Made by a program: the position numbers and the translations under genes. 64,000 bases of DNA from Branchiostoma floridae. Its lineage: Eukaryota > Chordata > Leptocardii > Amphioxiformes > Branchiostomatidae. Positions 1 to 64,000 of the stretch are shown here, in pieces (within the stretch, counting starts at the first letter, position 1; the number at the start of each line of letters is the position of its first letter). Where the stretch lies: the NCBI RefSeq assembly GCF_000003815.2, contig NC_049985.1, positions 5,151,502 to 5,215,501 on the forward strand, in the 5' to 3' direction. The notes below the pieces were generated by a model. That model was given only the letters and a program-made list of their open reading frames with translations, was not told the DNA's origin and did not search any database.

Positions 1-528
1 ATGGCATAGGGGTATAATATAGCAGCTGTGGAAATGCTATCAGAGACTGAGTATCCGCCCCATGGCATAGGGGTATAATATAGCAGCTGTGGAAATGCTA
101 TCAGAGACTGAGTATCCGCCCCATGGCATAGGGGTATAATAAAGCAGCTGTGGAAATGCTATCAGAGACTGAGTATCCGCCCCATGGCATACTGGGGTAT
201 TATTATATAGCAATTGTGGAAATGCTATCAGAGACTGAGTATCCGCCCCATGGCATAGGGGTATAATATAGCAGTTATGGAAATGCTATCAGAGACTCAG
301 TATCCGCCCCATGGAATAGGGACTACTACTATTATAGCAATAATTATTGTGGAAATGCTATCAGAGACTGAGTATCCGCCCTATAGAATAGGGGTATAAT
401 ATAGCAGCTGTGGAAATGCTATCAGAGACTGAGTATCCGCCCCATGGCATAGGGGTATAATATAGCAGCTGTGGAAATGCTGTCAGAGATAGTAGCTGCC
501 CCAAGGAATAGGGATATTTTAGATGTCA
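1..528. repeat. 61-bp minisatellite
   Basis: About eight head-to-tail copies of a unit of roughly 61 bp that begins ATGGCATAGGGGTATAATAT and contains GCTATCAGAGACTGAGTAT. The first two copies are nearly identical. Later copies carry small insertions around the ATAATA part, and the last one decays near 490-528. It starts at the window edge, so the array may be longer. No open frame runs through it. I see no gene nearby. Confidence 0.95.
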
Positions 529-1552
529 TTGAGATGCTAACAGAAGCAGAAGAAGAAGAGATTGAATATGTAAAACCCTACAACTGTGTGCAGACTCTTC
601 TTGTGTCATTGTATCACTGATAGACAGATGTTGAATTCTTTAAAGCTTGAAAACATGTTGAATGAGATGGAATACAGCAGGACATAGGCAAACATTGTAG
701 CAGTAGCAGACAAACATTTGTTGACATTGAAAGTCTCTTCTTATATACTATTGATCCGTTTCAGGAATGCCTGCTATACAAAGTTCACACAACACAGGTG
801 TGAGAAACAATATAATTTATCCTTTAATAGAATAAAACAATCCTACAGACTTAAAAACCTATCTTAACACTCGTTCTCATTGAAATGTACAAAAGCAATT
901 TTTGCTCGAAAAATGAATCAGCTTACTAGGTATTTTTTTAGTGAAACCTAACGATACCTCACTGTTTGGGAAACTTCCTCTTTTAACCATGGCCAAAAAT
1001 GGCAATTTATTATTTTCTTACCCATAGGTTATGTAGTACAGAGCAGATAACAAACGTGACCGGTAACGTTTGTTACAACAGTAAACTTTACCCCCTTTCT
1101 TCGAAATGATTAACATTATTGGCTACATCATTTAGGTATATAAGTGGACATCCCTAGGGACATTTAAAAAGTGGGCAGCTTTTTGACACCAGGTCAGGTA
1201 GACAACGTAGAAAGTAACATTGTAGAATCTTATCTCGTGGCAATTAAATGAAATAAATAAAATAAAATTTTGTGCTTCCGGCCCTTTAGTAATATTGGCG
1301 TATAAAACTGCTTATCTGTATTATTTATTACATTATAGAATAAACACAGTTTAATAACAACACTCGTAGGAGCTACGTCCGACTATCACGTATCTAAGGT
1401 CGGCGATGCGGACCGCTTATTACAGTTTGGGCGTATTTCTATGGTGTAATGATGCAGTTTAGCGCTTTTGACCTTATCTTCTGAAATAAGGAAGAAATAT
1501 TGCTCTTTTACTAGATAAAACACCGGAATGATACAAATCTTGTTTTACCATT
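529..1552. other. Non-coding stretch, no gene seen
   Basis: AT-rich sequence without a convincing exon, long open frame or recognisable repeat. Nothing else supportable is visible here. Confidence 0.5.
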
Positions 1553-1795
1553 GTTTACAAGTGTTACCGATCTTGTGCCCTTGGGAAAGACATTTTATAC
1601 GAGGTTCCTCACTTAACTCAAGTGAAAATGAGTATCTAGCTTCGGCTCGGGCCGTCCTTCGGATAGGACGTTAAATGGAGGTCCTGTGTTCGGGGAGAGT
1701 AACACCACAAGCACGTTAAGGAACCCGCCACATGTGCGAACATGAGCGGATCAAACCATTCCGGCCAAAATACGGGTATTGGGTCAGTTAGTCCT
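1553..1795 (+). mobile_element. tRNA-derived SINE, 5' truncated copy
   Basis: Carries the body that recurs across the window: a CTTGTGCCCTTGGGAAAG block, then GAAAATGAGTATCTAGCTTC, then GGATAGGACGTTAAATGGAG, and a tail with AAGGAACCCGCCACATG and GAGCGGATCAAA. The tRNA-like head seen in the copy at 4619 is missing. The assignment rests on comparison with the other copies in this window. Confidence 0.75.
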
Positions 1796-4618
1796 CACTC
1801 ATAGTGAGCAATTGGGCTGGCCTCAATCATGATGTTTCTGACCTAGGGAGAAGAGATGCTGTTACATTTACAATCGTGTAACCCGTAACATTGAGTGGCT
1901 TTCAGGTCTTGTTACGTGGTGGTAAAAAAAAAATCACAATTTTGTCGAGGCTACAGGTGTGTGTTTCGGTGGCAGAAGGCGGCTCGGAAGTACCGGGGAG
2001 AATGGGGGTGTTGTACTTACTCGTACTAATAATCTGCGTGAGATGGAAACAGCGTGTAGAAAACTAGTCAGAAATCCCGGCTGAAAACTGTGATGATTGC
2101 TTGGAATAACAGAACAAGGGTCAACAAGGACAGGGATTTAGTCACGGCAGGGAGTACACAGTGCTGTAGGGCGGGCTAGTGGAACACTTTGTTTTTATTT
2201 CTATATAATATATTGCAACAGTACAATACAATATGGTACATTAGGCTGCAGAATACAGAACATTATGCATCACACACCGTGATCAAAACACAGAGAAGAC
2301 GACAGAGTTCATGATACAAGATTCCAAGGTTTCAGCCTTTAGTTTGTGGCCGATAAACAATGTTCATTCAATAAAGTCGCTAAATATTTCTTTATCAACG
2401 CAGCTACATTCAATTCATTCGGCCGACGGTCGAGTGTCTGTCTCTGCAGCAGGATCAGGACTGTCCAATCTTTCCTTTGATGGTTCCTCGAGTAGCAGCA
2501 GCAGTGTCTTGAACTGTTGAAGGCGCTGACTGAAGACGTCAGTGTTATCTTAAGAAAAAGTTTTAGACTGTCCGAACTTCTCCTCTCACATCTGCTTGAA
2601 GATGGTTCCTTGAATCTTGAGCAGCAGCAGGGACTTTTTAAGGTGCTGACAAAAGACGTCGGCGTTATCTTAAGATTTCTCTTAAGGAACACGAGCAGGA
2701 GTAGAGATAGCGGAGGGCAGGGCCAGGGTGTCTCCGGGATGACCAGGTGACCTTCAGATGACCTCCACGTGACCTCCGCTATCGGGACAGGTATCGGGAC
2801 GGATGAGGTGGAAGCGTGGAGACGACGTTACCATTGTAATGGTTATCGGGGGATTCGGAGAGCGATGAGATGTAGGGACGGCGTTACCATGACAACGGTT
2901 ATCAGGACTGTTTCAGAACGACTCGGAGAAGTGAGAGAGGATCCGTGATGTGCGGGAGACGATGTTGCCGGCCTCGGCTAAGAAGATCTAAAAAAACCTG
3001 GCTTCCCCGTTTTCCCACCATTCAGGCTGCTCGCTTATCTCACCTTATGGCCGCTACTGAGTTTATTTTGTTCGCTGCCAGGACGTTCCTCAAGGGGGCG
3101 TTATTGATTCTGGTGATTATCGCCCGATAATCCCCCCACTTGTCGTCATTAAACCAGTATTCTATTATCCATCGAATCTGATACCCGCCTGACATTAAAG
3201 CCCTGTTTATTCCGCCAACACGTCAGATATTGTTTTCCGCGAAAGGCACACAGCCGTATAACGGCGGGAGCGGGTTTGTTTGTTAGAAGATAAGATAAAC
3301 AAGACTCCATCCACACGGCTGCTAAGGAAAACAACAATAAAGATAGACATGGAGGGACTAAAGGGTTTGTAACCGTGAAGAGGATTCCTTTGCTGTAAGC
3401 ATGGTTATGATGACGCTGTCAGTTCGTAGGCTGATAAGGTCAGTATGGCCGCACTAAATTACACTGCATATACACGCATGCACAAATACTTGCACATGTA
3501 CACACACAGACGCATACACAAGCACATACATACACATTACCACCAAGTGTCTGCAGTCAAACTTACAGAGTACACGAAGACAGAAAATGCCAATGGGATT
3601 CGGATACTCCGCCAAATAGATTCCTTTGTAGAACATTGCACCATTGTTTTGAGTATCGACCATGCCATGTGCATGTTTTCACAAACAATCAGGTTCAGGT
3701 CCGGACCGGGACCCTCTGGACCTTAGCCGAACTAGGGCCTGAATTTTAGAACCCACCGCTAGTGTGAGTGTCACTCAACACCCAATACCGCGGCCATTTT
3801 GAATATGCCGCGCAATGTTGTGTCAAAGGTGAAAATGACGTATGTATGTATGATTACCCAGATAGTAACGTTATCTTGGATAACACATTTCTTGGGTTAA
3901 AAGTCACCTTTATGTAAAACACGTCTTATAACCAAGGACCAAGAAGATTTTATAACATAGAAGTCTATGGGAAAAAAACTCATCAATGAGACCATAAGAC
4001 TGCCCGTCATTACTAGCATAATAGTAATAGCAATGATAGTATGGTAATTAGAAAATCGACCAATTAGGGAATGGCTGCATGGCTGTCAAATATTTGCACC
4101 ATTATATTTTTTTCTTACTTTGCATCTCTATACTAAGATAAATTGCTGCATCTTGTCCATGTATTACACTACTTATGTTTTGAAAATTAGTGTTGTTAGG
4201 GAGAGAACTGGATGGAAGCTGATACTATGAATAAATTTTGTTTCTTGGCCTCATTGACCTTGTTATTTTTCTGTCATGTCCGCTGCATGAAAAAGAGTTG
4301 TGCGAGAGCAACAAAAAGTCCAAAACATACTAATACTAGCCTTTGACGAAGTCATTGGCGTGAAATTCACTTTCTGCATTAACACATTGAAAAATAGATG
4401 CTATGCCTCTAGCAGACGGCTCCCCTAAACAGTGTATATTACTATGTTTGCATCTTGGAGAGGGGGTACTACATGAGACCTAATAGTCTTGAATAAAGGC
4501 ATGATTATTTGGCGAAGAGATGTGTTCGTGGAACTCTAGTAAATGTAAATATTATTCAAATAGCCTGCACGAGACAATTAACACCTACCTATACGTAAGA
4601 GTATCCTTGGGTTGTTCG
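1796..4618. other. Non-coding stretch with weak open frames
   Basis: No supportable gene. Short frames on both strands at 2311-2750 overlap a two-copy direct repeat (about 2520-2575 and 2640-2690, sharing GACGTC and GTTATCTTAAG). An AATAAA on the minus strand near 2195 could be a poly(A) signal of a minus-strand gene, possibly the thyroglobulin-like/VWA gene, but no exon could be linked. Around 3465-3540 the sequence is CA-rich. At 3685-3765 there is a decayed stretch resembling part of the hAT-like MITE at 18108. Confidence 0.4.
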
Positions 4619-4905
4619 TCACACGGCATGTGCCGCAGTCGGCAGGGTGTTTGGTTTATAAACCAGAGGTTCTGGGTTCGAATCCGTTGGTGTGCCACCG
4701 ATCTTGTGCCCTTGGGAAAGGCACTTTACACGACTCTCCCTACTTCAATCGGTTGAAAATGAGCACCTAGCTTTGGTTAGGGTCGACCCTCGGATAGGAC
4801 GTTAAATGCTTAAAATGGAGGAGAGACACACCGCGTTAAAGAACCCACCACACCCACCACACGAAAAGAGTGGGGGACCTTCCAGGTGTGAGTGGATCAA
4901 ATAAA
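4619..4905 (+). mobile_element. tRNA-derived SINE, nearly complete copy
   Basis: The best copy in the window. A tRNA-like head (4624-4695) contains a B-box-like GGTTCGAATCC and an A-box-like region around GCAGTCGGCAGGGTG. The body follows: GTGCCCTTGGGAAAGGCACT, GAAAATGAGCACCTAGC, CTCGGATAGGACGTTAAAT and AAAGAACCCACCACAC, ending near GTGAGTGGATCAAA. SINEs are transcribed by RNA polymerase III and mobilised by a partner LINE. Which LINE cannot be told here. Confidence 0.85.
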
Positions 4906-5032
4906 TCTGTCCGAATATGCAGCTTGTACTGTTTAGTACAAACCCGATGTGTTCCGCCTTAAGTCGGTTTATTGGGTAAGCAATACAAACAAACAAGATG
5001 CACCCTACAAGATGCAAGATTATTTGAATGTT

Positions 5033-5147
5033 TAAAGCTAAAAAGCTTGAGGAAATAACATCCCCTGTAGTTCACTACTTCAGCAGGCAAAATAAACAAC
5101 ATAAATGAGCTGATGATGGACAGGCACTTTTCATTGGTGCCAAATTC
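5033..5147 (+). repeat. Dispersed repeat, copy 1
   Basis: Direct repeat of 5840-5945. Both contain GCTAAAAAGCTTG.GGAAATA, a CACTAC...AGCAGGCAAAA block and TTTTTCATTGGTGCC-like sequence. The copies are diverged and non-coding. No termini or target duplication were found. Confidence 0.7.
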
Positions 5148-5260
5148 GCTTTTTCTTCTTTTAATCTTCTTGAAACAAGGACTTTTGGGGTTATCTCAGA
5201 CAGTATTAGTCCTTTGTTTTATTTCATGTTTGTTGTGTGGGTGTCACGTGTGCAAGAGGA

Positions 5261-5352
5261 TGATTGATTGGTTGATTGATTGATTGATTGATTACTGGGT
5301 AAGTGAGTGAGTGAGTGAGTGAGTGAGTGAGTGAGTGAGTGAGTGAGTGAGT
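5261..5352 (+). repeat. Compound microsatellite (GATT)n / (GAGT)n
   Basis: A run of GATT units (5261-5295) followed by an uninterrupted run of GAGT units to 5352. Simple sequence repeat with no coding role. Confidence 0.97.
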
Positions 5353-5839
5353 GTATTGGTATCAGCAGCAATGCCATAGTCATTGTCTGTCTTAGACTCG
5401 AATTACATTAATCTTTTTAATGCCAGATGAGCTCATAATATTTTAAGCCTTTTTTTGGCTTTTCCCCCAAATGCTTCCTTAAAGTACTGAATGTTTGGAC
5501 ATTAGACAGGCTCCGATGTCGAAAGGTTCCGAAATGGTAACAGCTCTTCAAAAAAAAGGAAAATAAAATGCCTGATCTCCGTGCCGATTAGAGATAAAGA
5601 ATAACTCAAGTTTTAAACTTACAGTTTTAAAATAAAATTTGGTTGTGTGGAATTGATCATTTTGGCCTCAAGCCAATTACAGCTCCAACGGACCAAGTCT
5701 TGATGATTGAAAGGCCGCGAAGAACGTTTTGGACTTGCACACGAACTTTTCATTGTATTTCGGATGGTCACTTTACTTGAAATATTCTTTATTTCAAATC
5801 TTTGTCTCTAGATCAGGATTCTTATAATAACTAAATAAT

Positions 5840-5945
5840 TACGCTAAAAAGCTTGGGGAAATATTAGCCCCCTGTTAATCACTACTGTAGCAGGCAAAAA
5901 TGTTGTATAGAAGATGGACTGGTATTTTTCATTGGTGCCGGTTTT
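5840..5945 (+). repeat. Dispersed repeat, copy 2
   Basis: Second copy of the repeat at 5033-5147, in the same orientation and about 800 bp downstream. It may be a local duplication or two insertions of one element. Confidence 0.7.
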
Positions 5946-6357
5946 GGGGTTTACTTTTGAAACTAGTTTGAAATAAGGGAATGTTTTGAAAATGGTTTCA
6001 GTGGGTTTTCTCAACTTTTTCCTTGATTTATTGATTTGTTTCAACCTTGATATCCTCATATCTCCGATAATAAACGACTGCATTTTGATTTCGTTCTTAT
6101 GAAAGCAGAACAAGTCAAGATGTTTCATGGGTGCTCTTTTTGGCCTTTCAAAAGATATTTTGTTTCCCAAAAGGAACTGTCAATTTTCAGAATCATCAGA
6201 AAGGCTGAGACATATTTTAAGGTTTAAGACAGGTTTTAAGACATATTTTTGAATATGTCAATTAGGGCTAGGGATGCCCTCCTCCCTTACTGTTTATTCA
6301 ATTTAGTGGAATTTCAATTCCTGATGCCAGGGTCTTAAGTGGGTAATCTAAATTGGC

Positions 6358-6474
6358 TAATCTCCAAGCAGATGNNNNNNNNNNNNNNNNNNNNNNNNNN
6401 NNNNNNNNNNNNNNNNNNNNNNNNNNNNNNNNNNNNNNNNNNNNNNNNNNNNNNNNNNNNNNNNNNNNNNNNNN
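6358..6474. mobile_element. One end of a Mutator-like MITE running into a gap
   Basis: TAATCTCCAAGCAGAT at 6358-6373 matches the terminus of the inverted-repeat elements at 10706 and 19826. The sequence then breaks into 100 N (6375-6474), so the other end is lost. A gap of exactly 100 N is probably a placeholder. Confidence 0.6.
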
Positions 6475-6835
6475 TCATCGCATACAGAAATGCAGTGCTC
6501 CTATTGACTGTCACCTCTAAAACTCAAACTCAAAAAGTAATTAAACGATTGATTTTATCATAATCCCCCGATCATGGTGAAGAGGGTAAGATTGATTTAA
6601 AGCAATTTTATATTATCTTCACTTCTCTCGAATAGGATAGACACATCAGTAACATTGCCGACATGTCAGGTTGCTGAACTACGGTTTGTTTCCAGACAAG
6701 ATTGATAAAAAAATAGTATCTTAGGTTGTTGAGTGATCAGGGACGCAGGACACACTAACCATTAGGCCACACGATGTCCCCTTGTCAAATCGACTGAGGT
6801 TGTTTGTAGGTCTGTACTATGCGAGAGCTACTTAC

Positions 6836-9800
6836 CGCACTGATCGTCCACGACTTTCTGCGACGTGAAGCAAGACGGCCTAGCACTGAACACGCGATCG
6901 CTGCTGCCAGTCATGGTCGCCAGCGCATCCCTGTCCACAAGACGGGGGTACCCGACAAACACGGCGTACAGCTCGATCCCAGCGGCCCGCACCTTTAGAG
7001 CTTCAGCTAGGTCGTTATCATCGGACTGGGGGAACGGGAGACATGGGACTGAGAATGTGTACATGTAGCAACTCACTAGGAGAACTGTAACGTTAGACTG
7101 AGAATGTGTAGCAATTCACTGGGAGAACTGTAACGTTAGACTGAGAATGTGTAGCAACTCACTGGGAGAACTGCAACGTTAGACTGAGAATGTGTAGCAA
7201 CTCACTGGGAGAACTGTAACGTTAGACTGAGAATGTGTAGCAACTCACTGGGAGAACTGTAACGTTAGACTGAGAATGTGTAGCAACTCACTGGGAGAAC
7301 TGCAACGTTAGACTGAGAATGTGTAGCAACTCACTAGGAAAACTGTTACGTTATCCTGAGAATGTGTAGCAACTCACTAGGAGAACTGTAACGTTAGACT
7401 GAGAATGTGTAGCAACTCACTAGGAGAACTGTAACGTTAGACTGAGAATGTGTAGCAACTCACTAGGAGAACTGTAACGTTAGACTGAGTATGTGTAGCA
7501 ACTCACTGGCAGATGGTAACTTACCCGTCCGTCTGTCAGAATGACGGCTGCATGATACGCCTCGGCACGGAAATTGGACTGGGTAAACAGAAAATGTGCA
7601 AGACAATCACACATAGAAAAGTCAGGTACATTTGTATATATGCTTAACCAAGCAAGTGCAGCAGCAGTCTATAGTTTATGTACCAATAGGTACTGTGTTT
7701 AACCAAGCAAGTTTAGCAGTAGCTTCTGCAATATGAGGTACAAGTGGAGCCTTACCTTTTGCACCATGCAGTAGAAGTGCAGCCTTAGCTTTTGTACCAT
7801 GCAGTTCAAGTGCAGCCTTAGGTTTTGCACCATGCAGTACAGGTGCAGCCTTAGCTTTTGTACCATGCAGTACAAGTGTAGCCTTAGCTTTTGCACCATG
7901 CAATACAAGTGCAATACAAGCAAGTGTAGCCTTAGCTTTTGCACCATGCAGTACAAGTGCAGCCTTAGCTTTTGCACCATGCAGTACTAGTGCAGCCGTA
8001 GCATTTGCACCATGCAGTACTAGTGCAGCCGTAGCATTTGCACCATGCAGTACAAGTGCAGCCGTAGCATTTGCACCATGCAGTACAAGTGCAGCCGTAG
8101 CATTTGCACCATGTAGTACAAGTGCAGCCGTAGCATTTGCACCATGTAGTACAAGTGTAGCCTTAGCTTTTGTACCATGCAGTACATGTGTAGCCTTAGC
8201 TTTTGCACCATTTGGTGCTGTGTTAGCAACAGAAACACCAACAGCGGCCGTACCGTGAAGTTCATGTAGTAGATGGCGTTTCCGGTTCGGCTTATGCCTC
8301 CGTCGCCCCTCATGACGTAGTGGATGTTGTATGGCATATCCATGGTGATTGGTGCCAGGTCGAAGTATGTCCGCGCTTCGCAGGCGTAGGTGATAACTGA
8401 AATCTGTGTAGCAAGTGGTGAGAGGGACACAAAAAGTGCTGATGTTATTTTTACACATCCTAAAAATGGCCCTCTGGGATGTTCCAAATCAACAATGGCA
8501 ATGCATGAAATCATAAATGCATAGAACGCTTCCCATATGTCTGATGGGCCCTTGAGAAGGAAGCATGTGGATAACGAGTTCTACGGTTGATGCTAGCCAT
8601 AGATTCCCCCAAGCATCAGGTCCATTCAGCACAAATCAAAGACTCACCCTGATATCCTTTCCTTGCATACCCGCACAGTCGACAAAAGCCATCATGAAGT
8701 CCCGGGCGAGTTCAAACTGTTCCTGCGGGATGCTCGAAGACACGTCCAGGACGAGAATGATGTCAATGGCACAGGGCGGTGGTACAAATACTGAAAAAGG
8801 CAGATGTGTTATAGATTGTTATAGAACAAGGCGGACGGATGTTATTGCTGGGAGGCTGGGTCTTTTGGCAATCTATATAACTGCAGTTTGAAAAGGAGCC
8901 TGGCCATTAGCGGGGTCAATAATTGCTCAGAAACAGTGTCACAGCAATCTGCTATATAAACAGGGTCTGACAGGAGTGTCCAATCAAGGAAAGCTATTCT
9001 CACGGTTTGTTGTCCAGTACGTGTTGCAGTCCGCTATTGGCGGTTCCCCAGGTCCCCCTGCGGTATTCCTGTAGATGTAACCATTGACAGGATTGGCACA
9101 GTACGTGAGACCGGCTGGTCCCCAGTTCTGCTCCGTCTCGAAGGTCCCGTCTTCATTGCAGTGTGGGATGAAACATCCGTACTTGCCGGCACATTTAGCT
9201 ATGGCGGCATCTCGCTCATTCCTGCATTCTATTTTGAAAAAACAAAAACAAGTTTAACAAACAATGTTAAAACTATATATACAATCAGTAGACCTTTTCA
9301 GTTTATTTCTAATGGAGGTACTCGTATAGCTTTGGGCCTGTTTGTGTGTCTGCAAGAGAGCAGTTCGGGAGCAATACCTCAATAACGATTCACAGAGCTA
9401 ACAAGTTAACAGATTCACGTTATGACTTCACATATAATGTAATTCCAAAAAGATTCACTTGCTATGAGACCTTAAAATACTGTATATTGGTATTTATAAA
9501 TATACAATAGTATGCATGTTTTTCTACATGGAGATTGTTCACAATCGACCATTTTATAGAGTTAACAGTAACTGCAGTTTGAAAAGGAGCCTGGCCATCA
9601 GAGAGGCCAATAATTGCTCAGAAACAGTGTCACAGCAATCTGCTAGATCAAGCAGGGTCAAGGGAAGCTGTTCTCACGGTGTGTGATCCAGTACGCGTCG
9701 CAGTCCCATGATAGCGGCTCCCCGGGTGGCATGGCGGTATTCTGGTAGATGTAACCATTGACAGGGTTGGCGCAGTACGTGTAGCCGGTGGATCCCCAGT

Positions 9801-12100
9801 ATTGCTCTGCCTTGAAGGTCTTGTCTTCATTGCACTGTGGGGCGAAACATCCCACCACACCAGCACATGCAGCTATGGCGGCATCTCGCACTTCCGAACA
9901 GTCCGCCTCTGAATAACAAATTATNNNNNNNNNNNNNNNNNNNNNNNNNNNNNNNNNNNNNNNNNNNNNNNNNNNNNNNNNNNNNNNNNNNNNNNNNNNN
10001 NNNNNNNNNNNNNNNNNNNNNNNNNNNNNNNNNNNNNNNNNNNNNNNNNNNNNNNNNNNNNNNNNNNNNNNNNNNNNNNNNNNNNNNNNNNNNNNNNNNN
10101 NNNNNNNNNNNNNNNNNNNNNNNNNNNNNNNNNNNNNNNNNNNNNNNNNNNNNNNNNNNNNNNNNNNNNNNNNNNNNNNNNNNNNNNNNNNNNNNNNNNN
10201 NNNNNNNNNNNNNNNNNNNNNNNNNNNNNNNNNNNNNNNNNNNNNNNNNNNNNNNNNNNNNNNNNNNNNNNNNNNNNNNNNNNNNNNNNNNNNNNNNNNN
10301 NNNNNNNNNNNNNNNNNNNNNNNCTAGATAATTTGCCTGTGGTAGAACTTTGATGGGACAAAATAAAGGTTCCATGAAGCAACGTGTGCGCTTCAAGTGT
10401 TTCTTGAGATACCTACTACAAACCCCACTGAATGCCTTGGCTCCCATGGGACCCTCACACAAAGACGCACAGACCATGGGAGAGGCATTTAGCCCCGCTC
10501 ACCGTCTGGGCTGTGGAGACATGCTAATAAGCTGGTTTCCACGGCAATGGGGGCTCGACTGAAATCCTGGGCTACTATTGGTTAGTTCTTTCTGTAACAA
10601 TTCCCCAGCTTATGTCAAAAGGAGCACAAACTCTGCGGTGAGGGGCCAGTAACAGCCCTGGATCATGGAGAGCAGAGCTTGTGTTACACAGACTACGGTA
10701 AAGTATAATCTCCAAGCAGATTCCTCCGGTGGCATAAAACAGTAACATAAGCTGGGGAAATACTTCAGCCGGAACAAGGGTAAAGTTGGCCAGCATTGCG
10801 GAAGAGTTTACCCTTCTGTGGGAAGAAGTCTTTCTATAGAGTAGGTTAGTGACACATGGAAGTGTAGAAATCTCCTTGCACATCNNNNNNNNNNNNNNNN
10901 NNNNNNNNNNNNNNNNNNNNNNNNNNNNNNNNNNNNNNNNNNNNNNNNNNNNNNNNNNNNNNNNNNNNNNNNNNNNNNNNNNNNCCAGCTTATGTTACTG
11001 TTTCATGCCACCGGAGGAATCTGCTTGGAGATTAGGTAAAGTACACTTGGTGCAAATTTGTGCACACACGAACAATTAAGCATGGATGCTCAGAAACAGA
11101 GTCACAGCAATCTGCGAGATCAAACAGGGTCTGACAGAAGTGTCCAATGAAGGAAAGCTCACGGTGTGTAAGCCAGTAATAAATGCAGTTAGGTGGAAAC
11201 GGTTCTCTGCTCGGTCGCCAAGCAGTCTCCTGGAAGATAAAGCCATTGAGAGGGTTGACACAGTTCAAGTAGCGGCGGGATGTTCCGCTTTGGGGGTTCT
11301 TGAAGGAGTCGTCATCGTTGCACTCTGGGATGTAACATCCCGACGCGCCACCACATGCAGCTATGGCGTCATCTCGCACCCTACTGCAGGATATTTCTGA
11401 AAAACAAAATTTTAAGACACGGTTAAAGCCAAATATACAATCATTGGACCTTTTTTATCAATTACTATGTAAGTCTTTTGTAAACTCCAAGTAAATGCTG
11501 GGGGAGACCCATTTCTATAACTAGCCATGTTCCATTTGCCACCGAAACGGGTAGCTACTGTACGGAAACAGAACGATTTATCCTCTCCAGACATCTGCTG
11601 GGAGCTGGGTCTTTTTGCAGTCTATGTTTCTATATATAAAGGAATAATGTTGTTCTTTCTATCTTATAGTAAGAGATACTTTTTTTATGTTACATGTATT
11701 GCAGAGTGAAATGAACGTATCCGGTGTACATGATATCAGCAGATGAAAGGATATTTCCGTGTATGGGCAGTATTGGCATAAACATTTTATACACAACAGA
11801 CCAACATCATTTTTCAACGGAAATCGCCACCCCATCAATTTGTAGTTACAATTTACAGTGGTGAGTACATGTGCATATACTTTCCAAAGTTGAGATATGA
11901 AAATGGAGTGACCTGTAGAGATTTGTTCTGTTAGGAATAGTTCAGCCGAAGTCTTTGGAAACTACGTTAGTGAAGGAGAATGCCCCAGAGGCGTCGCCAA
12001 AATCATGAGTACATACTTTGTGCGGCGGACCCGTGAAAGGCGGCGAGCACCACAGCGGTGGATAGCAGCAGTTTTCCCAGCATGTTTGTCGTGTGGGAGT
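6836..12100 (-). CDS. Secreted mosaic protein: signal peptide, three thyroglobulin type-1-like modules, VWA domain (3' end not found)
   Basis: Gene on the minus strand, assembled from exons that agree in phase. Exon 1 is 12017-12083 (ATG at 12083; acceptor at 12101 suggests a 5'UTR intron). Module exons are 11163-11396, 9678-9908 and 9004-9228. VWA exons are 8648-8790, 8254-8403, 7525-7578 and 6836-7025. About 431 aa are visible. Exon 1 gives a signal peptide, MLGKLLLSTAVVLAAFHG, so the product should be secreted. Each module exon is phase 1-1 and has six cysteines plus a GCFIPHCNEDGTF-type core and YCANPVNG, resembling thyroglobulin type-1 domains but without the usual CWCV pair. The VWA has a complete MIDAS: DVSSS, the T of GISRTGNA and the D of LTDGRSDD, so metal-dependent ligand binding is plausible. 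The last exon ends in phase 1 with GTAAGT, so at least one more exon is expected below 6836. The gap at 9925-10323 could hide another module. The ligand is unknown. Confidence 0.85.
7060..7507. repeat. 43-bp minisatellite in a VWA intron
   Basis: About ten copies of a 43-bp unit containing ACTGAGAATGTGTAGCAACT and CACT(A/G)GGAGAACTGTAACG. It fills the intron between the last two VWA exons (7026-7524) almost completely. Differences are mainly single bases, so the array looks young. Confidence 0.95.
7690..8215. repeat. 33-bp minisatellite in a VWA intron
   Basis: About sixteen copies of a 33-bp unit around CATTTGCACCATGCAGTACA, inside the intron 7579-8253. Because 33 is a multiple of three, several frames stay open across it, including one of 260 codons on the minus strand with a VLHGA.A.AAL pattern. 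The flanking VWA exons splice in frame without it, so I do not treat it as coding. Confidence 0.93.
9925..10323. other. Assembly gap (399 N)
   Basis: Unknown sequence inside the intron between the first and second thyroglobulin-like module exons. A further module exon could be hidden here, since neighbouring modules are spaced 450-1250 bp apart. Confidence 0.99.
10706..11034. mobile_element. Mutator-like MITE with 9-bp target duplication
   Basis: Left end TAATCTCCAAGCAGATTCCT (10706) and its reverse complement at 11034 form long inverted repeats of about 50 bp, extending to AACATAAGCTGG. The element is flanked on both sides by GGTAAAGTA (10697-10705 and 11035-11043), a 9-bp target duplication. 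Direct duplications of 8-10 bp are typical of Mutator-like elements. The centre holds a 100-N gap (10885-10984), perhaps because the palindrome assembled badly. It lies in the first intron of the thyroglobulin-like/VWA gene. Confidence 0.85.
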
Positions 12101-14189
12101 CTATGAAAGAACGAGAATTCAAGATGCATACATTCATAGCCTTAAATTAAGTATTCCCCAAGCAGATCTCTACTGCGGTTAGCAATATCAAACCTACTAG
12201 CAATCTCCATTTGCCAAGTAGGCAAAATTGCTAGCTAGTCGACTTGAATCTGACCGCGCCTTAGGCTCAGGTCCCAATATGAAAAGGGGCCCTGCATGGT
12301 GTTTCCCGGACTGTTTTTTTTTTTTTTTTGCACTTTCGGGCGTAAACACCACGTGTTATCATGGGGCACCTTGTGGCTCCCGGGTTATCTTTGCGCTAAT
12401 TGTTGGAATCAAGTCGGACTAAGAATAAACCCGGGACCCGGTACCAAATAGACGCCGTGACCTAAGCGTGAGTAACATCGAGGTGCACCCTCCGGTATCC
12501 AGCAGTCCACCGAGGAAAATTTTGGCTTCGGAGCCCGGCCGGGGCTACATCCCTGACGGGCACAGGACCTAAACATTAAAAGGAGCAGAAAATCACCCTG
12601 CACCGCAGCTACCCTGTCTCAAGTGCAACATCGGTGTTTCCTGGTATGAAGGGAACTCGTTAGCTTCATAATCAGTGGTTACTGTGTGTCTGTGTCCTTA
12701 TAGACTACGTTGGACGAACATTACACAGATAATTGCGTTGAAGGTTCTTGTTGCGCGGAATCGTCGAAGAAATAAAATTTCCACCCAACCTACAGGACGC
12801 GTAATGTGCAGACATTTAACCGTATCTTTAGTCTCCAAATGTACAACTTGTTGTTAAATCAAAAGAGGATATGTTAGACGGACGTCGGCTGGCCCACTAG
12901 GTTCTCGGGTCACCCACAAGACAAGTTTCGAGGCCATGATTGAGGTTTCGTCCCTCCATAAGCGAACATCCGGCCAATCCCCCCCCCCCCCAACCGTTTT
13001 AAAACTCGCTGGGTAAACACGGATGTTGTCAGTTTGGGGGCTAGTAGGATAGCAGGATGTCAGGGAAGGGCCTACACACGTTAGCTTGTCGGCACGCAGG
13101 TCGACATGCCCCCGAGAAAATTTTGCCTCTAATGCCTTACATGGTTGAGACCAGGTTACTCTATCAAAATGGTGAATGGGCGGTCTGTAGTCTCGTAAAC
13201 ACTATGGGGGTAGAGACGTCTACATTGCTGCCCCTACGGTGAAATGAGGTCTTTTTAGCTAAGTCGGCCGTTCTGGGCCTAGGATTGAGTGTGGGAAATT
13301 AACCTCTATGGAATGCCTCAAGGAACAACAAATCCTCCGAGCGTGCTTCCTGACCTGGCCGGCCGGGGTAAGGTCCCACCAAGGACCGTGAACACACCGG
13401 AAATTTACGGTAAATGATTGGAGCTTAATATATAATAATGGTTTGTACCTCCATTTTTCGGCATCCTCAAGATTCAGTCGTCACCAGGACAGCATTTCAC
13501 GACTTTCAAGATCAGGTAAAATATAAATATTTACTCTTGATTTGTTTTCCATCCTATTTTCTTATCAATATTGAATATTACCTATACTAGTAATTTCTAA
13601 CTATTTCCTGCTTTTATGGTTTCATTCAGGCATTACTCCAAATGGGCACTAAAAGAGTTCCGACGCCCAAAGTTAATGACTGGCGATGAGAAATTCCATT
13701 TTAAACAGCCCAACTGATCATAGATGCTTGCTTGGTGGAAGCTTGTTCGTAACTGATGAAATTAGCAGGCAATGTTTGGAACCACATGCTAGAGCGGAGG
13801 TACACAGTGCTGGGTTCTGAGTTGTGCGGTCGAGTGCTGTGTGCAAGAAGGTGCTCTTGTGGTGCGTGGCTAAATGCATGTTGTGATTGTCATAAAAAGG
13901 ACTGAATGTCAATTTTTGGATGTTTTCAAACACGGTAAGGGGTAAATTCGCTCAACAGAGAATGAATAACATCAATATATCCCAAGTAGATTCGTTATGA
14001 ACACGCCTTACTTATTCTCCATTGTAATATTTTTTTTAAAATTTGCATTTGAACCCATGGTTTACTTTTGCATAACATCTTCCATGTTTTACTATTTACT
14101 AATTACGCATCAAAATAAACACGGAGAGAACTCGGACTTTCATAGGCAGACAACATTACTTACCAGCTGATGCACTCTGGCAATGGTAG
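12101..14189. other. Non-coding stretch upstream of the thyroglobulin-like/VWA gene
   Basis: Holds the presumed 5'UTR exon and promoter of the minus-strand gene, not located precisely. A decayed end of the Mutator-like MITE family (CCCCAAGCAGATCTCTAC) is at about 12157, and a (T)15 run near 12316. No convincing exon was found on either strand. Confidence 0.4.
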
Positions 14190-14192
14190 AGA

Positions 14193-14735
14193 ACAGGTAA
14201 GTCTCCTCCGAACCACGGTCCGCTCTAGATCTGTCTTCTCTCCGAACCACGGCCCGCTCTAGATCTGTCTTCTCTCCGAACCACGGTCCGCTCTAGATCT
14301 CAGTGTGTTCTCTCCGAACCACGGCCCGCTCTAGATCTGTGTTCTCTCCGAACCACGGCCCGCTCTAGATCTGTGTTCTCTCCGAACCACGGCCCGCTCT
14401 AGATCTGTGTTCTCTCCGAACCACGGTCCGCTCTAGATCTGTCTTCTCTCCGAACCACGGTCCGCTCTAGATCTGTGTTCTCTCCGAACCACGGTCCGCT
14501 CTAGATCTTTCTTCTCTCCGAACCACGGTCCGCTCTAGATCTGTGTTCTCTCCGAACCACGGTCCGCTCTAGATCTGTGTTCTCTCCGAACCACGGTCCG
14601 CTCTAGATCTGTATTCTCTCCGAACCACGGTCCGCTCTAGATCTGTGTTCTCTCCGAACCACGGTCCGCTCTAGATCTGTGTTCTCTCCGAACCACGCTC
14701 CGCTCTAGATCTGTCTTCTCTCCGAAGTGCGGCCT
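14193..14735. repeat. 34-bp minisatellite
   Basis: About sixteen near-identical copies of a 34-bp unit containing TCTCTCCGAACCACGG and CCGCTCTAGATCTGTGT. Variation is confined to a few positions (GGTC/GGCC, GTGT/GTCT, CAGTGTG). The unit contains CTAGATCT. It is not CRISPR: there are no variable spacers between the repeats. Confidence 0.96.
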
Positions 14736-15833
14736 GTCTAGACGAGAGACCCCGGTGAAGTGTGCGGGCGGGTCCGGTAAGAGCCGTGATGTGGCGGGAT
14801 TCTGGACTCTTCCCATTGGTCTACGTCAGCACCAACGTGACTATCAGGTGACATCATTCCATCAGACGTGGCGAGCTCGACTTGTACCAAGATGCTATCT
14901 CTTCATGTGGCTCCGTACTGTTGTTAGTAAACGGTGATGCGCACATCTCGTGCACGTATCTCGCCAGCAAACCATTTCTATCGGTCTCAAAAGCAATTAT
15001 CCATTGACATGTATTATTCTTTTTTTTTTTGGAGCTGGAATTAGATACTTATCAGTTGGTACGTCCACCAGTTTATTAGTCTGTATCTGTATCTATATAG
15101 CCGGTATAACCGCCGTTCGGCGTAACACACCAGCTTCGCAGGCGCGCGGCGCGGCAGCAGCTGGTTATATTACACCGGACGACCCGGTCGGTAACTCTGG
15201 TATTTGAAGGCATGACTGTTTCTTGTTCTTTTTTTTATTATTGCTTCTGACTCTGTCTTTTAATATCTTTCGATAAAAGGATTTTTTTTATTCACCAATG
15301 CGATCGTTTCAGAAAACAAGCAAAGCTGAGATTTCATCTGACATCCTCCTTTTTCGGCATTTTGTAAATATTACCCATAGTTGATGCCGCTCAAAATAGA
15401 GTAGCTGACCAAGTGACCATTAAGCAAAATATCACTGGCGATACATAACACTGGCGGTGCCTTTGTAAACCTTTCTACCTGTACACCAGTAATATAAAGG
15501 ATCGTCCTTCAAATGCCGGTTTTGTTTTTACCGTATTTCACAGGTATGGTCACTCCTGCATAATGACACAAATAGAGTTGAAAGACTAGACACTTCTATC
15601 AGGTATATCTCCAGAAGGGCCCGCTGGAGGCTACATATTTCAAACGAGCTCTGATATGTCTCACATGATATGTGTTTAGTGCTCTTAATCAAAACATCTA
15701 CTATGTTATATCTGTTGTTTACGCAATGTAGAAACGTACAACTGGCCAATAAATGAATTATAATTGACTTCCAAATTACCATGAGGCGCTTGGATAAGTC
15801 ACTACTAATGTTTGTCCACTTACCAAAACATAT
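14736..15833. other. Non-coding stretch
   Basis: No exon, RNA gene or clear repeat recognised. Short open frames on both strands lack any similarity I know. Confidence 0.4.
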
Positions 15834-16275
15834 CTGCGTGCGTGCGTGTTTGTGATAGCTATGTGTGTGCGTGTGCGTGCGTGTTTGTGATAGCTATATC
15901 ATGTGTGTGTGTGTGCGTGCGTGTTTTTGATAGCTATATCATGTGTGTTTGTGTGTGTGTGTGATAGCTATATCATGTGTACGTGAGTGCGTGCGTATTT
16001 TTGATAGCTATATCATGTGTATGTGTGTGTGTGCGTATGTGCGTGTTTGTGATAGCTATATCATATGTGTGTCTGTGTGTATGTTTGACAGAGAGAGCTA
16101 TATCGTGTGTGTTTGTGTCTGTCTGTCTGTCTCCGTGTGTGTGTGTCTGTGTGTGCGTGATAGCTATTGCATGTGTATGTGTGTGCGTGTGTGCGTGTAT
16201 GTGTATGTGTCTGTGTGGTGGCTATTATCATGTGTATGTGTGTACGTGTATGTGTCTGTGTAATAGCTATATCGC
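15834..16275. repeat. GT-rich tandem repeat with a GATAGCTATATCATG unit
   Basis: Roughly ten copies of a variable 40-65-bp unit, a TG/TGCG-rich run ending in GATAGCTATATCATGTGT. The Cys/Val-rich open frames over it (for example 15943-16339) come from the GT repeats and are not genes. Confidence 0.9.
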
Positions 16276-18099
16276 GTGTATTTCTGTCTCTCTATACATC
16301 CCTCAGTGTATGATTTGTGACAGTGTGAGATATACGTGATGAATCGCCTAGCTACGATCCTTGTTTTTAGCCTTTAATACTTTTTAAATATCTCAGATTT
16401 TTATCTCTCCCCAATGACCCTCAATAGCTCAATAAACATCACCACCACAAATGTAAATCACCGGCTGCAGGTAAGGAATATATCGCTTCGTATGAAATAG
16501 TTTCGTCTTGTAGAGCTGGTCACCGCCAGATTATTATTGGACTGCGCACTTCGGACTAATACTTTTCACCGTTTACAGATTCAAGTTATCTATCTGATAT
16601 TTTAACACAGCGGATCAAAATGGCCCCAGTTGGGGTCTTCAGGCATCATTGAAAATGAAAAAAATCTTTAGATTTTGTGGTTAATCACGACATTTTAGAC
16701 ACTTTAGATGCAATCTTGAGATATTTCAAGACAATCATTCAGATCGTACAAAACAATCTTGAGAACTTTTAAAACAATCTTTCAAAAAGTTTCAAGATTC
16801 TTTGAAATGATCTCAATGTGTTTTCTAGACATGGGACTTTTTCAAAGCACCTTTTAAAACATAAGGCAAAGAATCTTGAGATTTTTCTTAAACATCTCAA
16901 GATTGACTAAAAACATCTCAAAATCTTTGGTATAAATCTCCAGATTTTTACTTTTTATTTCTAACAAAGCGCGAGGAGCCCCACTGGGGTCAATATAATC
17001 TGTTGAGTACCAAGTTGTTGTTGTTGTTGTTTTTTCTTTTACAAAATATCAGATATGTAAATTTAAGCTGTGAAAGGCTATAAGCATGGGTTCTCTGCTC
17101 AGTCCGATGATAATCTACTTGCGTTTATTTTACAAATGACATGTGAATTTTAGTCCATTCAAGTAATCCCTTAATTCTATCCAACTTGAGATTGGTGATG
17201 GCACTGCTAGGAAACAGTACTCTCCAGGCAGATCTATCGGTGGTATAATGTGCTAAGCTGACCAAGGAGTCGGTATATCCGTTATATTAGTTATTACCAC
17301 ATTTGAAATTAGGCCGACGGACGTGGAGAGCTCGCGTCTTGTACCGAGTTGACTCGCTCAGATCTCTCCGTCTCTCCCCGTGCTGTTGATAGTAAACGTG
17401 GAGTGCTCATCGTGCTGTTGGTAGTAAACAGGGATGTGCGCATGGCGGGTAATCACAAAGCCTTTGTGCTTCCTGAGAACCAATTAAGCAGTGACCTACT
17501 GGGTCGATTCTGACCCCGTATCTGATCTTTTCCAAGACTACTGTTTTAATATCCGCACCGTCCAGTTTTAAAATCAAACCTAGTCAAGATTCCATATTAC
17601 ATTTTCATTATTGTGTTTATGCTTCAGAGCTGGATGTAAATATCAGGGACTATTGATTTGCTTCAATTTGAAACAGTCCAGAAGACCGGTAGACAAAGAC
17701 ATCACGGCTTTTTCATCGTCTTACGTTTTACTGGGGCTGTTTTGGTGACTTTTATGTCGGAAAACGTGGCTTAGAGACAGTGGATACTAGTGGCTGCATG
17801 CCCCAACTTGACACGGGAACTACAATATAGTGTAATAATATATGCAGTGTTTCATGTCACAGTGCACCTTTTATATAATGGACACATCTGCCGACAATTA
17901 CACGTCAGGCATAAACCACCTTACACGGCCTCCAAGATCACGTGGCAGTAGCTACTTGACGTGATCTGTCAGAGAGCCTGGGTAGCTGGTTTCACCTGCC
18001 GAACAATCATTTTGGGAACTAAATTGTTGCATTTGGGGCTACTATGTGAATTATTCGTGTCTTCTCAGGTGACAGCCATTTTCAGGGAGTGAAATCCCA
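16276..18099. other. Non-coding stretch with an AATCTTGAGAT-rich tract
   Basis: Between 16650 and 16950 short motifs such as AATCTTGAGAT and its complement ATCTCAAGATT recur many times in both orientations. The tract is bounded by GGCCCCAGTTGGGGTC (16623) and GCCCCACTGGGGTC (16978). Another decayed MITE end, CTCTCCAGGCAGATC, is at 17221. No gene seen. Confidence 0.5.
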
Positions 18100-18107
18100 C
18101 CCGTGGC

Positions 18108-18543
18108 TAGTGGTGCGTACCTAAACTCATATTCAGGTTCAGGTCCGGATTCAGGTCCAGCAGTTCAGGTTCAGGTCCGTACTTATAAGTCCGGACCTGA
18201 ACCCATCATTGCGTATTATGTGCGCTAGAAAGTTTTCTTTTTTGAGGGGGAGGGGGGATGGTGCATATAAAATTGCATGTTAGCATGAACTGAAATGCAA
18301 TGTGAAAAATACATGCAAATTGTATACAGCCAGTGTAAACACAAAATGTTTTTGGCTTTTTCAAGTGCAAATTTCACTGTCTATGGAAGGTTTTAGATGG
18401 TTTAGAACAATAAAAGGGAATATAAGTGACAGATAGCTTTTTGCAAGTCCGGACTTGAGTCCGGACATTTAGGGTTTTTTTTGACTTGGACCTAAACATT
18501 TTTAGGTCCAATTCCAAGTCCGGGCTTTAGGTACGCACCACTA
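18108..18543. mobile_element. hAT-like MITE with 8-bp target duplication
   Basis: Starts TAGTGGTGCGTACCTAAA and ends TTTAGGTACGCACCACTA, perfect 18-bp terminal inverted repeats. CCCGTGGC flanks both sides (18100-18107 and 18544-18551), an exact 8-bp target duplication. An 8-bp duplication with YAGxGGTGCG-type termini is characteristic of the hAT superfamily. At 436 bp with no open frame it must rely on a transposase encoded elsewhere. The inside carries repeats of TTCAGGTCCGGA. Confidence 0.9.
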
Positions 18544-18849
18544 CCCGTGGCTATGATTTCTTCCAAGCCATCAACCAACACGATTTTTGTGGTGCATCTA
18601 TTGTAAAACATTACAGGGGTTGTGGAAAAATATTGAGGGAGCAGTGACACTGTCCACAATTTTCGCCATATCAAGTGTAAAGGCTGTAAAGGCAGGCGAC
18701 AGCATTTTTTTACATTTCAATGAGAACGAGCCTTAAGCTAAGGGCACCACCCGCCGTATGTGCTTTTTGTCCGTACGTATGGTTATGTGTAGATAGAGTC
18801 TAGACAACGTTTCATTCTGTTGTTAATCCGCGTTAGGCCACAGCAGGTA

Positions 18850-18965
18850 AATGTTATGTAGACTCCAGATTTAATCAGAGAGGGCGAAGAAATAACAAGA
18901 TGGATAAAATAAACAATGTTGCTAAATTCCCATGATACACACGGTAACACACCATTAATGCTGTA
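18850..18965 (+). repeat. Dispersed repeat, copy 1 (pair with 21045)
   Basis: Shares TGTAGACTCCA.ATTTAAT, AGAGAGGGCGAA, AATAACAAGATGGATAAA and GCTAAATTCCCATGATA with 21045-21155, same orientation. Non-coding and of unknown class. Confidence 0.75.
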
Positions 18966-19825
18966 ACATTACCTCAGTCCCTTCTTTTAATCTCAACAGT
19001 CTTCGCTCATGTAGCCATTGCTGGGCATCATCATCCGTTGTGTCTAAAGTGGCTACATCTTTTCACTTGCTAGTTCCGTCCGAACGTAGAAATGAAAAGC
19101 AATGTAGCCACTCTGTCATTGGTCGAACTGATGATCACCATGCAGTAATTGGTTGAGCAGCTTATTGTGATTGACAGTTGGAATGGACCTGTAATTAGTA
19201 ATTTACATAACTGAAGGGCGGGGCGTGAACAGGTGCTTCTCTATCTCCTGACATTCCTCCATTTCCAGTCCCGAGAGGAAGACGAACCCCAGACGCAAGT
19301 GGTCGGCCTGACAAGAAACTCACGTATATCGCGTAAGTACCTTCACAGTTGTAGACTTTGATAGATACCGCGACCGTGGATGGCACCAATATACGGTCCT
19401 TTTTACTCTATCTTACTCATGTAGTCCTCCGGTGTGTTACGTGTATAACACAGTTGAGAATCAACAGTCATAGATTAGAAACCGTGAGGGAGTGGCCACA
19501 ATGTAACGTTAGCCGCTGACCACAGGATTCGTCCAACGCAAATTGATAATGAATTTCACTTTGTCATGGGATGCTCCAGATACGATGCCCTTTCGAATTT
19601 TATAAGTTATTCACCTTTCTTATTGAAATTTCTATGTATTGGAGATTCGCGTAGTACTGTACAGTAACGGTTACCCTGAATTGCTTAGTTGCAGGATTTT
19701 GTAGTTTCTAGTGGCCCATACATAATCCACAGACTGTACATGTTGTTGTGTCGGGAAAGCTTCGGCTCGTATGTTAGGCGTGGGGGTTGATATCGGGTGT
19801 AAGTGGGTCGTTTCTGCACTGAAGG
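18966..19825. other. Non-coding stretch
   Basis: No exon recognised. A stretch with two ATTGG boxes (19119 and 19150) resembles the sequence upstream of the DUR3-like gene near 24750-24795, which argues that both are part of a dispersed repeat. Confidence 0.35.
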
Positions 19826-20000
19826 TAATCTCCAAGCAGATTTGCCAGTGGCATAAGATAGTATCAAAGCTGGCTAAGAAGGAGTATAGCTGGTCAAAGG
19901 GAGTCAATGGTAGCCAAACACACTCCTCGCTAGGCCGGCTTCACTCCTCTGGCAGCTTTTGATACTATCTTATGCTACCGTAGGATCTGCTTGGAGATTA
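19826..20000. mobile_element. Mutator-like MITE, complete 175-bp copy
   Basis: Begins TAATCTCCAAGCAGATTTGC and ends ATCTGCTTGGAGATTA, the same termini as the element at 10706, with inverted arms of about 45 bp reaching into GATAGTATCAAAGCTGGC. Flanks CACTGAAGG (19817-19825) and CGCTGAAGG (20001-20009) form a 9-bp target duplication with one mismatch. It confirms the family seen at 6358 and 10706. No coding capacity. Confidence 0.88.
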
Positions 20001-21044
20001 CGCTGAAGGAGTCTTCAAGTTGGTTCTCTAGTATGTGTGCTTGGCGAGAGCGTGTGTAGGTGGATCGAGTATTGTTCGCTTTCATGCACCCGCGTTTCCC
20101 TGTCGACCATCTGCCCACCACCGTGACCACCAACACCACCAACACCTTTACCATTCTGGCTAGCGGCAATCCTTCCCGCTACCTTCCGCCCTTGTTCCGC
20201 GCTTCTATGCCCCGTGTGGCATCCCTAATCATCACCTACCTGGTCGCACCTGTTCTAAGCTTAAAGATACAACATTAGGATGATACTGATAGTAGATACT
20301 CCTACATGCCATGCCGTTACATGATGAGTTACATGTAGACCAAAGTGGAAGGGGTGTCACAACATAATTGCACTGTATACTGCACGGAAAGCAGAAATTT
20401 CTAATAGCGATAGATGGCAAGTAAGTTAGTCTGTACATGTGTTTACACAACCTCTTGCTGGCTGGGGTTAATGACCCCCCTCATCTCGTGGGTGGTGGCC
20501 AGTAGGAGCGCGATTTTAGTCAGACTAGCAAGTAAGTCTGGTAATGGTTGTTTTGGCATTTAGTTCTTAAGGCAACGATTATAAGATTTGTGTAGGATTT
20601 ATCGCTATTTTTGAGGCAAGCTTTCCTAGACGTTCCAGCCAGACGTACCAGAAACTTGATCTCCTAATTGCTTAAAAAACATCTAAAGTTAGATATGGAG
20701 GACCTACTTCACACAAAAAATAGGGTTTACCAATAGCGACGGCTGTATCCAGTAAATCTAAACTGGCGCCGTGTGTCGCCCACAGTAACTATTACAGGAT
20801 TTACCGGGTATATATCGCCATTGTTTCATCATCCCACTTTCTGTGCAATGATACAGACTTATCTTTAAAAAAATGTAATCCTCCAAACCAATACATGGCC
20901 ACAGATGACTGACCACTAGCCTGTGCCCTTATCAGCATGAATGACCAGTGGGGTATTTGGTGACATTTCAGTTTCTCTAAGATTTCATCCTTCCTAACAT
21001 TAGCCTATAACGTTAATAGACTTCTTCCAGGTTTGTAGGGAAAA
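20001..21044. other. Non-coding stretch
   Basis: No exon, RNA gene or repeat that I can support. Confidence 0.35.
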
Positions 21045-21155
21045 ACGCCAATCTCTGTAGACTCCAAATTTAATGAGAGAGGGCGAAAAAAATAACAAGA
21101 TGGATAAAAAACAAGGTAGCTAAATTCCCATGATAATACCATAAATGCTGTAAGT
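21045..21155 (+). repeat. Dispersed repeat, copy 2 (pair with 18850)
   Basis: Diverged direct copy of 18850-18965 with the same block order. Two copies about 2.2 kb apart suggest an unclassified mobile element or a local duplication. Confidence 0.75.
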
Positions 21156-21665
21156 ATAATTGAAGTGAATGAACATAACGTGCTTTTATTCCTGTATTCA
21201 AGACGTGGCACTGGTGTGGTAGACTAGTATCCCAAGTTAACAACCACAGCCTTGGTTACATGGTACCACTTTTATGACTATCGAACTATTTTCATCTGTA
21301 CAGCTACATCCATGGCTTCCTCACTAGTGTCACTTCTACAGATACAAGGTTACAACACGACAATTCGGTACTTTCTTGTCATGTTGACCATCTAGAGAGG
21401 GGGAAAATAGTTTTTATTTTCAGTATCAGGCGAAAATAAATGAGCGCTCTGATATCATCCTTCAAATTTACTTGCTGTGGCCTTACCTATCAAAATCAAC
21501 AATGTAAGGTGATCATCGTGAGTACTAATGTCTGTTGTATTTTCTGCGACCCGTCCGCGCCCGTCCGAAGAATTTCCCATGCAATTTTGTCTTCTATGAC
21601 ACATGATGATGCTAGGAGGCTTGTTTGGTGACCATTTGTAAAGTTTTCTGACGGGCCGGCTTTAC

Positions 21666-21707
21666 TTCGTTCGTTCGTTCGTTCGTTCGTTCGTTCGTTC
21701 GTTCGTC
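21666..21707 (+). repeat. (TTCG)n microsatellite
   Basis: Ten uninterrupted TTCG units. Confidence 0.97.
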
Positions 21708-22304
21708 CAATCAGCCGTAGGCTGATTAATCAGCCGTAGGGGCAGCACAACATGTTATGCTGACTCAACAGACTTTTAGTCCCCTGGCGGCGCCTATCTC
21801 CTCTCCGAGCATTACTTACAGTTATCTAAACAGGTAGGCCTAGGCCTAGGCCAGCCGCCTTGCAACTTTATCCCAACATCTGCTCGGAGATTAGACCCAT
21901 CGTACGACAACTGTCAACTAAACCTTGTGCATGTGCGATGCGTATTTCTGGCGCTATGTCTCCAGAACGTTTGGTGCGATTGCAAGGATATTTGGTTTGA
22001 TGTTGTTGACTCGACGGTCGTTTTTTACCTTTGGTCTCCTGTTGGTAGACCTTGGTACTGCAGCTGGACTTCCTGTTTTAGTATATTTGGCTTCGACATG
22101 TTGTACAGGTACGATGTACCGGTCCCCACCCCTTACTGAGTCCTGAAAGACATTGAGCCGGGACATAAGTGCACGGAGCGTCTCTCGATCTGCTTGTCTT
22201 GGGTTATGTTGTGCTAGTCACACACTTGATAACCTGTGTTAGATAACCTTTGTTTTCCGTTTAAATGGGTCATGACATGAAGAAACTAGAGTTCCACGAC
22301 CCCA

Positions 22305-23199
22305 TACCTTCGCCAAATGATTTGATCTTTTACAACTGCTTATCAATTGTGTTTGTCATTAATTATGCACATAAGGCTCTCATTTGCATAAATTATATAA
22401 CTTGATCATCTCCTTCACTAAATAAGAGACGTACGCAATATATGTTAAGAAAGGAGGCTTATGTCACATTTTCTGATAATTTATGCAAATGAGGATCTCA
22501 TTTGCATAATTGATGTTCAATGATGTTCATCTGTACATAGCTTCCAAATGCTACAAGTAAGAAGTTCCCGTCATTTACCACAATGACATTATAGCATTTT
22601 CTCAATGATTATGCAAATTAGGTCTTTATTTTGCATAATATGTATCTATCAATATTATTCTGTTTCTCAGTTACAAATGTCACATGTTGCAATGGACCTA
22701 TAATGGAACTGGGCGTGTTTACACGATTTCCTCATTAATTATGCAAATTAGATACCAATTTGCATAATCATTATGTCATTATATGAAGCATCACTTAAGC
22801 TATCTACATACCAAAAATCATAACAATCCGTTAACCCCTTCTTGAGTTATTTCCTTTCAAAGTCTGACACAAAACCTGCCCTGCAGTTCCAAAACAAGCC
22901 GCTAGGGGGCCCAAACCTATACCACTTACTCTCGGCATCAAGACCTGTCTACCACTCAAAAATTATAGCCACAGCATGTTCAGAACTCGAGATATTCAAC
23001 CCGGAAGTTCCGCTGCAGTACCATAGCAAGCCGCTAGGAGGCCCAATTAAAATCTAATCATTTCTAGGTCTCATCAATACCTACCCACATACCAAATATC
23101 AATACAATCCATTCATGCGTTCTTGAGTTATGGTGTTTTCCTACAAACATACACACACACACAAACGCTACCCAAAATATAACCTTCTTGGCGAAGGTA
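22305..23199. mobile_element. Repeat element with 12-bp inverted ends and internal ATGCAAAT palindromes
   Basis: TACCTTCGCCAA at 22305-22316 and its exact complement TTGGCGAAGGTA at 23188-23199 bracket about 895 bp. The left half holds four imperfect palindromes of the form ATTATGCAAAT...ATTTGCATAAT, near 22365, 22480, 22610 and 22738, spaced about 125 bp. The right half holds AAGCCGCTAG(G)GGGCCCA-type boxes and a CA run. A diverged relative of the right half lies at 59960-60170. No open frame and no clear target duplication. Confidence 0.7.
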
Positions 23200-24326
23200 A
23201 TGATACTCATCTTCGACAATTTCTTTTTAAGTACCAACAGGCTGTTGCATTATTGTGTCAACATCTCTAAACAGTGCGCAGGAATTTGAGTTTTGTTGTA
23301 TATAGATACAAATGATTTGCTTTGGAATGGCACGAAATATTTCTCAATATGAAAGTCGGTTTTAATTTTGAATATTTTTCAAGTTTATCAAAACTTTTTT
23401 TCAAGTTTAGCAAAACGTTTTTTACAGCCAGTCGGATAGAAACTCCAAGGTGCTCCTTGTGCTTTTAATGTGGTCCTTAACATATTTACAAAACAGTTGG
23501 CATTAAAAGTAGCTAGTTCAGCCAAATATAGTATAACCCATGTCTACAGAGTGTATCCTGTATATGAACAACCCAGTATAGTCGAACAGATCATTGTCTA
23601 GCAACTTCGTCCTTCACATTTTATGTTCACATCCTGCCGTCTGTCAGGCTATTTATCTTATCCAACATCTGAGCAATTGAGTCTTTTTATACATTCTTTT
23701 ATTCTCTGACTGTGATTAGTGAAGAATGTCGTGTGCCCAGAGGAGGCAGCTGCTTATTGTGTGTATCCCGTAGAGTGACAAGCTAAATGTTGCATGAAAT
23801 GTTACCTGGGGCACCATGACCATGATAGCCTACCCCCTCGTACAGGGCTTCGCGTATCTGGAGATATTTATTTGCGTCCATACCATGGTCGAATCCGGCC
23901 CAAAACTGTCCAAAATCAGATCGATATCCGGATATACCCATCAAGATGAATGCAATTTAACTAGGAACCGTTAGATTCCTCAATATTCCCCCATAATAAA
24001 ATAAGCACAACGACAATACCATAACAAAAGACACAAACCCAAATATGCTAGTCTGCTTGTGTATGCGTTTCTTTGACTAACCTTTTATTCATAAATAAAG
24101 GTTATTGATTGATTCATGTACATATACAATGTAATGAAATTTGTATTTCATTTGTAATGCTTGTCTATGTTCAAAATATTTAAAATATACTAGTAGCTAT
24201 TTGTACTAAGATAAATCTTTTCAATCCTCAAAAGCTTTTCTAGCGCATATAGAATATTCTTCAAGTTCAAGGCACATGTTTATTCGGATTTGTGAATCCT
24301 GATCATGATCGCGTCCACACCAGGCC
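23200..24326. other. Non-coding stretch
   Basis: No gene found. At 24083-24118 an AATAAAGG...ATTGATTGATTC sequence looks like the 3' tail of a retroposon, as does 28655-28683. Confidence 0.35.
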
Positions 24327-24419
24327 TAGCCTGGGTATAATCCGTATTCTACCGGGCTCTTTACACTCTTAGGTAGTGAGTGTAAGGAGCCCGGTAGAAT
24401 ACGGATGGTACCCAGGCTA
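24327..24419. repeat. Strong 93-bp hairpin
   Basis: Two arms of about 40 nt pair almost perfectly, from TAGCCTGGGTA to TACCCAGGCTA and through ATCCGTATTCTACCGGGCTC, with a loop of about 10 nt (TTAGGTAGT). CACCAGGCC-like sequence lies on both sides (near 24318 and 24421), which may be a target duplication of a tiny foldback element. A microRNA-like hairpin is a less likely alternative. Confidence 0.75.
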
Positions 24420-24757
24420 CACCAGGCCAGGTCATTCACCCCGCAGCGAATCCAGCGAACTTCCAAACTCCGGCCCGCCGTGGCTTGGATTATCCAAATA
24501 AATTCCCCGTCGAATCCGGACACAGAGTGTTAATGTCAGGATGCCCGTATCTGTATATGATAAACGAGTCCCCCACCAAAAGCCAGGTTCTTGAATAGAA
24601 TCTGAATAGTCTTAGTTTTTTTGCAATTTGTAAAATGGAATAGTCGTGTTCATTGTGTCTATCAATACACCGCGCCAAAGCCCCGCCCACCGATTTAATG
24701 AAAAGGCAGCGATGTGAAATAAAAACGCAAATTTTTGACGGACATGCATCCACTCTC

Positions 24758-24810
24758 TCATTGGTAGAACCGCTATCAATCGAGTTATCATTGGCTGAAC
24801 TATATACTCG
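24758..24810 (+). promoter_or_regulatory. Candidate core promoter of the DUR3-like gene
   Basis: ATTGG boxes (inverted CCAAT) at 24760 and 24790 and a TATATA at 24801-24806 sit about 200 bp before the start codon at 25008. A GC box (GCCCCGCCC) lies at about 24681. The spacing would suit transcription starting near 24830. Caution: a similar pair of ATTGG boxes at 19119-19155 without a gene suggests this may belong to a repeat. Confidence 0.3.
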
Positions 24811-25007
24811 TGATGTGCGGTACTATTCAGCACTGGTTACCGTTTGTATATTCTTGTCTCTCAGCTATGATTGCATCAGCCACATGTACACAGTTGGGCG
24901 CCGGTGTCTCAGTCGGTACTAAAGAAGGAAAGTTTTGGGGTTTTTCCACTCTCGTGTTAAAATCCTAATCATTTGTCTGTTTGGGCTCACATACAGTTAA
25001 AGTCAAG

Positions 25008-28000
25008 ATGACACTGAAGTGCTGCGTGAGCGTGCTTCTGCTAATCTCTCTGTCGGCGGAGGTTCGGGGAGCGTGTAACCAGACCACGGGACGGAATGGA
25101 ACTGCCGGCGGGGGGACAGGCGACTTTCGCCCGCTGGTCCTGCTGAGCGAGGCGGTGCTCATGACACTCGGCTTCGGGCTTTTTGCCGGTAAGTCAGATC
25201 GATTCCTCGCTAACAACGCACTCACAAACACTCGTAGGGACGCCGTCACTGTTATCTTAAAGGAAATCGTTGCGTTATGTTTAGCCCGACTTGAAAAGTG
25301 CGCGGTTTCTGCGCGGTCACAGGGTTTACGGAAAAGGCTGGCCTGTCTACCTGGGCTGTCTACCTGGGCTGTCTACCTGGGCTGGCTATCACGTCAGGCT
25401 ACTTGGACCTACGAAAGCCCATTGGGACAAAAGCTGTTTTAGCAGGAGGGGTTGTTTGTGCTCAGCGAAGAAGCTGTGTCTGAAGGATCTGTGTGTTATT
25501 ATGTGAATGAGCTGTGTGAAGTGGCAGTGTGCGAAGGAGCTGTTTGTGAAGCAGCTGTGTGTGAAGGAGCTGTGTGTGAAGGGGCTGTGTGTGAAGCAAC
25601 TGTGTTTGAAGGAGCTGTGTATGTTACATAACCCAGAGGTTCTGGGTTTGAATCAGTTGATATGTCACCAATCTTACCACGACTTTCCTCTCTTCACTAA
25701 CGTAGAGAAAAGAGTATCTAGCTTTGGTAAGGGCCCTCCCTCAGATAGGACATAGAACCCACTCTTACGGAAAAGACTAAGGGTCCTTCCTTCCCAGTGT
25801 ATTAGTGGTTCAAAACTTAAGTCCTATGGCCACACCTGGGGTAATTGCTGTCGTATTGAGGTCACCTTAGTTAGCACCGAATGGCAGCAGTTCCAGACCC
25901 TTGCACTTTAGCAACGCTTATTTTAAGCTCCTCACAATTCAATTGTCGATCCTAATGTATGGCGCAGAAGCCGGGACCCTGACAACCACTAAAGAACAGC
26001 TCTTGGACACCTTTGACCAACTAGCCACCAGTCTTAAGACTAATCCAATCAGCCTGATAAGTTGTGTTAACAGCCCTTCCCAAGGGCACAAGATCGGTGG
26101 CATATTAACTGATTTGAACCCAGAACCTCTGGGTTATGTAACACACACAATAGCTTCACACATAGCTTCTTCATTGCACACAAACAACCCCTACTGCTAA
26201 AACAGCTTTTGTCCCAATGGGCTTTCGTAGGTCCAAGTAGCCTGACGTGATAGCCAGCCCAGGTAGACAGCCCAGGTAGACAGCCCTGGAAGACAGGCCA
26301 GCCTTTTCCGTAAACCCCGCGGTCACATAGGTCGATCGTGCTATCGTTGTACGATCGCTGACTTCGGGCATTTCGGAGGACGTTTTCTACAAAGTTCAAC
26401 TGCCTTGGCACACAAAATGCTGTTGTGGATCCATGCTGGTGCTTGGTTCTGTCACAGCCTTCTTCAAGATCCTATGACATCAAAATCGTACGACGATCGC
26501 ACGACCTATGTGACCGCACCCTTAAGTAGATAGACCGGGGCGCCTCTCGTCACCTAGCCTCGCGATCGAGTCTGATGTGACAAGGTAGATTTATAGGTGA
26601 AACTACGCACGACTCTTTTGAACTTCAGGCACCGTCTGGCTATCAAGAAATTGGGCTGAAGGTCAAGGACAGGGTGGCGCACACTGACATACACCAAGGA
26701 GGTTTTAAAAAAATATTTTTTTAAACTTCCTTGCATACACCATGACTACAAAATGTACTTGGATCGCAGTGGGTAGATAAAGGTAGTTCCAAAGCCATTT
26801 CAAGGACGTTATAATTAATGCCATTGCCTTGGCCTTTGCGTGTGGCAGTCATTTTAACTAGTGTCATGTAAGGACAATGGACCCTGGGTAGAGATTCGCC
26901 CATGCTTCGCCCATGTTTCTCTCATGCTTCACCCATGCCTCGCCCACGTGGTTGATCATGATATGTCAGAAAACCAAGGACGTTAGACAATCTAGTGCCC
27001 ATACAGACGTGCCAGCTGGATAAATAAAGGAGAAGAATTTGTCCAAATAGGGACAAATACTAGTAAGTTTTCAGTTAGGCTTTTGCGGCCGAAAAGTTTA
27101 CTTCTAGGCCAATTAACTCCTACTAGACTTTTATTCCTAACTTGGCAAAATTCCCATATTACTATTCAGCCAGGCAGGAGTCTGGTAGAGACTAACCCAA
27201 TCACCGTCCTTCACATCGCGCATGTCACGGACACCTTTCTATTCGATACACCGTTTCGGCATCAGGAGTTAATCGGGGTCATGGCCTCTGACCATTCTTT
27301 ATCAAAACTCGTCGCTTAGTAGTTTGTTGAAATGTTGCGAGCAGATTTTGCAGACGGATCTCATTAAAGTTAACCACGACAGTATTTTCTTCGAACAATT
27401 ACACAACAAATGATGTATAAAACATACTAGTATACAGTCCCGTAAATTATTGCGCTGACAGAGTTGACAGCCACTTGACCCGAGATGACCTTTAGTGATT
27501 GGAGGTTGGGGCCTATCTCGCCTCGATTTCACAGCAATATCCAAGTTACCTCAGGTTAAGAATTGGAACCGCTGTGTGTTGCATGATAAGTGCACGTAAA
27601 AATTTGTCGCCTTCAAATTGCATTTTTTGGCATTGTACCGTTACATTGACTATTAATTCAGTGGCAACACAGTAATTTTCAAGAAAGTTATCTTGCATCT
27701 TGTGATACATAGTAGTAGGTCCTAAAAATGACGGGCAGAGGCTTCAGGCCTCCTCAGTTCCATGAACGGTATGCCGTATGTTACAGTGGTGAATCAGTAC
27801 ATTCACACCACTTAAAAGCACTACGGTAGTGTCCTCTTGTGGCGCCTCGGCTTAAATCAACTCCAGTCAGTTATACGGATGTCTTATCAAGGTCAATTGG
27901 TAGCAGACTGGCAGTTTAGCTCCTGGTTCCAATTAATGTTTTTGGCAACTGGGAGATCCTTGTTCAATCTAAGCCAAGCTCGGACATGGGGGTCCGTGTT

Positions 28001-31000
28001 CGAGGATATGTTATCAAACTCTCCAGTCACGAAGAAGTAACGTTATACCAGATGTGGGCATGTTGCCCTAAGAAGCATGGAGCTCCATGTAGGAAGATCA
28101 CAGTTTGTGGACATGTTTGTATGATGCACTGATGTTGCAACTTCTCCCACTGAGCCTTAGTATTCAAAGCTAAAGAGTAGATTTAGCTTACTATGTAAAG
28201 AAATGGCAGGAAAATCTACGTTTTGTATTGTCCAAATATTACGTAGTATAAATAGCAAAGAAACTCACTATCCTATGCGCCACTAGGAACGAACAATGAT
28301 AGCACAGACAATTCAACTCCTGCACGATTCTCGAGCGACGTAAGAACTCTCTTCAAAAGCTACCGGAAAGCGGTTCAGTCATATGACGGGGCGTTTGATA
28401 AGCCGTAATCCGTTGCCCATTGTGCTTGTTGAAAAGTGTAGGGGAAAGTTTCACCGTTCAGGGATCCTGTAAATACTGTACATAGCGTCTGTCTTCTCTG
28501 TCACTCACTTGTGGAAGAATAACTCACTTTCACTTTTATCTTTTATATATGAAGATGTAGAGATGATAAGATACCTTTTTTGTCAAAATTGTACCTTATC
28601 ACTAGCGCTACGACCTGTACTTAGCTTGTTTGAGCACAAATGTACAAGGTCAAATGTAAAATAAAGGTCATTCATTCATTCATTGTATATTCAGGCCTGG
28701 TAGCCCTCGCCTTCACGCTGGTTCGGAAGCACGTGTACCATGACCAGGACGATCTGGACACCACGTTCGACGCGGGGGGTCAGGTGTCCGTGGGTCTGAC
28801 GGCGACGACCATCGTGTCCCAGTGGACATGGGCCGCCACGCTGCTGCAGTCGTGCACGGTGGCTAGTAAGGTTAGTGTCACACTCACTCACTCACTATCC
28901 ATGGTTAGATTATGCTGCTGGGATCCCTGACGCAGGGGTAGGCAGCAGTCGGCCAGTCTTCACACTCCGTGTGATGTTATCATAATGGTAATGTTAACCC
29001 TCACGTGTCCTTCGCCCAAGGCTAAGTTTGAAGAAACTTATTGAGTCAGGAACTGGTCTAGAGTGCCTGGGACTTCTCACAGCGATGAAAGACAGACTGT
29101 TCTGGAAGTCAAACTTTACTTGCTGTACCTCATAGAGGATGATTAATGATAATGATGTTTACCCTGACGGAAGGGAACTTTATACAGGTCATTGACCTTA
29201 TTTGTTTACAGGAGGAGATGAAGCATATGAGGAGATGAAGACGGTTACGTTTGTCACCATGGTTATTGGTACAGTAGTAGCCGCCCACCCTGTGGTGTTC
29301 GATTACATTATGTAGCAAGTTGCAGGATGGAGCTGGAGGGCTGGTCACCATCATGATATACTTTAATTTGAGTAAGAATAAGTAGAGCGGAAGTTTGTTA
29401 CCCTAGGCCATTATCTGTCGGAAAACACCACCCCCTTGTATAAAGTGCTCCTTTATACCCCCTTTCCACTAGGACGGCGCTCTCACCGCGCTCTCTCTGC
29501 GACCTAAAATCTGACATGTCGCTCAACGAATTGTATAGAAGAGAAACGAATCTTTTTTTACACTGTGTGTCTTGTTGTCTTCTCAGTCACACTTCTACAA
29601 TCTGTATGATATGCCCAGTGTGAAAGTGAAGGATACACATATCAATTTTGATCGCAGTAAGTGCGCAGCGCGATCGCCGTCTAGTGGAAAGGGGGCCTAA
29701 CTACACAAACAAACGCATAAGCAATGGACTCATGTGAAGTTCCTGGTCTGTATGACTCCTTCATGTCTGTTGCAGTTCGGCATCAGCGGCCCGTTCTGGT
29801 ACGCCGCCGGCGCCTCCGTGCAGATCATCGTCTTCGCCATCCTGTCTATCGAGATGAAGATGAAGGCACCGGGAGCTAAGACCTACCTGCAGGTACAAGA
29901 AGTCGACTTTTCTTATATTGTTTTAGTCTTTCATTCTGTAGTTCTACACTCACACATCCAATGTTATGTCTTCTGCTATGCGCTGTGCGCGTCTGTATCT
30001 GAAAATTTATTTGCCGTCGTGTCTGTGACTGTGAATAATGCAATGAAATGCGAACAGATAAGTTGCTCTTTGTTTAAGCCCTCTGTTAATCGTATTTGTT
30101 CAGAATATAAATGCCCAGTTAATTGCAAAAGCCCACATGACTAACTATTGGTTAACGGGAGATGTGTTGATGCCTATTTGTCGATTTTTGTTTGTTTCTT
30201 TTAGGTTATCAAAGCCCGGTTCGGTCCGAAGGCGCACGTGGTGTTCTGTGTGTTCGCCCTCCTGACCAACGTGCTGGTGACTGGGATGCTGCTGCTGGGG
30301 GGCATAGCCTCGATCACGGCCCTCGTCAACGGGCTCAGTACGGAGACAGCTGCGATCTGCCTCGCAATTGTTATCGGTAAGTCGTCACAAAGCCTGCTAT
30401 GAGGGCTAACAGTCTAAAGCCGTTGTGTACTTAGCCCTGGGATGCGCCTGCTGGGAGGCATAGCCTCGATCACGGCCCTCGTCAACGGGCTCAGCACGGA
30501 GACCGCCGCGTTCTGCTTGGCTATTGTTATCGGCAAGTTCTCGCAAGGCCTGCTATGAAAGCTACCGGTCACCTATTGCAATTATCATCGGTAAGCTCTC
30601 GCAAGGCCTGCTATGAAAGCTACCGGTAACCAATAGCAATTGTTATCGGTAAGTTCTTGCAAGGCCTGCTATGAGGGCTATCAGTCTAAAGCCGTTGTGT
30701 TCTTAGCCAGTGTTAGGATTAGGTGATCCTGCTTCTGATCTGCTCTATACATCATGTATATCATGTAAATTTTGTTTTCGATCTTACTTTTGGATCGTTT
30801 GGCCTGGACATATGCTGTGGTCTTTTTTCTGACGGCAGATATCTTTTAATGTAAATGATTAAGTTTTAAAATTGTTTTGTTTTGTCGATGCACATCTATA
30901 CATGTAGATATCCCCAATTTCATACATTCACGACAAAAAGTAATGCGAGAAGGAATCTCAGTTTTCGATGAGAACATAACACTATCGATACCGAATTTGG

Positions 31001-34000
31001 ACGCAATAGACTATTGAATCAGCAAAGGCTAATATACTGTGGGAATATTTCCTCTGCGCATGCCCAGGTTCCTACACGCTGATTGGTGGACTCGGCGCGA
31101 CCTTCTATGTCTCCTACTTCAACACCGCTTTGATCTTCGCCGTCCTGATCGCCATCCTGGCAAAGGTAACGTTTTGATAGTATAGTTGAAGTTGAATTTC
31201 AATGATTTGGAAAGATCAGGCAAAAGTATTGCCATCTTTTGATCAGGCAAAAGTATTGCCATCCTGGCAAAGGTAATTATTTGATAGTATAGTTGAAGTT
31301 GAATTTCAATGATTTGGAAAGATCAGGCAAAAGTATCTATTGATTTTAGTTTACCACGGACAGATCGTCTAGCCCGGAGCGCCCATGACCTCTCGATCTT
31401 GAGTCCGGCAGCCTAGCTACAAGGCCATTCGACGCCTCGAGAGCGTTGTCCCGTCATCCTCTGTAAATAAGCCCCTTAGAATTCAGCTATTTCATCCCCA
31501 CCCCCATCTCGTCCCATCCCGAGTTGTCATCATCCTACCCCTCTCGAAATCACCGTGACACCGTCCATCCATAGAATAATTGGTATGGGTGGAGTTATCA
31601 AGAAAGTGAAAGACGTATATGATTTTAGACTTTTGTTGTGTGATTTGTATGCATCATTGATCTTGGAATTGTTTTTATCAGTCTAACTGTGTTTGTGTCT
31701 GTATGATTGTATATACAAATGTAAGTATGTACGAACCCTGGAAGGTTAGCACCATTTGGAGCTAAAGGGTATCACAATAAACTCTAGTAGTTTATTGTTA
31801 TACCCTTTAGCTCCAAATTGGGAGCTAAAGGGTATCACAATAAACTACTAGTACATGTAATCCTAGTTTCCTACTATCGTGTTGATGTACGCTACAGGTG
31901 TACCTTGTGGGAGAGGACACCGCACAGAACCCCCTGGGCAGCGCGGACGCCGTGTTCGACCTACTGACGTGCAGCAGCGGCCCGGCCGGGAACAGGGACC
32001 AGAGTTACCTCACCTTCTTCTCCACGGGGGGCCTCATGTTCGGCGTCATCAACATCATCGGAAACTTCGGGGCCGTCTTCTGCGACCAGGCCTATTGGCA
32101 GAGCACCATCGCTGCGAGGCCTTTACAGGTAAGTTTTTTTTTTCGATATTCATGGCCAAAAAAAACGTTAAAGAGCCCATCACGTGTATCTGTAGCAGAA
32201 GCCTAGCGCCGTCAGCTACGGAGCCATCTTCTGTCATCAGGCAGTATCGGTAGAGCACCAAGCACTAGGCGTCAACAACGATGCAGTTTTCTTTTAAATA
32301 AGCATTCCTATTGATGTTATCACCAGTTGATATCAAGTATTTGTCTTCATATGTAAATTAAGTACCGAGGACAGACACGGATTCCGTTATGTAAAGAAAT
32401 AGTTGTGGCGTCGTGAGTAGCGCTAGCGTAAGTGGTAGAGTGTTGGACTCGGAATCGTAAGGTCCCGAGTTCGATACCCGACATGCGCCCGACGTTGTGC
32501 CCTTGGGAAAGGCTCTTTACACGAACTTCCTCAGTCCACCCAGGTTAGAAAAGGGTTCCTAACTTCGATCGGCGAGGTAAAAGACAACCTTTACCTCCTT
32601 GTGGCAATTTGTGTGGCACTGTTATTATAAGTTACTAACTTGAGTGCAGTGTCACATTGTCCTCGTCTGTCCCAAAGCAAATAAAAAAAAAAGACTGTCC
32701 CTTGTCGCCTACAGGGCGTGTGGGGGTTCATATCCGGCGGGCTGGCGTGGTTCGCCATCCCGTTCTCCATGGCCACCACGGTGGGGCTGGCCTTCGTGGC
32801 GCTCAGCACCAGGAGCGGGAAGGAGCTGCTCTCAGCGGAGGACGTGGATAAAGGTGGGAATGTTTCTTCTCAATTCAAACTTTGACCCACGTTATTACAC
32901 TTTCGTCCCGGAAAAGGTAAATTGAGTCAATCGGTCTTCAGCTCTTTGACCAAATCGCTCTGGGCATATAACGTGCAGCACCCTCGACGTTAGTAAAGGG
33001 TCAAATGTGGTTGAAATTCGCATCCCCTCTCCAGTTTACAGAATGTTGAGACGGAGGACGATATGGAGTATATATGCATCCGATGCATTGAGAAATGCTT
33101 TCATGGTCTTAAGATAGCTTTCAGACCTATTGATCACACGCACAGAAAGTCACGTGATCACAGCGATTGGGCCAGCCAGCTGAATAAGTCTGCCCGAGTC
33201 AATCGAAATTCCTATGCATGAGTCCAACATATGAGATGGAGAACAGTTTTATGATGCATTTTACCATTGAACTCTCTGATAAATTAAGACATCACGTCCG
33301 AATCTCGTTTCCAGGGTTGGTGGCCTCCGTGGTGGTGAACCAGCTGATGGGCCACACGGGCCAGGCCATCCTCCTGCTGATGCTGCTCATGGCCGTCATG
33401 TCCACCGGGTCAGCTGAGGTCATCGCTGTGACGTCAATCATCGTTTACGACATCTACAAGGACTACATCAGCCCCTTCAGACGGGTGAGTCACGGGAGTG
33501 TTGAGATTGCTGTTTCTATTGTTGCAAATCATTGCTGTTTGTATGCGATCAGGACGTTCCTCTACGTTTCCACGTCAACAAAATAATGGAGCGTAACCCG
33601 TGCCTTTAACTGGACACCAAAGTTCAGGCCAGACGTTTCGTTGACAAAAATGTCACAATCGGGTAGCAGTGACACCTATCTACACGTCACAGAACCAGCC
33701 AGAATTGCCCAGATGAAAGTCACGGACGGTCACTTAACTGTCGACGGCCTTGAATAACGCACTAAGTGTACACAAAGGACTTTGTTACCCAGTGACTTAT
33801 AAAACTGTTCGCAGACGTGCCATTAACTTTTTCTCCTTAAGGTATGGCGCTCGGCCGGTTTTTACAGACAAACAAGATGTGTGAAAACTAAGACCTAGCT
33901 CCGGAAAGAGACATACATATGGATAAAGAAATCAAAGACAGATTCAAACATATGGATAAAGAAATAGATAGATAGATAGATAACATTGGTTTGTGTCTTC

Positions 34001-36961
34001 TTCTGTAGGATCTCGAAGAAGACGACTGCGTCCTTTGCGGCATGAAGAGAGAGAACCCCGTGAGCGAAGACGAGAAGTGCTTCTGTCACCCCATCTCCTC
34101 CTGCACAAAGTGCCACGAGGAGAATCACGCGCGCGCCCAGCCCACCGGCTTCCACCAGTACACATGTCCCACGCACGCCGCCTACCGGAACTACCTGGAC
34201 ATGCTGCTGGGGAAGAAGAACATCTACATCGTGGTGGTTACCGTGGCAACGGTTCCTCTTGTCCTTCTTGCTGACGCGGCAGGTTTGTTTCTTTGTTTGT
34301 TTGCTTGTTGTTTCCTGTTGTCGTAGCAATGTTTGGAACACAAGTCCGGCGATGTGAAAAGGACCACTTGGACGAGTCGCACATCGAGCATAGTGAAGTA
34401 TGAATAATCTTTCGACAATGTTGACTGAAAATGCTGTATCTCAATAATAGAAACTTAAGTGAATTCCTATACATCGGACTGAGATGCGATATTTCAGGAT
34501 AGTTCAGTGTGGTACAATTGAAATGTAACAGAAAACCCACTGCATGCGCTGTTCAGATTTGCGGTTAGAGTTGTATCACGTACAAACGTAGAGTGGTTGA
34601 CTTAGAAGTCTTGCATGCGGAAGATCGTAAGTTCGATACCCGGTCACAATATTCCTTTCATTTTCTATTGTCATGAGTAAATTAACCATTATTGCTCAGG
34701 AATGTAAACAGGAATGAGTCCCATCGTTTTTTCACAAGACTTATCAAAGGAACATCCTGTCAATAGTGCCAAAAACGTCTTAGGGACTTTTCCACAAGTG
34801 GGCCTGCCGCCTGGACAGGCAGTTTTTGGGAACCAAAAGTACGATATAAAAGACAACAACAATACAAAACAGACAAAACATAATTTCACAGCATGCTTTT
34901 GCATATCTATTGACATAAATCTTAGTTTTTCGTTTCCACAAACAGCTCGTCCGGGCCCTGGGTAGGAAATATGACGCAGCCCTTTTTCTGGTATGCCGAT
35001 TGTAGTTAAAGTGTTGTGACTGACAGACTGTATTTTCCTAATGCAGGGCTGAACCTGGGCTGGCTGTACCTGTTCATGGGTGTGCTGATCGGGGCCGCGG
35101 TCATCCCCATCGGCATGGCGCTGTTCTGGGCGCGCACCACGGCGGCAGGGATGATCTCCGGGGCGACTGTCGGCTGCGTGCTGGCCCTGATCTGCTGGCT
35201 GGGCACCGCCGCCAGTTTTCCGGGAGGACTCGGAGGCGGGAACTTCATCAAAAATAGCGGTAAGCAGTCGATATCAATATCTATTTTTCATATTCCGTTT
35301 CACCACATTTGTGGAAAGATTGGCATAACAGATTACTATGACCTTTGCAACATGTTTAGCCAGAGACCAGACTGTAAGGCTTGATCCACTCACACAGGGA
35401 AGGACCCCTGCTCTTTTCGATAAGTGTAGTGGGTTCTTTAAGTTAACGTGCTAGAGGTGTGGTTCAAACACGTGACCTGCATTTAACGCACTATCCAAGG
35501 GATGGCCCTAATCAAGGCTAGGTAACTATAGGATTACGCGATGGTAAAAAAAATGGATTCAAGTTCACCTTTATACCCATATGACAATAGCTTTGCGGGA
35601 CCCTGTTGTCTAATGTTGTTCTCAGGAGACCAGGTGAGCATGATCGTCGGTAATCTGGTCAGCATCCTGTCGGGCGGCGCGATCTGTGCCGTGGTGAGCA
35701 TCGTGCAGAGTTACGACAAGACGGAAGACGAGCTGATGAGAGAGTGGGAGAAGACCCGCAGCGTGGACAACCCTCTAAAGCCCTGGGGACCCACCTACCA
35801 GGTTAGTATAACATACATAAGTATAAGTTACATAGAAGAAGCTGGTGAAGTAATCGGATAAACAACGCAGTCCTGAAAAATCACCAAAGCCTTTGCTACC
35901 TACATATCAGGCCATTAGTCACATGTTCTAAACCTGGACCCACATGCAATGTACATTAATTACCCGAATCGTCGGTGAAGGAACTTTTTGATTCCTATTT
36001 TACCAGAGCGCATACAAAATGACGTCTGCCAACAAACTGAACGACCGCCCGTCCTTCGAGGAGATCCGCCGCTTCTGCCGAAGACCCCGGATGACCGCGT
36101 TGATTGCTGGGATAGGACTGAGTCTCGTTCTGGTTATCATCTGGCCGGCTGGTATGTTGGGGGTAAGCACAGTTTCTGTTTCTGTTTTTATTTTCAGTCA
36201 AGATCGGCACATTCCCACATTGAAAGGACCCTTCAATTGCTAATGTTTTGTATCCTTTGGAGGTTACAATGATGACATGTTGCAGACTTGTGAATCTTGT
36301 TGATAATGACATTTTTTCGTACCTGTTGGCACTGTTAAGGTCTACAACTTTAGCTGGAAAGGGATAACACGCTTAAGGTTCTTTGTCCAAAACATAAGAC
36401 ATAAAGTCACAACCGACATTTTGGTGACAGTCTGTTACCTTAATAACGTCAATACTACGTTGTGGTTCCAAACGTAAGAAATAGTCATATACGCGGATGC
36501 ATCGTGTATCTTTACGTTTGGGACCACATTGTTAGCAGTGACACCTAGCTGCAATGTGAAATAGAGAAATGCCACGAGGAAGGTGATAGACGTTCACCGT
36601 AGACTGAGATTTCATGCCTTGGTTGTGCAAAGAATCTTGTCATCCTGTTGTTCTTTATCTTGATGAAATTATTCACAGAGAGTGCTGTCGGTGTTGTTCT
36701 CATCGTTCATAAGTGTTTTCATCATTGTATCAGGTCGGAGTTATGAACGGTTCCGAGTTCCAGCACTGGGTGAACGTGTCCCAGACCTGGGCCTTCCTGG
36801 CCGCTGCTTTCGTCATCGTCGTGCCGCTGGTGCAGGAGGTCGTGTCCATCTACAAGAACTACCGGGCCAACAAGGAACACGGAAAAGGTGACCAGGAAGT
36901 GTATCAGAATGGGACTGCTACCACAGGCTTGCCACCTGATGCTACAGTAACTCGTCTGTGA
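25008..36961 (+). CDS. DUR3-type urea/solute symporter (sodium:solute symporter family), 13 exons
   Basis: Exons: 25008-25188, 28695-28870, 29776-29892, 30205-30376, 31068-31165, 31898-32128, 32715-32853, 33315-33484, 34009-34282, 35047-35259, 35626-35801, 36007-36162, 36734-36961. All junctions have GT-AG sites and agree in phase, giving about 776 aa. Family signatures of DUR3 transporters are clear: [51 protein letters not shown] and [13 protein letters not shown] followed by DIYKDYI. Fungal and plant DUR3 import urea (and polyamines in fungi) with protons, and invertebrate relatives are annotated as urea-proton symporter DUR3-like. Multiple hydrophobic segments place it in a membrane. The start was chosen because a signal-like hydrophobic stretch follows ([13 protein letters not shown]); upstream codons lack an ATG in frame. 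Exon 9 adds a Cys/His-rich insertion (residues about 435-484) absent from the plant DUR3 I remember. Substrate and coupling ion are inferred from family. Confidence 0.92.
25624..25812 (+). mobile_element. SINE copy in the left arm of the inverted duplication
   Basis: Contains ACCCAGAGGTTCTGGGTT (tRNA-like head), then a shortened body with AGAGTATCTAGCTTTGG and CTCAGATAGGACATAGAACC. Degenerate and internally deleted compared with the copy at 4619. Confidence 0.7.
26074..26155 (-). mobile_element. SINE head fragment in the right arm
   Basis: Minus-strand sequence with ATAACCCAGAGGTTCTGGGT, then ACCGATCTTGTGCCCTTGGG, matching the head and first body block of the copy at 4619. Confidence 0.75.
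26312..26519. mobile_element. MITE with GCGGTCACATAGGTCG termini
   Basis: GCGGTCACATAGGTCG at 26312 and CGACCTATGTGACCGC ending at 26519 are exact inverted ends, and the repeats continue inward with GATCGT and TACGATC blocks. About 208 bp with no open frame. It abuts the right arm of the inverted duplication, and the sequence next to the left arm (GCGCGGTCACAGGG at 25312) looks related, so insertion and duplication may be connected. Confidence 0.75.
29457..29698. mobile_element. MITE with CCCCCTTTCCACTAG termini
   Basis: CCCCCTTTCCACTAGGACGG near 29458 and CCGTCTAGTGGAAAGGGGG near 29694 are inverted ends, in intron 2 of the DUR3-like gene. About 240 bp with no coding capacity. The target duplication is unclear. 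Confidence 0.8.
30437..30680 (+). repeat. Tandem duplications of the exon 4 end and its donor site
   Basis: Starting at 30437 the sequence repeats the second half of exon 4 of the DUR3-like gene, GGGATGCGCCTGCTGGGAGG through ATTGTTATCGGCAAGT. Two shorter copies of the last part, ATC(A/G)TCGGTAAG..CTCGCAAGGCCTGC-like, follow near 30583 and 30637. The first duplicate changes the donor from GGTAAGT to GGCAAGT. No acceptor in the right frame precedes it, so it is probably a non-coding relic. Confidence 0.85.
31200..31340 (+). repeat. Tandem duplication including the exon 5 end and donor
   Basis: The block GTTGAATTTCAATGATTTGG with GATCAGGCAAAAGTAT occurs twice. Between the copies ATTGCCATCCTGGCAAAGGTAA (31256 on) repeats the last bases of exon 5 plus its splice donor. 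This is the second such event in this gene. Confidence 0.85.
31756..31851. repeat. Hairpin plus extra half copy
   Basis: TTGGAGCTAAAGGGTATCAC (31756) is inverted at 31789-31816 and repeated directly at 31818-31851, each followed or preceded by AATAAACT. Small foldback repeat in intron 5. Confidence 0.85.
32405..32600 (+). mobile_element. SINE copy in DUR3-like intron 6
   Basis: A tRNA-like head with AGTGGTAGAGTGTTGGACTC and a B-box GAGTTCGATACC, then GTGCCCTTGGGAAAGGCTCT and a short body. The head differs from that of the 4619 copy, so it is a different subfamily. Confidence 0.8.
34572..34650 (+). mobile_element. SINE head fragment
   Basis: GAGTGGTTGACTTAGAAGTC followed by AAGTTCGATACCCGG, similar to the head at 32405. 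The body is absent. A functional tRNA is unlikely because the acceptor arms do not pair. Confidence 0.55.
35388..35533 (-). mobile_element. SINE 3' part, minus strand
   Basis: On the minus strand it reads CTAGCCTTGATTAGGG, GGATAGTGCGTTAAATGCAG, AAAGAACCCACTACAC and GTGTGAGTGGATCAA, matching the 3' half of the copy at 4619. It sits in intron 10 of the DUR3-like gene. Confidence 0.8.
36459..36527. repeat. Inverted repeat in DUR3-like intron 12
   Basis: GTGGTTCCAAACGTAA and TTACGTTTGGGACCACA form arms of about 16 bp with one mismatch, about 35 bp apart. Possibly the core of a decayed MITE. Confidence 0.6.
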
Positions 36962-37287
36962 GAAGACGAAAAAAACTTTAAATGAAAAATATATATAATT
37001 CTTCAGTACAGCAAAATAACTAATATAGATGTGTTATTTCGTAAACAATGGGTCCAATGTTTGGTAAGGATATCTTAACTATGTCATGATTTTACTAATA
37101 CATTGTATATATGTTTAAGCTTATCTTTATAATCATATAACTGTAACGATGAAGGTTGATGTTACAAAAAAACTGGTGTTTGATGTATAACAAATTGCAA
37201 CTGTATGCAACGCTGTGAACATACGTGTACCCTTTTAACATTTAAGCATTGATATTTTTATATACCGCTCACCCAACTCAAGGTACC

Positions 37288-37293
37288 AATAAA
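37288..37293 (+). terminator. Poly(A) signal of the DUR3-like gene
   Basis: AATAAA about 330 bp after the stop codon at 36961, the first canonical signal downstream. Confidence 0.6.
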
Positions 37294-38494
37294 ACTCAAT
37301 TCCATCATTTATACTACCTCAACTATTTGAGCCGCATTAATTCACATTACCAAGTTTTAAAAAATCGCCACCTCGTATTTATTCTTCTATGAATTACATA
37401 CATGGCTCAAATTCTGTCTTCAAGGTCTCGAATGGCAGGTGATCGATGAATCGCTGCATATATTCTCTGTCAAATGGCGCTTTCAAATCAATCCCTACCT
37501 CTGTGACTAGTCAGTGGGTGATGGATGAAGAAAGAAGATGTTTAGAGATATGTCCCCACCTTCTGAAATAACTTATGACTACAGATCTAACACAAATTTT
37601 GGTCACCCAACCCGGCGGCATGATCACAAGAAAGGACTAAATGTAAATCAAATGTAGACGGAATACTGTGGAGTATAACTTTATAACGTTACGTGTGTTA
37701 ATCAAGAAAACGAGAACGATATCTGACTTATATTCTAAGGGTGGTAAGGAGGTTTTTCCTTGTGTTGTAGTTTGATACTCCGTTAATCTAAATATTCTTA
37801 AAATGTTGACTATATACAATTTGACTACATGCCATTTGTGCATGCCTTTCTTCATTCAGACAATGTCATGAGCTAGTAGTATTTTATCAAACAGCAATTA
37901 CCTTTCCTTATGTGGTGTGAGTCATCTTAGTGGAGTTGTTTATGTTTTACCTTTAAAACGGCATTAAAAAATAAAGGAATGCTTTTAAACCTATATTTGG
38001 GCTGATTTCTTTATTCCTATGTTTTGTTAAATGTTGTGTTTAATACTGGCGAACGGCTGCTTCTTTAACAGGGATTTTGGTCATTGCTGGCCGACGGGAG
38101 GCCATATGGTGATAATGTGCCTGTGAATAATGTGCCTTACTGTACGATACTACCAAATTTCCAGATGGTGATGTGGTTTATAATTCACGAAATTTTATAA
38201 CGCAATATGACGTAATTATGACTAAGGGGGCGAGATCGCTGGGACACCGGACGTCATCGTTGTAGGTGTAAATAGAAATGCTAATTATGGCTTCATTTGC
38301 ATAATTAATTTGCTTCGTTCCATAGTACCATAGTGGTTAATTGCGAGGATTGCATAGTGTGACGCGTGAAATCGTTAGGTGAAGGTGAACAACTGGTCAA
38401 CAACAACCATATGTGACAGTGGGTAATCGGGTAATCACGGAAGTTCGAAGTTGAAGATCCACTTGGGAGGTACAGCGCCATAATCATCATCAAC
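37294..38494. other. Intergenic between the DUR3-like and Kelch genes
   Basis: No coding signal. An ATTTGCATAATTAAT octamer-like box lies at 38295, about 200 bp before the Kelch start. TTCTGTCTTCAAGGTCTCG.ATGGCAGG at 37411 is echoed at 62853-62885 upstream of a Kelch-2 exon, suggesting a shared repeat. Confidence 0.4.
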
Positions 38495-41400
38495 ATGGCT
38501 GCCGCAGACCAAGAACCCCACGTCAGCGAAGTTTGTCCTCGTTCCTTCCAAGACAATAGCTATAGGGACGGGTTTCTTGGAACTGTGGCTGACTTACAGA
38601 AGGCTGGGGTACTGCAGGATGTCGTTATTGAAGTCGAGGACCACCAGTTCCCCTGCCATCGGCTTGTTCTGTCCGCGGCCAGCCCCTACTTCAGGGCCAT
38701 GTTTACAAGTGGCATGGCGGAAAGTCGGCAGGAGACAGTTGTTTTGCAGGTATGGCAAAGCTGGACCAGAAGGCGCAAAACAGGCACATTTAGTAATTAG
38801 TAAAGTAAGAAAGAAGGAGTACGGGGGAGAGGATGGGAAAAGCCGAGATGGACCCTCTTGTGAACGCTTCTGGTTTTGATTACCCCATTCTGTGGCTGAG
38901 TGGTGGGTGGGGGGTGGCAAAAGGTGGGCAGACCTACTAGTACACCCAACTGTGGGGCTGGACACAGCATTCCACTGACGGAAAGTACGGGTTAAGAAAG
39001 TATGCGTCGTCGCGGGTACGGTGCTGTGGCTCCCCTGGGCCGACTGGCCATGGGGCCCCTAGGCTGATTTTGCCCCCCCTCCCCACTTTTTAATAAGTCT
39101 GTTGAGTGGTTGTCTGAGCATCAAATTTGGTTCCTTTTTCCTTTAGTCACTCAGTTTTAGGACACAGGTTAACATGTAAATGTGTTTTGTATGTGAGTTA
39201 ACCTCTTTGGTTAAACAGAATGTTATTTAGTGTATTATCCTATGTACATTTTGTTATTCTACATTTTCTTGTATCTTCACAATAGGTATTTGTACATTGT
39301 TACCTTATTTTTCATGCAGGGTTATGATATAGAAGTTCATGCATTAATGCTCACCTGGGAACGGGTTTTCTGCGCGTGAAGAATTTGCGCGTGCGCGTGA
39401 AAAATCTGCGCGTCAAAAAACAAAGTTCCTGAAATATGTCAGAAAATGTGCAGCAAGGAATTCTAAGGCATAAAAATGTGAACCTATGATATAATTTCCC
39501 ATCTGTTACCTAATTTTTGGTTTGAAAAAAACTGATTTTTAGATCCCTTGGGAATAGGTTAATTTGCATATTTTGAAAATTTCAAAATCAAGTAAATTGG
39601 ACAGAAATACATGGAAAGATTACACATATGATGTTTTATATTGTATAATATAACAATTTGAGGCTTTTCTAAATTCTAGAAGCTAAATTTCATCTTTTTT
39701 GAAGCAGATTGTTTCATGCGCAAATTTCAAACTTTTTTGCGCGTAAAAACTTAACATTGAAAAATCACTTGAAAAGCACTCAGATTGAGATTTTGTACTC
39801 TAGAATGCAGCAATATGATCCTTGATTCCATTTTGCGCCATCTTGTTTGAGCTTTTAAGTATTAAACTGCAAAAACTTTTTAAATCCCTTGGGAATCAGC
39901 TAATTTGCATATTTTCACGCGCAGATTTTTCACGCGCAAGTTTTCACGCGCAACTTTTTCACGCGCACAAAACCCCATCCCGCTCACCTCAGTTTTGCAG
40001 TGACCAGAGGATGTCATGCAAATGATCAACTAAGTAAAGCCTTTGGGTTTTTAATTTTAGCATGACACAATGTTGTGCCCTTGTGAAAGTCACTTTACAC
40101 CTATTTTCTCACTCTACTCTTTTGAAAATGAGTATCAAGCATAACCGCCCATAAGCATATATAACACATCCACTTTTACACACCTAATACTTGCAGGGTT
40201 TGGATGCAGGCATGTTTGAGGAGATTCTGAGTTACATCTACACGGGGACCGTCCGTATGTCCCTGGACAAAGTGCAGCCCATGTACCAGGCAGCCGACCT
40301 CCTCCAACTGCACTATGTGAGAGACACCTGCAGCAGCTACATGGTCATGAGCTTGGCAAGTTCCACCTGTGTGGACATGTACAATTTTGCTGACGCCTTC
40401 TCTGTGGACATGGTCCTGAACCGGTGTCGACAGTGGGTCTGTAGGCATTTTGCTAAGGTTGGTCTTGTTAATATGGTTGATTAAGAGTGTCCAACACTGT
40501 CTATGGGTGACGTTTTTTGTAGACAACCAATTTGATACAATGGCAGGCTGAAACAAGTGTCCTTGTATAAGAATATTCCCTTGTATAAGTTGTATTAACA
40601 TTTTCGGGACAGTGACAATGTTCTCTATCAGCTTTGAAAAGTTCTACAAAAGTTAGAGTCATAGTAATGTGCAAACAATATTTTTAGGACTCAACTTCAC
40701 TTAATAACTGATAGGATGAAACTTTCTTCTGTGCCTTCACAGTATATTTGTTTACTTTTGTGGTGTACTTTTCACAATAGGAGGGAAAATGAAATTTTTG
40801 CACTGTTTTGAATTCACAGGTGAAACAATTAGATCTGTAGTACAGTTGTGATACAATGGGAACGCATATACCCGGCATTAAGAATTCTTGATAGAGAGGC
40901 ACCTCAAAACTGCAAAAAATTGAACCACTGGAAAGGTTGCAAATTTTCAGTATCAAGACACAAATTTGCACAGTGCCACTCATGTACATGTACTCTGCAC
41001 CTCCACAGTTTGTCTCCAGTGAAGAGTTCTGCAGGCTGAGTGTGGATCAGCTGACTGAGATCATCAGCCACGATGAGCTGGATGTTAAAGAGGAGATGAC
41101 AGTGTGGGAGGCTGTGGTGAGATGGGTGCAGCACAACAGGGAGGAAAGGTTGGTACATAAACTGTCAATTCTGAAACTTTTGTACTGGTTTTATTTTGTG
41201 CTGTTGTCCAGTGACCTAAGTGTGAATTCTTCACTCCGCAAAAGTGTATCCCATATATGAGTACTTAGCACTACAGAATTGTTTCAAACACAAATTTAAA
41301 ACCACCAAAAACCTCTGCATAAGTAAAGAATCTACAATATCATACAAAATATCACATTAAAAGAAAATCAGAATACAGTATGGAGGGTCAAAAAAGCTGA

Positions 41401-43755
41401 AGAAATACAAGACTTATTTCTGTGACTAGGTTCTTCAGGTTAGCAGGTCATTGCAATATGGGATTCTTACTACAAAACCACAAATTTCATACCTGCGATA
41501 TTCCAAAATAAATCAACATTTTTTCTTCTTCATTGCATTGCTTGTACAATGATATGTTAGAAAAATGAGCTTCTGTAGCATTTTGTGTTCTGCGGTGATA
41601 AATGATGACACAACACAGATGCAGATTCTCTTCAGCAACGTGATTGCTATAAGTCAGTTCATGGTTTGAACTGCACATGCAGGGTGGTGCATTGTGGGTA
41701 ATAGGTCAAAGGTTAAGGTCACTGAGACATAAATAAAATATATCTAGACATGATTAAGTGTGTTGTAGACAAGAACTGTTTAGGAAGTAGAAACCTTCAC
41801 CTTTGACATTGCACATGTGTAGTACGTATCAGAATCATCTTTATTGACATACAAATACAAGATGAAAGATTAAAATACCTAGGCCAGCCCTTTTTCCAGA
41901 CTTACGATGTGCAGAGGGCGCAAGGTAAAACATATTGAAAAGAACAATCGTGTGCATCGGACTCAGATACAGACTGTTTTAAAATTCTTTAAACATATGG
42001 CACAAGAAGATTGCAAAACTCATATATTGCACTAATTGTCATATTGCACAATCTCATGTAACGATAACAACTATCAGCAGCTTGAGAATAGACCGAGAGG
42101 TTTTTCCCACCCAACTGTATTTCTTGCACAATATATAACATATGAAGTGCATACTGCACACTTTCCTAACTTGCGTTTCAGCTGGCAGACTTCGCGTTCC
42201 TTGTAGCTTAGCCTATTGGTAAACCCTAGTACCTTGTTACCCTGTACCCTACAGACTACACCACCTACCCAGCATCCTCCCTCACATCCGCTTCAACCTG
42301 CTGACCTCAGACGACACGGCAGCCATCTTGGGTCACCCCCTGGTCAGAGAGGATCCTGAGAGGACTGTTATCACGAACTTAGTAAAGGAGAGTTCCAACC
42401 TACCGAGAAGAGTTGGGATGGACTCACTGGAAATGGCTCTTCTTTTCTGTACAAGGTCAGTTGATTACTGTGCAATGTCATGTACTTGACTTATTTCCAC
42501 TTCTTTGGAATGTTCCTTGTGCACTTTTGTTTGCTTTCCTGACATTAATTTGTACCATATTTCTTTAAATTTTGCAGTGTTTTTTTTAAATGAAGACCTT
42601 TATTGCACATTTACATGTTGAAGAGATACAGGTTACAGATACAAAATTAACTGTGTTGGCACTTTTTGCCCCAAACTTGAAACCACCATTACTGCACTGT
42701 ATTGTAGCTATAAAACTGCTACACAGCTGTCATAAAAGTATAGACTATAGAGCTATCTATCATAGAATGACAGTGAATTTTCTACGATAATTATTACAGA
42801 TTAAATCACCATGAACTTTAAAGCATTTACATTAAATTTTTGCTGTCCCTCCAGCTCCAATGAGATCCTCTACATGAACCCTCGTTCAGGGAAATACATC
42901 AGCTGCAGTTACGATTGTGAGAGTCTGCGTTCAGCCGAGGCCATAACAGTTACCAGCAACAATGATATTTACATCCTGGCAGAAGAACCAGAGGATCCCG
43001 ATCTCTTGTACATGTTAGAGTACAACCATGCAGGCAATATGTGGGAATGTGCCAGGCCACCCTCAATGTATAGGCCTGAAAAAGACACCAACTTGGGGCT
43101 TCACTACAAGTGCCTTGTTGAAGCTGATGGGGTTTTATATTACCTTTATGTGGTAAGTAGGAGAATCAGTGCATCAGTGTGGATCAGGAAGTACAACTGG
43201 CAGACAGACCAATGGCAGGAGTGTTCCCGGCTAAAACTCAGAGAAGCAGACGTCGAGTACATGACAACTTTGTCCTGCGGTCCACACCTCTACTTCCTTC
43301 AGAACACAGATTTGCATCGCTACGACCCAGACCAGGACCGCTGGTGCAAGCTGACTCCACCGAAAGTCATGCCTCATCTCTACACAGCTGCCGCACTCGG
43401 AGCAGAGATCTTTTGTGCAGATCATGAATTCACCAAAGCCATGGTGTACCATACAGAGTCAGACTGCTGGCAGATACTTCGGGGCTGGAGAGCAGGACCA
43501 ATGTACATGGACCACACATTTACTCCCAATTTCTTTGTCCTGGAGAACCAGCTGTACTTATTGTTAGAACAGTTTAACGGTATCTATGACACGGCAGAAG
43601 ACTCTCTCATATTTGTGTATGACAGGGCTTCAGATGCTTGGAGTTCTAGAGGCTTGAGGGCCACCTTGCCTATCAAGGATGTAGATAAGGTGTCAGGACT
43701 CCTGTTGCCTGTTGCGCACATGTACCTACCATGTCTAAAAGGGGAGGACAAATAG
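38495..43755 (+). CDS. BTB-BACK-Kelch protein (KLHL-like), 5 exons
   Basis: Exons: 38495-38749, 40197-40457, 41009-41148, 42255-42455, 42855-43755, phases agreeing, about 585 aa. The BTB domain covers residues 42-135 (DVVIEVEDHQFPCHRLVLSA, FRAMFTSGM, LSYIYTG). BACK follows in exons 3-4 (CRLSVDQLTEIISHDEL, VWEAVVRWV, IRFNLLT). Exon 5 holds a diverged Kelch-type propeller with W- and G-containing blades such as KYNWQTDQWQECSRL. Proteins of this layout serve as CUL3 ubiquitin-ligase adaptors or actin-associated scaffolds; the target is unknown. The ATG has a good context (CAACATGGCT). The exon 2 donor AAG|GTTGGT is weak but keeps the frame and matches the paralogue at the other end of the window. 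An orthologous vertebrate KLHL number cannot be given. A poly(A) signal candidate, AATAAA, is at 44610. Confidence 0.92.
39358..39981. mobile_element. 624-bp DNA transposon relic with 8-bp target duplication in Kelch intron 1
   Basis: Left end GGGAACGGGTTTTCTGCGCG and right end (complement) GGGATGGGGTTTTGTGCGCG are inverted repeats of about 24 bp. GCTCACCT flanks both sides (39350-39357 and 39982-39989), an exact 8-bp duplication. Both subterminal zones are packed with GCGCGTGAAAA-type motifs, and ATCCCTTGGGAAT..GCTAATTTGCAT-like blocks occur twice inside (39543, 39886). No transposase. The duplication length fits hAT or P families. Confidence 0.88.
40061..40150 (+). mobile_element. SINE fragment
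   Basis: TTGTGCCCTTGTGAAAGTCACTTTACAC-type block followed by TTTGAAAATGAGTATCAAGC. Body fragment lying directly before Kelch exon 2. Confidence 0.75.
41820..42180. other. Probable retroposon remnant in Kelch intron 3
   Basis: ATCTTTATTGACATACAAATACAAGATG at 41833 read on the minus strand looks like a LINE or retropseudogene 3' tail (TCAATAAAGAT). A comparable CTTTATTGCACATTTACATG is at 42598. No coding part is recognisable. Confidence 0.35.
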
Positions 43756-43784
43756 AGCACAGAAGATCAACAGGTAAAGTGGCG

Positions 43785-43905
43785 TTGTGTTGGCATAATG
43801 GCTAGGGTGGCATGGCTAACCCAGAACCAACCCAGAGGTCCTGGGTTCAAATTCTTGACATACCCCTGATGTTGTGTCATTTGAAAAGGCACTTACCAGT
43901 AGCAC
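43785..43905 (+). mobile_element. SINE fragment in the Kelch 3' region
   Basis: Head with ACCCAGAGGTCCTGGGTTCA and a GATGTTGTGTCATTTGAAAA body start. It lies 30 bp after the Kelch stop codon, so it may be transcribed as 3'UTR, or spliced out from a GTAAAG site at 43773. Confidence 0.65.
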
Positions 43906-44640
43906 AACTTTGTTTACTCAGTGCAATGGGACTTCGTTTTTGGATGTAAATGGTAGTGAAATTAGAGTTTGTACTTCACCTTCGAATAGTGGCAATACCG
44001 TGCTCTGGACAAACTACTGCCGCTATGGCCTCAAAAGTCTCTGGGACTACCTTATGTTAACTTTTTTGGATTTATAGAAACATTTATATATATACATTTT
44101 GCAGTAAATTTTGATATAGAGGTACGATTAGTTTCAGGTTAGGTTCCGAACAGAATAATCATTTGTGATTGGTTACAGACCTATAGTGATATGTAGGCTT
44201 CATCTGTATTTTTCTATTTCCTTTAGTGTTGTGATATCTAGTCAGACCACGTGAAATCCTGTTATGTTACAAATGCATGCACACAGGGTGCAGAACCAAT
44301 CTAACAACATGGCAGTGTCAAGACCGTCTTATTTAGTTTGTTTGCTAGTTTAACTGGCTGTGAGTCATTGTATAAGTATTTTTATTTTTCTATTCTTTTC
44401 CAAATTGATCAACAAGTTGAAACTGTTTTTTTGTATACAATGGACACTATCCCTTTATAACGATTTATTATTTTCTGATTTGTTAACTTTATATTATCAT
44501 AGTTTAGCTTTGATGGAGGATGAAGTAGAACAAGCCCGACGTTTTTTTCTCTCTCACTAGCACATGTTCTTTTTTGCTCTATGTTTTGTTTATTAATTGT
44601 AAATGTACGAATAAATAGATGTCAAATGCCAAATCACACA

Positions 44641-46223
44641 CCTAATTTGTCTTCTTAATGAACCCCACTATTGCTCTTGACGACTGTTTTGTATATGGCC
44701 AAAACAGCAGCAACTTCAAATATAATAAATAATTCAAAACAGTGAGCAGTCGGTCCGGGATAATTAAGAGACATCCCGTGGCACACATGGCAGTGCACGA
44801 AAAATGACACGTGAGACACGTGACAGTACATTGTCTATTCAGGTGTTGTTTTTTTTTGCTGGTCCATAGCTTGAACATCTCAAAGGAGGCAAAATATAGC
44901 AAACCACTAGCAATAGACATATGATTGTCTTTTGAAGATTTAAAATTCTAGACATTTTGAATATTTAGTTTAGAATTGACTAAAGATTACAACTGTATTT
45001 CTTTTATACAAAAAATGTGTTGGAACTTCAAGTACCTCCAATGAAGGAATGGTTTGTCCCAACTGTTGCATCATGGACGTAAATTAAACTCTCCCTAAAT
45101 GTATTTCATAACCATCACCACCAGATGTCACTCAACACAAAAACTTGAGTTGCGGCTGACGACTGGACCGCCGTCGCTCGCAGACTCTACGTTTGTCTCT
45201 CCTTGAGACTTGGCGCTGAAGCCGACCTACAAAAGCCACGCCGTGAGTAGAAACGTCCAAGTACGCAATGTATCAAATGCTAAAATACGTAGGGGTGCAT
45301 ATATTGTCTTGACAAATGAGAAGAATGTCTTACAAGAACGAACAATGACTTGTAGCTGGCACCCTTCTGTCTCGGGAGACTAAGACTTAGATAAAAGTTA
45401 CGGAATCAAAACATGCAGTTTTTTAAAGACTTTCAACGAAGAATTCTTATATTATGCGACATTTCCTTTACTTATTGGAAAGTTGCAGCTTTTGTCATGT
45501 TACTAGTTATGTACTCTACTGTACAAAATGGTAAACATTGAAGTCATATTTACCACGTTATATTATTTCTTAAAGATGAAAGGTGGGGTACAGCAGAATT
45601 GCATAATTTCTTTCGTTGACTCTTCAAAAGAGAACAATGATTTACCTGGTAACAACGCACCAACGCCCCCACATTGAAAGAGTCGTATGTTCCTAGGTTT
45701 CCTATGGTGTCCTATGCTAACACTAATCAAAACTTAACTAGTTGCTACAGCAGTAATGTACACGTGAATAACTGATCGGAAATTGTCTGGTTCTCGAAAT
45801 CGGGAGGTAATTGTATAAAGAGGCAATTTTCATTGAACCTGGCAAATTGTCATTTGTCGATTGATATGCCGCACCAATTGACTTCTTTGTTTTTTGTTGA
45901 AGTTTTGAAGGTAAACAAAATAAAGTTTCAATGATGAAAACAGAGGTGTTATAGAAAACTTGAATCTGACAACATTCGTTGCCTGATACTATATCAACCA
46001 AGGTAACCTGCGTCAATTGCCTTTATTTTACCTATCTATTGATTGGTTAACTTTTGGCTATTCAGCACGCACTTCCAGGGGTACCCATCTAGCCTGTGGC
46101 TATTACTAATGACTGGCCCTGCTGACAGAGACAAAGACAATACAAATAGAATTTGACATTGAACAATCAATAGCAATATTCTGAGTACATGAAAAAATCA
46201 CATTTCGTGTAATTTTACAGTAC
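44641..46223. other. Intergenic; possible non-coding first exon of the NHL gene
   Basis: No coding exon recognised. GC-rich sequence 45150-45240 ending in CCGTGAGTAG could be a 5'UTR exon with a donor at 45242 for the following gene, whose coding exon is preceded by an acceptor at 46220 (TTTTACAG). Confidence 0.3.
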
Positions 46224-46286
46224 GTGACATATGAGTCTAAAATACTTAAAATCTCCATCCCTAGTTTTCAACTAAATCCATATCTA

Positions 46287-49200
46287 ATGTCGCTGCCAAG
46301 CACGCAAGATCCAAAACCTGCGACACCCACGCCAACCAAGCTGGGAAGCAACAGGGACCCGAACACCATGTCCAAGCCAACCACGCCGCCTGGCACCCTG
46401 GATCCAAACCCCACCCCCAAACCAACCAAGCCACCAGACACCCTGGATCCAAACCCCACCAACAAGCCAACCACGCCACCAGGCACCCTGGATCCAAACC
46501 CCACCGACAAGCCAACCACGCCGCCAGGCACCCTGGACCCAAATCCCACCCCCAAACCAACCACGCGATCTGGCACCCTGGACCCAAATTCCACCCCCAA
46601 ACCAACCAACTCACCAAGCAATCCGGACCCGAACCCCATGTCCAAGCCAACCACGTCGCCAAGCAACCCCGACCTGAACCCTATGTTGAAGCCAACTCTG
46701 CTGCAAAGCATCCGGGACCCGAACCCAACATACAAGCCATCCCAGTCGATCTATCAGCGTGAAGCAGAAAACGTCCGAAACCCCAACCCGACGTACCCAC
46801 AAACCACACCGATGGACCAGCCAGACGTTCACCCTGATTCTGCTCTCGATTCGGCTGGTCAGAATTCCCGCATTGTAGATTCTCATGTGCATGATGGTAA
46901 AACAGCCAACAATGAGGGTGATCCTCTTACTCAACACTCTGTCGCGGCCCGTCTCATAGATGATGAAACCGCCACTGCAACAGCTACCAGTGATGGGAAT
47001 GCAGGGAGTCACCCTCATCATAGTAGTGCTGTTCCTTTGAGTTTGAGCCCCGCCGACAGCAACGATGGCAATCCCTGCCACCAACCACATGCTGTTCCAC
47101 ATCTCAAGTCTGATGAGACTGCCTCGGCTAAGCATGATGCCGGCGCCTGCCTGCCACCAAATAATACTGCATCCCAGAGCCGTGACGAAGCTTCTATGAG
47201 GCGATCTGACAGTGATGATAGCCTTTCTATCCAGCCATATGCTGTTAGATACCAGGAAGAAGAAGAAGACGGCAACAGTTTGCGCGCAGCAGATTATACT
47301 TTAACAGGGAACACACCATTTGTTCCACCCACCCCTTCTGATGACGATGGCGATATTGAACCGTACGCTGTTGCCTACATGGGGCAGGGAGACACGATAT
47401 TTGTGAAGAAATGTACAGACGGATCGAATACGTCGACAAGAAACAGGAATGACATCTCCGCCAGCTTGGAAGGATGTGACTCGGCCATCACTGGCGCCAA
47501 CGCTTCGGCCTCTGCCGGGATTGATGCTCGGCATGAAGCTTCGCTGAACCCAAACCCGATGTACTGGCAAAACGCATTAAACCCGAATCCGATGTACCAG
47601 CCAAACTTCGGACAACAACCTACTTGTGGTAAGACACGTGTCTTGTTCCTTAATGTGTCAGCGTTCCCGTTTCTACGTGTATTCAACCCCTCTCTTGCGC
47701 AATTTCATGATCCGAAATATCTCGTCAATCATAATATAAGCCGGTTCCTGGATTTAACTGTGAACGAACCGCGAGATTCGTTGTGATATGCCAAATATGT
47801 CAAAAAGCATTGAAACAAGTAATAGTAAAGGGGTCTTCACTTTTGACCTCGCGCATGCACAGTTCAAACCGCAAACTGACTTACAGCTTATTTTTTCCCC
47901 TCCCATCAAATGATAGGTACAGGTTTTCTGGCCTGCATGCACGCGTGTTACGGCTTGTGCCGCCGCCATGCAGGGAAAATCATCTTCATGGTTGTGTTGC
48001 TCGTCTGTTTCACATTCGCCGGATTATACTTCAGCGGAAGAGTGCAGGTCGGTCACAAGGTGCGTCGCGATTTTTGTTAATGTACCATTTTTAAATTCAC
48101 TTTTAAGTTTTAGTTGATATATTCAAATTTTCTGTTTACAAACTGTATAGGTTTTGTTTCTTTTTAGTGTACTCGAATTGTTACGGATTCCAGGAAGAAT
48201 AGTGAAACGATAAATAATGTTAAGTTTAACAATAATGGAGATCCAAATACAAAAGATTGAAAAAGAAACAAACCAAGATCTTGCAATGCCATATGCTGCT
48301 GTAGTGCGTCTCTTTGTTATGTTTAAATTTTTTTCGGGCTTTTATTAATTTTGTAGCCAGCATGACCCCCATGGTGTAACACACCAGTTTTGCTTAAACG
48401 CGGCACGGTAGAAGTTTTATTACGCTGAACAGTGCTTGTAGTTTGATTACGCTGTTCAATGCTTGTAGTGAGTATGACCTCACTGTACTTGGTAGCAACG
48501 AGTTCCACATTTATCTTTAGATGCAGTGTAAAAATAAGTACATTTCACCTGCAAATGTCCCAAAGCTCTTTGAAACCCTTACCTCAATTTCCCGTGAGAA
48601 CTTTCACCATCTCAAAAATTTGAAAATATATTCCTACTACAACTACAAAAACCCACCAATCATTCGAAACGTAGGACTATTCATTAGCTTTTGCCTTAAA
48701 CGGAGAAAGGTCAACCCTCCAATGATGTATACACAAACAAAAAATGAAAATATTGAAATTGTGCCACTTTTTTGCGTTAACGTATCTGTGTATACCTTTC
48801 AACTAGTCATAAGGTATAAGATTTGCAATTAACGATCTAACCAAATTGTCAACCAGCATCTTAATTTTTGTTACTTTCTTTTACATCGGTTTGCATTTTT
48901 GCTCTGTTTGATGTTATTTTGTCTTTACATATATAGTTATAGGAATGTCATAAACAAATCATAATAATTGTTATAATGATTCGTATAACCTCTTGTTCAG
49001 GAAGCACTAAACCTAATTACGTTTCTGGTCTTCCCCGTCTGTTCCTTTTCCCTATTGTTACATGTAGTAAGAATTTTCGTTGTAATAATTCTGGGAAAAG
49101 CGAATTCTAACTCAGTTTTGGGTTGATAACTGTAAGTAATTCAAGGCATGAATGTTTCTCGTTCTCTTCGTTGAGCTTGATGTCATAGTCGTGACACCAG

Positions 49201-51817
49201 CCATGGAAAAATCCTCCACCACCCCTGGACATCCAGTGTGTTGCAGCTCTGGTAATACGACAACGCCTAACCCAATGTCCAAGGTGAGTTGCGGCGTTTC
49301 TCATCTTCTGGGTTTTCTCATATTTTCCAATCGACTTTGAAAAATTGGGTTGACCACAACTGAATACGTGTCACTCGTCCTTAAAACATGAGAACGTTTA
49401 CAACATGTGGAACTGATGAGTTGCAAGAGCTGCAAGCGATGACATCTTTAGACACCTCCCACGCAACTACTCATGCAACACATTTTAGGCCAGTGAAATG
49501 GCCAAGTGAGCATTCGCCGTGCATTCGGTAGGCCGTTTGAGTTCCGGCCCAATCTTACCAAAGACATTAAAAATAATACATACATGTACTGCTTGATTTG
49601 CTTGGAACTTAGCATATAAAACGTAGGATACAAAGTAGGATAGTTGAATTCACATCACTGCCAATGAATTAGCTCCCTATACTGTAGTGATTACACCGTT
49701 ATTGAAATGCGATTGGCGCCGCCGTATGCACCAACAGCTGCCGAGATGACGTAAAATTCAACACATTAATTATTTGACGACCGTGCATTTTCACTACCTA
49801 AATTACAGTTAACATCAGCTACGGACAATATCTCCATCCCTGATCACTCTGCTCCGGACACTCCTTACACCCCGGGTCTCCCTACACGCTACATCACCGA
49901 GGGGTCAACAGGGGATAGTGTAACGTCCACTAGTTCTACCAACAGCTCTTCTTCTGTGCAAACAACCCCAACACTACCATCCTACTCCAATGGTAACAAT
50001 ACTACTGGAATCATACATGTGAAATGTGTACAGTTAGTAAATCTTCAATTTTACGTCAGTCTATGGATCTTATTTTACTTCTACATGATGTATATGGAGT
50101 TGGTCTGTTTTAAGTACATTCTTTGATGGCACCAAAATTTACCGGAAAGGCAGCAAAAATATGATTTTGTGGAAAGCTTTGTTGCAAGCTTAAAAACACA
50201 TGCCGAGTTTATGGTCCATCATGTTTTGGGGTACAGAGCACTGGTAGGACCTAACAAAGTGCATGACTGTTCCAGTTGGACGCGTGTCCAAAAGAACCTA
50301 GACTGCTGCGCAGTATAAAAGAAATTAAAGCGCAAATATATGCATTTGTGGCAGAGACTGTCATTCTCGTATAGGACTGTTAATCCATAGCCGGATGGCT
50401 AATGTTAATCAGGATTTTACTGTGGTCAATATTGATATGTACGATACTTGTTGATCTCTTCTTGCAGAGACCAATGGAGGACGGGCGGACCCGGTCGTCT
50501 TTGGTGGTGGAGGATCGGAACCAGGGAAGTTCACACGAAACTACGGAGTAGCCGTGTCTGCTGATAATGAGATATTCGTGACTGATCTCGGCAACCAGCG
50601 AGTCCAGGTCTTCAGCATGGAGGGAACCTATCTCCGCCTCTTTCCAACGGTCCTGCCGGCTGGCAAAGGACAAAAGATTGAACCCTACGATGTTGCCATG
50701 GATGGAAAAGGGCATGTTTGGGCGGTGGGATACAGAGAAAAGGTGAGCATCCGCCCGTGAATGAGTGCGAAATTTTAGTATGTTTAGCTGAACTTGCAAA
50801 GTATCGCAACCACCCGTCGAACTTCCTACATTTTCCAGATGATGTTTTAAACTATTGGCTTCTTGAACAGTTTACAAATTATGATCCATACAATTTAATC
50901 ATCTATATATAAGTATTCTAACATAACGATTAGTAACGTTACTAACTAGGAGCTAGTAAACTAAATCATAAATTTTACCGTCGCATATCATTTTTTTTAT
51001 GAAAGAAGAAACATGAAAAACATAATGAAAGGACAGACACGAATTCAAAAAGTGGTGGCGAGCTCAAGTCAACTTAAGTATTAACGTCGCCACTTGTACA
51101 ATGGAAAATGAATATCATAAGACCATTGCACTTTACGCGGATTAACTTTTATGCTAATCTATTTTGTTATTGTTCTGACGGTAGACACAACAGGTATTAC
51201 ATGCGGTACAGTACAGCAAGAACGGCCTACCGACAACTGCAACCACGTTCGACGTCCAGCACCGGACTCGCTACCCGAGCATCGCTGTGGACCTGCGCAA
51301 CAACAACATCATCGTGGTGGCTGCCACACAGATTTTCATTCTACAGCCAACCGGCTCGGTCTATCGTCGTTTCGGAGCGGCTGGGAGATTGAAGGCAGAA
51401 TTCTCTTACGTCACAACCGACCAGGCAAGTAACATCGTTGTCGTGGACACTGCACAGTCCACTGTCCACGTGTACGATCCTTCTGGACGGCATAGGGTTA
51501 CATTTGGAGGCTATGGACAGGGGGAAGGGAAACTTCTTGTACCCAGAGGCATATGCGTAAACAAAACTGGTCACATTTTTGTGGCAGACTGGTTGAAGCA
51601 TAAGGTAGACATGTTCACAAGCAGCGGGGAGTTTGCCCGTACAGTTGTGAACATTTCGTACCCGTGGGGCATTGCTCTGGGCCCAGATGGACATTTGGTG
51701 GTGACCAGGAAGACAGATAATACCGTAACAATATTTCCACGCCAGGCTATTCTGACATCATCATATCGCACCGTGTCAGTGCTGCAGCCAGGTGACGACC
51801 TCCTCATTAGCTTCTAG
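46287..51817 (+). CDS. Type II membrane protein with NPxY/PYAV cytoplasmic motifs and extracellular NHL propeller, 6 exons
   Basis: Exons: 46287-47628, 47923-48059, 49176-49283, 49809-49992, 50468-50742, 51194-51817, about 889 aa. The start may be an upstream in-frame ATG at 46224. The N-terminal 440 residues are Pro/Thr/Ser-rich: a tandem array of a 15-aa unit (LDPNPTPKPTTPPGT-like), then tyrosine motifs DPNPTYKP, NPNPTYPQ, QPYAVRYQ, EPYAVAYM and NPNPMYW. One TM segment (FMVVLLVCFTFAGLYF) follows the basic CRRHAGK, so the N-terminus should be cytoplasmic. Exons 3-4 encode a Ser/Thr-rich stalk. Exons 5-6 encode about six NHL repeats (GVAVSADNEIFVTDLGNQRVQVF, GICVNKTGHIFVADWLKHKV). NPxY binds PTB domains and acts in endocytosis, so a receptor or scavenger role is an inference. 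Weak point: the exon 3 acceptor is TTGAG, chosen because it alone keeps the frame. Exon 2 has an alternative acceptor six bases upstream. Confidence 0.82.
46341..46735 (+). repeat. 45-bp coding tandem repeat (PNPTxKPTTPPGTLD)
   Basis: About nine in-frame copies of a 45-48-bp unit inside the first coding exon of the NHL gene. Position six of the PNPT core varies (P, N, D, S, L, Y), so only the last copy restores an NPTY motif. The same repeats leave open frames on the minus strand, which are artefacts. Confidence 0.9.
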
Positions 51818-54740
51818 TAGGTCCTGGTTGGATGATTGACATGGCTGTTTATAAGACTCTGTAGGACTGACACTTTTCTATGTCACCGGAAGATTCATAG
51901 TCATTCAGAGTCAGCTTCAACTTGTATAGAAATTCTGCGGGATCTTTACGCGCACAAAAAGGACACAGCAAAAATGAGCTTCTACTACTACATAATCATG
52001 CAGAGCTGAAAATTAAGCAGACTGAAAACTGCAAACCCACGTCGCTGGCACAAAGAAGTAAAAAGACATGGCAGAAAAGACGACGTTAGTACTACAGCAA
52101 ATACCAAGTTTGCCTGAATGTCTCCCTGCGCTAGACACTCCTGCCTACCGTCCCATAAGTTACTCACGCTGCATGTCTTTGATGAAGTGTAACAGCGTCT
52201 GCGGTGGTAAAGTTGAACAAAGCTCCTGTCCCTGAAAATATCCCACTTTAGATCCCGCCTGTGAGCATCCTGGATGCCTGTGATCGTACCCCTCAGCCTT
52301 AGGGTAAGTATGATACAGATGTACGTGTTTTAGACAGTCATTCAGTCAGTCAGTTTGTCTGTCTGTATGTCTGTCTCTCTCTGTGCTTGAGTGCGTGTGT
52401 GGGTGTTTCTATTTGTGCATACGCCCCCCATCCCTAGGGAACATGTCAAGTAGGTAAACTTTTAATCGGTCGTATTTGTTGAATTTCGGCACGCAACTGC
52501 AAATATTCTGAATTTAGAGATCTCCATTCAGATTGCTACTTATCTTCAACGTATTCGCGTCATTTTTGCACATTTCCATCAGTGGTAAACAACGCAAAAT
52601 CAAGCCCGAAAAGCAATCCCCTAGTTCTCGGTATTAGGTACTTTCAAACCGCAAACAAACTATTTAGTAACCCGCCATTAATATCTGATGTGAGAATGTC
52701 CCAAAATAAGGACACACCCTTTTCTACAAAATATCATTCCTCCCACTTATATCATGCACAATATCAACTGTGCCCTTCATCATAATGTAAGACGAAATCG
52801 CAAGGGTTTTTGGTAACGCATCAAAGGCAATATGCTACCTTTTCTTTCACTACTAAACATTCTTTGCTCATGACAAAATTCTCTTAAAAATACGATTTTC
52901 CAAAATAAAAGACAGGGGCTATTTTCGTCACGTCACAAACCGAACACTGCGCATGCTCCAAATGACGTCTGTTCAAGACCCAGACTGTAATGAGGTGTGT
53001 CTCCACCCACACGCACACACCGATATCGACGAGCTTAATTCCGACTGTCTGCTTCTGCGTCCAACAAGAACTGATGAAAGCCTGCTAAAACAAAGTGAAA
53101 AACAGGTTGGTGTAACTTTTGATTCTGACCCACCTTTCCCGTAAATGTAGCATGCATAACAAGATATAAACAAGACGTAGAAAAGGCTGGTTTGGGGCAG
53201 GTATCAACATACCATCTAACAGCTTTTTTTTGGGGTGGGGGGCTGTTTTCTTGAATTTCTTTCCTGTTTAAATTTCTTTCCTGTTTATTGGTTGAGCGTT
53301 CTAATAGTCTACAGATAGACAAACGTAATGTGCTTGGGTGGTGCCAGAACGATATGGAGAATTTCCTAGTGGTTCAACTTGAAAATTTATGGATTGGCTG
53401 TGTTCTGTTCTTGTGTAAAAACAGCAGTTTGAGAGAACTCTCTCGGAAAACCACGCAATGCATACTCCATAAGAAATTCTACAGTCTTATTTTCATGTGT
53501 CTATAGCAAGATGTTTCCATTTGTCTCCTATCTTAGTCTGACTTAGAGAGAAATGGATGACGTGTCAAGAGAGAAATCTAATCAGTTGTATAAAGATTTT
53601 TAAAGGTAGATTAGTCTATAAAGGTTTCTAAAGACAGATTAGTCTACCAATGTTTTGGTACGTGTAGGCGTAAATCAAACAGGGAAATATGCAAGGCCGG
53701 CTTTGATCATGCCGACGCCTGCTTTGAACATTAGAACAGTACAGATTCCATCTTTTTGTTTTCTTGCAATCCTTCTTAAAACGAGACTGCTAAGTTGACC
53801 GGAGAGTTGGGGATCTTGTATGACCCATCGTCTTGTGAACCTGTGCATGTGTTTTACTTGGAAGATGACGCTTTACAAACTGTGAGCACTTCTAGACTAT
53901 TTGCCTCGGTCCTTTGTGACGTTGGATCAATACAACCGCTTGCCAACATTATATAAGCAAACGACACAATACGCATGCGCTTGTAACGTGTGTTCGCCAT
54001 GTGTCTTGTGGCTATATGGAACTATGGATAGAGTAGAGGGTAAATGGCACATTAGGCCACAGCAAGTAAATTATATGGATGACATCAACGCACTCATTAA
54101 TTTTCGCCTGGTTTGAAAAAATATTCTGGAGGAATGGTCAAAAGTACGATTAAGTACCAAAATGGGAAAATAGGTTGTACCTAATAATTGAACTTGTAGA
54201 AGCAACACCAATACTGCAGTTGAGGAAGTGAAACTTGTTGGATAGTTTTAAAAGCGGCACCAATATGGAAGCCATGAGTGTAGTTGCCAACTTGGTAAGT
54301 GATACCAGTATATCACATTAGTGTCTCTTTCACTACATTCGTTCAATGCAGGGAATGAATACCGTGTTGGCTGTGATGTCATTGATTTATCCATTGAAGT
54401 CTTGTTAACAACGTTTATGGTGTCTATTTTGAATATTTAGCCATCTTGTTTTTTTTTCCCATCTTGTTTTTGTTTCGCCTTATCTCACTATTTTTGCCGT
54501 CTACAGAGGATCCACAAAATTTGCTTGCTATGGTCTTACCTTGACAATGCGTATTGGGATACATGCGTGCTGTGTATGGTTAGGGCAATGTTGTCTTGAC
54601 AAAAACTTGATTGCCCCTCTGTGTTATCCAGACTTCTCTGCTTTCTGCTGAATGCATGATCTATCAAGGGGACTTAAACACAAGTTTGTCTAATACAGGT
54701 GTACAATAAGTAGTATTATCCGGAAATCCCCATCTGCAGA
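51818..54740. other. Intergenic stretch, no gene seen
   Basis: Begins as the probable 3'UTR of the NHL gene; AATAAA occurs near 52903. A (GTCT)n-like run lies at 52350-52390. Two short direct repeats with TAGATTAGTCTA are at 53605-53660. No exon recognised. Confidence 0.4.
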
Positions 54741-54744
54741 ATCG

Positions 54745-55350
54745 ACTGGTCTTTATAGGGCCTTCAAACTGAAAACGAATCAGCAGGAATCAAGCAAAAC
54801 CAGCCGGAATGAAGTATTTACAACATCCGTGCCACATTCGGGGCCATTCGGATGGGAATTCCAAATGAACCTAATATCCCCTTCACACGAGAAGGAATGA
54901 GCCAGAATGCCGTCAGAATAGAAATTCTTTTCTATTCCTGTGAATTCGTAGTGTATTCTAGACTTTCTCACTGCATTCCAGATATTCTTTCGGCCACATT
55001 CTGGCAGGATTCTAGGTGGCTTTCCGTTTCGGTTCTCCATCGAATGAGATAAGAATGTTTCGAATAATGTTTGAATGTCGTAGAATGCGGTCAGACTGCA
55101 GTTAGAATAGTTAAGATACACTTCGAATCCACTATGAATGCCATTCGATATTTCTTCACTTCGAATGCACCTCGACAGTTTTTAACATGCCATAAACTTT
55201 CGGGCCACCCAAAAGAACGGGCACAAATAGCTGGAATGCAGTTAAAATGTCTGGAACACACTACGAATTGCCAGGAATTGTCAGGAATAGAAAAGCATTT
55301 TCATTCCGACGGCATTCCCGCTCATTCGTGATCTCGTGTGAAGGGGGCTT
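54745..55350. mobile_element. MITE with CCCCTTCACACGAGA termini, with a diverged neighbour
   Basis: CCCCTTCACACGAGA at 54878 and TCTCGTGTGAAGGGG ending near 55346 are exact inverted ends around about 470 bp. The interior is full of GGAATGxxxxxxAGAATG-like short repeats. The stretch 54755-54877 starts GGGCCTTCAAACTGA and has similar GGAAT motifs, so it looks like an older, partial relative. No coding capacity. Confidence 0.8.
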
Positions 55351-55928
55351 AAGACTGATCATTTGTCGCTACTTGAAACGATAAGTCAATAACAAAGCCG
55401 ACGTCAGATATTCTATCTATAACATGACATTGTACAAAATGGTCACCCTTTGTTGTTGCTAATGTCGATCGGCCCAACTGATTGCACCTTCCAATGAAGT
55501 TGAAATATCCGCAAGGCTAAAGTGGTGACAAATATATGTCATTCCCTTCTCTATATGCGTTAAAACGTGATTGTAGGATATAACATTGCTACATGTATCA
55601 GCAAATTGATAGCCTTGATGATGGGAAGCGGTCTTGTTATGCAAATGTCCTAACTGACATAGCTGACACCTAAAATAGTTTTTTCCCCTTATGAGTCATC
55701 TTGATCACTAACTACCACAACGGCAGCAAAAGGTTTTCTTGCGCGAGGCAAAATGTGTTTTTAGATGCACCAAACGATCTAATTTTCGTTTTTTTAACGG
55801 AAATGCACGAAAAGCTGAACAGACATCTTTCATTTGTTTCTTTATTTTTACGGAAGGCGGAACGGCCGCAGGCTGTAGTAGCAAATGTTTATCACACTGT
55901 GCAATGATTCTATTTCCTTACAGGTAAA

Positions 55929-58711
55929 ATGTCCAACAGGCCAAAGAGACTGCTGGTTCTTCTACTGATCATTTTGAAAACTGGACCAACCACAGCCTGC
56001 AGCAGCAGTTGTTCATCAGTCTGTAACTGCAGAGACAGAGGCCTCAGCACGGTGCCTCAAGATCTACCTAGTACTATCACTAGCCTTAATTTAGGGCGCA
56101 ATGCCATCACAAGCCTATCTTCGTCTGACCTCTCAAGGTACAGCAGTTTGACAAAACTGATTATGTTCGGTAACCCAATAACTATTGTACATCCTGGGGC
56201 ATTTTCAAATCTTATTCACCTTGAACGTTTGAGTGTGACTTCCACCCAACTAACAAACATCCAGTCATATGGTACATACGGTACATTCTCAAATTTACCT
56301 AAGCTGAAAGATTTGTTCCTGGACAAAAACAATCTATCTATCATTCGACCTGGCACATTTTCAAATCTTCCCAGTCTTGAGCTTTTGTACCTGACAGGTA
56401 ACAAACTAACCGACATTGAGCCTGGCGCGTTCACAAAAGTACCCAAGCTTGAAACATTGTACTTGAAGAACAACCATCTAAGTCAATTCCATCCCGAGTC
56501 ATTCTCAAATCTACCAAAGCTTCGAATATTGGACCTATCCTCAAATATGATTTCTAAAGTCGACTCTGATGCATTCTCTAAGATACCCACACTGAGAGAG
56601 CTGGGCCTCGAGTCCAACCAAATAACCTACATTCAACCTGATACATTCAAATTTCTACCGCAGCTCGAGCGGTTGGAGATGGCCTCAAACCAGATAACTA
56701 ACATTGTGCCTAATTCATTCTTAAACCTCCCTCAACTCCAAAGGTTAGAGCTTGACTCCAACCTTATAACCAAGATTCAACCTGCTGTATTCTCAAATCT
56801 CCCAAACTTACAAGCATTGCATCTACAATCTAACCAAATGACTAGCATTCAGCCTGACACATTCTCAAACTTACCAAAGCTTACTAGATATGGATTAAAA
56901 CTGCATAACAACCCCTGGCAGTGTGACTGCAGGATGGTTGCATTCAGGTTAAGGTTGGCCATGTCCCAATTGTTTGAAGACAAAATCATCTGTGAGGAAC
57001 CTGGTAACTTCTATGGGCGAAAACTTCAACATATAGATCCCAAAAAATTGATATGTGAAAAACCGTCTGTCGTGCGCTTTCAAAAAAGCAACGATCTCGC
57101 ACTGCTGCATGAAAAAGCACTGCATTTGGTCTGTAAAGTTTCAGGAATTCCTACACCTGGCATTATGGTCATTCTTCCATCTGGACGAAACGCAACTGTT
57201 GAGTCGGATGGGAGAGTTACTGTGCATAAGAATGGTACTATCATCATAACATACCTAACTACATCAGATTCTGGTCTGTACGTTTGCATTGCAAAAAATT
57301 GTGTTGGCTCTTCGTTTTCCACACTGTTTGTTAACATTGAAATTCCAACATCGGCAATGGCAACAACTTCACCGCTTGGCAGTACAGACGCCACGGTGGT
57401 TACAAGTCCTACTGACCCCGCTCTCTCCACATTCTACATTGATAGTCAAATTACATCAATTGCACCACCAATTACACAATCATACACTGACATTCCAACA
57501 TCGTTAATGGCAACAACTTCATCACTTGGAGGTACAGACAACACACACACAGGCTCAACATTTGCCCTGACAAGTCCTACTGACTCCCATCTTTCTCCTC
57601 TGTTATATTCATAATTCCTATGCTACCTACCATTACGACCTATTTTCTTCTTCACTACTGAACCAGCAGCGCTGTTGCCATAAAGCCAACACTTTCCACA
57701 CTATATGGTGTCCCGATCACTCTGAGTTTCACAAAGATCAAGAATGAAACATTGTTTTGGGGGGACACTCTCCGTCTGGTCTGTGAAGCTTCGGGAATCT
57801 CCTCAGCAAAGATGACGATTATTCTCCCATCTGGGCTCAACGCAAACGCTGAGACAAGTGGAAGAGTAACCGTAGAGGCTAATGACACACTGACTACCAC
57901 CATAACAGATGTTACAGAGGCAGATGCTGGTATGTACACCTGCGTTGCATTAGGTCCTGTTGGATTCATGTCTGCCACACTAACTGTTGACATCAGAAGC
58001 CCAACTTCAGTTTCCCCCCAGTTCGCTTCGCCTGCGTCCTTTCCGCCTGACCAGACAGAAGGCAATGCTGACACGTTAGTCTTCTCCCTAAAAGTTGGCT
58101 CTAGTACATTTGGCGTAGTCATGATTATATTTGGTATTATTTCAAGTCTATTTCTGCGCAGGAAAAGAAAGCCTTCTTTAACTTCTGCATCTTCCGATAT
58201 TTCTAACAACATGAGCACAACTATAAAACGTACACACGGACAAGATCATGTATATGATAATGACAATGAAACAGGCACAATCGAACAAGCTAACATATAT
58301 GGGAATGACGAGGGAGCAGGTACAAAGGAACAAGCTCAGATACATGTTTATGACAATGACGAGGATTCCGTTTCTGTTGGTTTTGAAGCCGAGGGGCATG
58401 TGTTTGAGAATGGATATGATACCCCCCAGGCCGTTAATCAGAGTGGCGCTGAGGCAGCAGTGTCTTCTCTGGTTAACCATGTGTATGGCGATGAGGCTCT
58501 CAATTCAGGTCAGTTCATCCATGGGGCTGAGGCAGCTCAAAATATTTCTTCCCAATCTTATGAGGAAGCAGTGTCTGTCGCCTCACCGGCAATTTACCAT
58601 AATAACGGTAAACAGGCAAAATCTGCTGCTGCTCATATCCTCTATGGAAAAGATTATGGGAGAGCAGAAGATGTCACTCCTCAGTTAGTCCATGACAATA
58701 ATGATATCTAG
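55929..58711 (+). CDS. LRR-Ig transmembrane receptor, frame interrupted between Ig domains
   Basis: The first coding block, 55929-57614, has a signal peptide (KRLLVLLLIILKT), an LRRNT (CSSSCSSVCNCRDRGLSTVP), eleven LRRs of about 24 residues, an LRRCT (NPWQCDC), one Ig domain (LVCKVSG...SGLYVCIAKN) and a Thr/Ser stalk ending at a stop. The second block runs in another frame, about 57667-58711: a second Ig (LRLVCEASG...AGMYTCVALG), a TM (FGVVMIIFGIISSLFL) followed by RRKRK, and a tail with repeated YxN motifs (HVYDND, NIYGND, AIYHNN). A good acceptor lies at 57666 (polypyrimidine, CCAG). A phase-matching donor exists at 57325 (CT|GTTTGT), and a weaker one at 57601. A 5'UTR acceptor stands at 55923. 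Function: cell-surface recognition, possibly immune or neural; unproven. AATAAA at 59607 is a poly(A) candidate. LRR3 carries a four-residue insertion (YGTYGT). Confidence 0.85.
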
Positions 58712-60289
58712 ATCCGCGCACGTCTGCTTTGTTGGCAGGTAAACATAAACTTGTTTATTCTAATTATGTTTCTATATATTAGAGGATCCGGCCTGGTAGA
58801 GGACAGCTATATTCATGTTACCGGATCCTCTCAGAACATTTCAAATCTGAAAATCTGAATAAATAGATGAATATTTGACATTTGCCAAGATGTACATGTA
58901 AATATGAGAAATTGTCTATCGTAGCCAAGCTTCTTTGTAAATAGTAACGTAGCATTTTTCTTCACAATATTCAACATCAGAATATTAAGATAATGAATTT
59001 TTCAATACTTTATGTAAAACGGTAATGGTGACAAAGCAGGATGTATAAGGCCTTTAGATCTGGAGTGTCAAATAGACCAAAAGAAGCAAAAAAAGTAAAA
59101 TTCACGTTATGTAGATCTTCTTTTATTGTTTCTTAATTAAATGAAAACATATTTATAAAAATATTTGCATGCAGGTTTCTCTGCGAACTTCGAAAATGGG
59201 GGAGAAAGTTGCTTTTTTAAATGTTGAATTAATTGTATAATAAAGTAATAATGTAATGCAACTTCTTGCTCATTCACTTGTATCATATTGTAATTTTACA
59301 TTCATTTAAAGCATTACGTATAACCCACTATAGATGTACAAGTATCTATGGGAGTATTGTGGACATACATAATATGTATTAATCTGGAACACCCGTGTAG
59401 TATCATGAAGAAAAGTTACCAAAGCATCGTTACGATAATACAATTCATGTGATGCTGCATCTTTTAAGAATGATTATAATGTGTACAACTATTTAATCTA
59501 CAGGTTACTACACAAACAGCTGTATAAAGTCTGTCGCAGAAAATGTACCAACCATCATCTTTATATGTCATGTATGTAGCAAGTTGAAAGGTTAATGCAC
59601 TCCCACAATAAAGTTTTTGACAGCAACTCAGTGTTGTCTTTTAACTACGTACATGGTGTTTGCTTGTTTGTTTGGGTTGGTTATTTGTATGCACTATCAG
59701 TGGAGTGACAGGGAGTGAGTGGGAATATGACCACAAATGACATATAACACCATTACACGCATCAAATGATTTACCTGCGATTGAGTTTTTATACAAGGCG
59801 ATAGCGCTGTAGGTTTAAAAGGCTTTAGATAAATAGAATAAATGAATAGAATAGAACAGTTTAGATAAATAAAGCTGTAGTTAGCCCTGTCGACTGTGAG
59901 TATACCTGGGTCAGTCACACATCAAAATCTTTGACTTATTGTCCTCTAAACTTTGAAACAAAATCAGCCCCTGTGGCCCAAACTTATAGCACTTACTCTC
60001 TGCTTAACCACTTTAAAATCACGACTACAGCAAGTCCAAAACAATAACAGAAGCTCTGCTGCAGTAGCTTAGAAAACTGCTAGGGGGCCCATTACATCAA
60101 AGATTATTCTGTTCACACACATACACACATGCACACGCACAAACAAATACACCTGAAATTAATTAAATATAATTATGTCGAAGATGATAAAGGATGTATG
60201 GCATGAAGAAGAAAAATTTGGAGAAAAAAAAGTGTGATCTTGTTTGAACATGTGTTAGCCTCCTTTTCAGACTTTTAGCAGTGCTGGCA
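58712..60289. other. Intergenic, AT-rich, with a dispersed repeat
   Basis: Holds the 3'UTR of the LRR-Ig gene (AATAAA near 58858 and at 59607) and, at 59960-60170, a diverged relative of the right half of the element at 22305 (GCCC.AA.CTTATAGCACTTACTCTC, CTGCTAGGGGGCCCA, CA-rich tail). A short hairpin, GAGGATCCGG...CCGGATCCTC, lies at 58782-58830. No gene seen. Confidence 0.5.
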
Positions 60290-60295
60290 TTTATT
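60290..60295 (-). terminator. Candidate poly(A) signal of the second Kelch gene
   Basis: AATAAA on the minus strand, about 320 bp after the stop codon at 60616. Confidence 0.45.
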
Positions 60296-60615
60296 TTTTT
60301 GGGAAGGCTGATTCATGATTTTCAGCATTGGCTAAGATTCTCTAATGCCGGAGTTCCATGCTCACCCCTCATTAGAGAACCTTATCCTATGCTAAATATC
60401 AGAAACCAGCCTTCCTTCTGCAAGGGAGGCTACATGTTGTAGCTTTCCCTGAAAAATAAAATACATATCACCATGGGTCTTTAAATCAATCACATAATTA
60501 GTCATTCTGTCCTGGACAGTGCAATCATATCTCTATTGAAATTGTCTGTGGCTATGTTGAACTTGAAGAGATACCTTCCAAGGTGTTTGCCCTGTTGTTC
60601 AATGATATATGAGAT

Positions 60616-63398
60616 CTAAACCATGTGTACTACACATTCCTCCTCTTCCTTGTCAGCTTCTTTTAGTCTTCTGTCTATGCCCTTCTTCTCTAGCCATGGA
60701 AGGTACATGCGTGCCACAGGGCACAAGGGACCAGACAACATATCCACGTGTGTGCTGCCGACTTCAAATATGGTGGGCTTCAAACCTCTAGAACTCCAAG
60801 CTTCTGAGGACTTGTCATACACAAATAGGAAAGAGTCTTCAATTGTCTCTAAAGCCATGTCATAGCGTTCCAAGTATAAGTACAGCTGGTTCTCCAAGAC
60901 AAAGAGATGGGGCGTATGGGCAGTCTCAACGCTTCCTGCATCCATCCAGCCTTTAAGAATCTGCCAATGGTCTGAATCTGTATGGTACACCATGGCCTCC
61001 CTGAAGTAAAGATCGGCACAAAAGATCTCTGTTCTGAGCGCAGCGGCTGTGCAGAGTCGAGGAACGATTTGCGGTGGCGTGCGCTTGAACCAGCGGTCCT
61101 TGTATGGGTTGTAGCGATGCATTTCTGTGTTCATGAGGAAATAGATGTGCGGACCACAGGGCAATATTACCTGTTCACCCTCTCCCTCGCCAAGCTCCAG
61201 CTGTGAACACTCCTGCCACTGGTCTGTTTCCCAGCTGTACTTTGTGACCCGCAATGACTTATTGCTCCTTGTACTTACCACGCAAAGGTAATATAAGATC
61301 CCATTGACTTCAACGAGGTACTTTTTGTGCTCTGCAAAATTCTTTCGGTCAGGACTACACACTGGCGATGGGATTGCACGCTCCCACGCATCGTCTGTGT
61401 GGTTGTACTGAAACAGACACGAGTGACTTTCCCACGGCTCTTTTGCCAGGACGTAAATATCGTTGTTGCTGGTGACTGTTATGGCCTGGGCATCAGGCAG
61501 ACTCTCAAAATCATATTTGCCGCTGATGTACTCCCCTGCCCGAGGGTTCATGTAGAGGATCTCATGTTCATTGGTCCTGGACAGGACAAAATGTCAAAAA
61601 CTGTCATGAGTGAAAATTCATGTCAGAACGTCAAGCAAGCAAACAACCAACCAACCAACCAACATTGCACAAGGAGACCTGTCCCTGAATGGTGACACCA
61701 TATTATCACATGCAATGGACTCTTCCAAGGACACCACCGTGCAAAATGGACTCTTCCAAAAATAGGGAGTGAAATATAACACAGATATGGCTGCTGGTGT
61801 CCTAGCTTTGCTATAATTATTTGTGCTGGGATACCTTCACTATGTATAATTTATCTGTTAAAACTTTAAAAGCCCCGACGGGGTTTCGGACAAAATCACA
61901 GCATGCACCGGTGTCATCCATGAAATAAAGTCTTCAAATAAATATAGCCCAAGAAATGATATGTCTAATTAATTAATTAAAGGGACTAGGTGAGGTGAGG
62001 TGAATTAAGTCAGCATATATGTACTGTATAATTTATGACTGTACTGCATATATGTGTTACGGGACCACAAAATTTGTAATGACATGAGCAAGGAATGTCG
62101 AACTTCCCAAAAGTCAGGTATTTACAGACCTTGTACAGAAAACCACAGCCATTTCCAGCGAGTCCATCCCAAGTCTCCTCGGTAGGTTGGAAGTCTCCTT
62201 TACCAAGTTCCTGATGACGGACCTCCCAGGATCCCTCCTGACCAGAGGGTGATTCAAGATGGCTGCCGTGTCATCTGAGGTCAGCAGGTTGAAGCGGATG
62301 TGAGGGAGGATACTGGGCAGGTGGTGAAGTCTGCAGGACGCAAGATGTAGGTTACCCATTACAATCAATATACAGTGGAATCCAACTAATTGCATTACAG
62401 CCTATCGCATGCTTTTATTTCAGTATGTATTACAGTATGGTGGGGTCATTTTTCACTACCGAATACATTTAATTATACAGAGGGCCATTTTTAAACAACT
62501 ACCACCAGGTCACATATATCCACCACCCCCAAAGAATACATGTTAAAAGATCTCCAACACAACATCCCCCAGTATAATACATGTACATGCCTGCATATCT
62601 AAACTGTGCATGCCTCGGGGATGCTGAACTAGAAATATCCCAAACATCCTGTTTTTCAAAGTGGCGGAATTATTAAAACTTGGAGAATGAATGTTTATGA
62701 ATGTTAGAACCTGCATTATATGCTTGATTGTCAGTAGTTATCTGAATGCAGTAGTGTATCTGGTTTCCACATACTAGGCACATCATGGACACAGAAAGGA
62801 AGTTAGGACAAACATCCTAGAAAGGTCTCAGAGCTGCTTACCGGTATCTCACTTTCTGTCTTCAAGGTCCTGCATGGCAGGGTTGGACAAGATCACTTGT
62901 CCTAGTGGGCAAGTAATCAAGTACATACAAAATAATACTTGCCAGGACAAACTTTTTACTTGCCCAAACTTAGAATAACATTCTTCCATGTGTTTCCACT
63001 TCCAGCAATGGAATTCTTTTATCATTGGCTCTGTTTTTCGTTCTGTGTTGACAAATGTTTGATGCCATCACTGTGAAAAGTAACTAGTACGTGAATATCA
63101 AAATCTCGCTCATGGAAAAATTTTACTTCCCCGCAAGAACATCCACTCGCCCAATCTGCACTTTACTGCCCTGGACAATTGTACAAGTTGACTTGTCTAA
63201 ACCTGCAAGAGATCTTCAATTTCTTGAGTTGCAATGCAATATTTTGTATAATGCCCACCTGTCCTCCCTGCTGTGCTGCACCCATCTCACCACAGCCTCC
63301 CACACTGTCATCTCCTCTTTAATATCCAGCTCATCATGGCTGATGATCTCAGTCAGCTGATCAACACTCAAACTGCAGAACTCCTCATGGGTAGCAAA
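60616..63398 (-). CDS. BTB-BACK-Kelch protein, paralogue of the gene at 38495 (5' part beyond the window)
   Basis: Minus-strand exons 63259-63398, 62130-62330 and 60616-61576. The first two are exactly as long as their counterparts in the plus-strand paralogue (140 and 201 bp), with the same phases. They encode the BACK domain (SLSVDQLTEIISHDELDIK, VWEAVVRWVQHSRED; HLPSILPHIRFNLLTSDD). The last exon encodes the diverged Kelch propeller (AITVTSNNDIYVLAKEPWE), 20 residues longer than in the paralogue, mainly at the C-terminal end, which finishes DKEEEECVVHMV. The BTB exons should lie beyond 64000. Same inferred role as the paralogue. Similarity extends a little into the intron before the BACK exon (CTCTGCACCTCCACAG in both). 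Confidence 0.9.
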
Positions 63399-64000
63399 CT
63401 GTGGAGGTGCAGAGTATAATGCATCAGTACTTACCCCAATCTGGTACCAGATTTAAGATCTGTGGGTACATGGCATTCCTGGCACAAAAAACACTTTGAC
63501 TATTAAAATACCTGCTGGGTGGTCCATTTTCAAGGGGCCCAATACACAAAACAATAAAAGCAATAACATCACACACACATTCAAAGAAAGTAAATGAAAA
63601 ACTTGTAACAACTTGTAAATTAAGTGACACAGGCAGATGTAACATGAGTCATACACATGTATAAGCAACAAAGCAACAGAAAGTATAGACAAACAAAAAA
63701 CGTGTTATATGAAAAACTACATGACTGAGCAAAAGAAAACAAATCAAAATCACATTCCTTACTCACTGTCCATAAACCGGGCAGGTCAACATTCAAAAGA
63801 CAGGCATGGGGGGTTTCTTGGGATGTCAGGGGTGTGGGACGGCACATTTTCTGGTCCAGACACACAAACTGTTCCAAGGCTGCAGTACCATCATGGATTG
63901 CTAGATGGCACAAACACAGTACAAACACAGACAATAGTAGCAACAAAGAGGGCAAGCTATTCTTTACCACATTTGAGAGGGCTTTAGGGCCCAAAAATCT
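63399..64000. other. Intron of the second Kelch gene
   Basis: No further exon recognised before the window ends. Confidence 0.5.

What the first reader, a model, noticed from the sequence alone, without database searches (positions are those of the whole stretch)
46287..51817. Type II NHL receptor with cytoplasmic NPxY and PYAV motifs
Positive-inside topology puts NPTY, NPMY and PYAVxY motifs in the cytoplasm and a six-repeat NHL propeller outside. An extracellular NHL propeller tied to PTB-binding endocytic motifs on one chain would be a distinctive receptor type, possibly an uncharacterised uptake or signalling system.
Basis: partly seen in the sequence, partly recalled or inferred. Interest (0 to 1): 0.8.

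Follow-up and report, generated by a model that had tools for sequence, protein, structure and literature searches.

The report
Large family of inside-out propeller receptors
This stretch of what is very probably a lancelet (amphioxus) genome holds an intact gene for a cell-surface receptor with a propeller-shaped head outside the cell and a tyrosine-rich tail inside, one of dozens of such genes here, and some receptors of a different build carry the same tail motif, which hints at an undescribed recognition system.

Summary
Window 46287-51817 (+) is an intact six-exon gene (894 codons as modelled): N-terminal tail with four NPxY and two PYAVxY motifs, one transmembrane helix, Ser/Thr-rich stalk, six-bladed NHL propeller. 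It is not unique. A tail search of the same genome gave 166 matches, which I thinned by hand to 114 places: an NHL follows on the same strand at 61 (63 with two later fetches), 13 have LRRs just upstream, 40 (38) are undetermined, none has both. One LRR receptor read in sequence (L064) carries PYAVxY C-terminal to its helix, so the module is cytosolic whichever way the chain runs; this is my best topology evidence. Charge agrees (18 of 22 TM exons), sequons weakly. 'PTB/endocytic' is weak: none of the window's four NPxY has a hydrophobic -5 residue (9 of 68 in 30 loci), and 0 of 67 PYAV sites fit ITIM. Most likely a lineage-expanded type II recognition receptor signalling through phosphotyrosine adaptors. 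Ligand, expression and function are unknown; the species is inferred.

The parts
46287..47628 (+). Exon 1: start codon and cytosolic tail (residues 1-447) with 4 NPxY and 2 PYAVxY; donor GTAAGA, phase 1
   Evidence: the tail has 166 matches in this genome, repeated hits of one frame included; a donor in phase 1 was located in 28 of 30 loci with a loose pattern, one of them (L037) doubtful
46327..46726 (+). Coding 45-bp minisatellite (8.9 copies) in exon 1, encoding about PNPTxKPTTPPGTLD; most copies lack the tyrosine
46722..46796 (+). Two NPTY motifs
47235..47378 (+). IQPYAVRY and IEPYAVAY motifs
   Evidence: consensus over 67 sites in 30 loci I-Q-P-Y-A-V-x-Y
47553..47597 (+). Two NPNPMY motifs near the end of exon 1
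47917..48059 (+). Exon 2: Cys-rich, basic juxtamembrane segment and transmembrane helix (about residues 469-489)
   Evidence: 52-63% identical in the three closest paralogues
49176..49283 (+). Exon 3 (tentative acceptor): Thr/Ser-rich stalk with a CC pair
   Evidence: similar CC segments can be read in L040 and L044, not tested by a search
49809..49992 (+). Exon 4: Ser/Thr-rich stalk with NIS and NSS sequons
   Evidence: matched in two of the three closest paralogues, 42-46%
50468..50742 (+). Exon 5: NHL blades 1-2
51185..51817 (+). Exon 6: NHL blades 3-6, C-terminus and stop

Best explanation
A type II single-pass cell-surface receptor of a large, lineage-expanded family. The six-bladed NHL propeller, held out on a probably glycosylated Ser/Thr-rich stalk, binds an external ligand. 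Clustering would let a Src- or Abl-type tyrosine kinase phosphorylate the N-terminal tail (IxPYAVxY and NPMY), which then recruits phosphotyrosine-binding adaptors and so triggers signalling or engulfment. Type I LRR receptors carry the same PYAV module, so both classes probably feed one pathway, much as KIR and Ly49 receptors of opposite topology do in mammals (recalled). The number, spread and divergence of copies point to recognition of variable ligands (microbes, or self versus non-self) rather than housekeeping. Shown: the open gene model, the family, and the module in LRR genes. Supported by inference: topology. Inferred only: phosphorylation, adaptors, ligand, immune role.
For: Gene model in one frame. 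NHL profile and solved-structure matches. The three closest paralogues, on other loci, keep the order tail, TM, NHL; TM 52-63% and NHL exons 56-69% identical (75% over one 32-residue piece), tail 52-58%. Of 28 further tail loci read in sequence, 21 have an NHL downstream (16 of 18, one of them, L030, broken by an N gap; a 17th, L025, by coordinates 9.9 kb away; 2 of 6; 2 of 3), 4 are LRR genes, 2 show no NHL (L013, L014) and 1 was read too short (L067). 53 of 71 dispersed NHL exons have a tail upstream. Module sharing: one open frame in L064 runs LRR, stalk, helix, KRR, four PYAVxY. Charge: K+R 56 on the tail side and 20 on the NHL side over 22 TM exons, Wilcoxon p 8e-5. Sequons against shuffles: 15 linked NHLs 36 seen, 26.7 expected; 30 tails 101 seen, 128.5 expected; 7 other NHL pieces 4 seen, 8.2 expected; a sequon at one site in 12 of 15 linked NHLs (alignment). 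NHL dN/dS about 0.27-0.47 over 7 pairs, from the dN and dS printed.
Against: No transcript, protein, expression or ligand data. The window copy lacks the family sequon (TGS for NGS) and its own TM flanks carry equal charge. Raw sequon density is nearly the same in the linked NHLs (0.89 per 100 residues) and the tails (0.83); only the comparison with shuffles separates them, and 3% of shuffles reach the NHL count. The NHL has few cysteines (0-5), unlike many extracellular propellers (recalled). No ITIM, YxxPhi on the first PYAV tyrosine, or general hydrophobic -5. The closest other NHLs include those of the C17 cluster, whose one member read has no membrane segment that I noticed (L006). 38 of 114 tail places are undetermined. 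The immune role rests on analogy.
Confidence: 0.6

Rival explanations
1. Same chain and topology, but the propeller works in cell-cell adhesion, NHL to NHL, as in teneurins, with the tail anchoring the cytoskeleton.
For: [quoted passage not shown] The tail is long and repetitive.
Against: Dozens of dispersed, divergent copies and a tail module shared with LRR genes fit variable recognition better than a conserved adhesion code.
Confidence: 0.2
2. One reading: a constitutive uptake receptor driven by NPxY through PTB/clathrin adaptors.
For: NPxY is strongly enriched: 68 seen in 30 loci against 2.9 on average (maximum 8) in shuffles.
Against: Hydrophobic -5 is absent in 4 of 4 window motifs and present in 9 of 68; no hydrophobic +3 after the first PYAV tyrosine in 67 sites.
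Confidence: 0.12
3. Reversed topology: the NHL is cytosolic, like TRIM-NHL proteins, on a membrane-tethered protein.
For: NHL similarity to TRIM-NHL structures and to cluster C17 NHLs; few cysteines; raw sequon density no higher to speak of than in the tails, and a charge tie in the window copy.
Against: Positive-inside charge over the family and sequons against shuffles; PYAV module C-terminal of the helix in the LRR gene L064.
Confidence: 0.06
4. Two neighbouring genes, or an assembly or prediction artefact, joined by eye.
For: Artefactual domain combinations have been argued for lancelet gene sets (PMC4967905, search listing only).
Against: The same order recurs at dispersed loci on many contigs and splice phases fit.
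Confidence: 0.02

Closest known systems
Teneurins
   Same: Type II single-pass protein with a cytosolic N-terminus (PMC6510184, search listing) and an NHL propeller in its extracellular part (PMC5851990 and PMC11058771, search listings; the exact place recalled)
   Different: No EGF or YD-type family in the tail exon or NHL part; the TEN_NHL profile gives 23.3 bits, under its cut-off of 27.1; different tail; dozens of dispersed copies
TRIM-NHL / Brat proteins (TRIM2, TRIM3, TRIM71, Thin, Brat)
   Same: Six-bladed NHL propeller; best solved-structure matches
   Different: No RING, B-box or other Pfam family in the tail exon; a transmembrane helix instead
Mammalian paired receptors: KIR (type I) and Ly49 (type II) (recalled)
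   Same: Works like: two receptor classes of opposite topology sharing one tyrosine tail module; lineage-specific expansion
   Different: NHL and LRR heads, not Ig and C-type lectin; no ITIM (0 of 67)
Amphioxus LRR receptor BbLcLRR (PMC8211107, passages)
   Same: Lancelet LRR receptor with tyrosine motifs phosphorylated by Lck in its cytoplasmic tail
   Different: Its motifs DDYATV, HDYSEV and HDYDDP are not PYAVxY; no NHL mentioned in the passages seen
LDL-receptor-type NPxY cargo receptors (recalled)
   Same: NPxY in a cytosolic tail
   Different: Opposite topology; no hydrophobic -5 in the window

Membership tests
NHL repeat domain | Score over the Pfam NHL cut-off and a six-bladed propeller | tested here: met
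   58.3 bits, cut-off 20, three stretches passing on their own; six blades readable by eye; no fold was predicted
TRIM-NHL | RING or B-box before the NHL | tested here: not met
   0 Pfam families in the tail exon at E up to 1
Teneurin | EGF repeats and YD shell with teneurin-type NHL | tested here: not met
   None in the tail exon or NHL part; TEN_NHL under its cut-off; the stalk exons were not scanned
Teneurin | Type II topology with NHL outside | tested here: inconclusive
   Favoured by family charge, the PYAV module in L064 and, weakly, sequons; not measured
ITIM/ITSM receptors | (S/I/V/L/T)xYxx(I/L/V) around the conserved tyrosines | tested here: not met
   0 of 67 PYAV sites
PTB/clathrin NPxY cargo receptors | Hydrophobic residue at -5 of NPxY | tested here: not met
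   0 of 4 in the window; 9 of 68 in 30 loci
PTB/clathrin NPxY cargo receptors | Internalisation dependent on NPxY | not testable with these tools
   Needs cells
Tyrosine-phosphorylated immune receptor | Tail phosphorylated on clustering and binding of adaptors | not testable with these tools
   Needs biochemistry

The most novel reading that the evidence does not exclude
Lancelets have an undescribed recognition system in which one tyrosine-phosphorylation module (IxPYAVxY, with NPMY on the NHL side) is used both by a large type II NHL-propeller receptor family and by type I LRR receptors, so that two unrelated diversified ectodomain classes of opposite topology signal through one shared pathway.
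Probability: 0.45. Interest if true: 0.8.

Novelty: new variant of a known kind. Interest (0 to 1): 0.62.

Why it matters
NHL propellers are known mostly as RNA- or protein-binding parts of cytosolic TRIM-like proteins (recalled). A large family that puts them outside the cell, with a tail motif shared with LRR receptors, would add a propeller class to the known recognition heads of animal immunity, show independent evolution of the dual-topology, shared-tail design in a chordate without adaptive immunity, and give a simple handle (the PYAV module) for finding the downstream pathway.

Tried and rejected
Rejected: chance or two-gene artefact; the window copy as a pseudogene (open frames, in-phase splices, dN/dS below 1). 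A tree of NHL domains was uninformative: the TRIM-type rows were cut imprecisely and fell among the receptors, so I draw nothing on single or multiple origin of the fusion. A third ectodomain class on the same tail was looked for: L013/L014 (C5, tandem) have tail, helix and a short Asn/Thr-rich outer part with no NHL found; 38 of 114 tail places stay undetermined, these two included. Literature: the listings (5 to 25 papers listed of up to 828 found) showed no title or abstract start on extracellular NHL receptors in lancelets; PYAVAY and NPNPMY occur in 0 papers. That library lacks most subscription journals, so this is weak evidence of novelty.

Limits of the counts: the 114 tail places are a hand-thinned copy of the list (166 matches from 150 of 194 candidates scored, not all printed; repeated hits of one frame dropped by eye; a 3-kb merge leaves 113). 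At ten places an NHL was entered by hand, some of which also match by coordinate. Two tail places may share one NHL, so 53 distinct NHL exons with a tail is the safer count. 'LRR upstream' means an LRR match within a fixed distance on the same strand; comparing the open-frame lengths printed, 11 of the 13 pairs share one frame length and 2 do not (C3:13828594, C12:22863744). Only one such LRR frame (L064) was read in full; it is the tandem neighbour of the listed tail hit. Contig lengths in the random-placement test were partly approximate. In one search the 22 TM exons were picked by eye; loci without a clear one were left out.
Full report
Where it is. The window lies at G000:C7:5151502-5215501 of a genome of 513,431,437 bases in 431 contigs. 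No tool names the species. Size, about 19 large contigs (the contig lengths seen for numbers up to C19 are 17 to 35 Mb) and the gene styles fit Branchiostoma floridae: 19 chromosomes are stated in PMC12373286 (passage); the assembly size and gene styles are recalled. I treat 'lancelet' as very likely, not shown.

The gene. Exons 46287-47628, 47917-48059, 49176-49283, 49809-49992, 50468-50742 and 51185-51817 join in one frame of 894 codons with GT/AG borders. Exon 3's acceptor is my choice among in-frame sites, and leaving exon 3 out also keeps the frame. The residues MSL at the start recur in two of the three closest paralogues (L010, L012) while the residues before them do not, which supports this start and argues against a signal peptide; the frame of the third (L011) does not show it, and L010 has an earlier in-frame ATG. 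Of 11 tyrosines before the helix, 8 sit in NPxY or PYAVxY. A coding 45-bp minisatellite (46327-46726) makes N-terminal PNPTxKPTT repeats, most without tyrosine.

The ectodomain. Pfam NHL 58.3 bits. Phmmer against the PDB gives Thin, TRIM71, TRIM2, TRIM3 and Brat NHL domains; Brat aligns as one stretch. E-values of multi-stretch repeat matches are inflated. Six blade motifs can be read. In paralogues L010 and L011 the NHL is one uninterrupted frame; the window copy has a 442-bp GT/AG intron inside it.

The family. The tail search gave 166 matches. In 30 tail loci, the window's own copy included, there are 68 NPxY, where shuffles give 2.9 on average and 8 at most, and 67 PYAVxY with consensus I-Q-P-Y-A-V-x-Y. 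A phase-1 donor was located in 28 of 30 with a loose pattern, one doubtful. Of 28 further tail loci read in sequence, 21 have an NHL, 4 are LRR genes, 2 have a short outer part and no NHL found, 1 was read too short. The NHL search scored 130 of 762 candidates: 59 lie in a C17 cluster (17.2-19.0 Mb), none with a listed tail within 12 kb, and 71 are dispersed, 53 with a tail less than 12 kb upstream on the same strand, median 2.7 kb. Fifteen of the 71 also have a tail downstream on the same strand, as expected in tandem arrays; 1 has one on the other strand; 18 have no listed tail. Over 114 tail places: 61 NHL, 13 LRR, 0 both, 40 neither; two of the 40 then proved to have an NHL.

Topology. In L064 (C6) a single 657-residue frame runs LRR, Ser/Thr stalk, helix, KRR, four PYAVxY and LYNPA repeats (LRR_8 50.2 bits). 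There the module is cytosolic if the LRR is outside. In the NHL family the same module precedes the helix, next to the basic Cys-rich flank, so the NHL should be outside. Charge agrees (56 against 20 K+R; 18 greater, 3 equal, 1 less, of 22 TM exons picked by eye), and so do sequons against shuffles: NHLs 36 seen and 26.7 expected (3% of shuffles reach it), tails 101 and 128.5 (0.4% are as low), other NHL pieces 4 and 8.2. Against: raw sequon density is almost the same in NHLs (0.89 per 100) and tails (0.83), the window copy's own charge is 3 to 3, it lacks the shared sequon (12 of 15 have it), and cysteines are few. The control NHL set is small (7 pieces) and mixed.

Motifs. The four window NPxY have D, N, N and N at -5; in 30 loci it is hydrophobic in 9 of 68. 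After the tyrosine V or A, P and N are commonest. None of the 67 PYAV sites fits ITIM, and none has a hydrophobic residue at +3 of its first tyrosine; the second was not tested for YxxPhi. So 'PTB-binding endocytic' is a guess that the sequence does not favour; a non-canonical phosphotyrosine site is the better guess. Alanine after tyrosine recalls Abl substrates (recalled).

Selection. dN/dS of the NHL between the window copy and six paralogues, and for one paralogue pair, is 0.27-0.47, from the values printed; dS is partly saturated. The proteins are constrained, not decaying, but diverge freely, as recognition families do.

Comparison. Teneurins set the precedent for an NHL outside the cell on a type II chain, so that feature alone is not new. 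What I did not find described (listings) is the combination and the scale: dozens of NHL receptors, and a tail module shared with LRR genes of the opposite topology. Known lancelet work shows a tyrosine-signalling LRR receptor (PMC8211107, passages) and an LRR phagocytic receptor lacking a cytoplasmic tail, whose authors suggest a coreceptor linking it to Grb2 (PMC10199209, passages); a tail-bearing receptor of this family could be such a partner, which is speculation. A TRIM survey discusses Branchiostoma members of the TRIM subfamily that includes the NHL TRIMs (PMC3503706, passages); the passages seen mention no membrane NHL protein.

Verdict. Real gene model, well-supported but unmeasured type II topology, one of a large family; function inferred. 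Interest 0.62.

Noticed in passing
window 55908-58711 (+): Neighbouring LRR-Ig receptor gene (LRRs, two Ig domains by Pfam; a helix and a tyrosine-rich C-terminal tail with VYDND and IYGND by eye); no PYAV.
   Followed up: partly
L064 (C6:3.377-3.384 Mb) and 13 of 114 tail places: LRR genes with PYAVxY downstream of the LRRs, the two on C6 in tandem; L064 also has repeated LYNPA motifs.
   Followed up: partly
G000 C17:17.2-19.0 Mb; L006: Cluster of at least 59 NHL frames, mostly 450-650 residues; the one read (L006) has a coiled-coil-like part before the NHL and no RING or B-box by Pfam in that frame.
   Followed up: partly
L013, L014 (C5:9.741-9.748 Mb): Tandem genes with the PYAV/NPMY tail and helix but only a short Asn/Thr-rich outer part with repeated sequons; no NHL found.
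   Followed up: partly
window 50743-51184: Intron inside the NHL of the window copy that paralogues L010 and L011 lack: a gain here or losses elsewhere.
   Followed up: no
L065 (C6:1.215-1.218 Mb): Tail made of near-identical NALRPNPMYGG repeats ahead of an NHL: tandem multiplication of the NPMY motif.
   Followed up: no
window 42805-43755 (+) and 60616-61593 (-): Two similar-looking Kelch-like frames on opposite strands; the first scores under the Pfam Kelch cut-offs, the second was only read by eye.
   Followed up: no
L012/L041 (C16:74-82 kb): The NHL of this paralogue lies in two reading frames near its start; an assembly error, variant or damaged copy.
   Followed up: no
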